Virus record (IMG/VR): IMGVR_UViG_3300036832_001336
Location: 1-43,296 of that record
DNA from: a virus
DNA: 43,296 nt
Direction: 5' to 3' (one strand)
Shown: positions 1 through 43,296 of the stretch, in pieces
Layout of the letters: each line of letters begins with the position of its first letter
How positions within the stretch are numbered: position 1 is the first letter of the stretch
Notes under the pieces: generated by a model
What the model was told of the DNA's origin: nothing
The model's database searches: none
The model's input: the letters and a program-made list of their open reading frames with translations, nothing else
Made by a program: the position numbers and the translations under genes

Positions 1-3
1 AAG

Positions 4-234
4 GTGACACCACCTGAAGCCAAGCCTGAACCGCAGAGCCCGACCACGAAACTCCTGCAACAAATCCTTGATGTTTCCCAGGCCAACCTGGTCGTGAGCA
101 AACAGCTCCTAGAATCCGCGCAGAGCTCCAACGAATACTTGAAGCAGATCGCGGAACAGCTTACTAATTTCATCCACAATTACACCGTCACGGTTGAGCA
201 AATCGTTTTGACCAAACCGATGAAGGCGAGATAA
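4..234 (+). CDS. Small coiled-coil-like protein at window edge
   Basis: A 76-residue hypothetical protein read from a GTG codon. The middle of the protein (about residues 15-55) is rich in Leu, Gln, Ser and Glu and looks like a helical or coiled-coil segment; the N terminus is Pro-rich. I recognise no family. The start is uncertain because only three bases precede the GTG in the window, so the true start may lie upstream of the left edge. It is followed by a short gap and an Ig-like gene on the same strand, so the two are probably co-transcribed with whatever lies to the left. Confidence 0.55.
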   Translation: MTPPEAKPEPQSPTTKLLQQILDVSQANLVVSKQLLESAQSSNEYLKQIAEQLTNFIHNYTVTVEQIVLTKPMKAR

Positions 235-277
235 GCGCAAGGCGAAAACCACCAGTGAAATCGAGAGGTTTACCACC

Positions 278-616
278 ATGGCCGTTACTCCAGGCGTAGC
301 CAGCGCATTCGGCGCCACTCTTCAGGACAATGGCAACCCCATTGACTTGCCGCCTAACTCTCAATGGAAATTTTCGACCGATGATCCTACCGATGTAATC
401 CAAAACCAATCCCAAGACGGCAGCGTGATCCTCGTCACCGTCAATCCTCCGGCCGGATCCACCCGCAACACCCTGACCGTCACCGCCGACACCACCGACC
501 CTAATGGTGACGATGTGAGCGGAAGCGTGACCACGGACATTACTCCAGGCGTCACCCACACCTATAGCGTCAACGTTTCCCAAGTATTCGCACAGCAGCT
601 ACAACGCCGGCGTTAA
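278..616 (+). CDS. Small beta-rich (Ig-like) phage protein
   Basis: A 112-residue protein beginning MAVTPG, preceded by GAGAGG about ten bases before the ATG. The sequence alternates Thr/Val/Ser strands with turns such as DNGNP and TTDPNG and ends in a basic QLQRRR tail. This matches the look of small Ig-like or BIG-type domains found as decoration or adhesin modules in phages. No catalytic motif is visible. It could decorate the capsid or tail, but its distance from the structural operon leaves that open. It is convergent with the minus-strand gene at 635-934. Confidence 0.65.
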   Translation: MAVTPGVASAFGATLQDNGNPIDLPPNSQWKFSTDDPTDVIQNQSQDGSVILVTVNPPAGSTRNTLTVTADTTDPNGDDVSGSVTTDITPGVTHTYSVNVSQVFAQQLQRRR

Positions 617-640
617 CCCCTCGAGCGGAGGGTTTCAATT
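615..640. terminator. Possible bidirectional hairpin between convergent genes
   Basis: CCCTC and GAGGG arms flank a short loop just after the stop of the plus-strand gene and before the end of the minus-strand gene, with an AA/TT extension beyond a one-base bulge. The trailing T run is short (TTTC), so this is only a weak intrinsic-terminator candidate. Its position between two converging genes is what makes it plausible. Confidence 0.3.
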
Positions 641-934
641 AGGCTTGGAATCCTCCGCCGCATTCGCCGCGGCCGGCATCAGCTCGGGCGGAGCCGGATC
701 CAGGAGGCAGAGAATCGAACCGATGGGCGCGCCGGCTTCGCGCGGATCTATCGCAATGGGGTGATTCGAAGTAACCACCACCACCGAGGGGCGCATCTCT
801 GCTTGCCCATGCTTGAGCCCGGTAATCATCCCACCCTCTTTAAGCTCCGTCACGCGCCCAAAGATGAGCGGCCGCTCGAGCGAGAGCGCCACCAGGGCGC
901 CCACCTTTAAATCGTTGCCCATTGCATCCTTCAT
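635..934 (-). CDS. Hypothetical small phage protein
   Basis: A 99-residue protein starting MKDAMGND. This start is preferred over the ATG eight codons upstream because GGAGG lies about five bases before it on the minus strand (GGAGGGTCGAAATG). The first half is a compact beta-rich segment with valines and a FGRVTEL stretch, perhaps a small SH3-like or OB-like barrel; the C terminus is Pro/Ala-rich. I do not recognise a function. It is the last gene of the leftward group and converges on the Ig-like gene. Confidence 0.65.
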   Translation of the reverse strand: MKDAMGNDLKVGALVALSLERPLIFGRVTELKEGGMITGLKHGQAEMRPSVVVVTSNHPIAIDPREAGAPIGSILCLLDPAPPELMPAAANAAEDSKPN

Positions 935-982
935 TTCGACCCTCCATGCTCGGGGCATCCTATATATGGAGGCCTCCGCCCA

Positions 983-1132
983 ATGCTCACCCTAATTTTG
1001 CTTGTGTTCTCGTTCGTGTGCTTCGTGCTGGCCATCTTCTGGCCCAATCCTCCGCGCGTCAACCTGATCGCTGCAGGACTCGCCTTTTACGTTCTTTCGG
1101 TACTGCTTGGCGCCGCCCACTTCGGCCATTAA
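983..1132 (+). CDS. 49-residue two-helix membrane protein
   Basis: A short ORF encoding 49 residues with two hydrophobic helices: about residues 2-20 (MLTLILLVFSFVC...) and residues 28-44, separated by the turn WPNPPRVN. GGAGG lies about ten bases before the ATG. Small two-helix proteins of this kind are frequent in phage genomes, some being holins, but nothing here proves lysis function and the endolysin is 25 kb away. The gene lies on the opposite strand to, and inside, the minus-strand reading frame 992-1291, so at least one of the pair may be spurious. I favour this one. Confidence 0.6.
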   Translation: MLTLILLVFSFVCFVLAIFWPNPPRVNLIAAGLAFYVLSVLLGAAHFGH

Positions 1133-1291
1133 CGGCGGGTGACGCTTGCCGATTCGAAGCTGGCGTAGGAACTCCCGTTCTTGCGCCTCATTGCGCTGGC
1201 CGGCTTTCACGATGCGCAAGGCGATGCTCAGAGCAACGAGCATGAGCCCCAGGACGAGGAAGCCGATCTCGATCCAATGCAAGGCGCTCAA
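992..1291 (-). CDS. Possible single-helix membrane protein, TTG start
   Basis: A 99-residue frame whose TTG start overlaps the stop codon of the upstream replication gene (TTGA), with GGAGG six bases before it: a typical translationally coupled start. Residues 6-28 (WIEIGFLVLGLMLVALSIAL) form a convincing transmembrane helix followed by a charged segment. The last 40 residues look unlike a folded protein and are antisense to the gene at 983-1132. Either the gene is real and overlaps its antisense neighbour, or only its first half is constrained. Function unknown. Confidence 0.4.
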   Translation of the reverse strand: MSALHWIEIGFLVLGLMLVALSIALRIVKAGQRNEAQEREFLRQLRIGKRHPPLMAEVGGAKQYRKNVKGESCSDQVDARRIGPEDGQHEAHEREHKQN

Positions 1292-2427
1292 ATTGACCTC
1301 CGCGGCCGCAATTGCTTCTTGTAGCGATCGAGCGGACCGGCCGAATACTCCATTAAATCCCGTAACCATGCTCGAGGCGGCGCCGCGGGGTTAATTTCTG
1401 AATCCGCCCTGGTGCGGAGCAGCGCTTTGAACTGTGCCAGCTTCATGCTTGGAGCACCATCCAGGAAATCGGCCAGGGCGCGCCGATCCGGCATGATCCA
1501 AGGGCAACTTTCGCCGGCCGGATTCTGCCCCCGCCAGAAGGCGAAAATTTCGCTCCTGTAGGTCTCAAAACGAGGATCTTTTGCCGGAGTGTGTTTTGGG
1601 GGTCTGACCCCATTTGTTGCTCCCGGTGCAATAATTTTTGAAGGCACCGCCACGCCGTTTGTGGCACCCTCCCTGCCCGTTTCATCGTCCCGACCCTCAC
1701 GAGCCCCGCCACGAGCCTTTAACGGCGTTTTCGCCTTATTTTCGCTTTGTTTACGGCCAGGGTCCGATGCTCGGAGCTCGGGCGCCGCCATTGCTTGGCC
1801 GGCCGCGATGCTCGGAGCACCACGAGCACCGGCCATGCTCGGAGCTCGGGAAGCATCCGCGATGCTCGGAGCAACCGGAGCAACCGGGATGCTTGGAGCA
1901 TCGGCGGGAGAAATCCCCCAGGGGGCCAAGGGGGACGACCGAAGGGAGTCACCCTGAAGGGGGTTAGTAAGTACTTCTAACGGTATAGGGCATTGCTCGA
2001 GCATTTCTTGTGCAATGCTTGGAGCATCCACTTTTCCACCGTCTTTCGCCGTTTGTTTGCCTCGTTTACCCCAACGCGCATTCGCCGCTTTTACGGCTTT
2101 GTCGTGTGCTTTCCGTCGTTTAAGCATCCAGAACTCTCTTCTGCGGTCGGCGCCATGCTGATGCAAGAGCCCATCTGAGCCCGTTTCAAAGAACATGCTT
2201 AGCGATGCTTCTGCAATGCTCCAAGCATCGGGGGCTAAACGCGCGATCGAGCGCAATTGTTTGGGGTCGTTGGGTAGGGGTCCGTGCGTCCAATAGTGCA
2301 TAAGCAGGTGTAGATAGGCGCCGGATTCTTCGGTTGTAAGGTGTGCGGTATCTTGCAAATACCTCCCTATCTCTAAGGGCATCCAGGTATCAGCTTTGAA
2401 CGGAGAACGGGTAACAGGTGTACTCAT
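1288..2427 (-). CDS. DUF1376 replication-type protein
   Basis: A 379-residue protein. Residues about 12-110 (WMPLEIGRYLQDTAHLTTEE..., then LLMHYWTHGPLPND) match the DUF1376 domain found in phage replication regions, where such proteins occupy the place of lambda O-type initiators. The middle (about residues 135-260) is low complexity with repeated APSI/APSM motifs, and the C terminus (about 285-375) is a second folded domain with FWRGQNP and AWLRDLMEY. The APS repeats are encoded by tandem copies of the 13-bp palindromic repeat described separately. Lambda carries its origin as iterons inside gene O, so this gene may hold the replication origin. The DnaC-like loader at 35.3 kb would be its partner. 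The role is inferred from family and layout. Confidence 0.7.
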   Translation of the reverse strand: MSTPVTRSPFKADTWMPLEIGRYLQDTAHLTTEESGAYLHLLMHYWTHGPLPNDPKQLRSIARLAPDAWSIAEASLSMFFETGSDGLLHQHGADRRREFWMLKRRKAHDKAVKAANARWGKRGKQTAKDGGKVDAPSIAQEMLEQCPIPLEVLTNPLQGDSLRSSPLAPWGISPADAPSIPVAPVAPSIADASRAPSMAGARGAPSIAAGQAMAAPELRASDPGRKQSENKAKTPLKARGGAREGRDDETGREGATNGVAVPSKIIAPGATNGVRPPKHTPAKDPRFETYRSEIFAFWRGQNPAGESCPWIMPDRRALADFLDGAPSMKLAQFKALLRTRADSEINPAAPPRAWLRDLMEYSAGPLDRYKKQLRPRRSI

Positions 2428-2549
2428 GGCGGCAAACCTGAGTCCCCTACACGGTTGGTTCTACCGGAATGCTTGGAGCATCCAGCAGGAGGAATGCTCG
2501 ACTGTAGGGGAGGGAGAAGGCCGAGCACACCCCTAAGTCTTTTAAATCA

Positions 2550-2780
2550 TCACGCTGACAGGCTTATTCTCTCGCCGCTGATAAATTCCGCGAGCAGATC
2601 GTCTACCGGCGCGCTCATGACACGTTTGGCTGTGCCTGATGCACAAGCAACCACGAAGCGATTGAAGCTCAAACCGCGGCGCGCGGCCGCGGATCTCACG
2701 AGCTCCATTTCAGCCTTGTTTGTAAAGCGAATGCGTGTGCTTACAGAAGGATCCTTGCAGGACTTTCGTGCGTTATTCAT
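2550..2780 (-). CDS. Small ribbon-helix-helix-like DNA-binding protein
   Basis: A 76-residue basic protein. Residues 14-52 read TRIRFTNKAEMELVRSAAAR then GLSFNRFVVACA, the pattern of an Arc/CopG or DUF1778-like fold: one strand followed by two helices with a GLS-N turn. Such proteins bind operators as dimers. It sits upstream of the DUF1376 gene on the same strand and divergent from the DUF1064 gene, a good position for an autoregulator of both. No clear ribosome-binding site precedes the ATG, and a promoter-like -10 lies only eight bases away, so it may be translated from a leaderless message. The closest palindromic repeats are plausible targets, but that is a guess. Confidence 0.55.
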   Translation of the reverse strand: MNNARKSCKDPSVSTRIRFTNKAEMELVRSAAARRGLSFNRFVVACASGTAKRVMSAPVDDLLAEFISGERISLSA

Positions 2781-2823
2781 AGGGGCGAAATCTACGCAAA
2801 AAGGTACAATAATGCAACCCTAA
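2781..2823. promoter_or_regulatory. Divergent promoter region
   Basis: The 43 bases between the divergent genes at 2780 and 2824 hold, on the minus strand, TTGCAT and TAGATT separated by 17 bases. On the plus strand TACAAT lies at 2805-2810. Neither gene has a good Shine-Dalgarno sequence, and both -10-like boxes lie close to the start codons. The matches to sigma-70 consensus are partial. Confidence 0.35.
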
Positions 2824-3198
2824 ATGCCCCGACTCACCCGAGATGCGGAGCGCCAAGCATGGACAAATTTCGTGCTTGGAGCACCATGCACTGAGGAAAA
2901 AAATAAGTACGGGAACCGGCGCCAAGGCAAGTACCCCTCGATGCATGAAGCAGAGGTAGCAACCATGCTTGCAGCTCTCCATGCTTCGGGCAAAATTACC
3001 GAGCTCAAAGAACAAGTGAAATTTGTGCTTGTGGCAGGACGGGAAGACGTGGCCGGCGTGAGCTACGTTGCGGACTTTACGTACTTGGAGCATGGGCGCC
3101 TTCATGTGCTCGATGCAAAGGGCTACAAAAACGCCATCTATCGACTGAAAAAACGCCTCATGTTCCTGATTCATAACATTCGAATCGAGGAGGTTTGA
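2824..3198 (+). CDS. DUF1064 family (endonuclease-like) protein
   Basis: A 124-residue protein with the DUF1064 pattern: KYGNRR near residue 28, PSMHEAEVATMLAAL (the SKxEA-like helix) near 38-52, then LKEQVKFVLV, then VSYVADFTYLE and HVLDAKGY near 76-100. The ordering E...D...DxK resembles a PD-(D/E)XK restriction-endonuclease-like core, and family members are usually annotated as phage nucleases or Holliday-junction-type enzymes of unknown substrate. It is the first gene of a plus-strand group of small proteins with close spacing. The ATG is only 14 bases downstream of a TACAAT box and lacks a Shine-Dalgarno sequence. Confidence 0.7.
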   Translation: MPRLTRDAERQAWTNFVLGAPCTEEKNKYGNRRQGKYPSMHEAEVATMLAALHASGKITELKEQVKFVLVAGREDVAGVSYVADFTYLEHGRLHVLDAKGYKNAIYRLKKRLMFLIHNIRIEEV

Positions 3199-3200
3199 CG

Positions 3201-3380
3201 GTGCAAAATCAGGAACTCAAAGAAGAGATTGCGCTCATAGAGAAATTAGTAAAAGACGCTGAGGCATTCTCGAAAAACAAGAATTTTACCCCGTCGCATC
3301 GCAGTGCGTGTGCAGAAGAAGGCAAAGTGTTTAAGCGTGTTTTAGATAAATTGCGCTCCTTCGAGAATCGAGGAGGTTAA
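3201..3380 (+). CDS. Small helical hypothetical protein
   Basis: A 59-residue charged, helical protein (QELKEEIALIEKLVKDAEAF) with no recognised domain. I chose GTG at 3201 because GAGGAGG ends seven bases before it; a TTG at 3195 would sit directly on that sequence. It follows the DUF1064 gene by two bases and precedes the zinc-ribbon gene, whose start uses the same GGAGGTT-GTG arrangement, so the three are probably one transcript. Confidence 0.6.
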   Translation: MQNQELKEEIALIEKLVKDAEAFSKNKNFTPSHRSACAEEGKVFKRVLDKLRSFENRGG

Positions 3381-3383
3381 ACA

Positions 3384-3593
3384 GTGCAACATCACTTTCC
3401 GAAATCGACCGTGGAAGCCTCGATGTGGTGCCAGAAATGCCACCGCGATACTGTTTGGACAATCGCCGGAGGCCGGCCGATGCACTGCACCGTTTGTCAG
3501 GCCAAACCCCCCGACCCGCCGCCGCCGCGGCGCCGCAAGAAGGCGGAGCCCGAGCCCATGTTTGATTTCACGGAGGATCCTAAAAATGGCTGA
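3384..3593 (+). CDS. Small zinc-ribbon protein
   Basis: A 69-residue protein with two CxxC knuckles, WCQKC near residue 15 and HCTVC near residue 33, forming a zinc ribbon. A Pro-rich linker, a basic PRRRKK patch and an acidic tail follow. GTG start with GAGGAGG seven to eight bases upstream. Small zinc ribbons like this are common in phage early regions and usually bind nucleic acid or a host protein; the partner cannot be inferred here. Its end overlaps the next gene by eight bases. Confidence 0.65.
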   Translation: MQHHFPKSTVEASMWCQKCHRDTVWTIAGGRPMHCTVCQAKPPDPPPPRRRKKAEPEPMFDFTEDPKNG

Positions 3594-3894
3594 GTTTTGG
3601 GTAAACGGAATTGTCGCGCGCAGGGACCATCAGCCCTACATCCAGCTCTCCAATGAGAAGGGGATGATTGCGCAAATGAGCATGGCCCAGGCGCACAAGG
3701 TTGCGATGGATATTTTGACGATGGCGGCGCGCACCGAAATGGACGCCATGCTTTTGCGCTTTTGCTCGGAGAAGCTAGAAAACGAAAACGCCGGCCAGGG
3801 CATGATGGTTCTTTTCCGCGATTACCGGATGGAACTCGACCAGGAAAAAGTTGAAGGCATGATGCAGGATCCCGACAGCGGAGAAATCAAATGA
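3586..3894 (+). CDS. Hypothetical phage protein
   Basis: A 102-residue protein beginning MAEFWVNG. This ATG is preferred over one eight codons upstream because GGAGG lies ten bases before it and the start overlaps the preceding gene slightly. The N-terminal third is beta-like (YIQLSNEKGMIAQMS), followed by two amphipathic helices rich in Met and an acidic C terminus. No family recognised. The stop overlaps the next start as ATGA, indicating translational coupling. Confidence 0.65.
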   Translation: MAEFWVNGIVARRDHQPYIQLSNEKGMIAQMSMAQAHKVAMDILTMAARTEMDAMLLRFCSEKLENENAGQGMMVLFRDYRMELDQEKVEGMMQDPDSGEIK

Positions 3895-4199
3895 AAGAGC
3901 AAGTCTTCTATTGCGTCATCTGCAAGAAGCAAATTGACGACGAGCGCGTAATTCGCAAATCGGTTACATGCTCGGACGAACACGCGAAGGAGCTCAAGAA
4001 TCGGCGCCGGCGTGTGCGCGATCTTACCCGTTGCCGCAACTGTAACCGGCCCTCAACTCCCGAGGAGCGGAAAAGCTATTCCGCATGGCGCCGCACTCTG
4101 CCGGAGTCGAAACGCGGCCGCAAGAAAGGCCAAAAAAACAAACCCAAACCGCCCAAGCCTGAGCAATTGACTTTGGCCAACGAAATCACGATTAACTAA
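3891..4199 (+). CDS. Small zinc-finger basic protein
   Basis: A 102-residue, strongly basic protein. It has two Cys-rich clusters: YCVICKK (residues 8-13) with a following TCSDEH, the treble-clef-like arrangement, and RCRNCNR near residues 48-53. A Lys-rich tail with PKPPKP follows. The layout suggests nucleic-acid binding. It is the last gene before an 81-base gap and the structural operon, where small terminase or HNH genes often sit, but no HNH motif is present and I cannot assign a small-terminase role. Confidence 0.6.
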   Translation: MKEQVFYCVICKKQIDDERVIRKSVTCSDEHAKELKNRRRRVRDLTRCRNCNRPSTPEERKSYSAWRRTLPESKRGRKKGQKNKPKPPKPEQLTLANEITIN

Positions 4200-4280
4200 A
4201 TTCGCTTGCACAATCCGAGCGATCGCGTAAAAGTTTGAAGTCAGGTCGCCCCGCATCCTTCCGAGAGGGGTACTTCGACA

Positions 4281-4853
4281 ATGAGCAGTGCAGCCATCAG
4301 ACGCGCGGCGCCGGCTAACCCGGTGACTGCCAGTGTAGCCACCGCACAAATGTTCACCCTAGCTTCTAATCCGCTGCTTGCGGTATCGCTAGGGGTTCCC
4401 GGCAAATTGGCACTCGAGGGCAAACAATTCCGAGTGCGCGCGGAAGGCAACATGCAAACCGCGGGAGCCTTCACCGCCAAAGCCTCACTCGTGGCCGCCC
4501 TGGCGCTACCCGCAACCCCGCTCACGATTGGCAACTGGACGTTGTTCGGAGCAGGTACCGCGCGCACCGTTTCCACGGCATGGTCCCCCTGGTGGATTCA
4601 AGCGGATCTCATTTTTGACTCGAGCAGCGGCGCCGTTCAAGGTGTATTCAGCCAGATGGTGAATAATCTCTTCGACGCGCCGGCCGCACTCTCTAACCAG
4701 CTAACCGGAGTCAACGGCACCAACGTGATTGTTACCCAGGCCTCGACGCCGGTAGCGCCCACGGATCCGGTGTTTTTCCTGGGCGTAGCTCTCACCTTTG
4801 GAACGGCCGGCGCCAATGTCGGCAATCTCATGAACTTCGAAATCGGATTTTAG
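4281..4853 (+). CDS. Putative virion structural protein
   Basis: A 190-residue protein rich in Ala, Val, Thr and Gly with alternating beta-like stretches (VSLGVPGKLALEGKQFRVRAEG, TAWSPWWIQADLIFD split here by intervening residues) and no catalytic motif. Its composition is that of a beta-sandwich coat, decoration or head-fibre protein. GAGAGG precedes the ATG by about 13 bases. It is followed at once by a strong terminator, so it can be expressed separately from the terminase gene, which is common for abundant decoration proteins. The exact role is unknown. Confidence 0.55.
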   Translation: MSSAAIRRAAPANPVTASVATAQMFTLASNPLLAVSLGVPGKLALEGKQFRVRAEGNMQTAGAFTAKASLVAALALPATPLTIGNWTLFGAGTARTVSTAWSPWWIQADLIFDSSSGAVQGVFSQMVNNLFDAPAALSNQLTGVNGTNVIVTQASTPVAPTDPVFFLGVALTFGTAGANVGNLMNFEIGF

Positions 4854-4878
4854 GCCGCGGAGGGGAGAACCGCAGCTC

Positions 4879-4911
4879 CGGCCGCGCGGGGCAACAACGC
4901 GCGGCCGTTTT
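4879..4911 (+). terminator. Rho-independent terminator after structural gene
   Basis: A perfect 10-bp GC-only stem (4879-4888 with 4898-4907) encloses a nine-base loop and is followed by TTTT. It sits 26 bases after the preceding stop and 26 bases before the next gene. Downstream genes therefore need read-through or their own promoter. Confidence 0.6.
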
Positions 4912-4936
4912 CCTATTCCCAAAGCGAGGGAGAAAT

Positions 4937-5275
4937 ATGGCTGACGAAGTACGTCACGCACTCGGCGGAGGCAAGAAATCCGGCAAGACCCACACTCACG
5001 GCGTCCACTACGAGCGCGCCGGCAATGGCGGATTCATCGCGCACGTTCACAAGCATCACGGCAAGGGGCCACATTCAGAAGGCCACAGCCACACCGAAGA
5101 ACATGCACTCCCCGATCAGGAAGCCGCGGGAGAGCATTTCGATGAGCACATGGGTGATCAGCCGGCAGTAGGCGCGATGCCGCCCCAGGGAGCTCCCGAC
5201 CAGGGCGAACCGCAAGAGGCGGCCGCGGGAGCAGGAGCAGGGCCAGGCGCCGGCGCCGGTATGCCAGGGATGTAG
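4937..5275 (+). CDS. His-rich small phage protein upstream of terminase
   Basis: A 112-residue protein with a striking His content in the first half (THTHGVHYE, HVHKHHGKGPHSEGHSHTEEH) and an Ala/Gly/Pro low-complexity tail ending GAGAGAGMPGM. The His-rich part could bind metal. Proteins of this look occur beside terminase or portal genes in other podovirus-like genomes, but no function is established to my knowledge. GAGGGAGAA precedes the ATG by a few bases. It lies four bases before the terminase gene. Confidence 0.6.
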   Translation: MADEVRHALGGGKKSGKTHTHGVHYERAGNGGFIAHVHKHHGKGPHSEGHSHTEEHALPDQEAAGEHFDEHMGDQPAVGAMPPQGAPDQGEPQEAAAGAGAGPGAGAGMPGM

Positions 5276-5279
5276 GCCC

Positions 5280-6935
5280 ATGGAAATCGACGTTGCGCGG
5301 CTCGAGGATGACTCCGCCTATCGGGAAACGATCCGATGGCGAATGCAGACGGATCTTTTTTGGCTGGCAAAATACGCGCTCGGCTATGACAAACTCACCA
5401 CGGAATGGCATCAGCCCGTTGCCGATGTATTTGTCAAAAAGGATCCGCGCAAGCCATTCGAGCAGCAGACGCGACAACGCCGGCGCATTCTCCTACTTCC
5501 CCGCAAGACCTACAAAACCACGTTCAATATCTGCGATGGCGTGCAGTGGATTCTTTGCTTTCCTGAAATTGCCATCATGGCAATGTGTGCCTCTAATTCC
5601 TCCGATGCGCCACTCGCTGACGCTTTTGTCGCAGAGATGGCGAGTCACTTCTACTGCCCTCCAGGAGCTCCGCGCAAGCCGCTCCACATCTGTTTCCCCG
5701 AGCATGTTTTAACGAAGTTCCCCAAGGCCGGCGAATTTATCACGCCGGCGAGACAGAAATTTCGCCGCGACCCGACCATGAAAGGTGTGTCAATCGAGCA
5801 ATCGTTATCGGGTTTCCACCCCGACATTATTAAGTCCGAGGACGTTCAGGATAATAGGAATAGCCAAACTCCCTTTGGTTTGCGCAAGGTGCGGCAAAAT
5901 TTTTATATCAATCTCAAGATGCTCGGAGAAAGTGGGCTCCTCGATGTTACAGGTACGCGCTATGGCCCGATGGATCTCTATGGAGACATGCTACAGAAGG
6001 CCGGCGAGGAAACCATTGTGCTCTGGCGGCCGGCCTACATTCGCAAGCCGCACGCACTCAAACTCGAGGACGACGAGCTCCTAGAACAAGACGTGATTTT
6101 GCAATTCCCCGAACAACTATCCTGGGAGTTTTTGAGAAGTGAAAAAGGCCTCGACGAATCCAGTTGGTGGACGCAGTACATGAACGTGGCGGAGGGGAAT
6201 TTTCACCCCACCTTCCCGCTCGAGCGCTTGAACGCAGCCAAGACCGAAGAAGAAGAGACGCGCGACCACGGCGGAACTATCCATATCAGTTGGCGCCTCG
6301 AGTACGCAGAATGCAGGTATGCGGCCGGTTGCGTGGGCGTCGAACGCGACGGAAGAATGACCATTTTAGAAGTGATCCGCGGCCAATTCGCGCCCACCGC
6401 ATTGTCACGGCGCATTGTGGCCACCGCGAAGGCCTGGGAGGCGCACCGCATCGAGATCGAAGACACTCCTGGCGCCCGTTCGATGCTCCAGCATATTCGC
6501 AATGAAGCCCTCGAGGCCGATTGGCGCATAGAGATCAGTTGGGCGGAATTTCTGCAAGATGAGACGGCGCGCGCCCTGGCCATCAAAAGCGCGGAGCCCC
6601 ATTTGCTTGCCGGCCGGCTTTTGTTTGCCGATGGCATCGCGAACATGCAGGAGATTTTCCGCCAGCTCTATCACTTCGGCATGATTGATGATTTTGAAGT
6701 GGCCAGCGTAGTCGCGCGCGTGGCCATGCACTTGCCTCCGTCGATCGCCGCGGAAGGATTTGAGGTACAAGACGAGGAAGCGTTTCAGAGCTACATTGAG
6801 CAAGACGCATACAACCGGGTTTTCGGCAAAGGCGAAATCAAGGAAGAGATTTTTGAGGAGCCAGAGCAGGAATGGGAACCGGCCGGCAATACCCAAGGCC
6901 TCAGCGGCGATTTCATGCCAGGATTATCAGGATGA
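5280..6935 (+). CDS. Terminase large subunit
   Basis: A 551-residue DNA-packaging motor. The ATPase domain carries a deviant Walker A, LPRKTYKTT (residues 73-81), and a Walker B-like strand DIIKSEDV (182-189) with the E-D pair. The C-terminal half has the expected RNase H-like nuclease pattern: VGVERDGRMTILEVIRG near residues 354-370, then IEIEDTPGARSM near 397-408, and a late acidic segment DDFEVASVV near 468-476. Length is normal for phage TerL. The enzyme would cut concatemers and pump DNA through the portal encoded at 7344. No small subunit is recognised. Its stop overlaps the next start as ATGA. Confidence 0.92.
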   Translation: MEIDVARLEDDSAYRETIRWRMQTDLFWLAKYALGYDKLTTEWHQPVADVFVKKDPRKPFEQQTRQRRRILLLPRKTYKTTFNICDGVQWILCFPEIAIMAMCASNSSDAPLADAFVAEMASHFYCPPGAPRKPLHICFPEHVLTKFPKAGEFITPARQKFRRDPTMKGVSIEQSLSGFHPDIIKSEDVQDNRNSQTPFGLRKVRQNFYINLKMLGESGLLDVTGTRYGPMDLYGDMLQKAGEETIVLWRPAYIRKPHALKLEDDELLEQDVILQFPEQLSWEFLRSEKGLDESSWWTQYMNVAEGNFHPTFPLERLNAAKTEEEETRDHGGTIHISWRLEYAECRYAAGCVGVERDGRMTILEVIRGQFAPTALSRRIVATAKAWEAHRIEIEDTPGARSMLQHIRNEALEADWRIEISWAEFLQDETARALAIKSAEPHLLAGRLLFADGIANMQEIFRQLYHFGMIDDFEVASVVARVAMHLPPSIAAEGFEVQDEEAFQSYIEQDAYNRVFGKGEIKEEIFEEPEQEWEPAGNTQGLSGDFMPGLSG

Positions 6936-7111
6936 CTCTAACCACCACATTGCGGGTTGAACTTCTCAACGTGCGCAGCCAGATCGAGCACAAGATGGAA
7001 GAGTCGAGGCATATAGCCGCGGAGGTTGTGGAACTGACGAAGCGCAGGGATGAACTGTTACGGCAAATTTCATTTAGAGAACTTGAGGAGAACGATGAAA
7101 ATCACGATTGA
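6932..7111 (+). CDS. Small coiled-coil protein
   Basis: A 59-residue protein, almost entirely helical with heptad-like spacing (LRVELLNVRSQIEHKMEESR) and an acidic end. The start is the ATG in the ATGA overlap with the terminase stop, so translation is probably coupled. No family recognised. Its location between terminase and portal would fit a small packaging or portal-associated factor, but nothing in the sequence proves this. Confidence 0.6.
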   Translation: MTLTTTLRVELLNVRSQIEHKMEESRHIAAEVVELTKRRDELLRQISFRELEENDENHD

Positions 7112-7331
7112 AAGCACTGACCGACTTGTAACCATCAGCGACGGCGCGAACCGTTGCGAGATCCCCGCGCGCGTGTGGGAAGGCACCACGGAAAGCGGCA
7201 TTCCGGTTAGTGTCCTGGTTACGCGCATTGCGGCTTCGATCGCGCACAACCAAGCAGAGTTTGAAAAGCAGCTTCAAGAATGCCGGCCACCGACGATGCA
7301 CGAGGTTTACCCACTGAGGATGATTCTCTAA
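7095..7331 (+). CDS. Hypothetical protein between terminase and portal
   Basis: A 78-residue protein starting MKITIEST. The ATG at 7095 is chosen because TTGAGGAG lies a few bases upstream; it overlaps the previous gene by 17 bases in another frame. The first half is beta-like (LVTISDGANRCEIPARVW) and the rest is helical. No recognised domain. It belongs to the tightly packed terminase-portal group. Confidence 0.6.
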   Translation: MKITIESTDRLVTISDGANRCEIPARVWEGTTESGIPVSVLVTRIAASIAHNQAEFEKQLQECRPPTMHEVYPLRMIL

Positions 7332-7343
7332 GGACGGTAGCGC

Positions 7344-9500
7344 ATGAGCACATTAGCCGGAATGGTTGGCGGATCGGCGCCGATCGAACAAGGCGACGTT
7401 CAGGTAATGGGTCCGCTACTCGACCCGAAATATACCGATGACGGAGCGGTACAGCTTGTCATCCAGGATGCCCAACGCGCGCGCGTCTACCTCGATCAGA
7501 AGCAATGGAATTTGAACTGGCGAGAAAGCGACGTTTTATTTCAGAGCCCACGCACCAACCAGGCTTTTGAAGGCTCCACAGTTTCACGCGCCAACATCTC
7601 GAGATTTACGGTTGCAAAGCATGTCAATAGCCTTGTGCCGTCGATGAAAAGCGGAATCTTTTACGAGATGCCGCCCTTCCTAATTCGCCCCAGGCCTTCG
7701 ACCAACCAGGCCACCGCGCGCGCAAAAACCGCGCTCTATGGCGCGCTCTTCGACAAATGCCAATTTGAGGATGTGAGTGAGCGCGCGCTCGAGTCGATGA
7801 CCACGTTCGGCACTGTGATTGTGAAAGCGGGATGGGAAAAAACCACCCGCATTCGAAAACTGCGCGCGCCCAAAGCCGCGCCCATCACGATTAAAGTACC
7901 CTTCCGCGGCGAAATCACCATCCACACCGAAGAGAGCGATGCGCTCATCGTCAGGGACCAGGAGGAGACTACCCAGGGGCTCACCTATGAACTCTGCGAG
8001 CTCGGCAGCGTCCTGGTTGATCCGACCTGGAACACTCCGAATGCTCTCCACACCGGCGCCAAATACGTTGTGCACGTCACGTATCCCACCTACAAGGACC
8101 TCGACGACCTACGGGAGCAGGTTATCTATGACGAGAAGGGCAAGCGAGTGGGCGGGTACGACATTCCGAGCGAAGACGAATTAAAAGCGTTTTTCTTCGG
8201 CCATCAAAACATGAGCGCCGCGGCGCCGAGCCAGGTGCAATTAAATCTAGGCGGCCAAAATTGGTCGATTCACCACGCGCAGAATCCCGAGGAGCCGGCC
8301 AGCGCCGATCCGCTCGAGCAGCCCATACAGATGTTTGAGCGTTGGGATAGAAGTTGGGTGTACACGGTACTTTGTCCCGAAGGCGGCGACCAGGGGGTTT
8401 TGATTCGCAAGGAAGAACACCCGCTCCCCTTCCTGCCATTCTTCTCCGCCAATTTTTGGAACATACCAAACGCGGGTTATGGACTCGGCGCCGGCCGTCT
8501 CGCCGGCTCGGACCAGCGCATTGAAAAAGGTTTGACCGATGCGCTACTTGATATTTTGTCGTTCGCCATCAATCAAACCTATTTGCGCGATCGCGGCGCC
8601 AACGTTCCCACCGGGCAGATACGTCAGCGGCTCGGCGCCATCATCGACGTAGACACCAAGGCCGGCCAGAAGGTATCGGATGTTTTTGGCATCGTTGAAA
8701 CCCCGAAAGTCCCCTCCGAAGTTTTCGCCACCCTGCAAGCCGCAGCGCAAAGCGCGCAATCAACTACCGGCGCAGACGAAGCGTTCACACAAGGAAACCT
8801 CCCCGGCCGCGGCGGCAGCTCGGCGGCGCGCACGGCCACAGGCGCCGGAGGGATCATGTCCGCGAACGCGGGAAAGATCCAAGGCCCGGTCGGCCATTTT
8901 GTAAAGGGCATTCTTTTGCCCATGGTGGAGCTGACAGACTTCTTTGTTAAAGAGCGCATGAACCCGAGCGAGATCCGTAAGATTATCGGCCGCGAATTAG
9001 GCGATGCGTTCCAGCTCGACACTCAGAATTTTTACGAGTCAGACGATACTTTTGAATGCTTAGCCGGCGCCCATTTGGCCGCCAAAAAGGCCATGGCGCA
9101 AGCGCTTCCCTTGATGATTCAGATTTTTGAAAATGCGCCCCTGGTGCAACAGCTCAACGCGATCGGCTGGATTGTCGATGTGAAACAACTCCTCGATATG
9201 TTTATGGAAGTCTCGGAATGGAAGAACATGAGAGAGCTCATTCGGCCGATGACGCAAAAGGAAATGATGATGCACCAGCAGAGCAACCCAGGGATGCAAA
9301 AGACGCAAGCGCAAATTGCTACGATCGGCGCGCGCCACCAGGCCAAGACCGCGGAGATCGACCAGACCAACGAGGCCAAACTCGCGCAAGACCTGTTAGG
9401 CAAGGCCAGCGACGAAGCCGCGTTATGGGACGAAAGAAAATGGATGCGGAGCTCCATCGAGCAAAGCGAATTTTCACCGGAGGGCGCGAATGTAGGTTGA
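7344..9500 (+). CDS. Portal protein
   Basis: A 718-residue protein, close to the length of the P22-type portal (725 residues) and longer than most siphovirus portals. It follows the terminase and precedes scaffold and capsid genes. Typical features are the N-terminal region contacting RDAQRARVYLDQ, the central LIRKEEHPLPFLPFFSANFW strand-turn and the long C-terminal helical domain with repeated Gln/Met/Lys segments (residues about 560-700) that would form the crown or barrel. It makes the dodecameric DNA channel at the unique vertex and docks the terminase. No obvious defect. Confidence 0.85.
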   Translation: MSTLAGMVGGSAPIEQGDVQVMGPLLDPKYTDDGAVQLVIQDAQRARVYLDQKQWNLNWRESDVLFQSPRTNQAFEGSTVSRANISRFTVAKHVNSLVPSMKSGIFYEMPPFLIRPRPSTNQATARAKTALYGALFDKCQFEDVSERALESMTTFGTVIVKAGWEKTTRIRKLRAPKAAPITIKVPFRGEITIHTEESDALIVRDQEETTQGLTYELCELGSVLVDPTWNTPNALHTGAKYVVHVTYPTYKDLDDLREQVIYDEKGKRVGGYDIPSEDELKAFFFGHQNMSAAAPSQVQLNLGGQNWSIHHAQNPEEPASADPLEQPIQMFERWDRSWVYTVLCPEGGDQGVLIRKEEHPLPFLPFFSANFWNIPNAGYGLGAGRLAGSDQRIEKGLTDALLDILSFAINQTYLRDRGANVPTGQIRQRLGAIIDVDTKAGQKVSDVFGIVETPKVPSEVFATLQAAAQSAQSTTGADEAFTQGNLPGRGGSSAARTATGAGGIMSANAGKIQGPVGHFVKGILLPMVELTDFFVKERMNPSEIRKIIGRELGDAFQLDTQNFYESDDTFECLAGAHLAAKKAMAQALPLMIQIFENAPLVQQLNAIGWIVDVKQLLDMFMEVSEWKNMRELIRPMTQKEMMMHQQSNPGMQKTQAQIATIGARHQAKTAEIDQTNEAKLAQDLLGKASDEAALWDERKWMRSSIEQSEFSPEGANVG

Positions 9501-9513
9501 GGAGGCCAGGGCC

Positions 9514-9687
9514 ATGGTGTGGATTGTCATTGGATGCGCAACGGTCGGTTTCATTCTCATCTCTGTAGCCATCAGCCGGCGCCGAGCGCGGCGCCTCGAT
9601 AGCAAACGCGCCTGGGATGAGCTCACCGCGGACGAGCAACAGTTTGTACTCTCATGCCGGCGAGTCGAGCGCGGGGGTATCGAATGA
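9514..9687 (+). CDS. 57-residue single-helix membrane protein
   Basis: A small protein with one strong hydrophobic helix at residues 2-20 (VWIVIGCATVGFILISVAI) followed by a basic SRRRARR stop-transfer patch and a soluble tail with TADEQQFVLSC. GAGGAGG lies about ten bases upstream. The arrangement predicts an N-out, C-in inner-membrane protein. Its stop overlaps the next start as ATGA. Its role in the middle of the head operon is unknown; small membrane proteins here may be lysis or superinfection factors. Confidence 0.6.
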   Translation: MVWIVIGCATVGFILISVAISRRRARRLDSKRAWDELTADEQQFVLSCRRVERGGIE

Positions 9688-9932
9688 AATGGGCCACCGC
9701 GCTTTTGTTTTTTGCAATCGGGTGCAATCTGAAAATCGAACACAAGGGCATGGAGTGTCATTGCATGGCGCCGATAATCCTCAACCCCCAAGAGGAGCCC
9801 GAGAAACACAAAAGAGTGAGAAGCGATGGAATTGAAATTGCGAACCACGCGGACCCTGAAGATTACCGAGCTCCAGGTGTCGCCCGAGGAAAAAGAACTC
9901 CTTGCGCAACTCTCCCAAGACCCGCGCTATGA
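9684..9932 (+). CDS. Small Cys-containing, possible lipoprotein
   Basis: Up to 82 residues, starting in the ATGA overlap with the previous gene. The N terminus MKWATALLFFAIGC is a short hydrophobic segment ending at a Cys, which resembles a lipoprotein signal with AIGC as a weak lipobox; further Cys residues follow (MECHC). The last 107 bases overlap the next gene in another frame, and the C-terminal part reads like an unconstrained frame. The gene may be real only in its first half or may be small-lipoprotein-like. Low to moderate confidence. Confidence 0.4.
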   Translation: MKWATALLFFAIGCNLKIEHKGMECHCMAPIILNPQEEPEKHKRVRSDGIEIANHADPEDYRAPGVARGKRTPCATLPRPAL

Positions 9933-10164
9933 GGCATTGTTAAATGTGATGGAGCGCGCTTGCATTGAAATTGACGCCGGCATGGTAAATGCTCCGGTTA
10001 ACGATCCCGAGGGAGTACTCGGAGCTCATTGCGTGGCGAAAGCCGCATGGAAGATGTTTACTTACATTCAGCGACAGGTGTTAAATGCCTACCATACGCG
10101 CGAAACTGGAGAGCTCGAGCAATCGGCGCCGACTCTCGAGGAAACCTTGCAAAGCATCATGTAA
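9826..10164 (+). CDS. Hypothetical helical protein before scaffold
   Basis: A 112-residue protein starting MELKLRTT, preceded by GAGAAGCG. Mostly helical: VSPEEKELLAQLSQDPRYEA, a central segment LNVMERACIEIDAG, and an acidic end LEETLQSIM. It resembles small head-assembly proteins located between portal and scaffold, but I recognise no family. The gene is followed after 12 bases by the putative scaffold gene. Confidence 0.65.
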   Translation: MELKLRTTRTLKITELQVSPEEKELLAQLSQDPRYEALLNVMERACIEIDAGMVNAPVNDPEGVLGAHCVAKAAWKMFTYIQRQVLNAYHTRETGELEQSAPTLEETLQSIM

Positions 10165-10176
10165 CGGAGCTGAAGC

Positions 10177-11046
10177 GTGAAGAACTGGCAGGAGTTAGGA
10201 AACGGCCGCTGGAAATTGACCATCACCCCGGATGAGCCAGGGGACCCTTCGCCCATCTCCGTTTACCGCGGGACGAAAGAAGAAATCGCGGACCAACTTG
10301 CGGAGAGCCAGGAAAATTCAAACCGCAGATTTGCCGAGATCCGCCGCAATGGCCAGAACGGCGCCCACCCCACCCCATCCCCCAACCAGAGCCCGAAGCC
10401 TCTCACCGCAACCGAGCGTTTACAGACAGTAGCGGAATTGCAGAATCCCGCGACCGTCGATAAAGGCGTTACCCGAGTCCTGGAATCTGTAATGGGTCCC
10501 ATGGAGGAGGAGCGGCAACGCCGGCAGCGTGAGACGGCCAGGGCGATGACGGAAAGCGCAGTACAAGCGGCCTCAGCTTTTTATGAGCGGACACCGGAAT
10601 GGTATCCGAGTGAGCACAACAAAACCACGCTCACCGAGTACATGAAGAGAATGAGGCTCGAGCCCACACTTGAAAATTTCACCCGCTCTTTCGAGGAATT
10701 GAGTGCAGCCAAATTACTGCAACCCATCCCCGCGGAAGGTTCACCCGAAGAAGTTGAGTCAGAGGAAGACGACACCGAGCGTAATGCTCACGGACAGCGC
10801 AATGCTCCCGCCGCGACTCCGAAGCCAAAGACTCCTAGCCGAGTCTCGACGGGCATAACTCAGAGAGACATCTCTGGTTCGCCCCCGAGGCCCACAACGC
10901 GCCTCAAGTATTCGCGGGAGCAGCTAGCCAACATGAGCAAAGAGGATTACAAGCAAATCATGCTGACAGACAGACTCGAGCTCGAGCGCTGCGAAAATTT
11001 CTATGCACGTCAAGACGCAGAGAAGCAGCGGCGCAAGGTAGGATAG
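10177..11046 (+). CDS. Putative scaffolding protein
   Basis: A 289-residue, highly charged protein read from GTG, with CGGAGC about eight bases upstream. It has a helical, Glu/Gln/Arg-rich centre (MEEERQRRQRETARAMTES near residues 109-127), low-complexity Pro/Ser/Thr linkers, an acidic stretch EEVESEEDD near 188, and a basic C-terminal helix ending EKQRRKVG. Scaffolds typically lie directly before the capsid gene and have a basic C-terminal helix that contacts the coat protein, which fits. The assignment rests on position and composition, not on a signature. Confidence 0.6.
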   Translation: MKNWQELGNGRWKLTITPDEPGDPSPISVYRGTKEEIADQLAESQENSNRRFAEIRRNGQNGAHPTPSPNQSPKPLTATERLQTVAELQNPATVDKGVTRVLESVMGPMEEERQRRQRETARAMTESAVQAASAFYERTPEWYPSEHNKTTLTEYMKRMRLEPTLENFTRSFEELSAAKLLQPIPAEGSPEEVESEEDDTERNAHGQRNAPAATPKPKTPSRVSTGITQRDISGSPPRPTTRLKYSREQLANMSKEDYKQIMLTDRLELERCENFYARQDAEKQRRKVG

Positions 11047-11088
11047 GCCGGCACCCGCGCTACCCGGAGGCAACACGGGAGCGCTGCG

Positions 11089-12264
11089 ATGCGGATAACG
11101 GTACCGAAAGATCACAAGTTTCAGGAGCGGAGCAATTGGATAGTCACCAAGGTTGTCTATCCGATTCTCTACGTGCTGGCCCTGTGGGGCTCAGCGATCG
11201 CCTTCGCCATTCGGCAAGAAGGCAGTTACTTTGCTCATGCGGCGAGGCTCGGCGCAGGGTACTCCCCCGCGTCGAACATGACGAGCAACCTCACGCAGAC
11301 GCAGGTGAATTATTACGATAAAAATTTTGTCGACAACTTGAAGGCGGAAACACCGCAGTATAGGTGCGTCGAACGGCGGCCGTTACCCGAAAACTCCGGT
11401 AACACGTTGAACCTTTTCGAATATGTCACTTTCGGCCCGGATCTTTCCCAGGCCCCGGAAGGCACCGTTCAGAGCGGCGAAACGATTAACATATTGACCG
11501 ATAAAATCGTTATCGGCAACTACGCGGATTACCTGAATTACAGCCGATTTTCGATGCAATTGGCGATCGACCCCGCTTTGGAAAATGGCGGCAAGGAGCT
11601 GGCTTACCAGGCCGCTTTGACCGTCGCTTATTTGATCAAAAACACCACCGACGTTTTGAACACCATCGACGCCAGCGTTTTGATACAGAATGCGGCCACC
11701 GTTCCTTTCAACAAGAACAACATTACGAGCGCGGTTGCTTCGCTCCGCGGCCGCAACGTGAAGCCGATGGAGGCCGGCGAGTTTTGCGGAATTATTCCGC
11801 CCTTCGCCTGGGGCGATGCGCTCAACGATCCGGCAAACAACAGCTTCACGGACGTGTTGAAGCGCACCCAGGAAGGAACCGACGCTTTGAAGGAATTGCC
11901 TTCAGGAGACGGCGGACGAGTGCAAGTGATGCATTGGGCCGGCGTGGCGTTTTACGAATCCACGATTGTGCTCCAAACCTTGAACTACAAGGGCAACACC
12001 GGCGTCACGGCGTATCGAACCTACATTTACGGAAAAGACGGCATTATTGCCATCAGCATGGGCGCGAAGGAAAATACTGCGCTCGGGGATGGCGATTGGC
12101 GCAATTTGAAAGTCATCACCAAGCGCTACGACGATGCCTCTGTGAGCGATCCGGCCATGATGATTGGCGGGAGCTGCGCGTACAACTTCAATTTTGCCGT
12201 GGGAGTCGTGCCGGATACAACCGGACGTGTGCGCGTGATTGATGCGCCCACGCAGATCAGCTAA
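11089..12264 (+). CDS. Major capsid protein, N4-gp56-like
   Basis: A 391-residue protein. From about residue 68 it follows the N4-gp56 major capsid pattern: VNYYDKNFVDNLKAETPQY, RRPLPENSGNTLNLFEY, then GETINILTDKIVIGNYADY and AIDPALENGGKELAYQAALT. This forms the HK97-fold shell. The first 63 residues are an unusual extension containing a strongly hydrophobic helix (about residues 19-43). The ATG at 11089 has GGGAG seven bases upstream, while the alternative ATG at 11278 (MTSNLTQTQ), which would give a normal-length gp56, has no ribosome-binding site. So the long form is probably made and may be trimmed. Position after the scaffold supports the call. Confidence 0.85.
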   Translation: MRITVPKDHKFQERSNWIVTKVVYPILYVLALWGSAIAFAIRQEGSYFAHAARLGAGYSPASNMTSNLTQTQVNYYDKNFVDNLKAETPQYRCVERRPLPENSGNTLNLFEYVTFGPDLSQAPEGTVQSGETINILTDKIVIGNYADYLNYSRFSMQLAIDPALENGGKELAYQAALTVAYLIKNTTDVLNTIDASVLIQNAATVPFNKNNITSAVASLRGRNVKPMEAGEFCGIIPPFAWGDALNDPANNSFTDVLKRTQEGTDALKELPSGDGGRVQVMHWAGVAFYESTIVLQTLNYKGNTGVTAYRTYIYGKDGIIAISMGAKENTALGDGDWRNLKVITKRYDDASVSDPAMMIGGSCAYNFNFAVGVVPDTTGRVRVIDAPTQIS

Positions 12265-12320
12265 GCGTAACACGGTCGCGGCGCCTGAACGGCCTCACCA
12301 GCCCTGTAGGGCGCACCGAT

Positions 12321-12360
12321 GCGGCGGCGGGAGCCTGGGGCGACCACTCGGCTCCTTCCC
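12321..12360 (+). terminator. Weak hairpin after capsid gene
   Basis: In the 114-base gap after the capsid stop, GGAGCC (12330-12335) can pair with GGCTCC (12350-12355), followed by TTCCCC. A smaller GCCC-TGTA-GGGC hairpin lies just before it. Neither has a real T run, so partial attenuation after the capsid gene is the most that can be suggested. Confidence 0.22.
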
Positions 12361-12378
12361 CGCTTGAATGAGGTAATT

Positions 12379-12843
12379 ATGCCGACTAAAAAATTCACTC
12401 AGGCCGAGGCGGACGATATAGAGCTCCGGTACAAACAACTCCTCATCGAGGAAATGATGGAGAAGTCGCAAGCGCGCGCCGATCGCAAGGAGCAGCTTGC
12501 AGCAGATCGCGCCCAGCAGATTGCCGATTTTCTCAAGAACGAAAAAGAGCGCTTGCGCCGGCAGCTCGTTTGCAAGCACCGCAAGGGCGGCAAAGATAAC
12601 AAATTTGCCAACGGCAATTCGCAGAATTTCTCCGTGATTATGAACACCTATCCCACCGGCGACCAGTGCGTGATGTGTACCAGGTGCGGGAAAGAAGTTT
12701 GGAAACCCAAGCGGAGTTTGCGCAAGGAAAACCCCGAGCTCTACCAGGAGCAATGGAGGCTATGGGTCGAGTGGCGCGACTTCCCTACCGACAACAGCCC
12801 GAGCGGCGGCCAGATTTTTGATATTCAATCGAGCGCAGCATGA
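12379..12843 (+). CDS. Helical protein with zinc-finger module
   Basis: A 154-residue protein from the ATG with GAGGT about six bases upstream. The first 70 residues form a long charged helix (LRYKQLLIEEMMEKSQARAD). The second part has Cys-x-His at LVCKH and a CVMCTRCGKEVW cluster, a likely zinc-binding fold, then a Trp-rich segment WRLWVEWRDF. It sits between the capsid and connector genes and is probably a minor virion or assembly factor. No family recognised. Its stop overlaps the next start as ATGA. Confidence 0.6.
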   Translation: MPTKKFTQAEADDIELRYKQLLIEEMMEKSQARADRKEQLAADRAQQIADFLKNEKERLRRQLVCKHRKGGKDNKFANGNSQNFSVIMNTYPTGDQCVMCTRCGKEVWKPKRSLRKENPELYQEQWRLWVEWRDFPTDNSPSGGQIFDIQSSAA

Positions 12844-13145
12844 CCAAACCCAAGAAACACGCACCCCGCAAGGCTGAAAAGACTCAGCCAAGGAGACCCG
12901 TACTCATGACCAACCGACGCAGCCAACACGACGAAGACGAGCTCGAGGAACAGACCACCGTAGCCGAAGACACGGAAAAGGATCCCCTGGATACCGATGC
13001 CGGCAATGAAGAAATTGACGAGCGCAAGCTCGATGAGCAAGGCAACGAGATCCCGGAATTTATCCAGCAGTTGAGTCCGACCGACGCCGCGGAATTTGCC
13101 AAGCTCTCGCCCAACTCCAAAGTGAAGCGCGCGCGCGGCTTCTAA
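12840..13145 (+). CDS. Charged hypothetical protein
   Basis: A 101-residue protein: basic first 20 residues (KPKKHAPRKAEKTQPRRP), then a strongly acidic middle (DEDELEEQTTVAEDTEKD) and a basic end. The ATGA overlap supports the start at 12840, but an in-frame ATG at 12906 has AGGAGA nine bases upstream and would give a 79-residue acidic form; both may be used. Function unknown; the composition resembles assembly chaperones or capsid-associated proteins. Confidence 0.55.
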   Translation: MTKPKKHAPRKAEKTQPRRPVLMTNRRSQHDEDELEEQTTVAEDTEKDPLDTDAGNEEIDERKLDEQGNEIPEFIQQLSPTDAAEFAKLSPNSKVKRARGF

Positions 13146-13161
13146 GCCGAGGAGGAAGGCC

Positions 13162-14166
13162 ATGGGCTCGAGCACTACGACGCTGCAAAGCGTTGTCGAT
13201 TCCGTTTGTTCAACCGGCGAAATGGCGCCGGTTATGCCGGCCGGAGGGTACGCCGTGGCCACCATCTTGACCATGGCCACCGATGTAATGCTCGAGCTCA
13301 TCAGCCAGCGATTCAATTGGAAGTGGAACCGGATGCGGGTGCCGCCGTTCTATACGATTTCATGGCAACAAGATTATGCCGGCCTAGGTTCTAGCTATCC
13401 CGCGCCTATCGGATGGCTGGAAAACGCCTATTGGACGGATATAAATAACGCCGCATTGCCGAAACCGACCTATGCGATGGAACCGGCGCGCGATCTTCCC
13501 GTTACCTCGATCAGCGGCAACCCACCAGCCAAAATAGATTGGGAGTTTAACAACCAGCTCATACAAGGCGTGTGGCCAGGAGTCAGCAAGAAGTACACCA
13601 ATCCGCTCGGAGCTCTGATAGCGCCGACCAATCCAAGCACCAACATTCTGGACGCGGCCGGCAACATCCTGGTGCTCACGACCTACGGGACGACAGGCGC
13701 GACAGCCCCCGCGGCGCCGGCGAACTCGGCCGAAGGCACGACCGTGAACGATGGTACTTGCGTTTGGACCGTGGCCGGCCCCAACTCGCAAGGCTTCCGC
13801 ATCCTTCCCCTTCCCCCGCAGCAAGCCACCGTTTACCAGGTGAACGTAGTAGCGCAGCGACAGGCGCCGGCGCCCTTCACCAACCTGCAAAATTTCATCA
13901 ATCCGATCCCCGACGATTACGCCAATTGGTTCCGCTCCGGCTTCTTCGCGCAGTGCTACAAATACAGCCCCAACCCGCAAATGCGCGCCATGTTCCCGAA
14001 GATGAATGGAGGTTGGATAGACGCCATTGTGGGCGCGCTCAAGCAAGGCGACCGAGAGCAAACCAACTCCGGCTTTATCCCTGACCGCAGCGTGGTAGCG
14101 CCACAGGGCGGAATCGACATAGGGCCAGCGAATCCGTACCTTTATAATGTGTGGCCAGGTCGTTGA
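13162..14166 (+). CDS. Head-tail connector / tail structural protein
   Basis: A 334-residue protein with GAGGAGG upstream. The N-terminal part (YAVATILTMATDVMLELISQ) resembles a connector helix region. Residues about 176-209 contain the module GTTGATAP...GTTVNDGTCVWTV, which recurs in the large gene at 15805 and is typical of short beta repeats in tail proteins. The C-terminal part is Trp/Phe/Pro-rich (PNPQMRAMFPKMNGG). The last seven residues YNVWPGR are encoded again, with different codons, at 14892-14912 on the far side of an HNH gene. This gene was therefore the target of that insertion. The role as connector rests on position. Confidence 0.6.
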   Translation: MGSSTTTLQSVVDSVCSTGEMAPVMPAGGYAVATILTMATDVMLELISQRFNWKWNRMRVPPFYTISWQQDYAGLGSSYPAPIGWLENAYWTDINNAALPKPTYAMEPARDLPVTSISGNPPAKIDWEFNNQLIQGVWPGVSKKYTNPLGALIAPTNPSTNILDAAGNILVLTTYGTTGATAPAAPANSAEGTTVNDGTCVWTVAGPNSQGFRILPLPPQQATVYQVNVVAQRQAPAPFTNLQNFINPIPDDYANWFRSGFFAQCYKYSPNPQMRAMFPKMNGGWIDAIVGALKQGDREQTNSGFIPDRSVVAPQGGIDIGPANPYLYNVWPGR

Positions 14167-14891
14167 TTTTACTGACTTTGTAGTTGTTTCATCATCGCCG
14201 CAACGCGCTCGATCCGGCGAACTCTGGAGGGTGAATTACACCAGTGAATTTCGAAATGACAATTCGCGCAGAGCGTTTCAAGATTCTCGTTCGCGTGATT
14301 TTTGTTGTTCTCATCGCGGTGATGAACGGTCAAATGATGCAAATTCTTGTCGCCGCATTTTTCGCAACAGAGCTCGCCCTTTCGTTGAATCGTAACGATG
14401 AATCCGCGTATTCGATAATCGCCTTTCCCGGCGAGATATCGACTCAGAGAAGCGCACCGGCGAGAGCAGAAAAATACGTGAGCGGCTTCGATTGTTTTCC
14501 CGCATATCTGACATGGAGGCTGTTTAGCACAAGCGCGAGAACAGAAGTTTTGTCTGTTTCGTCTTGTCATCTTCACTGTGAAAATCTTGCCGCAGCGCTT
14601 ACACGGAATTTCTTGGCCAGGTTCTTGTCTGCGTCGGAAAAAGCGTTCGGGATCTTTCACGCGCGCCTTGACCGAGCAAGCGTAAGAACAAAACCGCGGT
14701 GTTCTATAAGCTCTGAATCGCCGCGAGAACGGTTTATTGCAGCCCTCACATTTGTAGGTTTTCTGACGATTTGCCGCACGTTGCGATTCGAAAAAACAAT
14801 CCTTCGAACAAAATCGCGGTATGGCAGAGTAAGCGGTTCGGTTAAATCTCCGCTTGCAGCGTTCACATTTGAAAGTCATTTTCCTCAAGTG
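14143..14891. mobile_element. HNH homing-endonuclease cassette
   Basis: About 750 bases consisting of a recoded 3' end of the upstream gene (from 14143) and an antisense HNH gene. The right edge is marked by a second YNVWPGR-stop sequence at 14892-14915 that continues directly into the ribosome-binding site of the next structural gene. The interior has visibly lower GC than the flanks. The simplest reading is a free-standing homing endonuclease that entered at the end of the gene and brought its own version of the terminal codons. Confidence 0.7.
14169..14879 (-). CDS. HNH endonuclease with four zinc modules
   Basis: A 236-residue protein starting MTFKCERC; GAGGA lies a few bases upstream of this ATG, so I rejected a 101-codon in-frame extension. 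Four Cys-x2-Cys...Cys-x3-Cys modules (Cys 5/8/24/28, 44/47/64/68, 93/96/113/117, 123/126/138/142) form tandem treble-clef-like DNA-binding units. They are followed by an HNH nuclease core with C172/C175, H186-H187, and the ANENLETLCANCH segment (C204/C207, N206, H208). This is a homing-type, site-specific nuclease. It is antisense to the structural operon and its stop is two bases from the stop of the upstream gene. Confidence 0.9.
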   Translation of the reverse strand: MTFKCERCKRRFNRTAYSAIPRFCSKDCFFESQRAANRQKTYKCEGCNKPFSRRFRAYRTPRFCSYACSVKARVKDPERFFRRRQEPGQEIPCKRCGKIFTVKMTRRNRQNFCSRACAKQPPCQICGKTIEAAHVFFCSRRCASLSRYLAGKGDYRIRGFIVTIQRKGELCCEKCGDKNLHHLTVHHRDENNKNHANENLETLCANCHFEIHWCNSPSRVRRIERVAAMMKQLQSQ

Positions 14892-14915
14892 TACAACGTT
14901 TGGCCAGGGAGGTAA
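14892..14915 (+). repeat. Remnant copy of upstream gene 3' end (YNVWPGR-stop)
   Basis: These 24 bases encode YNVWPGR and a stop, the same ending as the gene at 13162-14166 (14143-14166). Five of seven codons differ synonymously (TAC/TAT, AAC/AAT, GTT/GTG, GGG/GGT, AGG/CGT). Here GGGAGGTAA also supplies the Shine-Dalgarno sequence of the gene at 14920, so this is probably the original end, now cut off from its gene. Confidence 0.8.
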
Positions 14916-14919
14916 GGCG

Positions 14920-15099
14920 ATGCCACTCAAGCCAGGAAAGAGCAGAAAAACCATCTCGAGCAATATCCGCGAACTGCACAAGGGCAAAACATTCTCGCGG
15001 ACGCGCGCGAAATTCGGCGCCAAGCGCGCCAACAAACAAGCGGTTGCGATCGCTTTCAATGAGGCGAGAAAAAAGGCCAACAAGAAAAGAGCGAAGTAA
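14920..15099 (+). CDS. Small basic phage protein (DUF6496-like)
   Basis: A 59-residue, Lys/Arg-rich protein starting MPLKPGKSRKTIS. The pattern SNIRELHKGKTF...RANKQAVAIAFNEARKKA is that of a small protein family common in phage structural regions (similar to DUF6496). The GGGAGG Shine-Dalgarno overlaps the remnant 3' end described above. Biochemical role unknown. The next gene starts at the base after its stop, indicating one operon. Confidence 0.7.
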   Translation: MPLKPGKSRKTISSNIRELHKGKTFSRTRAKFGAKRANKQAVAIAFNEARKKANKKRAK

Positions 15100-15804
15100 A
15101 TGGGCAGCTCGATCACCATAGCCAATACGGACAATTGGGCGAAAGCGTTTTTGGAGCAGCAGCCCACCGAAATCAACGGCATGGAACCAGCCGTGAGCTC
15201 GGCCAGCCTGGTTGTTCAAACTGTGCTTGGCCCCCCGTTCGCGTGGCCATGGAATCGCAGCGTACTTAACTTCACAACTTCGACCCAGGATTTTCAATTT
15301 ACCGGGCTCAGCAATTTCGGCTTTCTCGAGGGGGGAAGCATCGCGCCGGCCAGCGGCGGGAAATCCATGGAGCTGCTAGTAAAAAACATTCTCCAGCAGG
15401 AAGCGAACCAGGCGCGCGCCATCCACGTCAGTCCCCTGCTTGACGATGGCGCCGGCAATATCACATTCCGGCTTTCGATGACCCCTGATCAAAGCTATGT
15501 AGTTTCTCTGATGTTTCAGAACCGCGCGCCGCTCATTCAGAGCATGGGCTCGACCTGGGCGCCGATCCCCGATGACAAAAATTACATCTGCCAGTGGGGC
15601 TATCTCGCGCTCATGAGTCTGATAGGCAACGATGCCCGATTCAATGAATACAACAGCAAATTTATAACCAGCGTCCTTGCAGCCCAAGGCGGACTTACCG
15701 AGCTCGAGCGGAGTATTTGGCTATCGAACTGGATGCGCGTCATGTCGCAGCTCCAGAGCAACCAGCTTGCCACCGGAGAGCGCTACAAAGCGAGGGAGAC
15801 ATAA
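15100..15804 (+). CDS. Tail/connector structural protein
   Basis: A 234-residue protein starting MGSSITIANTDNW. Beta-rich first half and a helical C-terminal part (LTELERSIWLSNWMRVMSQL). In podovirus-like genomes this position, between the connector and the large tail-hub gene, is held by tail-tube or head-completion proteins. I cannot assign a specific family. The previous stop and this ATG are immediately adjacent, as are this stop and the next ATG. Confidence 0.55.
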   Translation: MGSSITIANTDNWAKAFLEQQPTEINGMEPAVSSASLVVQTVLGPPFAWPWNRSVLNFTTSTQDFQFTGLSNFGFLEGGSIAPASGGKSMELLVKNILQQEANQARAIHVSPLLDDGAGNITFRLSMTPDQSYVVSLMFQNRAPLIQSMGSTWAPIPDDKNYICQWGYLALMSLIGNDARFNEYNSKFITSVLAAQGGLTELERSIWLSNWMRVMSQLQSNQLATGERYKARET

Positions 15805-18800
15805 ATGCCAGTTTCCCCGTTTGAAACTGCCGGCGCGCAGATCCAACCGACCAGTGCGGCGCCGCTCCACACCAACGAGTTTTTTACCGGACTTTGGACG
15901 CACGGCAATCCCCTGGGACCGGGCGCAGTTCCCTACCTTTACACGAAGTTTTACTCAGCCTCGAGATTTGACCGCTTAGTGGGCGGCAACAATGTTGAGA
16001 TTTCGACCAAGCTAACCCTGATGCGCCGGCCAGGCTCGAGCGTTTACAACTCGGCCGCGCTTCCCCCCATTAACCGTTTCTATGAATTTCGCAGTTTCAC
16101 AGGCGGAAGCGAAGTAATCCATATCGTGGGCAGCGCAGATCCCGGCAGCGGATCCGCGCAACCAACCGTGAGGGATGTAACCGGACCCGCGAACAATCTC
16201 ATCCTCTGGACGAAGAACGCGAACGCCGGCCGCACTAGTTTTGTCAGCGTGGGGAACCGTCTTTATTTCGGGGATGGAATCGACACCGGCCAATGGATTC
16301 AAAGCGCGCTCAGTTGGAAGCCAAACACCACCTATAACGCCGGCGATTTCATCGTTGACGAAAACAACGATATTCAAGTTTCGATAGGCGCATGGACGGG
16401 AAACATTACCTCCATGGGCTCCGCGTTTTTTTCGGTGCCAGGGCATACGGGGTGGAATGTCGATTTATTTTTTTCCTCGACCACGCCAGTCCCTTACGAC
16501 CAGGCGTTACTCACGCTTGCCGGCCTCACGTTTAAGCCAGCATTGAACGGCTTGCAGGTGTTAGCAACCCGCATGTCCCCTACCTGGGTGCGGTTTTTTG
16601 TGGCGAACAGCATAGCCCCGATTGGAGCCTTCGCGCAGACGGTAGAGACAGGAACCGCAAGCACCGGGACGGGACCGACAGGATCAAGCGAGCCCATCTG
16701 GCAAGCTCCCGGCCAGGTGACACTCGACAATCAGGCGCAGTGGGACAACAAAGGCCCCGCAGTGATGCCGTGGGGCATTGCGGCGCCGGCCGCGGCGCCC
16801 ATCGTGACCCAAGCGCTTGCGCCGAGCGTTTACAACGCGCCGCAGACGAGCACCTGGTACGCGCCTCTATTCGTGATTCTCGACGCCAATGGAAACCTCG
16901 AGCAGCTTTCAACCGCGGGAACCACCGGAGGCACGATACCCACCTTTTCAACCACCGTGGGCGCCATCACCGCAGACGGAACCGCGGCCTGGAAAAATAT
17001 CGGACCCGCGCCCTGGGCCGCGTCCACAGCCTATGCACTCAACGCCTGTATACAAACGCAATTCACTTACTACGTCACCCAGGCCACCGTGACCTATGTG
17101 TGGCAAAACGGGATTCAGGTCCCCGTAGTGACTTACAAACAAGTCCCCGTCACCATTACGCAGCTCTTTCAATGCGTTCAGGCCGGCACCACCGGAGTCA
17201 ATGTTCCGAGCTGGACCAATGGACTTGGAACCACTGTCAATGATGGCACCGCGGCCTGGAAGAACATGGGCAAGGCGCCGGCGTGGATTGGCGCCACGCA
17301 AAAAGTCTCACTCGACACCGAAGTGTTAGACCCCAACGGCTACCTGCAAAAAATCACAGCCTTTGGGGAAACCGGCGCCACCGCGCCCACCACCTGGGAA
17401 ACGGATCTCGGCAGCTCTACGGTCGATGGTTCGCAAACTTGGCTTAACGTGGGAAGCTACGCGCCGGCCGCAACCGCGGCAGTGATCTATGCCTACAGCG
17501 GCAAAAATTCCGTGACCGGCCAGATCGGAACCGCCAGCCCTCAGAGCGTTCCCATTACCGTACTCGCGGACAATAACGCCGTGATCCAGGGCGGAGGCCT
17601 GGCCGGCACCGGCATAGACACCATCGTGCTTTGGCGAACCGTGCAAGGCGGATCCACATTGCTCTATGACGACGAGTTTCCCAATCCCGGCCCAGGGCAG
17701 ACCTGGATTTATACCGACAGCAACCCCGATAGCGCGCTCAACGAACTGATCACCGCGCCGATCGCCAACGCCAACGACCCGCCACCCGCGGGATTCATTC
17801 CGCAGTGCTACTACCTGGGAAGGATTTGGGGCTTCGTTGGCAATGTGCTCAAAAACTCGGCCGGCCCCGATACCACCGTAGGCAGCGGCAATGAGAGCTT
17901 TGCGCCTCTCGCACAATTCACCTTCCCTTCCCTGGGGGTGAAATGTTGGGGGACCTCGATCGGCCTGATTGTTTACACCAATTCCGATATTTGGGCAGTG
18001 CTCGGACAAGGCACCATCAACTCGCCGTTTTATGTGGTGATGTTCCAAGAGGGTGTAGGCCTGGCCAGCCAAGATGCTTTCTGCGTCAATGGCTCGACGG
18101 CATACGGAATGCTTACCTCCGGCCAGGTTGTCTCGATGGACCCAGGCGCCGGCGAAGTCGAAGTAGGCTTTCCGATCGGAGATCAATTCGATAGCCTCTA
18201 CACCGCGCCTAATACCTATTGCGCATGGCACCAGGGATCAAGCGCGGACACCGCGCTTTATGTCGCAGACGGCGCAACCGGATGGTTTCGCATGGCGCCC
18301 GTAGCGGCGCCGGAATCGGGAAACGTGTGGAGTCCGCAAGCCGTATTTGCGGCCGGCATAAAGGCGATCGCCTCTATTGAAATTTCGCCAGGAGTGAAAC
18401 GGCTCATTCTCGGCCCCTCCGCCGATGGCCACCCCATCCTGATGCGCGATAAGAGCGTGCACAGCGACAACGCCGCGAACTACCAGGCCTTCGCTATCGT
18501 GGGCTCGATCGTCATGGCACAGCCAGGGACCACGGTAGGAGTGCAGTACGTTGTGCTCGAGGAAGAGATGATAGCCGGCGCCTCCGCGGCTTCCCTCTCC
18601 GTCATGTTCGATGAAATTGCGCAGTTTGATATTTACTCGACTCCGCCCCTGCGCAACCAGAGAACCGACCCGCCCAACCTGCCAGCATCGAAAACCGTTC
18701 GCGCCACCCGCTACTGGATTGCGCAAGACGCGAACACCGTGCAGGTGTGCCGGCACATGCAACAGAAAATTTTGTGGCCGGCCGAGAACTTTCCTAACGA

Positions 18801-18852
18801 ACTTTTGACAGCGACCATCTTTGGCCGGCTGCCCGAGAAAGCGAGGAAGTAA
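15805..18852 (+). CDS. Large tail hub / head-tail stabilisation protein
   Basis: A 1015-residue virion protein. The N terminus (residues 1-170, LYTKFYSASRFDRLVGGNNVEIS) resembles the start of phage stabilisation or hub proteins. Residues about 295-550 hold at least four versions of a module with the signature TGxTxP...DGTxxWxNxG (near 295-318, 385-402, 470-490 and 530-552). From about residue 560 the protein looks like a beta-propeller (LWRTVQGGSTLLYDDEF, IGLIVYTNSDIWAVLGQG, CVNGSTAYGMLTSGQVVSMD). P22 gp10-type hub proteins have a similar order, but the match is by architecture only. It would seal the connector and anchor the fibres. Confidence 0.6.
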   Translation: MPVSPFETAGAQIQPTSAAPLHTNEFFTGLWTHGNPLGPGAVPYLYTKFYSASRFDRLVGGNNVEISTKLTLMRRPGSSVYNSAALPPINRFYEFRSFTGGSEVIHIVGSADPGSGSAQPTVRDVTGPANNLILWTKNANAGRTSFVSVGNRLYFGDGIDTGQWIQSALSWKPNTTYNAGDFIVDENNDIQVSIGAWTGNITSMGSAFFSVPGHTGWNVDLFFSSTTPVPYDQALLTLAGLTFKPALNGLQVLATRMSPTWVRFFVANSIAPIGAFAQTVETGTASTGTGPTGSSEPIWQAPGQVTLDNQAQWDNKGPAVMPWGIAAPAAAPIVTQALAPSVYNAPQTSTWYAPLFVILDANGNLEQLSTAGTTGGTIPTFSTTVGAITADGTAAWKNIGPAPWAASTAYALNACIQTQFTYYVTQATVTYVWQNGIQVPVVTYKQVPVTITQLFQCVQAGTTGVNVPSWTNGLGTTVNDGTAAWKNMGKAPAWIGATQKVSLDTEVLDPNGYLQKITAFGETGATAPTTWETDLGSSTVDGSQTWLNVGSYAPAATAAVIYAYSGKNSVTGQIGTASPQSVPITVLADNNAVIQGGGLAGTGIDTIVLWRTVQGGSTLLYDDEFPNPGPGQTWIYTDSNPDSALNELITAPIANANDPPPAGFIPQCYYLGRIWGFVGNVLKNSAGPDTTVGSGNESFAPLAQFTFPSLGVKCWGTSIGLIVYTNSDIWAVLGQGTINSPFYVVMFQEGVGLASQDAFCVNGSTAYGMLTSGQVVSMDPGAGEVEVGFPIGDQFDSLYTAPNTYCAWHQGSSADTALYVADGATGWFRMAPVAAPESGNVWSPQAVFAAGIKAIASIEISPGVKRLILGPSADGHPILMRDKSVHSDNAANYQAFAIVGSIVMAQPGTTVGVQYVVLEEEMIAGASAASLSVMFDEIAQFDIYSTPPLRNQRTDPPNLPASKTVRATRYWIAQDANTVQVCRHMQQKILWPAENFPNELLTATIFGRLPEKARK

Positions 18853-19119
18853 ATGGCCGAGCGCATGGTCAGACAACCCGGAGGCATCAACCAGCCACCG
18901 CGGAAAATTGCCAGGGGACCGACCGGAATAGCCGAGCAGCCCCTACCTATGCCGGCGCCGATCGCGCACGTCCCCCCGCCGATCGACCAGGGCGGAGTGA
19001 GCCCCTTCATGATCTCGAGCCTACCGGCGCAAGCCTCGGGAGCGGACGTTTACGCGCGCCAGTTTTACCGCGGGAGCAAGGTCCCATATAGGCGTTACCT
19101 ACCTTTGGCCGGGGTGTGA
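18853..19119 (+). CDS. Pro-rich small virion-region protein
   Basis: An 88-residue protein rich in Pro, Gly and Ala (PMPAPIAHVPPPIDQGG) with a short C-terminal segment ADVYARQFYRGSKVPYRRYL. It starts directly after the stop of the large hub gene, so it is translated in the same operon. Mostly disordered by composition. It could be a tail or ejection accessory; no family recognised. Confidence 0.55.
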   Translation: MAERMVRQPGGINQPPRKIARGPTGIAEQPLPMPAPIAHVPPPIDQGGVSPFMISSLPAQASGADVYARQFYRGSKVPYRRYLPLAGV

Positions 19120-19122
19120 CCT

Positions 19123-19605
19123 ATGGAAGAACTAGCCAAATTCGACGGATACCGCTTGCGCCTGGTGGAAGAGTCCGACCGGCCGAAGCTCGAGGAGTGG
19201 ATTCGGTCGGACCAGGCGCATCGGGATCTTTTCGCGCCTGAGTTTTTCATGGGCCAGGAAGAGATTGACGGAGAATTGGCGACCGATCCGCGGGTTAGTT
19301 GCTATGCGCTCGAGGACCGACACCGGACGCTCATGTTTATTCGCCTCACGCGCGCGGCCAGGGTACACATTCAGTTTCCCCCGGAGACGGAAGAGAATCG
19401 CCGGCAGCAGCGGCGGAGCCTGGGGCTCGCGCTCATCAAGGGAATGGCATTTCTCGAGGTCCTGTTAGGGCGCGCCGGCGCCGCGGAGTGGATCTTCGAC
19501 AGCGAGGCCGGCCCCCTGCGCGAACTCGCCAAGGGGCGCCTGGGATTCACCACCAGCCCGAACGAGCTTGTAAGGCCAATCAGCCGGCTCGAGGAAGGGG
19601 TTTAG
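19123..19605 (+). CDS. GNAT-like acetyltransferase-fold protein
   Basis: A 160-residue protein with the order of a GNAT fold: YRLRLVEESDRPKLEEWIRSD at the start (like the beta1-alpha1 of many acetyltransferases), a central ALEDRHRTLMFIRLTRAARV, and RRSLGLALIKGMAFLEVLL as the helix that would bind acetyl-CoA. However, the usual Q/R-x-x-G-x-G/A pyrophosphate loop is not clear. Proteins of this type occur inside phage structural operons, where they are probably virion components without proven enzyme activity. Starts three bases after the previous stop. Confidence 0.5.
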   Translation: MEELAKFDGYRLRLVEESDRPKLEEWIRSDQAHRDLFAPEFFMGQEEIDGELATDPRVSCYALEDRHRTLMFIRLTRAARVHIQFPPETEENRRQQRRSLGLALIKGMAFLEVLLGRAGAAEWIFDSEAGPLRELAKGRLGFTTSPNELVRPISRLEEGV

Positions 19606-19607
19606 TT

Positions 19608-20264
19608 ATGTGCGGCGGACCGTCGAGCACACAAAGCCAATTGCAATCCGAAGAGGCGCAGTTTTACGCCAAGCAGATCCAGGCCTATGACACGGCATAC
19701 AAGAATTTTTCCGAGATCCAAGGGGTGCTTGATAAGCAATTTGCGCCCATTCTTTCGCGCGGACCAAACCAGATGGGATTCAGTCCCGAGGAGCTGACGG
19801 CACTGCGCACCCAGGCCACCGAAGGAACCGCGACCGAATACAACAAGGCGCAACGAGCCTTGCAGGAGAACCAGGCGGCGCGCGGCGGAGCGGGAGCCTC
19901 CGACATAAACATCACCGCGGGAGGCGCCGAAGAGGAACGCGCGCAATTGGCCGGAATGGCCGCTAGTACCGCATCGACGCAAAACCTGGGCATCACCGAG
20001 GCCGGTTATTCGCAGGGTTACAACGAGTGGCAAAACGCTGTGCAGGGTGAAGAGAACTTAGCGGCCGGATGGAACCCTAACAGCTTCGCCGGCTCGGCCG
20101 ACAGCTCCGCGAAAGTTGCGAACGACGAAGCGAATACGATCGCGCAACAGAGTCAAGCGATGTGGGGGAGTGTGCTCGGAGCGCTCGGAGGCGTGGCCGG
20201 CATGGCCGTAGGAAATATGAACGTGGGCGGCGGTAAAGGTTGGTCAATGGGGAATAACGGGTAG
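19608..20264 (+). CDS. Internal virion / ejection protein (gp14-like position)
   Basis: A 218-residue protein starting MCGGPSSTQSQLQ, rich in Ala, Gln and Glu and mostly helical (EELTALRTQATEGTATEYNKA), with a Gly-rich hydrophobic C terminus (GSVLGALGGVAGMAVGNM). This is the look and position of the smallest T7-like ejection protein, which spans the outer membrane during DNA delivery. The next two genes would supply the larger ejection proteins. The MCGG start resembles gp14-like openings, but no signature proves it. Confidence 0.55.
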   Translation: MCGGPSSTQSQLQSEEAQFYAKQIQAYDTAYKNFSEIQGVLDKQFAPILSRGPNQMGFSPEELTALRTQATEGTATEYNKAQRALQENQAARGGAGASDINITAGGAEEERAQLAGMAASTASTQNLGITEAGYSQGYNEWQNAVQGEENLAAGWNPNSFAGSADSSAKVANDEANTIAQQSQAMWGSVLGALGGVAGMAVGNMNVGGGKGWSMGNNG

Positions 20265-20274
20265 GGAGTACACT

Positions 20275-22152
20275 ATGGACCCTGAAGAGAACGGCGGAAA
20301 CGGCACCACCGCGACAGCACCAGCAACGGACTCGCAACCGGCTGCAACCTCCAGTGTTACCAGTGCCGGAAGCGTGGCGGCGCCGGCGATTGGGGGATCG
20401 ACGGCGCCGCAGCCCCAAGCCGAGCACTATGCGCCAGATGCTCAGCTCGAACCAGAAAAAATGCAGCAGCTCGAGAAGCTGCAAAAAGACAGTTGGGGAG
20501 AAAGAACGCTACACGGAATTTTAGACGCTATCGGCGGAAAGTATTCCACACAGTTCATTCCCACCCCTAACGGCGTGATTCAACGCAAGGTTGCGAACAC
20601 TCCCGGCCAGCAATGGAAAAACATTATCGCCGGCGCGCTCACCGGATACGCGGCCGGCGCCGGCATGACCGGGCCAGGATCCACGGCGCGCAAATTCGGC
20701 GCCGGCTTCCAGGCTTCGCAAGGCCAGGTAGAAAAGCAGCGGGATAAATCGCGCGCCGAAGCCAACGAAGATTTTGAGCAGCAGCAGAAGGCCGCGCACA
20801 ACAACGCGGCCAATGCCCTGCTTGGCATCCAGATTGCCAAAGGCACCTTTGACCTAGGCCAAGACCAGGTAAAAGCTACGACGGATGAATTTCAGCGGGA
20901 AGCCGACGCCGTGAATGCCGTGAAGGCGGGAGGCGAAGGCTCCACGGATTACGGAGTATTCGCCACTTTCCCGGACCTCATGAAAAAAGTAAACGATGTT
21001 CCCGAGCTCCACGATGTTCACTATGCCGGCAACATCCACATGGTTCCCCACGTCAACGCGGACCACAAAATTGATGGCGTTCACCTGTTCCTGGTAACTC
21101 CGACCTGGAGAGAAGCCAAGGTTCAGCAACCCCTGAAAATGACCAACAAAGTCACCGGCGAAACGCAGACCATTCCCGCGGGAGCTCTCAACGGCAATGA
21201 CTTCATGGCCACCTGGATGAAAGGCAGCGCCGATGATTTAGCCGAGCACCACAAGGATGTGGAGGAGAAGCGCGAAGGCGAAGTAGCGAAATCGACCGAG
21301 GCCAAGAATTACGGCGAGGCCGCGAGAGCCAAGAGCGAGAGCGTACCTAACGCCGGAACCCCCGAGGTTGAGCAGGACATTTCTTCGGGGTTAGCTTCCG
21401 GCCGCTACCTGATGGGAAAAGATATTCCTTTGCGGACCTCGAAAGATCAGACCACCGCGGCGCAGTACACCAAAGACGCAAACGTCTACTCGATGCAGCA
21501 TTTTGGTTTGCCCTACTCGCCGGAGATCATTCGCCAGGAGGCCAAATTTGCAGAGTCACCGAAGACCCAGGCTTTTCTTGGAGGCGTTGACCGCATGGTC
21601 GGAACCCCCGGAATGCCAGGGCAGCTCGACCAGGTTTTGGACCTTGCGCGGCGCGCCGGCATAGGAGAGCTCGCGCCGGCCAACGATGTAACGTTGTGGA
21701 TCCGCCAGCACCTTGGCGAACAGGACGCTAAGAATTTCGAGCAAGGCCTCAGCGACACACAAACCGCGCTCGGGACGTTGATCGGCAATCCGCTACTTGG
21801 AAGCGGAGAATCTGATTTGAAATTGAAGACCGCACAAAAGCAGTTCGGATCCAATCCGACCATGAAGGATTTGCGCGGCGCCGTCACGACCACCAAGGAA
21901 ATCTTGAATCGAGCTCGAGGGGAGCTCGCGCGCAATAACCGTTACATCCAGCAGCGCTACGGCACCGACCTAAGCCCACAGCAGCAACCAGGCGCCGGCC
22001 AGCCTGGAGCTGGACAGGGCCAAGGCGGAACACAGCCCCCGCCTGGACAGACGGCGCCGCGGACGGTCCCCCCCGGAGCCTTCGCAGCACGCGACGCGAA
22101 AGGCAACATTGTGGGTTACAAAGACACCACCGGATACCACCCGTTTCAGTAA
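20275..22152 (+). CDS. Putative ejection protein (middle size)
   Basis: A 625-residue protein. The first 60 residues are low-complexity (Thr, Ala, Pro); residues about 100-200 are helical and Ala/Gln-rich; a globular middle has VHYAGNIHMVPHVNADHKID; and the C-terminal third is helical (DLRGAVTTTKEILNRARGEL) with a Pro/Gly/Gln-rich end. Size and order (218, 625, 812 residues) parallel the T7 gp14-gp15-gp16 ejection set. No catalytic motif is visible. Eleven bases separate it from the previous gene. Confidence 0.55.
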   Translation: MDPEENGGNGTTATAPATDSQPAATSSVTSAGSVAAPAIGGSTAPQPQAEHYAPDAQLEPEKMQQLEKLQKDSWGERTLHGILDAIGGKYSTQFIPTPNGVIQRKVANTPGQQWKNIIAGALTGYAAGAGMTGPGSTARKFGAGFQASQGQVEKQRDKSRAEANEDFEQQQKAAHNNAANALLGIQIAKGTFDLGQDQVKATTDEFQREADAVNAVKAGGEGSTDYGVFATFPDLMKKVNDVPELHDVHYAGNIHMVPHVNADHKIDGVHLFLVTPTWREAKVQQPLKMTNKVTGETQTIPAGALNGNDFMATWMKGSADDLAEHHKDVEEKREGEVAKSTEAKNYGEAARAKSESVPNAGTPEVEQDISSGLASGRYLMGKDIPLRTSKDQTTAAQYTKDANVYSMQHFGLPYSPEIIRQEAKFAESPKTQAFLGGVDRMVGTPGMPGQLDQVLDLARRAGIGELAPANDVTLWIRQHLGEQDAKNFEQGLSDTQTALGTLIGNPLLGSGESDLKLKTAQKQFGSNPTMKDLRGAVTTTKEILNRARGELARNNRYIQQRYGTDLSPQQQPGAGQPGAGQGQGGTQPPPGQTAPRTVPPGAFAARDAKGNIVGYKDTTGYHPFQ

Positions 22153-22164
22153 GGCGAGGATGCG

Positions 22165-24603
22165 ATGCCGCCGACGACCACAGCACCACCCGCGGGAATC
22201 ACGTTTGACAAAGATCCGGCGCCAGCTCAGAACCAGGTGCCGGCCGGCGTGACGATCGACCAAAACCCGGTACCGGCAGGAGTCACGATCGACCAGAACC
22301 CGGCGCCAGGGGGAGCCACGCCACCGGCGCCGCGGCCGCGCACACTCGTTAACCGGTTTACAGATGCGCTCGAGCAGAGCTCCGCGGATCCGGGGCAGGT
22401 ATACGGAAGCATTCTTTCAGGCGGAGTGAAATCAGCGCTCGGCGGACTCGGCAACATCATGGACATGGTTGGCAAATACGATCCGAGCCAACTGATGTTA
22501 AAACTCACCCCCCAGGGCAGAGAAGCAAACGCGCGCATCAATCAGCACATTGCCGACGCCAGCGATTGGATTAAATCGGGAGGAGAGCCCACCGGATTTT
22601 GGGAAAACATCGGCGCCGTGGGAGAGCAAATGCTCGAATACCTCACCCCGGAATCGGTTATCAAAATGGCCGGCGCGCCAGTGAAGGCGGCCGAGGTTGC
22701 AGGAACCGCGAGGAAAGCAGTACAGGCCACCGACGCAATGAAGAGTGGCACCGAAGCGCTCACGTTTTTGCAGAAGCACCCCAAGATTGCCGGCCTGGTT
22801 GCGATCGGAACCAAGGCCGCGAAAGATGCCGCGACCATGGGCGCGCAGACTTACGTGCACACCGAGGACCCGGAACAGGCGGCCATCTCCGGCGTATTCG
22901 GCGGAGGAGTCGGAGCAGTGGCCGAAGGCATGGGACAAGCCGGCCGCTATCTCAAAAACGTTTCGCCCAAAAATATCGAGGTTGCAGGGCAAGACATGCT
23001 TGCACTCCGCAGCCAGCTAGAAGCGTCAGGAATGCCCAACGCTTCAGGCTCAGCCGGCGCGCCGGTAGTCGAGCAATCGCAGCAACAGGGAGTGGGAAAC
23101 GTAGTTCAGACGGTTGCCCAAAATGCCACGCGCGACGTGTTAGACCGAGTAAACCTCACGCGGGGAACTGCCGGCGCGCCGCTTGGACCCTCATGGCCAC
23201 CAGGCATTGAGATCCCGCGAGGGGCGGACAATCCCGCGCGCTTATTGCCGGCGCCCGAAGGTTCGCAAGGCGGGAAATTCTTTACGCTCGAGGGACCGGG
23301 CCAGGTCGAAGGCCGAACCGAGATGACGGTACAACAGCCGGCCAGCAAGTTTGAGCCAACCGCATCGAGAGTGCCGGAAGGCGGAGAGCCAGGGCCGCAG
23401 AACGTTGAGGAACTAGGACCGACCGCAAAGACGGTACCGGATCGTTTGCAGAAGCGTACCCAGGCCTACACCAGCGCCACCGGCGAGGCCGCGGCGGACG
23501 AGGCGCGCGGCGGAGGCAGACTCGAAACTAACGACCCGCAAGAGGCCGAGGCCTGGATGCGGCAGCTCGAAGATATTCAGGCGAGCCCACTCCATGACCA
23601 GCTCACGCCGGCGCAACAAGCGCACATCGAAGGGCAGCGGCAACAGCTCAGCGATAGGCTTGGACTCTACCACGCGAGCCCCTACGCGCAACGCTTTGCG
23701 CCCGTCGATGTGGACGCCGCGGCCAATCGAGTGCGGACCTTTGGGGATGCGGCCGCACAGATACAGGCCTCCGTGCAGCCCGTATTTCAAAAACTCGATG
23801 AGCTCAGCGATGGTGACTTTACATCGTGGAGAGAAATCGCCAAGAAGGCGCAGAAGGTTATCCAATCCGCCTCGAGCATGGAAGCCGTGGACGCCGCACA
23901 GCAGCGATTGAGCGACGCTAACAGCGCAATTAATGATTTGATTACTCGCCACGCCGGCGACATTTCGAGAAACGATTACCTCACCGCACAAAACGCATGG
24001 CGCGAGAGCTCGAGACTGGATGAGCTCCATTCGGTACTCGAGGGAATGACCAACGGCATCCCGGTTGAAGCGACCGAGAAGGGATTTAATCGGGTATTCA
24101 CCGGCAGCACCAAGGCCCTGCAGAAGTTTTTAGACAAAGGAACCAATCAAGCGCAGCTCACCCAATTGATAGGCGAGGACGGAATAAACAACATTCGCCA
24201 AATGACGGAGCTCCTATCGAAAGCCAAAAGCCAGCGCAGCATCATGGACGTTGCCAAGAGCGTAGCCGTCGAGTTTGGCAAACATGCGCGCATCGGAGGC
24301 CTGGGAGGATTGATAGGAGGAACCGCGGCGCACGCGATCGGACTCCCCTGGTTTGAAGGAGTCACAGCCGGCGCCATGACCGGCGCCACAGTGCGCGCCA
24401 TTATTCACGACGCCACCATTAACCCGCGGATAGGCGGCATGGTGATGTGGGCGGCCGAGCATGGATTGAAGCCCCAGGATTACGCGCCTTACATAGCTCG
24501 AGCCATGGCCGTACCTATGCAGAAGCAAGGCAACGCCAACGACCAGAGCGAAGAACAGGAGGGGGACCGACAAACCCCAAACGATGGTAGGCCCCAACCC
24601 TAA
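22165..24603 (+). CDS. Putative large ejection protein
   Basis: An 812-residue protein whose first 50 residues repeat PAGVTIDQNPVPAGVTIDQN-type units, followed by a long Ala-rich helical body with regions such as VIKMAGAPVKAAEVAGTARK and LGGLIGGTAAHAIGLPWFEG, the latter hydrophobic near residue 720. No lytic transglycosylase motif is visible, unlike T7 gp16. Its C terminus overlaps the next gene by 20 bases. The next gene encodes a GLIEPGN domain that in other phages is fused to large virion proteins, which supports a virion role. Assigned by size, order and composition. Confidence 0.55.
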   Translation: MPPTTTAPPAGITFDKDPAPAQNQVPAGVTIDQNPVPAGVTIDQNPAPGGATPPAPRPRTLVNRFTDALEQSSADPGQVYGSILSGGVKSALGGLGNIMDMVGKYDPSQLMLKLTPQGREANARINQHIADASDWIKSGGEPTGFWENIGAVGEQMLEYLTPESVIKMAGAPVKAAEVAGTARKAVQATDAMKSGTEALTFLQKHPKIAGLVAIGTKAAKDAATMGAQTYVHTEDPEQAAISGVFGGGVGAVAEGMGQAGRYLKNVSPKNIEVAGQDMLALRSQLEASGMPNASGSAGAPVVEQSQQQGVGNVVQTVAQNATRDVLDRVNLTRGTAGAPLGPSWPPGIEIPRGADNPARLLPAPEGSQGGKFFTLEGPGQVEGRTEMTVQQPASKFEPTASRVPEGGEPGPQNVEELGPTAKTVPDRLQKRTQAYTSATGEAAADEARGGGRLETNDPQEAEAWMRQLEDIQASPLHDQLTPAQQAHIEGQRQQLSDRLGLYHASPYAQRFAPVDVDAAANRVRTFGDAAAQIQASVQPVFQKLDELSDGDFTSWREIAKKAQKVIQSASSMEAVDAAQQRLSDANSAINDLITRHAGDISRNDYLTAQNAWRESSRLDELHSVLEGMTNGIPVEATEKGFNRVFTGSTKALQKFLDKGTNQAQLTQLIGEDGINNIRQMTELLSKAKSQRSIMDVAKSVAVEFGKHARIGGLGGLIGGTAAHAIGLPWFEGVTAGAMTGATVRAIIHDATINPRIGGMVMWAAEHGLKPQDYAPYIARAMAVPMQKQGNANDQSEEQEGDRQTPNDGRPQP

Positions 24604-24916
24604 AGGATTGATCGAACCAGGGAATCTCGATATTCGTAATCGGCCGATCATTCAAAACGAGGATGGAACCCACTCGAGCGAATACTCGATTTCGATTGGA
24701 GACGAGAAAGGCCGCGAAATTTTAATACCCACGGTCGTGAACGGACGATTTTTAACCCCGGACGGAAAGAAACCAGCGGAGGGAAGCGCGGCCGAAAAGC
24801 AGATGTTCAGGCGCGCCGAGGATCATTACCACGACACCGGCGAACACTTAGGAATTTTCGACAACCCCGACGATGCCGACGCATACGCGGAACGGCTGCA
24901 CAGCAGGACACAGTAA
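24584..24916 (+). CDS. GLIEPGN-domain phage protein
   Basis: A 110-residue protein matching a widespread phage domain: GLIEPGNLDIRNRPIIQN near residues 9-26, SISIGDEKGREILIPTVV near 36-53, and the ending HYHDTGEHLGIFDNPDDADAY. In many phages this domain is the C-terminal part of a large ejection protein or follows it. Here it is a free gene starting inside the end of the ejection gene in another frame. Its function is unknown; presence in virions is likely. Confidence 0.7.
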   Translation: MVGPNPKGLIEPGNLDIRNRPIIQNEDGTHSSEYSISIGDEKGREILIPTVVNGRFLTPDGKKPAEGSAAEKQMFRRAEDHYHDTGEHLGIFDNPDDADAYAERLHSRTQ

Positions 24917-25804
24917 ATGCCAAACGTCATCATCCCGTTACACCACCAGGCGGCGCCCAATTTCCGTTATGACCCGGTATTGGCGAGAGAAGCCGCGGCC
25001 GCCGAGGATCCGCACGATAAAACCGATTGGGACGCGCGCGATTGGGAAGCCGAACACGCCAGAATCGCCATGCGCCGGCAGATGAAGAACCAGGACTTCG
25101 ACAAGGAGCTCGAGACGCCCGAGCACCGCGACGACTTTCTTTTGCTCAAACAGCGTGCTTACCTTGAGCGGATCCAGCTCCGGCCTAATGTCTGGGTCGA
25201 AGAAAACCTCAAACTCTACGAGGCCAATTGCAACAGGGCCAAGGCTCAGCATATTCAGGGCCAGGAGCGATGGGAGGGCAGGGAAGCCGAGCGCATGAGG
25301 ATGGTAAATATCCTCCACCCTCACTCGATCATGCGCAAGCTACGTGACGCCGGCGTGGACGCGCGCACCGAGGAGCATCCCAACGCGCGCCTTTGGTTGA
25401 ACGAGTGGAGCGCGGCCGGCCTGGTCGGAGTCAACGCATGGGTGCCTCCGATCGAGATGGACGAGGAGGGGTATTTGCTCGAGCTATCAACGGCCTCGAC
25501 CCAGGCGGCGAAGGATTACATCACCGCCAATTACTACGCTTGCCACGCGCGGCGCAAGGTTCGTATGCAAATCACCAGCCTTCAGAATGGCTACGCACCG
25601 GAATGGTCCCTGATGCGATTCAGCGAGCACGGAGTAGCCACGAAAGAGCGGTACCGCGGTTGGCGCACCGCTCTGTTGGTTTTGATTGTGGCAGAAATTT
25701 TGACAGAAGAGGAAGTAGACAAGGCCTTCGGGCCACCGATCGGTGAGGCCGGCGCCTTCTATCGCCAGCAGCTCCAGGCCTACCGCAATTTGAGGAACCG
25801 ATGA
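24917..25804 (+). CDS. Hypothetical protein before endolysin
   Basis: A 295-residue protein, charged and helical in the first half (EAEHARIAMRRQMKNQDFDK, with many Arg/Glu pairs) and more globular in the second (LWLNEWSAAGLVGVNAWVPP, TALLVLIVAEILTEEEVDKA). It starts at the base after the previous stop and overlaps the endolysin start as ATGA. I recognise no family. Location suggests a virion or lysis-associated factor, but nothing specific can be said. Confidence 0.6.
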   Translation: MPNVIIPLHHQAAPNFRYDPVLAREAAAAEDPHDKTDWDARDWEAEHARIAMRRQMKNQDFDKELETPEHRDDFLLLKQRAYLERIQLRPNVWVEENLKLYEANCNRAKAQHIQGQERWEGREAERMRMVNILHPHSIMRKLRDAGVDARTEEHPNARLWLNEWSAAGLVGVNAWVPPIEMDEEGYLLELSTASTQAAKDYITANYYACHARRKVRMQITSLQNGYAPEWSLMRFSEHGVATKERYRGWRTALLVLIVAEILTEEEVDKAFGPPIGEAGAFYRQQLQAYRNLRNR

Positions 25805-26220
25805 ACCTCGAAACCTACACCCGCGGACAAATCGCGCGCTTTGCGATCGAGGAGGGCGCGCGCCATGGCGGAGTCAACAACATGGTTGCCATCGCCCAGG
25901 TGATTCGCAATCGAGTATTCGCGGGATGGGGGGATTGGCTTGAGGTTGTAACTCGCGCTCCCGAAAAGCGCGCCATGGAATACCCCCAAGAGTCAGCGCA
26001 TTTAATGATTTCGACTTTGCGGACTTCGAACGTGCGCTTGTTTTTGAATCGCCTGGACGAAATTTATACGCGCTCGGATCTCGAGGACCTGACAGGCGGC
26101 GCCCTGTTTTATATGGACCCGAGTTACACCCTTGCCAAATGGTTCGAAGAGGAAGTTTTGAAGCGGCCGGAGGATCACCAACGATGCGCACACATCGGGC
26201 CAATTTGGTTTTTTAAGTGA
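25801..26220 (+). CDS. SleB-like cell-wall hydrolase (endolysin)
   Basis: A 139-residue enzyme. Residues 11-50 show the SleB/Hydrolase_2 pattern: RFAIEEGARHGG, then NMVAIAQVIRNRVFAGWGDW. The Glu at 17 or 18 would be the catalytic acid of the lysozyme-like fold that cuts peptidoglycan glycan strands. A C-terminal ALFYMDPSYTLAKWFE and CAHIGPIWFF complete the domain. There is no signal peptide, so it would need a holin for release, or it may act from the virion. It is the only lysis gene I recognise, placed between ejection and fibre genes. Start from the ATGA overlap. Confidence 0.72.
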   Translation: MNLETYTRGQIARFAIEEGARHGGVNNMVAIAQVIRNRVFAGWGDWLEVVTRAPEKRAMEYPQESAHLMISTLRTSNVRLFLNRLDEIYTRSDLEDLTGGALFYMDPSYTLAKWFEEEVLKRPEDHQRCAHIGPIWFFK

Positions 26221-26228
26221 GGAGAGCG

Positions 26229-26858
26229 ATGGAGACAGAAGAGAAAACGACCGAAAAGAAAGTCACAACTCCGCTCACTCTATCGACTGGACAATTCCAG
26301 CTACAGGCCAACCTTGAATCTATTTTGGCCGGCGCCGCGCTCGGAGGGTACCTCCGCATCACACTCTGCGGATATGGTCCGGTTATCCCATTCTCGAATC
26401 CAGGCCCCGCGGGAATGTTGGCAGATGCCGGCGTCCCGCAGATTGTAGGACCGCAAAGCGGCGGCCCTCTCCTGGTTGTTCTTTACTGCAATAACTTCAT
26501 CACGCCGGCCGGCACCTTTTACGAGGTTGCGATACTCGACGCCAACAAGAACGTGATTCAGGCCGGCAACTATGTTTTCAACACAACAGGGGTGACGCTC
26601 GATCTCACCCAGGCCACGCAAATCTTGCCGCCCTATGGCTTCTATTTGCCGAGCCTCAAATTCGCAGCCTGTACCGGAACAGTCCCCGGCACCGTCTACA
26701 CCGCGGCGGGCCAAACCGTTTTGGCAGTGGCCTACAACGGAATTTTTTTACGCTCCGGACAGACGGCGCCGCTGCTCAGCTACAGCACAGCCGGCAACAT
26801 CATCACCCTCAATTTCACAACGCAGATAGGGGATAGAGTCGATGCGCTTTGTATTTAA
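26229..26858 (+). CDS. Fibre-associated structural protein
   Basis: A 209-residue protein starting METEEKTTEKK; GAGGAGA lies three bases before this ATG. After a charged N terminus it is beta-rich and Gly/Thr/Ala-rich (GGYLRITLCGYGPVIPF, YEVAILDANKNVIQAGNYVF), resembling a fibre or baseplate beta-domain. It overlaps the start of the signal-peptide beta-helix gene by 17 bases. It may link the fibre to the tail; no family recognised. Confidence 0.55.
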   Translation: METEEKTTEKKVTTPLTLSTGQFQLQANLESILAGAALGGYLRITLCGYGPVIPFSNPGPAGMLADAGVPQIVGPQSGGPLLVVLYCNNFITPAGTFYEVAILDANKNVIQAGNYVFNTTGVTLDLTQATQILPPYGFYLPSLKFAACTGTVPGTVYTAAGQTVLAVAYNGIFLRSGQTAPLLSYSTAGNIITLNFTTQIGDRVDALCI

Positions 26859-29331
26859 ATTGTCGCTTCTGCTTGTGGCCACGATCGCGCCGGCCGCGCT
26901 CGGCCAGGTCAATCCCAATACCAACATCCGTTGGCCCATGCCATCATGCGCCACACCAGGCGCGCCCTATATTCCCAATGACAACGTGTGCGCGACCTCG
27001 ACCCCGAGCGGAGCTCTGCCGGTCAACAATCCGCAGTACACCGGCACCATGCAGGGACCGAGCGGCATTCTGACCACGTTCTCCGCCAGCGTCAATTCAC
27101 AAATCAACGTCATGGCGCCGCCCTACAACGCGAAGGGCGATTGCACCACCGACGACACCGCGGCTTTCACCGCGGCGCAGGTGGCGGCGATCGGCTTCGC
27201 CACCGGCAACACTCTGCCGGCCGTTCTCTATCTGCCCAAGCCACCAGGCGGGTGCTATATCGTCAGCGATTTTTTTTGGAAAGGCGTGAGCATCATCGGC
27301 CAGCCTTCCGGCCTGGGACAAGCCAGCCCGAAACAATACGCGATTACGCTCAAGAGCAAGCCTGGGTTTGACGTTTTCCATCAGCCAGATCCGAGCGTGA
27401 ATACTTACAGCGCTACATTCTACCCAGGCGGAGCGCTCCAGGATCTCGCTTTCCTGGTCGATAATTCGGCGCCGGCCGTCAACGGCGCGCACCGTTGGCC
27501 TGGTCGATGGGAAGACGATGGCGCCATGACTTCGGGCAGCGCTGTACTCAAGAGCCCCAACGCGAAATTTACTTGTGACGATGTGGGGGAACCGATCCTA
27601 GTTTACGGAGCAGATGTGAGCGGGGGAAACCTCTCGACCACCATCCAGAGCGTATCGCCATGCTGGACCCCTTCCACTACCTCCGGCGCCGCGGGATGGC
27701 AGGTGGTAACGCTTGCGGCCGCGGCTTCTACCACGGTTACAAACGCTCATCTTTACGTTTCGATTCTCGGCCTTCCCGTCACGACCACCATTGGCCCATG
27801 CGGCATTGCTTACGACTTGAAAGATGGAGATTCAACCCATTGGCTTGCAACCCTGCAAGGCGCCTACACCGGCGCCCGTCTCGAGAATGTAACCTTCGCA
27901 TCGACCAACGGAAACAGCAACAATGTGTGCGGGATTTACAACCAGGGAAACTCCACGCTCTACGCCTGGACGGTCACGGATTTTATGTTTGCCGGCTTGA
28001 CCTTCGGCCAGGTCTCGAGCACCACCGAGCTGAACTCCGTGAAGCAACCTGGGAGCGGCGATTTCGAGAAGTGGAACCATGGCATTTTTAGCTCCGTGAA
28101 ATATCCCTTCATCAACGTGAACGGACTCTCCAACTCCATGCGCAATATCCAGTACGCGCCCGTACAGGCCGGCATTCAATTGGTGCAATCGAGCAACGTT
28201 GAGTTTGATATTGCGGCCGGTTGGGAGATCGACCTCGGCATGGAATCAAATGCCAGTTGGACAAACTACGGGCATCGCATCGAAGGCGAGGGCCATGCGC
28301 TCTATGGAGATTTCACAGGCGGACAAGCGGGAATGGTCGGTTATCTCGGGTGCGTTCAATGTACCGTTTTTGGCACCCCCACCAACACGCAGATAAACGG
28401 ATGGGGTAATACCATCGTTTCGCCTAATCACATCGGCAGCCTCACGGATAACAGCGGATACGCGAACAAAGCGAAGTGGATTTATAACGGCGGCGGCAGC
28501 CCCGGAGGTTTGCCACTGCCTTACTATGTGACCGGACTTTTCTCCAAAGGCTCGAGCGATCTTGCGGGGAGATTCACTTCCGATTTTGTGCACGATGGCA
28601 ATTACACCACCCCGTACAATTGGGATGATCAGCTCATCATGCCTTATGACCTGGTTGTCAGCTATACAGCCGGCTTTCCATACACCACCTATTTCCTTCC
28701 CGACACCGCGGCCAAGAGCGGAGTCGCGCTTATCGTGAGCGGGACGAGCCCGACTTCGGACTATTACGCCTTGATGCAATACAACGAGCTCGGCGGATCT
28801 AATCCGGCTTCGATTGTGATTGGCACCAACGCGCCGGCGACGGGGGGGACTTTTTATTTCTCGGCGCGCTGCGGGAGCTCCACCACGTTCAATATCTATC
28901 TCCGCGCGGCCGTCACTGTGAACCAGAGTTTTGCTTGCACCACCAGTTACCAGCAATACGCAGTGCCTATGGTGTTTTCAGGCAGCGACGTAGGCCAGCC
29001 CTTGCAGTGGGGCGGACAGGCCGGCACTCCGGTTTTTTATATGGAATGGGCGTCTTTTGTTCCCTGGAAAACCACCGTGCTTAAAGGCGCAACCGCAAGC
29101 ATCGGAGGCTCCGCGCTCACCGCGGGACAATGCTCGAGCGGTACGGTCACCATTCAGGGCATCGGGACCTCGAGCGGCCTGGTCGCAAAGACCACGCCGG
29201 CAACTTATCCAGGAGACGGGTTTATTTGGGAATCGTATATTTCGGCAGCCAACACCGCGACCGTCAAGGTATGCGCGATTGTGGCCGGCACACCAACAGC
29301 CAGCGTTTATAACGTTCGCATCGAGCCATGA
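26842..29331 (+). CDS. Beta-helix tailspike/polysaccharide lyase with signal peptide
   Basis: An 829-residue protein. Residues 1-21 (RFVFKLSLLLVATIAPAALG) are a classical Sec signal with a basic start, hydrophobic core and ALG-Q cleavage site. Residues about 92-110 give the pectate-lyase-3 opening (YNAKGDCTTDDTAAFTAA), the hallmark of right-handed beta-helix tailspikes that bind or cut polysaccharide. The rest is repetitive beta (Asn/Gly/Ser-rich). The C terminus looks like a small beta-sandwich. Virion tailspikes normally have no signal peptide, so the protein may be secreted by infected cells. AGGGGA precedes the ATG by about ten bases. Confidence 0.75.
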   Translation: MRFVFKLSLLLVATIAPAALGQVNPNTNIRWPMPSCATPGAPYIPNDNVCATSTPSGALPVNNPQYTGTMQGPSGILTTFSASVNSQINVMAPPYNAKGDCTTDDTAAFTAAQVAAIGFATGNTLPAVLYLPKPPGGCYIVSDFFWKGVSIIGQPSGLGQASPKQYAITLKSKPGFDVFHQPDPSVNTYSATFYPGGALQDLAFLVDNSAPAVNGAHRWPGRWEDDGAMTSGSAVLKSPNAKFTCDDVGEPILVYGADVSGGNLSTTIQSVSPCWTPSTTSGAAGWQVVTLAAAASTTVTNAHLYVSILGLPVTTTIGPCGIAYDLKDGDSTHWLATLQGAYTGARLENVTFASTNGNSNNVCGIYNQGNSTLYAWTVTDFMFAGLTFGQVSSTTELNSVKQPGSGDFEKWNHGIFSSVKYPFINVNGLSNSMRNIQYAPVQAGIQLVQSSNVEFDIAAGWEIDLGMESNASWTNYGHRIEGEGHALYGDFTGGQAGMVGYLGCVQCTVFGTPTNTQINGWGNTIVSPNHIGSLTDNSGYANKAKWIYNGGGSPGGLPLPYYVTGLFSKGSSDLAGRFTSDFVHDGNYTTPYNWDDQLIMPYDLVVSYTAGFPYTTYFLPDTAAKSGVALIVSGTSPTSDYYALMQYNELGGSNPASIVIGTNAPATGGTFYFSARCGSSTTFNIYLRAAVTVNQSFACTTSYQQYAVPMVFSGSDVGQPLQWGGQAGTPVFYMEWASFVPWKTTVLKGATASIGGSALTAGQCSSGTVTIQGIGTSSGLVAKTTPATYPGDGFIWESYISAANTATVKVCAIVAGTPTASVYNVRIEP

Positions 29332-29344
29332 GGAGGAATGGAAA

Positions 29345-30040
29345 ATGACAAGCAAATACAAGCCGCTTAAAGCCGGCGCATTTTATTCAACCGATGGCAG
29401 CGGCAACGATGGCACCTTTGCGCCTATGGCGGGAAGCGGAGGCGGCGCCGCACGTTTCGGCCGAGTAATGCCGATCGGCCTGATGTACTCGAGCGACGGC
29501 AGCGGTAGCGATGGCTCCTGGGTCCCCGTCAATAACCCTTCCCTGGGCGCCGCAATTTCGAACGAGTACAGCAACGAGCTTGGCACGGTCACCATGGGAC
29601 CGGCCGCCAACATCACCAAAATTTGGTCGATGTGGTTCCCCTATTCGATCAGTTGCGCAAAAATTGTCTTGCAGTGCCAAACCGCGGACAATACCGCGAA
29701 CCTCTACTCCGTAGGCTTCTACGATCCGACCGGCAACCTGGTGGCATCGACGGCGCCCACAGCCGGCACCACCTTTGCGCCAGCAGTTAACGCGACCGTT
29801 ACCCTGCCCTTTCAGGCGACGTGCAATCTAAGCGCGGGAGTACGCTACGGTTTTGCGATGACCGGCAATGCTGCGATTGCGCAGATATATGGAACCTATC
29901 GGAGATGGTTGCCTCAGAACGCGGCCGCGCCCACATCGGGAAGCGCGACCTCGGGAGCGGTACTTAATCCCACCATCACATACGCGGCCGATTCGTGGGG
30001 CAATGGCGGCGGAAATCCGTTTCTCGGCTTCCACAACTGA
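29345..30040 (+). CDS. Putative fibre / beta-sandwich structural protein
   Basis: A 231-residue protein starting MTSKYKPLKAGAFYSTDGSG with GAGGAGG upstream. Two copies of a short motif open it: FYSTDGSGNDGTF and MYSSDGSGSDGSW. The rest is a beta-sandwich-like domain (AKIVLQCQTADNTANLYSVG, FYDPTGNLVAST). Likely a tail fibre or carbohydrate-binding component that works with the flanking beta-helix proteins. No catalytic motif. No signal peptide, unlike both neighbours. Confidence 0.55.
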   Translation: MTSKYKPLKAGAFYSTDGSGNDGTFAPMAGSGGGAARFGRVMPIGLMYSSDGSGSDGSWVPVNNPSLGAAISNEYSNELGTVTMGPAANITKIWSMWFPYSISCAKIVLQCQTADNTANLYSVGFYDPTGNLVASTAPTAGTTFAPAVNATVTLPFQATCNLSAGVRYGFAMTGNAAIAQIYGTYRRWLPQNAAAPTSGSATSGAVLNPTITYAADSWGNGGGNPFLGFHN

Positions 30041-30052
30041 GGGAGTGGATCC

Positions 30053-32173
30053 ATGAAGAAAAGAGAGCGCATCGAAATTGCGGTTCTAGCGGCGATCGTA
30101 CTGATCGCCCTGATTGTCTACTTCGCAACCAGGAAGCGCGCGCCGGCACAGCTCACGATTTACCCCGCGGCGAGCTGCAACCAGTCAGACGTGCTCTCTG
30201 CATTGAATAAGGCCACCGCAAGCAATTCGCTTGTGACCATTCCGAGTGGTACGTGTACGTGGAACGCGACCATTAACTATACCGTTCCCTCGGGTGAAAC
30301 CATAGCCATCCAGGGGACCACTGCAATTGTTTGGGGCGGAACACCGGGAGCTCAAGACTGGAATTGCCAGGTTAACGACGCCTATAACAACTCCTGCCCT
30401 TCGACCGGATCCGGCTCGACCACCATCATTGACGGCGTGGGCGCCGGAAATAATCTTTTCCAAATCAATCCGAGTGGAGGGGACGCCTGTACCTTCACGC
30501 TAGAAAATTTAACCTTTGTCGCCGGCACACCAAAAAATGACGGGGTGATTGTCACCAATGGAAGTTGTCACAATCTCCGTTGGACCCAGGTGCACCTGGT
30601 TGCGCAGAACAGCCAAAGCGGATCCCGATTTTATGGTGACCTTTGGGGTGTGATCGACCATAGTGTCGCGGACCTCTACGGAAACACCACTTCGAACGCT
30701 TTCATTTTTTCAAATCCCATCGGGGACAACATTGGATATGGTGATGGCGCCTGGGCGCGGCCGATCGGCTTCGGATCCACTCACATGATGGTGATGGAAA
30801 ACGACCTCATCAACGGCGGGATGGTTGAAGACTGCGACACCGCGGGACAGTTCGCACTCAGGTACTCGAGCTATTACAACGGCACTTCGCTATCGGCCGG
30901 CATTCACACCCATGGAACCAAAACCGGCAGCGGCCGCGGCCGCTCTTGCCGCGGGTATGAGATGTATCACGTTTACGTCCAAGGATTGACGGGCGGCAGC
31001 GGTACCGCGGTAAGCAGCAACGGAGGCCCCGCGATGATATGGGGCAACACCGTGGGCGGAGGCCTCTCCAACTTCGCCGGCGGCGGGGTGCCACGCAATG
31101 ACACCGAATCAAATTCTCCGACTCCAGGCTCATGGGGATATTGCGGAACGGCCGTAAATTCGAATGGCGCCGGCGCGGCGTGGGATGGCAACCAGCCAGC
31201 CACCACAGGATGGCCCTGCCTGGATGGCCTGGGACGCGACCAGACTATTAAGCCGCTCAACGGCCAGAACTTTCCCAACGCTGGACAGCAAGGTTGCACA
31301 CCGGGAAAAAACTGCGTCCCCTTTTGGCCGCAACAATTGCTTTATCCAATTTATTTCTTCGCCAATACCCTGCCCTCTGGTTTGAATGAGTGGTTTTTCA
31401 CCGAGCAGAGCTCAAAGCTGAACCGCGATGTATACCTCGACAACGCCGCTTTCAATGGGACCAGCGGAACCGGATCCGGGCCGGCGAAGTCGCGCCCCAA
31501 TAGCTGCACACCAGGGCCAGGCGGAACTTATGGAGCCAGCCCTACCGGGAGCTATGGCGTAGCGTATTGGGAAACCGACACTCAGCAGCTCGACATTTGC
31601 ACCGGCGCCAACACCTGGACGAACGCCGTTTATAAACCCCTGCCCTACCCTCATCCCCTCGACGGAGGCAGCGCTCCCCCGCCTTCCACGTACACGCTTA
31701 CGACCTCGACCGCGGGACCAGGCCAGGGCAATATCTCGGGATGCGCAGGGCAGTATAGCGCCGGCGCCGCTTACACCTGCACCGTCACCGCGGCGGCCGG
31801 CTCCACGATTTCGAGTGTGGCAGGGTGCGGCGGATCCGGCTCGAGCACCTACACCGGCGTGATGCCTAACGGCAATTGCAACGTCACCGCGACCTTTGCG
31901 CTTGTGAGCCCATCATCCTTTATGCTCTCGACCGCAACCGCGGGACCAGGCCAGGGCATCATCTCGGGGTGCGGCGGATCCTTGAACGCCGGCGCCGCCT
32001 ATAGTTGCGCCGTCTCGGCTTCGCCAGGTTCGACGCTTAGCGGCGTGAGCGGGTGCGGCGGATCCTCGACCACCATTTACAACAACAGCGCCACCATTTT
32101 CAACGGCACCATGCCGAGCGGCGCCTGTACCGTGACCGCAACTTTCAATACTGCAACGGCCAGAAAACACTGA
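30053..32173 (+). CDS. Membrane-anchored beta-helix protein with C-terminal repeats
   Basis: A 706-residue protein. Residues 1-27 hold a basic start and a transmembrane helix (IAVLAAIVLIALIVYFA), predicting an N-terminal anchor or uncleaved signal. Residues about 40-350 are right-handed beta-helix-like (VTIPSGTCTWNATINYTVPS, ENDLINGGMVEDCDTA). Near 500-545 is the segment PTGSYGVAYWETDTQQLDIC and a YPHPLDGG end, a style I associate with bacterial secreted beta-helix proteins. Two tandem repeats close the protein (about 555-625 and 630-700), each with TAGPGQG-ISGC and TVTATF, like divergent InlB B-repeats. This looks acquired from a bacterial cell-surface gene rather than a standard fibre. Confidence 0.65.
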   Translation: MKKRERIEIAVLAAIVLIALIVYFATRKRAPAQLTIYPAASCNQSDVLSALNKATASNSLVTIPSGTCTWNATINYTVPSGETIAIQGTTAIVWGGTPGAQDWNCQVNDAYNNSCPSTGSGSTTIIDGVGAGNNLFQINPSGGDACTFTLENLTFVAGTPKNDGVIVTNGSCHNLRWTQVHLVAQNSQSGSRFYGDLWGVIDHSVADLYGNTTSNAFIFSNPIGDNIGYGDGAWARPIGFGSTHMMVMENDLINGGMVEDCDTAGQFALRYSSYYNGTSLSAGIHTHGTKTGSGRGRSCRGYEMYHVYVQGLTGGSGTAVSSNGGPAMIWGNTVGGGLSNFAGGGVPRNDTESNSPTPGSWGYCGTAVNSNGAGAAWDGNQPATTGWPCLDGLGRDQTIKPLNGQNFPNAGQQGCTPGKNCVPFWPQQLLYPIYFFANTLPSGLNEWFFTEQSSKLNRDVYLDNAAFNGTSGTGSGPAKSRPNSCTPGPGGTYGASPTGSYGVAYWETDTQQLDICTGANTWTNAVYKPLPYPHPLDGGSAPPPSTYTLTTSTAGPGQGNISGCAGQYSAGAAYTCTVTAAAGSTISSVAGCGGSGSSTYTGVMPNGNCNVTATFALVSPSSFMLSTATAGPGQGIISGCGGSLNAGAAYSCAVSASPGSTLSGVSGCGGSSTTIYNNSATIFNGTMPSGACTVTATFNTATARKH

Positions 32174-32219
32174 GCGCGCCGGCGCCGGCCAGGGCTAAAA
32201 TGAGGCCCTACCCCTGACT

Positions 32220-32266
32220 CACAAAATTTTGTGTACACCGGGCATCGTATAGGTGTAACCTATGCG
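32220..32266 (+). promoter_or_regulatory. Palindrome-rich promoter/operator region
   Basis: A perfect 14-bp palindrome CACAAAATTTTGTG (32220-32233) is followed 18 bases later by the inverted repeat ATAGGT-GTA-ACCTAT (32251 region). The gap from the fibre module to the ATPase gene is 126 bases, the only sizeable break between the late and replication modules. TATAGG at 32248-32253 could be a -10 box, but a matching -35 is poor. Confidence 0.45.
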
Positions 32267-32299
32267 GGAAGTAGTTTCAGACTATTTGGAGAGGAAAGA

Positions 32300-33649
32300 A
32301 TGAAAATCGTTCAGTTATTGGTTGAGAACTTCAAAAAAGTGCGGGTGGTAGAGATCCGCCCCGATGGCAAGGTGATCCAGCTCACCGGCCGCAACGGCCA
32401 GGGAAAGACCAGCGTACTCGATGCGCTCTGGTTTGGCCTCAGAGGCACCAAGGCATTGCCGGCCAACAAAAACAGCGTCGTGCGCCGCGGCTCGGAGCGC
32501 GCCAAGGTGAAAGTCGGAACCGAAGATTTCGTGATTACGCGCACGATCGGAAGCAACTCGACGGCGCCCACCCTCGAGATTGAAATGCTCAACGGGAAAA
32601 AGCGCGATCGCACTCCGCAGGATTTTCTTGATGAGCTTTTCGGCAAACTGACGTTCGACCCGCAAGAGTTTGCCACCATGACGCCGGCCGAGCAGGTTGA
32701 GGAACTGAAAAAGACGGCCAAGGTGGATCTCGACTTTGAAGCGATCGCGGAGGAGAACGCGAAGGATTATGACGAGCGCTTAGCCGTGGGGCGGGAAATA
32801 AAGACGCTCGAGGGCCAGCTCACCGCTTTCCAAGTGCTCGATGGATTGCCGAAAGAGAAGTTGGATGAGCAAGCCATCCTCGACAAACTGAACCAGGCCG
32901 GCGAAGCCAACAAGCGCGCCCAGGAAGTTTTCCAGGCGAAGCAAGAGCTCGGCGCCGAGGCCGCGAGGAAGGGAATCGCGCGCCAGAATGGCCTTACCTT
33001 CATCGACCAATCGAAAGAGAAAATCGAGAGCCTGAAAAAGCAACTCGAGCTTGCCAAGCAAGCGCTCGAAGTGGCGCGCGAGGATCAAAAGAGACTCGAG
33101 GCGGAGCACAAGGCGGCGGAGCAAGTATTCCAGGCGGCGCCGGCCGGGGAACCGATCGACGTGGGCGCGCTTACCACCGAGCTCCAATCTGCGCAGCGCA
33201 CTAACCGCGCGATCGACACGCGGAACCAGTGGGAGAAGGTTCGCGCGCAACTCGAGGCGAAACGCCAGCAGAGCGCGCAAATCAACCGGCAGATGGAAGC
33301 GCGCGAAGAGAAGAAAACCGCAGCTTTGGCGAAAGCCAAGATGCCGGTTGAGGGCTTGACCTTTGACGAGCGCGGCGTGAAGTTTAACGGGATTCCGCTC
33401 GAGAACCTGGGAGAAGGCGAACAGCTCAGAGTAGCGGCCGAAATCGGCATGGCCGCGAATCCCAAGTTGCGCATTCTTTGCATTCGCCGCGGAGAAGCGC
33501 TGGACGAAGAAGGCCTCAAGATGTTGGCCGAACTCGCCGCGGCGCGCGATTTTCAACTCTGGATTACCAAGGTCGATTCGAGCGGCAAGGTTGGCGTCGT
33601 GCTCGAGGATGGCATGGTGATTGCGCAAAACAAGGCCATGGGGGACTGA
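32300..33649 (+). CDS. SbcC/RecF-like SMC-type ATPase
   Basis: A 449-residue ATPase starting MKIVQLLVENFKK, with GAGAGGAAAGA before the ATG. Walker A is GRNGQGKTS (residues 30-38). Residues about 150-360 are a long coiled coil (SLKKQLELAKQALEVARE). The C-terminal head has a signature-like LGEGEQLRVAAEI near 391-403 and a Walker B region ILCIRRGEALDEEGL where the usual Asp is replaced by Arg/Gly, as in some phage versions. Such proteins act with nucleases or single-strand annealing proteins in phage DNA repair and recombination. It opens the replication module and overlaps the next gene by one base (TGATG). Confidence 0.75.
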   Translation: MKIVQLLVENFKKVRVVEIRPDGKVIQLTGRNGQGKTSVLDALWFGLRGTKALPANKNSVVRRGSERAKVKVGTEDFVITRTIGSNSTAPTLEIEMLNGKKRDRTPQDFLDELFGKLTFDPQEFATMTPAEQVEELKKTAKVDLDFEAIAEENAKDYDERLAVGREIKTLEGQLTAFQVLDGLPKEKLDEQAILDKLNQAGEANKRAQEVFQAKQELGAEAARKGIARQNGLTFIDQSKEKIESLKKQLELAKQALEVAREDQKRLEAEHKAAEQVFQAAPAGEPIDVGALTTELQSAQRTNRAIDTRNQWEKVRAQLEAKRQQSAQINRQMEAREEKKTAALAKAKMPVEGLTFDERGVKFNGIPLENLGEGEQLRVAAEIGMAANPKLRILCIRRGEALDEEGLKMLAELAAARDFQLWITKVDSSGKVGVVLEDGMVIAQNKAMGD

Positions 33650-34098
33650 TGGCCTACGACAAGACCGAGGTACAGGTTTCGAAGTCGCAGGAAGCCATTC
33701 GCAAACTCATTTACAGCCACAAAGGCACCGGGGTGATGCTGCTTTCGCAGCCACCCCGCGAAGGTTTTGAGGCCATGGTGACGATGAGCGAACAGGCTTA
33801 CCACATTCGCGTGATGGCCAACTGCAAAGACCAACGCAAGGATGGCCGCGGCTGGACGCGCACCGATCGCGCTCACGCCGACGCCAAGGAGCAGGAGGAG
33901 CGGCGGGTGTGGCGCGTTCTCTATTGGCACCTGAAAGCCATGTTTGAGGCCGCGGACGCCGGCGTTATCGACATTCGGGACATTATTATGCCCTACGTTG
34001 TCTTGCGCGATGGGCTCACGTTGTCCGAGCACATTAAACCCAAAATGGCGGAGATGATGACCGCCGACCCAAGCCGACTTTTGAGCGGGGGAATTTGA
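33649..34098 (+). CDS. Hypothetical protein paired with SMC-like ATPase
   Basis: A 149-residue protein starting MAYDKTEVQVSKSQEAIRKL, translated from an ATG that shares one base with the previous stop. The fold looks alpha/beta: GTGVMLLSQPPREGFEAMV, then WRVLYWHLKAMFEAADAGVI and a helical end. Similar proteins often accompany SbcC-like ATPases in phage genomes, which suggests a functional link, but no activity is known to me. No catalytic motif is apparent. Confidence 0.6.
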   Translation: MAYDKTEVQVSKSQEAIRKLIYSHKGTGVMLLSQPPREGFEAMVTMSEQAYHIRVMANCKDQRKDGRGWTRTDRAHADAKEQEERRVWRVLYWHLKAMFEAADAGVIDIRDIIMPYVVLRDGLTLSEHIKPKMAEMMTADPSRLLSGGI

Positions 34099-34099
34099 C

Positions 34100-34450
34100 T
34101 TGAATTTTAACGGCCGCTTCATCCTGGACGAACACGGCGAACCGCAGCCCTGCGAGGATTTGCTCACCTGGGGCGCCTGGTTTGAGACGAGCGGAGACGC
34201 GCGCCGCGTGGCCCTCGATGAAGTGGGCCCGTACCGAATCTCAACCGTGTTTTTAGGCCTGGATCACAGTTGGACTCCGATGGAGGATCCACTCACCTAT
34301 CAGCCGGTTTTATGGGAAACCGCGATATTTGCCGGCGATTCGATGACAGCCATGCGCCGTTACGTTTCGCGCGCCGATGCGCTCCGCGGACACCGCGAAT
34401 TTATCAAGATCCTGCAGCAAGCTCCTGCAGAGGGAAGCAGAAAATTTTGA
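34100..34450 (+). CDS. Hypothetical phage protein, TTG start
   Basis: A 116-residue protein read from TTG, with GCGGGGGA about eight bases upstream. It opens FNGRFILDEHGEPQPCEDLL and has YRISTVFLGLDHSWTPMEDP and ETAIFAGDSM, a pattern I have seen in phage early-region hypothetical proteins of similar length. The Trp/Asp-rich middle suggests a small folded domain. Function unknown. It sits one base after the preceding stop, within the replication module. Confidence 0.6.
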   Translation: MNFNGRFILDEHGEPQPCEDLLTWGAWFETSGDARRVALDEVGPYRISTVFLGLDHSWTPMEDPLTYQPVLWETAIFAGDSMTAMRRYVSRADALRGHREFIKILQQAPAEGSRKF

Positions 34451-34462
34451 ACGGGGGAACAG

Positions 34463-34651
34463 ATGAAAGTGAAATTTGACGTACACATTGATGGAACGCT
34501 ACCGGATTGCCTGGAAATCGAAGCGCGCGACGAACAAAGCGCTATCAATCACGCCGTTGATTACATCATCGACCGGCTAACTTTCACCGTGAGAACACAG
34601 GAGGAACCTGGTGGATCAAATTGTGATCAAGTTAAACCGCGATCAGTTTGA
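34463..34651 (+). CDS. Small hypothetical protein
   Basis: A 62-residue protein starting MKVKFDVHIDGTLPDC. GGGGGAAC precedes the ATG by a few bases. The first 45 residues look like a small ferredoxin-like beta-alpha-beta unit (LEIEARDEQSAINHAVDYII), while the last 20 residues, which overlap the next gene in another frame, look unstructured. No family recognised. Confidence 0.5.
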   Translation: MKVKFDVHIDGTLPDCLEIEARDEQSAINHAVDYIIDRLTFTVRTQEEPGGSNCDQVKPRSV

Positions 34652-34817
34652 TGTGCTTTTACTTGCGCTCGGGTACGCCACCGGCGCCGCGGACAGGGAC
34701 GGCAATCGGAAATTTTTCAATGCGTTCATGCGCATCACCAACGCCGTGAACCGCGACAACCCGAATTTCACGCCTTATGCGATCGAGGGAGAGGATGAGA
34801 CTCCGCAACCTGGTTGA
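34611..34817 (+). CDS. Small hypothetical protein, GTG start
   Basis: A 68-residue protein read from GTG, preceded by GGAGG. The sequence VIKLNRDQFDVLLLALGYAT followed by NAFMRITNAVNRDN is helical and amphipathic, with an acidic tail. It overlaps the previous gene by 41 bases. The ribosome-binding site and codon pattern support it as real, but no family is known to me. Confidence 0.55.
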   Translation: MDQIVIKLNRDQFDVLLLALGYATGAADRDGNRKFFNAFMRITNAVNRDNPNFTPYAIEGEDETPQPG

Positions 34818-34857
34818 GTTTCTGTTAGCGCTCACTGGACTTTTGGCCGGCCTTTGA
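34795..34857 (+). CDS. Possible 20-residue hydrophobic peptide
   Basis: ATG followed by codons for RLRNLVEFLLALTGLLAGL and a stop. The peptide would form one hydrophobic helix with a basic start. GAGGGAGAGG precedes it directly, within the end of the previous gene. Too short for confidence, but this type of tiny membrane peptide exists in phages. Confidence 0.25.
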   Translation: MRLRNLVEFLLALTGLLAGL

Positions 34858-34866
34858 AGGAGGCAC

Positions 34867-35112
34867 ATGGAACAAGAGCAGTACGTCATTCGCATGAAGA
34901 ACGGTTTTTACTTTGCCGGCATCGAGCAGCAGGGAGCGAAGCCGGCGAAGATTGTCACCATCACCGGACCTACCAACGCGGCCAAATTTCCAAGCAGGAT
35001 GGCCGCTTTAGCACAAATGAATTTCGGTATTGAATTTGCCGGCGCCGCGATCCTTCGCTACGGCGCCGCTTCGATGGCCCTCGATGCACTCAAGAAGGGG
35101 CGGCCGCAATGA
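34867..35112 (+). CDS. Small hypothetical protein
   Basis: An 81-residue protein starting MEQEQYVIRMKNGFYFAG with GAAGGAGG upstream. It appears to be a small beta-rich domain followed by helices (KFPSRMAALAQMNFGIEF, SMALDALKKGR). The stop overlaps the next start as ATGA. Located among early-region genes; unknown function. Confidence 0.6.
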   Translation: MEQEQYVIRMKNGFYFAGIEQQGAKPAKIVTITGPTNAAKFPSRMAALAQMNFGIEFAGAAILRYGAASMALDALKKGRPQ

Positions 35113-35300
35113 GCAGCGAAGTGCACGAGGTACGCATACCGCTCGATGAAGAAATGTTGCGCGATCTTCTGGCCGGCCAGGTTGTCACCGTTCCAGTTAT
35201 CCGGCCAGATGGTAATGATTACGTGGTTCAGTTTGCGCTAAAAGATATTGGATGGGACCGCATCCAACGCGCGCTTGACGATGCCATGAGGCGCCGATGA
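35109..35300 (+). CDS. Small hypothetical protein
   Basis: A 63-residue protein, MSSEVHEVRIPLDEEMLRDL, with the pattern strand, helix, LAGQVVTVPVIRPDG strand pair, then helix IQRALDDAMRRR. It is embedded by ATGA overlaps with both neighbours, so it is translated with the helicase loader. No family recognised. Confidence 0.6.
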   Translation: MSSEVHEVRIPLDEEMLRDLLAGQVVTVPVIRPDGNDYVVQFALKDIGWDRIQRALDDAMRRR

Positions 35301-36019
35301 CGTGCGAGAAGTGCCAGGGGATTGGTTTAGTTCCCACCGCAACCGGCTCGATCGAGTGCGACTGTCAAACCCAGGCGCGCACCGCGGCGAGGCTGAAGCG
35401 CGCGCACATTCCCCGCGGTTTCGAGAACTCGAGTTTTTTTAACTTTCAAAAGACCGCAGAGACGGCGCGCGCGATCGGAACCGCTTGGAAATTTTGCGAG
35501 GAGTTTATACCCGGCAATTGCGGCCGGATCCGCGGACTGCTTTTCTCGGGCAGCGTGGGCGCCGGCAAGACGCATCTTGCAGTGGCCACGCTAAGGCAGC
35601 TCATAGGGAGTAAGGGAATCGACGGGTATTTTGTGGACGTGCACGAACTGTTAGACCGTTTGCGCTCGAGCTACGACACCGACAACAGCGATACCCAGGC
35701 CGGCATCTTGCGGCCGATCATGACGGCGGACCTGGTTGTGATTGATGAGCTCGGAGCGGAACGGCCAACAGACTGGAGCTTTGAAACTCTCGAGCTGGTA
35801 ATCGGAGGCCTTTACAACAAAACCGTACCGGTCATCGTCACAACCAACCTCGAGAACCTGGGCCCCGGCGCCTCGAGAGCAACGAGCACTAATGAGTATC
35901 AACGGGTAATGAAGCAAGACACGCTTGGCGATCGCATCGGCGCCAGGATGTTTAGCCGGCTGCAGCAGATGTGCCTACCTGTCGAAATCAAAGGCCCTGA
36001 TTGGAGGGCGAAAGGATGA
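35297..36019 (+). CDS. DnaC-like helicase loader (AAA+ ATPase)
   Basis: A 240-residue protein. The N terminus carries a small zinc-binding motif CEKCQGIG with ECDC (Cys 3, 6, 21, 23). Walker A is GSVGAGKTH (residues 85-93) and Walker B is LVVIDELG (146-153), followed by sensor 1 VIVTTNLEN and a late Arg-containing DRIGARMFSRL, as in DnaC/IstB-type loaders. It would open the host replicative helicase ring at the phage origin. No phage helicase or polymerase is visible, so the host replisome must be recruited. The start overlaps the previous stop as ATGA. Confidence 0.82.
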   Translation: MTCEKCQGIGLVPTATGSIECDCQTQARTAARLKRAHIPRGFENSSFFNFQKTAETARAIGTAWKFCEEFIPGNCGRIRGLLFSGSVGAGKTHLAVATLRQLIGSKGIDGYFVDVHELLDRLRSSYDTDNSDTQAGILRPIMTADLVVIDELGAERPTDWSFETLELVIGGLYNKTVPVIVTTNLENLGPGASRATSTNEYQRVMKQDTLGDRIGARMFSRLQQMCLPVEIKGPDWRAKG

Positions 36020-36276
36020 GCAAGCGAAAGATGAGCACGGACGAGTTTAACCAGGTGATCGGAGAACGATTGCGCACCATGAGAGAGGGCGCCGGCTTGA
36101 CCCAGGAACAAATGGCCGAGCGCTTGAAAGTCCACCCCAACACGGTTTCAAACTACGAGCGCGGCTTCGGAGTGATGACCGTTCTGTTTTTGCGCGCTTG
36201 TCACGTCACCGGCAACGATGCCGGCAAGATGATGGCCTCTATCTGGCAACACAACCGAAAGCATGGACCGCTATGA
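36016..36276 (+). CDS. XRE-family HTH regulator
   Basis: An 86-residue protein. Residues 14-62 form a Cro/CI-type helix-turn-helix: VIGERLRTMREGAGLTQEQMAERL, then HPNTVSNYERG as the recognition helix. A short C-terminal extension with FLRACHVTGNDAGK follows. There is no dimerisation or peptidase domain, so it resembles a Cro-type or small transcription regulator. It is co-translated with the helicase loader (ATGA), so it may control the replication operon. The AACTAGGTT/ACCTAT elements elsewhere are candidate targets; this is untested. Confidence 0.75.
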   Translation: MSKRKMSTDEFNQVIGERLRTMREGAGLTQEQMAERLKVHPNTVSNYERGFGVMTVLFLRACHVTGNDAGKMMASIWQHNRKHGPL

Positions 36277-36443
36277 ACGCAGACGAATTGGAAAAAATGG
36301 GTAAGCAACTAGCTAATGAGCTATTCGACCGAATACGCTCCATGCAAATCCCCGCGTCACACATGATGCTGGTCATCAAGTGTTTCGAGGAGCGCTGGAT
36401 AACGATCCGGCAAGAACACGTGAGGAAAGCGGCGGGGATTTAG
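36273..36443 (+). CDS. Small helical hypothetical protein
   Basis: A 56-residue protein starting MNADELEKMGKQLANEL in an ATGA overlap with the HTH gene. Two amphipathic helices with the segment FERWITIR variant in the second. No recognised family; perhaps a partner of the HTH protein because the two are translationally coupled. Confidence 0.55.
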   Translation: MNADELEKMGKQLANELFDRIRSMQIPASHMMLVIKCFEERWITIRQEHVRKAAGI

Positions 36444-36445
36444 CC

Positions 36446-36736
36446 ATGGATGATGAGCGCGGCGTTTGTTTTGTGTGCGGGTGTACGGACTCTTCGCCTT
36501 GTACAGTGGCCACCGCGCGCGGCGTAAGGCCTTGCGCCTGGGCCAACCTCGAGCGAACGCTATGTGATCACCCCGATTGCATGGAAGAGGCCCTAGCCTG
36601 TCCTCTGTGCGGAATCTCGATTGAGGCTCACACCCCACTGATGGAGGCCGCCTGTTTGCTCCGCGAACGCCGCGGCGAACCGGGAGCCCATTGGATTAAC
36701 GCGCACATCGAGAGCATAATGCGCGGGTATGGGTGA
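36446..36736 (+). CDS. Cys-rich zinc-binding phage protein
   Basis: A 96-residue protein starting MDDERGVCFVCGC. The Cys spacing (C8, C11, C13, then C20, PCAWANLERTLCDHPDC and ACPLCG) defines at least one zinc site and matches a small phage family with a C-x-W-x-x-x-x-x-x-LC-x-x-x-x-C pattern. Function unknown; nucleic-acid or protein binding is likely. It is the last gene of the replication module and is followed after 73 bases by a strong terminator. Confidence 0.65.
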   Translation: MDDERGVCFVCGCTDSSPCTVATARGVRPCAWANLERTLCDHPDCMEEALACPLCGISIEAHTPLMEAACLLRERRGEPGAHWINAHIESIMRGYG

Positions 36737-36809
36737 GAAGGAGGCGCCCGATCGACGAGAAAATCACAAAAAATCATCTCCGTAATTTGAAGACTCGATT
36801 TTGAGAACG

Positions 36810-36840
36810 CGGCGCCCCAGGGAGTTGGGCGCCGTTTTTT
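36810..36840 (+). terminator. Strong rho-independent terminator
   Basis: A perfect 8-bp stem CGGCGCCC/GGGCGCCG (36810-36817 with 36827-36834) with a nine-base loop, followed directly by six T. This ends the plus-strand replication module 74 bases after the last stop codon. Confidence 0.8.
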
Positions 36841-37605
36841 CGTGGATTCCGCGCGAGATCCGCGCACGAAAAAGCCGACCCAGGAAGGCCGGCTCATTCG
36901 CTCCAAAAATTTACGGGGGTGGGGTCATTTGGTTGGGAGTTTCTTGCCGGAAACCTGAGCAACCGGTACCACGGAAGGCACCCGCCCCCTAAGAAAAGAT
37001 ATTTACACGTAAGCCCTTCCGGCGCAAGACTCTATATGCCGGAAACTTGAAAACCAATGTACACAAGTCAGCAACACATCCCGCCCACACAAGCAGCTCG
37101 AGGGATAGCTGTATTCCGGTTGCGCCTCTGCATGGTGGACTTCATCCCAGGGGTGAGCGATCGCATACAGGATGAGCAAAATTTGTCCCGTCGCTCAACA
37201 AACAGGACTAACGGCTTAACTCCAGCAAAGTAAGGCACATAGGTAGATGGCCATGTCGCCGCCTGATGTGACCCAACGGGGATGGAGAAAACTATGCGGT
37301 TAAGGGTTCCCCGCTGAAGTAGCTTCTCAGCGGCTTTCCAGGCAACGACTGCCCGAGTGCAGATGTGACGACTTGCGACCTGGTACGAATGGCAGAGAAA
37401 GAACCCACAAGGCGAAGCATTGGTTTGGCGGTTTTTCCTTATAGGTTTTTCGGCGTGGGATGCTTTTGAGGCTTCCATGAGCGCTGGGCGAGGAAAGAAA
37501 CCGCTTTGGTTTCTCTCCCCGCGCCCCTCTCTTCCCGCTTCCGATCGCCACCGTTTCTCTTATCTGCTAGAAACGGGGAAAGTCGTACTATGGTTCAAAT
37601 TCGGA
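36841..37605. other. Hairpin-rich region without convincing gene
   Basis: About 765 bases between the plus-strand terminator and the end of the minus-strand partition operon. GC falls to around 50% in the centre. Perfect hairpins include TTCCGGC/GCCGGAA (37017-37023 with 37038-37044), CCGCTGA/TCAGCGG (37311-37317 with 37327-37333), AGAAACC/GGTTTCT (37496-37502 with 37508-37514) and CCGTTTC/GAAACGG (37551-37557 with 37570-37576). A direct repeat TGCCGGAAAC occurs at 36945 and 37037. The longest open frame (37068-37478, minus, 136 codons) has no ribosome-binding site and atypical composition. Candidates are a structured RNA, a plasmid origin or the partition centromere. Confidence 0.5.
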
Positions 37606-37857
37606 TCAAGGGTTTGACTCGAGCGCGCGCAGCTTTTCAACGGCCGCGGCAATTATGAACGCCGTGCGATTGTTAAAGCCGGCCGGCCGCATGGCCTTGT
37701 CGATGCGCGCCAGGGTGCTTTTCGGCACATTGACGGTAATGGTTTGGAGCTCATGACCATCCTCGGCCGCGGCGCCATTCGAGGCGGAGCGGATAAACTT
37801 TTCCGCTTTGGAATCGCTGGACTTCAGTACCTTGGATTTGGGACGTGTGGCAATCAT
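37606..37857 (-). CDS. Ribbon-helix-helix partition partner (ParG-like)
   Basis: An 83-residue protein with a disordered basic N terminus (residues 1-33) and a C-terminal ribbon-helix-helix domain: ELQTITVNVPKSTLARIDKA followed by NNRTAFIIAAAVEKLRAL. This is the layout of ParG/Omega-type centromere-binding proteins, whose flexible N-terminal arm stimulates the ParA ATPase. It lies directly downstream of ParA, starting at the base after its stop. That pairing and order fit type Ib partition. The centromere would be expected near the operon ends, in 38527-38610 or 36841-37605. Confidence 0.75.
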   Translation of the reverse strand: MIATRPKSKVLKSSDSKAEKFIRSASNGAAAEDGHELQTITVNVPKSTLARIDKAMRPAGFNNRTAFIIAAAVEKLRALESNP

Positions 37858-38526
37858 TTATGCGCTTTTCCTTTCAAGCATGGAGTTTGGAAATACAAAG
37901 GCTAAGACCCGCTCAAAATCGACTCGAGCAGGGTCCCCAGGGTGAAGGAGCTCTAAGACGCTAGAACCCTGCGCCGCGGCGTTTGGATAGGCCTTGCGGC
38001 GCACCAGAGGATAGGGGCATACTTCGACCCCTTCCACGTCACGGAGCGCGCCTAGAGCCTCTAGGTTGTCTTTTCCGGTAGGATCCGCACCGTTGAGAAC
38101 CGCCAGGGCAGCCAGATCCTCATTGACTTCCCGAGCTTCCCGAACCAGCTCCGCCGTCGAATCGACGCCCCACAGGTCAAAGGAGCGCGGCGCCGCGGGG
38201 ATTACTACGAGATCCGAAACTGTGAGCGCGGCGCGCAGACTTCCGGTATCGCGGCCGCCCACGTCGATAACAATGTGACCGTATTTGTCATGGAGTTGCC
38301 GCACCTGGGTGCGGATAGCGGCGCCGTGGAGCGCAACCGCGGTATACCCAGGACTCGCCCCGTCTCGAGCGGCCGAGCGGAGCTCTGTAAAGGCGATCGC
38401 ATGGCCCTGTTCGTCGCCGTCGATCAAAAGCACATCGGCGCCGGCCGCGGCCAGGCCAATCACCAGGTTGATGGCGAAGGTTGTTTTCCCTACCCCGCCT
38501 TTGGTAGAACCAACTGTGATAACCAT
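37858..38526 (-). CDS. parA: ParA partition ATPase
   Basis: A 222-residue P-loop ATPase with the deviant Walker A KGGVGKTTF (residues 9-17), LIDGDEQGHA as the A' motif (about 35-44), and HIVIDVGGRDTGSL as Walker B/switch (about 84-98). It has no N-terminal HTH extension, as in type Ib ParA proteins. Such ATPases bind nucleoid DNA and move the centromere-bound partner complex so that each daughter cell receives a copy. Together with the ribbon-helix-helix gene it suggests stable maintenance as a plasmid. The operon reads leftward from a promoter region shared with the gene at 38611. Confidence 0.88.
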   Translation of the reverse strand: MVITVGSTKGGVGKTTFAINLVIGLAAAGADVLLIDGDEQGHAIAFTELRSAARDGASPGYTAVALHGAAIRTQVRQLHDKYGHIVIDVGGRDTGSLRAALTVSDLVVIPAAPRSFDLWGVDSTAELVREAREVNEDLAALAVLNGADPTGKDNLEALGALRDVEGVEVCPYPLVRRKAYPNAAAQGSSVLELLHPGDPARVDFERVLAFVFPNSMLERKSA

Positions 38527-38610
38527 TCAGTACCCTCGAGCTTTCATGAGATAAGGGTACAGACTAGCCCCGGCCAATGCAATACCTAGGTTGTATACAG
38601 GTTTGATCCC
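38527..38610. promoter_or_regulatory. Divergent promoter/operator of par operon
   Basis: On the minus strand TTGCAT and TACCCT are spaced by 17 bases, upstream of parA. On the plus side, TACCTAGGTTGTATAC spans 38584-38599; its CTAGGTT half matches the tandem elements upstream of the right-hand operon. TATACA (38594-38599) lies 11 bases before the next start codon, which has no Shine-Dalgarno sequence. The region is a good candidate for autorepression by the partition proteins. Confidence 0.45.
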
Positions 38611-39423
38611 ATGAGCAGCCAAACCACGACGACGAGTATCACCATGACCGTGATTGATTTCATTCAATCGGATTTGGATTACCACACCCGCACCGACGCG
38701 ACCGTAAACCCTCGAGCTTCCGAGCTCATAGCGCCCTATTCAGACGGCGCCCAGGTCAGCCCCATGACCTTTGTTAATTACTACAAAACCGACATGGGCG
38801 GAGGCTTGGCCGCGAAAGACTTTCCGTTTACGCTCAACCAGGACGGCAGCCCGATGTATTTCGGAATGGATTGGCTGCTAGTGTTTCGCGCGGATATGTG
38901 GCCAAAGATCGCGCGCCTCGAGCTTGACGATAAGGTAATGTGTGCCGACGCCACGCACAGCACCACCGTGCCGGCCGAGCAGATGAATGAATCCCACCAG
39001 TGGAACGCCGACACCCAGGAGTGGCAATACGACCCGGACGGCCAGGGATGGCAGGGAATTGGATTCAAGCCGGCGCCGATGCTCCTCTCGAGCAACGGCC
39101 AGGTGCAGGTAAACGACATAAGATTTCGATGGTATTGGAACGGCAAACATGGGACGGCCGGCCGGTGGAGCTCATTGCAGATGAGCCAGAACGCGGAACT
39201 CTACAACTTGCCGGCCAGGTTCCAAAATTTACCCTTGATTGCGGAGAAATGGGCGGGACCGCTCCGCCATCCTCAGATTCAAACCGAGGGGAAATTGCCG
39301 GCAGGACTCGCCGCGGATTGGCACGCTTTCAGCCTCTACCGCGGCCGCCTCATACAAGCAACGGCGCCGATCCCCATAGAGCTCCCATGGGCGCCGGCGC
39401 CGTCATTCAGAGTGAAAAGTTAG
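38611..39423 (+). CDS. Hypothetical protein, possible lysogenic conversion gene
   Basis: A 270-residue protein starting MSSQTTTTSITMTVIDF. Notable are many Trp and aromatic residues (WQYDPDGQGWQGIGFKP, FRWYWNGKHGTAGRW), which suggest a beta-rich globular protein. No signal peptide and no recognised domain. It is isolated: divergent from parA, convergent with the leftward accessory operon and with its own control region and no Shine-Dalgarno sequence. Lone, independently controlled genes like this are often expressed from the prophage or plasmid state, but this is inference. Its stop overlaps the end of the small gene at 39420 by four bases. Confidence 0.6.
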   Translation: MSSQTTTTSITMTVIDFIQSDLDYHTRTDATVNPRASELIAPYSDGAQVSPMTFVNYYKTDMGGGLAAKDFPFTLNQDGSPMYFGMDWLLVFRADMWPKIARLELDDKVMCADATHSTTVPAEQMNESHQWNADTQEWQYDPDGQGWQGIGFKPAPMLLSSNGQVQVNDIRFRWYWNGKHGTAGRWSSLQMSQNAELYNLPARFQNLPLIAEKWAGPLRHPQIQTEGKLPAGLAADWHAFSLYRGRLIQATAPIPIELPWAPAPSFRVKS

Positions 39424-39587
39424 TAGCCCTTCGACCCAGGCCTGTACACGTTCAAAGCGTTTGAGATCCGTAGCGCCATGGTGTGAGACACGGCGTTACA
39501 GATGAACTCGGAACCCCTCATGACGGTTTTTTGAACGGCCACAAATTTAGGGATTTCGCGCGCGATCGGTGGAGAATTGGCACCCAT
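39420..39587 (-). CDS. 55-residue hypothetical protein
   Basis: Starts MGANSPPIAREIPKFVAVQK, with AGAGG about nine bases upstream on the minus strand. The rest (VMRGSEFICNAVSHTMALRI) is helical. It is the last gene of the leftward operon and ends within the stop of the convergent gene. No family recognised. Confidence 0.5.
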   Translation of the reverse strand: MGANSPPIAREIPKFVAVQKTVMRGSEFICNAVSHTMALRISNALNVYRPGSKGY

Positions 39588-39599
39588 TTAGAAAACCTC

Positions 39600-39749
39600 T
39601 CAGAGAGCAAGCATAGTTAGAATTGTGAACAGCCAAGCGACCAGGAAACCGGCCGCGAACGCTACTAAACCTCTGAGGATGCGCCGCGGCGCCGGCCAGG
39701 AGCTAGGCGCATCCGTGAGGATAGATTCGAACAGGTAAGGCTTATTCAT
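39600..39749 (-). CDS. 49-residue membrane protein
   Basis: Starts MNKPYLFESILTDAPSSWPA and has a single membrane helix at residues about 27-48 (LVAFAAGFLVAWLFTILTML). The start overlaps the end of the upstream gene by eight bases, with AGGG just before it. Function unknown. Confidence 0.55.
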   Translation of the reverse strand: MNKPYLFESILTDAPSSWPAPRRILRGLVAFAAGFLVAWLFTILTMLAL

Positions 39750-39909
39750 CTTCGCCCTGTTCTTTCAGAACGCGGCCGGCAATTTGCACGATCGCATTAA
39801 GATCGCTCAGGTTTACATATTTGCCCAGGCGCGCCTCATTGATTTGAGACAGCTTTTCAAGCACGAGCGCGCGCACTATCGCAATTTGATGGAGCGTGAG
39901 TTTTTCCAT
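39742..39909 (-). CDS. 55-residue hypothetical protein
   Basis: Starts MEKLTLHQIAIVRALVLEKL with AAGGGGAA directly upstream, which is why a 106-codon upstream extension is rejected: that extension is antisense noise over the next gene. The protein is helical with NLSDLNAIVQIAGRV. Part of the leftward accessory operon; no family recognised. Confidence 0.6.
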   Translation of the reverse strand: MEKLTLHQIAIVRALVLEKLSQINEARLGKYVNLSDLNAIVQIAGRVLKEQGEDE

Positions 39910-39919
39910 AGCTTCCCCT

Positions 39920-40252
39920 TTACATGCAATCGCAATGTTGCCCGAATCTGATGTGATGGATTTCGCAAACGACCGGCAGAACCGCGGCGCCGGCGCCCTC
40001 AAACACTGAGGGATTTCGCAAATAGGCGCCGATAATCGCGCTTTCCGGTATCTGAGGATTGCGCAAGTAGCGCTCGATGATGGCATCGAGCGTATGTATC
40101 GCCTCTTCATATCCCCCGAACGGATCCGCGAAGGTTGTATGTTCTGTATCAATGGCGCCGTTAGTAAACAGCGGCGCCGCCTCGAGCTCATCTTCGTTGA
40201 GGCGGAAAGCGGATCCGTAGGCCTCAACTTTCAACCAGGACGTTGTAATCAA
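39920..40252 (-). CDS. Hypothetical protein, TTG start
   Basis: A 110-residue protein beginning at a TTG that overlaps the stop of the upstream gene (TTGA). The sequence VEAYGSAFRLNEDELEAAPL and GGYEEAIHTLDAIIERYLRN suggests a small folded domain, with Cys and His near the C terminus (PVVCEIHHIRF, HCDC) that might bind metal. No family recognised. Coupled to its upstream neighbour by the overlap. Confidence 0.6.
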   Translation of the reverse strand: MITTSWLKVEAYGSAFRLNEDELEAAPLFTNGAIDTEHTTFADPFGGYEEAIHTLDAIIERYLRNPQIPESAIIGAYLRNPSVFEGAGAAVLPVVCEIHHIRFGQHCDCM

Positions 40253-40587
40253 TTGGCACCATCCCGCGCGAACAATTCCAGGGCGCCGGCATAACGCGGA
40301 TCCCCTGGGAAAATGGATTCATGTTGCAGCTTCATATCTCCGCGCATGATGGAAACATGCCCGTAGAGAGTGAGCTCCGCGATATAGGTACGGCCATCGT
40401 CCCCGTCAACGATGCGCGCCATTTTCGCAAAGGCTAGTTTTTTTGCGGCGCCGTCTGTAGTGCGTACCGCGCGCTCACCGCGCTTTGGATCCCGCTCGAT
40501 TTCAAACCGAGCAGTGACGCGCTTTTGTCCACTTGGCCAATCAGGAATGATGGCCACCATTCGAGGATTACTGTATTTCGTTTCCAT
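40249..40587 (-). CDS. Hypothetical beta-rich protein
   Basis: A 112-residue protein starting METKYSNPRMVAIIPDWPSG, with GGAAGGGAA shortly upstream. A beta-rich centre (GRTYIAELTLYGHVSIMRGD) and basic patches (ERDPKRGERAVR) are visible. No recognised domain; perhaps nucleic-acid binding. It is preceded by an intergenic hairpin at 40622-40641. Confidence 0.6.
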   Translation of the reverse strand: METKYSNPRMVAIIPDWPSGQKRVTARFEIERDPKRGERAVRTTDGAAKKLAFAKMARIVDGDDGRTYIAELTLYGHVSIMRGDMKLQHESIFPGDPRYAGALELFARDGAN

Positions 40588-40621
40588 TTAGTTCCCTTCC
40601 GTTTGAGATTTGGCTACCGAG

Positions 40622-40641
40622 ATCCCAGGAGCCCCTGGGAT
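40622..40641. other. Perfect intergenic hairpin
   Basis: ATCCCAGG (40622-40629) pairs with CCTGGGAT (40634-40641) around a four-base loop AGCC. It lies between two minus-strand genes 34 bases before the next start. There is no T run on the minus strand, so it is more likely an RNA-processing or stability element than a terminator. Confidence 0.45.
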
Positions 40642-40663
40642 TTCGCTCCCGCCGCGGAGCTCA

Positions 40664-40942
40664 TCAGCCGGCAATGATGGAGCGCAACCGCGCGCGCTCC
40701 CGAAAATACTCGAAACTCCCAGGAGTCCACTCCGCGGCCGCGGCGTTATGTATCTCGAGCTCGCGAAAGGTATCCTCTAGCGCGTCCGCGGCCTCTATGG
40801 CGCGCTCGAAAGCAGTTTTAAGGTCAAAGGTTGCCACGAGCGCGCGCGCATCCTCAAAGCGCTCCAGGTTGCGGATTTCGCGCTGACATTGTGCAATCAG
40901 ACTTTCAAGCGCATGTTTAGCTGGCAGTTTGTCAATTTGCAT
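40664..40942 (-). CDS. Helical hypothetical protein
   Basis: A 92-residue, almost entirely helical protein starting MQIDKLPAKHALESLIAQCQ, with FERAIEAADALEDTFRELEI in the middle. GAGAGGAAA lies about eight to ten bases upstream. No family recognised. Separated by 15 bases from the upstream Cys-rich gene. Confidence 0.6.
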   Translation of the reverse strand: MQIDKLPAKHALESLIAQCQREIRNLERFEDARALVATFDLKTAFERAIEAADALEDTFRELEIHNAAAAEWTPGSFEYFRERARLRSIIAG

Positions 40943-40957
40943 GGGTGAAATTTCCTC

Positions 40958-41311
40958 TCAATTTTGGAACAGATTGGACTGATGGGAGCTCATGAAAGCG
41001 AAGCCGGCGCCGTGATTCTTCCCGCCGCAGTGGCACTCACAATTTGGACCGCGCGCGCTCATGCACTGCCCGTTGCACGCATGGTTAGAGGGATTAGCGC
41101 TGTACTCTATCGCGCGCTCAACTGGATGAACGGCGCCGCAGAGCTCACACGTTCCAAACTGATACAGGTTGCCCGAGCGGCGAATCTTTTCCGCTTGCAG
41201 GATTGGCCGGCCGATTAAGAGCTCGAGCTCCGGCCGCGGCCGCCATGCACAATGCAATAGGCGCGCCGCGGAGCTCGAGCAATTGCCATAGTAGCGGAGC
41301 TCAGTTTTCAC
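40958..41311 (-). CDS. Cys/His-rich hypothetical protein, GTG start
   Basis: A 117-residue protein starting at a GTG that overlaps the stop of the ArdC-like gene (GTGA). The second half is Cys/His-rich: FGTCELCGAVHPVERA, HACNGQCMSARGPNCECHCG, enough for two zinc sites. The first half is basic. No family recognised. Translation is coupled to the antirestriction gene, so the two may work together. Confidence 0.6.
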   Translation of the reverse strand: MKTELRYYGNCSSSAARLLHCAWRPRPELELLIGRPILQAEKIRRSGNLYQFGTCELCGAVHPVERAIEYSANPSNHACNGQCMSARGPNCECHCGGKNHGAGFAFMSSHQSNLFQN

Positions 41312-42198
41312 GCGGCCACCTCTGCGGATCCCTCGAGCTCCACTGATGCGGCCGAGCGGCCAAGAATGTAATCGGCCGCCTTCTGTGCACGTTGCGCGGC
41401 CATTACCGCGATTTTCGGATCACTCTGCAATTTCGAAATCCACGATTGCAGGTAAGCTACAGAGTTTGATTCTGTATACTCATTCGAAATTCCGCATTCC
41501 GCGCAGAGGAAAGCCGCGGTAAATTCCGCGCATAGCTCCTCTTTCGAGTACAGGTGATCGCCAAAAAAATTGGCCATTCCATCTTTGCGATCACACCTGG
41601 ATGTGTGTCCGGTAGAATGGCCGGCCTCATGGAAAAACGTTGTGTAATATCCCTCTGGTTTAAAGAATGTCCGCGGATCCGGCATCACAATTTTGTCCGC
41701 TGACGGGGAGTAAAACGCCTCCGCCCCATGGTGTTCCAGGTGCGGAGCATTGGAGCTCGAGAGAAAATCACTTTTGATTTTTTCCGCGGAGTCGATCGGA
41801 TTGAATGCCGGCAAGTCTAGCGGGAGCTCGAGCGGTAACCCCTCAATTTGCTCCACGTTGAAAACCGTGTATTGACGGATCAAAACTGAGGTATCAAATT
41901 TGCCAGTTTCGGCATTCCGTTCTTTGTCGAATTTCCAAAAAACTACCGGAAAACCATGTTCGCCTTTGCGTACATGGGCGCCACGCTCGGCCGCTTGCTT
42001 GTACGTCATCCAGGAGTTAGAAGAGTATGGCGCGCAAGTGAGCAACCAGATATTTATGCCGCGGTACTGCTTTCCGCTTGCATGGTTGATCGGAAGCGAA
42101 CCTCCGCGCGCGCGTGCTTTCCAAGGTTGGCGCCATGGGATTTTTCCCGCTTGCATGGCTTCAACTAAGCGATCGGTAACAGTTTGGTAGACGTTCAT
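41308..42198 (-). CDS. ArdC-like antirestriction protein
   Basis: A 296-residue protein starting MNVYQTVTDRLVEAMQAGKI; AGAGAGGGG precedes this ATG, favouring it over one nine codons upstream. Residues 1-125 match the ArdC N-terminal ssDNA-binding domain (IPWRQPW, YRGINIWLL, WMTYKQA, GFPVVFWKF). Residues about 150-290 are a zincin-like metallopeptidase with HEAGH at 190-194 and a downstream EELCAEFTAAFL helix giving the third ligand. ArdC proteins on conjugative plasmids protect entering DNA from host restriction. Its presence supports a plasmid-like lifestyle. Two hairpins lie just upstream. Confidence 0.82.
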   Translation of the reverse strand: MNVYQTVTDRLVEAMQAGKIPWRQPWKARARGGSLPINHASGKQYRGINIWLLTCAPYSSNSWMTYKQAAERGAHVRKGEHGFPVVFWKFDKERNAETGKFDTSVLIRQYTVFNVEQIEGLPLELPLDLPAFNPIDSAEKIKSDFLSSSNAPHLEHHGAEAFYSPSADKIVMPDPRTFFKPEGYYTTFFHEAGHSTGHTSRCDRKDGMANFFGDHLYSKEELCAEFTAAFLCAECGISNEYTESNSVAYLQSWISKLQSDPKIAVMAAQRAQKAADYILGRSAASVELEGSAEVAA

Positions 42199-42202
42199 AA
42201 TG

Positions 42203-42242
42203 CAAACCCCTCTCTGGTTTGGCATGGGGGAAAATCCCCCAT
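42203..42242 (-). promoter_or_regulatory. Twin hairpins before ArdC start
   Basis: CAAACC/GGTTTG (42203-42208 with 42216-42221) places the Shine-Dalgarno sequence of the ArdC gene in its loop and stem. ATGGGGG/CCCCCAT (42224-42230 with 42236-42242) stands just upstream. Together they could mask or expose the ribosome-binding site or process the message. Confidence 0.45.
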
Positions 42243-42252
42243 AGTTTTGGGT

Positions 42253-42924
42253 TTAAGCAACTAACATGAGCTCTGTTTCCAGTTTCATCAGAGACTCGCG
42301 GACATTGTTATTTGACTCTTTTACGATGCGCGCGAAATTTGGTTTTTCCGCGGCCGCGGGAGCATTCTCGAGCCAAATTCTCTCGAGTAATGCGGCCGCA
42401 TCAGCGGCCATTCCATAGCTAGAAAATTCAATCTGCTTTGTCCGCGATAGAAAGCGATCGGCCAACCTGGATGTATCGTTTGCCGTGAAAATCCAAATCG
42501 TATTTGGGCAGGGCGCCGTGCCATCGAGTTTGGAAAGCAAGAACAATTGTGCCGCGGAGCTCATTTGGTCCGCTTCATCAACTAAAACCAGGTGCATCTT
42601 GCGGCCGGCCATGGGTACATAGTTGCAGGTGCGTGAAATCCGCTCGAGTGTAGCCAAATCGCAAGATTGCGATGGAACATGGTGGAGCTCCGCGGGAATC
42701 ATTTCCGCAAGCGCGCGCGCCATGGTTGTCTTACCCGTTCCACTAGGACCAATGAAAAGCCAAGCGGATTCGAATGGACGCGCAGCCAATTTGGCGCATA
42801 GTGCTTTGGGTTTGGAGAGTCCAACGAAACCATCTATCGAATGCGGCCGATAGCGCTCCGTCAATGAAACAGGAAATTCTAGATTTGATTGTTCTGCGGT
42901 TTGGTTTCCAAGTAGGTCAATCAT
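42253..42924 (-). CDS. AAA+ clamp-loader-like ATPase
   Basis: A 223-residue ATPase from the ATG at 42924 (MIDLLGNQTAEQ), which has GGAG nine bases upstream; an in-frame ATG at 42963 would add 13 residues. The N-terminal TERYRPHSIDGFVGL is the RFC/DnaX-type opening. Walker A is GPSGTGKTT (about residues 59-67), Walker B LVLVDEAD (112-119), sensor 1 IWIFTANDTS and the Arg-finger region RFLSRTKQIEF follow. It lacks the collar domain of full clamp loaders, so it may be a specialised DNA-handling ATPase. The initiation region is duplicated 126 bases upstream. Confidence 0.78.
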   Translation of the reverse strand: MIDLLGNQTAEQSNLEFPVSLTERYRPHSIDGFVGLSKPKALCAKLAARPFESAWLFIGPSGTGKTTMARALAEMIPAELHHVPSQSCDLATLERISRTCNYVPMAGRKMHLVLVDEADQMSSAAQLFLLSKLDGTAPCPNTIWIFTANDTSRLADRFLSRTKQIEFSSYGMAADAAALLERIWLENAPAAAEKPNFARIVKESNNNVRESLMKLETELMLVA

Positions 42925-43089
42925 TTTCTCGAGCTCCGTTTTCTGAGGTATGGTCGAAACCATGGTTTAGCGAATGCGCAACGTTTCCCAGGTGGAGTAA
43001 AGCGCGATTGCAACTAGAGTGATTGGCAGAATGTAAAAGATGCTTTCCATTTTCTCGAGCTCCGTTTTCTGAGGTATGGTCGAAACCAT
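42922..43089 (-). repeat. Perfect 42-bp direct repeat over two translation starts
   Basis: The 42 bases at 42922-42963 are identical to those at 43048-43089. On the minus strand each copy begins with ATGGTTTCG, contains GGAGCTCGAGAAA and ends on an ATG. One copy provides the start of the AAA+ gene and the other the start of a 27-residue membrane peptide. The offset is 126 bases, a multiple of three. Confidence 0.9.
42967..43050 (-). CDS. 27-residue membrane peptide (first gene of operon)
   Basis: ATG at the end of the upstream 42-bp repeat copy, then a 27-residue peptide: MESIFYILPITLVAIALYST followed by WETLRIR. One membrane helix with a basic end. GGAG nine bases upstream. An alternative in-frame ATG at 43089 would add 13 residues identical to the optional N terminus of the AAA+ protein. 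First gene of the leftward operon; its function is unknown and it may be a leader peptide. Confidence 0.5.
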   Translation of the reverse strand: MESIFYILPITLVAIALYSTWETLRIR

Positions 43090-43098
43090 CATTGAAAC

Positions 43099-43135
43099 TA
43101 TGTATAACCTAGTTGCAACCTAGTTAGATTGTCAA
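43099..43135 (-). promoter_or_regulatory. Promoter with tandem operators for leftward operon
   Basis: A consensus TTGACA (minus strand, 43135-43130) is followed 18 bases later by TAGGTT as a weak -10. The spacer and -10 are covered by two direct repeats, AACTAGGTTGC and AACTAGGTTAT, 11 bases apart, about one helical turn. This looks like a repressible promoter. A second TTGACA occurs on the same strand at 43233-43228. Confidence 0.55.
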
Positions 43136-43187
43136 TAGGGTAACACAAAGTAATTTCGCCCCAGGTGCAAACCTATTTAATTCAAAG

Positions 43188-43296
43188 CGCGGATCACCTG
43201 GCAAATTGGCCGCGGATCCCCTGCAATTGTCAATAGACGGCGCGCGGATCCCATGGCCGGCCGCGGATCCCATGCGAATCGGCCGCGGATCACCCG
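43188..43296. repeat. Five GATC-containing repeats at right end
   Basis: Copies of the 13-mer CGCGGATCMCMTG lie at 43188-43200, 43211-43223, 43243-43255, 43262-43274 and 43284-43296 (the last slightly divergent), spaced 19 to 32 bases apart. Each holds one GATC. The array continues to the end of the window, so more copies may lie beyond. An AT-richer stretch (43141-43187) adjoins it. The array is intergenic and resembles an iteron set or partition site. Confidence 0.65.

Follow-up and report, generated by a model that had tools for sequence, protein, structure and literature searches.

The stretch of DNA considered here (the window) comprises the 43,296 nucleotides of IMG/VR virus record IMGVR_UViG_3300036832_001336, within which gene A, an HNH gene and gene B were examined at 13162-15099. 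Gene A (13162-14166, + strand), the gene whose end is duplicated, encodes a virion-region protein of 334 aa and is flanked by a major-head-like gene (11089-12264) and gene C. Its sole homolog among GenBank phages is the ‘structural protein’ of Tunturiibacter phage Tunturi_3. Tunturiibacter is a soil bacterium, and the phages that host the cassette described below form an uncultured, soil-type group. In some relatives (L046:3001-4317, also L093 and L094; related loci are given by L number) gene A has about 300 extra bases, with residues 187-206 present twice, possibly an internal domain duplication. Gene B (14920-15099, + strand) encodes a DUF6496 protein of 59 aa (PF20106, E=3e-5, 24.7 bits, cut-off 24). 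Two types of gene are found at the gene B position (14920-15099 in the window; L022, L023 and L033), encoding either DUF6496 (MPLKKG...) or another basic protein (MPVKLERK...).

Between the two lies an antisense gene for an HNH endonuclease of 236 aa (14169-14879, - strand), its stop codon 2 bases past that of gene A. The protein matches the HNH family of PHROG 1271 (E=1.1e-25) and, under the family cut-off, Pfam HNH PF01844 (E=0.002); its relatives in L028 and L099 exceed that cut-off. Cysteine-pair (zinc-ribbon-like) repeats are followed by a C-terminal HNH motif, and VHH..D...N...NLETLCANCH is invariant across these proteins. A short leader with the HNH ribosome-binding site (14880-14891, - strand; TTTCCTCAAGTG on the + strand) forms the right edge of the cassette and is similar in L009 (TTACCTCAAGTC). 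The gene is free-standing, a complete antisense ORF outside gene A; an intron or intein was considered and dropped, as gene A is whole and reaches its own stop codon before the HNH gene, and no Rfam intron model matched. Rfam gave no match of any kind in the HNH region or in the window. With a pLDDT of 41 for gene A and 63 for the HNH protein, AlphaFold models were too low in quality for fold searches. Genome collections scanned with gene A, and likewise with the HNH family, yielded zero confirmed relatives. An open frame of 223 aa runs antisense to the HNH gene (14244-14915, + strand), ending at the stop codon of the stub described below; a comparable frame exists in L009, and the frame is probably an effect of composition rather than a gene. 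At L103:86-664 another HNH gene of the family has a structural-type gene on one side and a DUF6496-like gene on the other; there the stop codons overlap, with no recognizable stub.

A gene end encoded twice

The last seven codons of gene A and its stop, YNVWPGR-stop, are encoded on both sides of the HNH gene. The left copy (TATAATGTGTGGCCAGGTCGTTGA, 14143-14166, + strand; TAT AAT GTG TGG CCA GGT CGT TGA) is the functional end of gene A. The right copy, or stub (TACAACGTTTGGCCAGGGAGGTAA, 14892-14915, + strand; TAC AAC GTT TGG CCA GGG AGG TAA), starts 12 bases beyond the HNH start codon, and has embedded in it the sequence GGGAGG (14907-14912, + strand), the Shine-Dalgarno of gene B. Five of the seven codons differ between the copies, by six base changes, all silent; the stop codons differ as well (TGA vs TAA), so that 7 of the 24 bases are unlike. 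An earlier note on this DNA had claimed that YNVWPGR-stop is encoded twice around an antisense HNH gene, that five of seven codons (six bases) differ synonymously and that the second copy reaches the ribosome-binding site of gene B; all three points are borne out, and the stop codon is a further difference.

A scan of all six frames found no third occurrence of YNVWPGR-stop in the window, where 6e-7 chance matches would be expected overall (about 7e-9 per 1 kb). The duplication flanking the HNH gene is real. It is unlikely to be an artefact of assembly, since a like duplication is found in L009, from another sample, and one of mirror-image type in L100, L101 and L102 (three samples) and in L099. 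An exact 30-mer spanning the left copy and the HNH gene is absent from all other viral contigs searched.

Empty sites, stubs and exchanged blocks

Relatives of gene A were located at up to 76 loci in two scans of viral contigs, one of them with a family alignment. The census of HNH genes at the junction covers the relatives that can be aligned end to end, and finds them in four lineages: the window, L009/L028, L004/L022 and L030/L031. Presence or absence of the HNH gene is thus polymorphic among related phages here, as it is in the L115/L100 pair described below. In the HNH-less relatives gene A ends in YNVWPGR, and several continue directly to gene B, for example L008/L027 (TACAACGTTTGGCCTGGGAGGTAAGCAATGCC) and L038 (TACAACGTCTGGCCAGGGAGATAGGCGATGCC). 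The earlier note had predicted just such an empty site, with the right-hand codons running into gene B, and the nearest (L008/L027) is 1 base from the right copy. On average the right copy differs from HNH-less ends at 3.6 bases and the left copy at 6.5 (its nearest, L034, at 3 bases), in comparison with a pairwise mean of 4.8 (range 1-9) between alleles. TACAAC stands at the end of gene A in 11 of 17 HNH-less loci and in 0 of 4 HNH-bearing ones (P=0.035, a small sample). Of the two copies it is thus the right one, lying closer to the HNH-less gene ends, that has the appearance of undisturbed sequence.

A search with a degenerate gene-end pattern added no further stub-bearing case, and a motif scan of the interval from gene A to gene C in remoter relatives flagged no HNH gene. 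The gene A/gene B junction (14167-14919) is an insertion hot spot: HNH-less L020, L021, L023, L029, L034, L035 and L036 carry other ORFs there, one of them, in L021, lysozyme-like.

A second case at the same junction is L009, whose HNH protein is 70% identical to that of the window. To its right the HNH gene is followed by CTCAAGTC-TAC-TAC-AAT-GTC-TGG-CCG-GGG-AGG-TAA and then gene B; that is, the right-hand stub again spells YNVWPGR-stop, whereas the intact gene A ends in LWYTIWPGR instead. The stubs of L009 and the window are only 3 bases apart, all in third codon positions, and in the 15 bases ahead of the Shine-Dalgarno 12 are identical (P about 1e-4 for neutral sequence at saturation). Comparison of the window HNH gene with its L028/L009 relative gives dS of about 2.2 (silent sites saturated) and dN/dS of 0.09, which marks the HNH genes of the window and L009 as old and constrained by purifying selection; DNA that had been carried along passively for so long ought to be scrambled. 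The slight divergence of the stubs is most simply explained if they belonged to a working gene until recently, each being the former end of the last recipient’s own gene, as expected if every homing event rebuilds the stub from the gene of the recipient. A coding stub is lacking in L022 and L031, which stand for two of the four lineages that have an HNH gene here, and none was found at five other annotated phage HNH neighborhoods (a sixth, L151, was unannotated and excluded).

The mirror-image loci (L099 and L100/L101/L102) carry relatives of the HNH gene ahead of a DUF6496-like gene, with a stub of that gene’s start on the other side. For one of them, L100, an uninvaded counterpart exists in L115 (gene B region, L115:2863-2997). 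The left flanks of L115 and L100 are 96.7% identical over 1,787 nt, and the homology runs into gene B through ATGCCATTGAAGAAGGGAAAAAGCAAGA, ending exactly at the HNH stop codon. Past the HNH gene, L100 has a complete, divergent gene B (MPLAKGKSKKVISQNI... vs MPLKKGKSKKVISENI... in L115); homology resumes at the 3' end of gene B, at 92.5% over 2,300 nt. The L100 stub consists of the first nine codons of the old gene B. From these limits of homology and the divergent full-length gene it follows that the L100 cassette comprises the HNH gene and a replacement allele of the interrupted gene, while nine codons of the old gene survive as the stub. The window mirrors L100, with the 3' end of gene A in place of the start of gene B. 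A full-length gene with a replaced end, a nuclease gene and a stub of the old end are thus found together in L100, by comparison of the empty and the filled locus, and the anatomy of the window and of L009 agrees.

Further comparisons concern the body of gene A and its tail (roughly the final 26 codons). In the sister phages L004 and L009 the body is 84.7% identical and the tail 57.7%; their HNH proteins are about 41% identical in aa, and their gene B is of different type. Gene C is again about 90% identical, with some 90 bases around its start the same in both. Gene A tail, HNH gene and gene B were exchanged as a single block. Among HNH-less pairs the tail is the better conserved part (73.1% vs 67.5% for the body); among HNH-bearing pairs this is reversed (60.0% vs 71.2%), and the tail-minus-body difference between the two groups reaches P=0.052 in a small sample. 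L031 and its nearest HNH-less relative, L024, share 77.8% of the body and 64.2% of the tail. Left gene A ends are abnormal in three of four HNH-bearing lineages (P=0.053, again a small sample); outside its last seven codons the tail of the window is ordinary, at 75.0% identity to HNH-less relatives. The string QTNSGF in gene A, common to the window, L004 and L009, was tried as a marker of a co-conversion tract and discarded, because QTN is also present in HNH-less L023 and L029.

A candidate route of homing

One way to understand this anatomy, and in our judgment probably the right one, is as a homing cassette, intronless (free-standing), that brings with it a replacement for the end of the gene it enters. 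The HNH enzyme would cut the uninvaded phage genome among the final codons of gene A, at TAC-AAC-GTN-TGG or immediately before it; for the L100 enzyme on L115-type DNA the predicted cut lies after GGGAAAAAGCAAGA. Double-strand-break repair would then copy the donor, homology being supplied on the left by the gene A body and on the right by stub plus gene B; the repaired genome would acquire the donor gene A end and the HNH gene, the donor end being fused to its own gene A body; and the recipient’s former end would persist untranslated, a stub from which gene B still draws its ribosome-binding site. Gene A would remain intact, while the nuclease target would be altered and divided between left body and right stub, presumably conferring immunity. 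The differing spelling of the two copies would be that of a donor allele, held synonymous by selection at the protein level, and a divergent left end may in addition block early exit from repair before the HNH gene has been copied.

The history proposed in the earlier note is partly supported, and correct in outline: that a nuclease arrives with a replacement end and leaves the old end as a stub is directly visible in a related element, the L115/L100 pair, and gains support from the block swap between L004 and L009. The note overstated its case in holding that the left end was purposefully recoded for immunity. Each left-copy codon is found in some HNH-less relative, L034 is 3 bases away, and seven differences amount to ordinary divergence; the left end is plausibly just the end of another allele, with no need of designed change. 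The polarity it gave for the window is no more than probable. No close HNH-less relative was found, the nearest relatives being about 73% identical in gene A at the aa level; with a near-identical empty site lacking, we infer that the left copy came with the cassette and that the right is the former native end, which resembles the empty-site sequence.

The reverse polarity would make the left copy native, and the HNH gene, stub and gene B an import in which the right copy is baggage. Gene B was indeed exchanged along with the HNH gene in L100 and in L004/L009, and the left tail of the window is ordinary outside the last 7 codons; but left tails are abnormal in three of the four HNH-bearing lineages, whereas stubs fit the family consensus, and in L100/L115 the stub is demonstrably the old sequence of the recipient. 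We regard the reverse order as unlikely. Plain insertion of the HNH gene with a target duplication of about 24 bp, the copies drifting later, would account for a direct repeat with no homing at all. It is a good deal less probable: both stubs still read YNVWPGR-stop with third-position differences only, despite saturated silent sites in the HNH genes of the window and L009; the intact gene in the L100/L115 comparison is a divergent allele rather than a duplicate altered by drift; and the sister phages swapped tail, HNH gene and gene B as a block. Least credible of all is that the right copy is no relic of homing and was retained as the translation-initiation region of gene B, for, although GGGAGGTAA is the Shine-Dalgarno region of that gene and HNH-less relatives share the overlap, this leaves the codon-level conservation of the 15 upstream bases unexplained, and the gene-B-start stubs of L099/L100 initiate nothing intact.

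Relation to known systems

The nearest likeness to a homing cassette that replaces a gene end lies in yeast. For the WHO elements of Torulaspora and Lachancea a like scheme has been proposed, in which a nuclease gene comes with a resistance-conferring 3' end of FBA1 and the old 3' end stays behind as a fragment, the second arm of homology (Coughlan et al. 2020, eLife, PMC7282813). There too the nuclease gene, which may be antisense, stands between a full-length gene with a donor-derived 3' end and a fragment of the recipient’s former 3' end, and the donor end is resistant to cutting (PMC7282813). The differences are considerable: WHO elements have an intein-like, HO-type nuclease, invade a nuclear gene and leave fragments of about 400 bp, and cleavage has been demonstrated for WHO6 (PMC7282813), whereas the phage cassette, known from its sequence, has an HNH nuclease and stubs of 24-28 bp, which sometimes lie at the 5' end of the next gene. 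Membership among the WHO elements was considered and rejected: these are marked by an intein-derived HO/VDE-type nuclease with a zinc finger, and the phage enzyme is of the HNH family, so that the two are analogous only.

Among phages, the accessible parts of the literature on the free-standing homing endonucleases of T4-like phages (seg/mob) describe a nuclease gene near an essential gene, intronless homing, co-conversion of the flanks and a recipient made resistant by donor sequence; the cut differs in falling in the neighboring gene, distant from the insertion site (PMC2988022, PMC12724721, PMC10448857). Those parts of this open-access literature contain no description of a stub encoding part of the target gene on the other side of the nuclease gene (PMC2988022, PMC12724721, PMC10448857). 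By its apparent make-up the phage cassette would belong among the free-standing phage homing endonucleases and would work like WHO. T4 mobA (gene 39/60) is also an HNH nuclease gene within a host gene, coupled to a sequence that protects against the cut; there, however, the host gene is left in two pieces and owes its protection to a 50-nt insert that is bypassed, whereas here it is whole and has a replacement end.

Whether replacing a gene end and leaving a stub is a distinct class of phage homing, with a zinc-ribbon HNH enzyme at the gene A/DUF6496 junction acting on a 3' end or on the 5' start of the next gene, independent of the yeast WHO elements and a counterpart of engineered home-and-rescue gene drives, we judge to be evenly balanced. 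Free-standing phage homing genes are usually viewed as landing in dispensable gaps and cutting the neighboring gene. The present cassette appears instead to enter coding DNA and to pay for its entry with a replacement end, which would make conserved, essential genes usable as targets. If this is true, phages have converged on the strategy of the yeast WHO elements and of synthetic home-and-rescue drives, and both the sudden, localized divergence of gene ends and the puzzling stub repeats of phage genomes would be explained; a coding stub lying beyond a nuclease gene would then be the signature by which to search other genomes.
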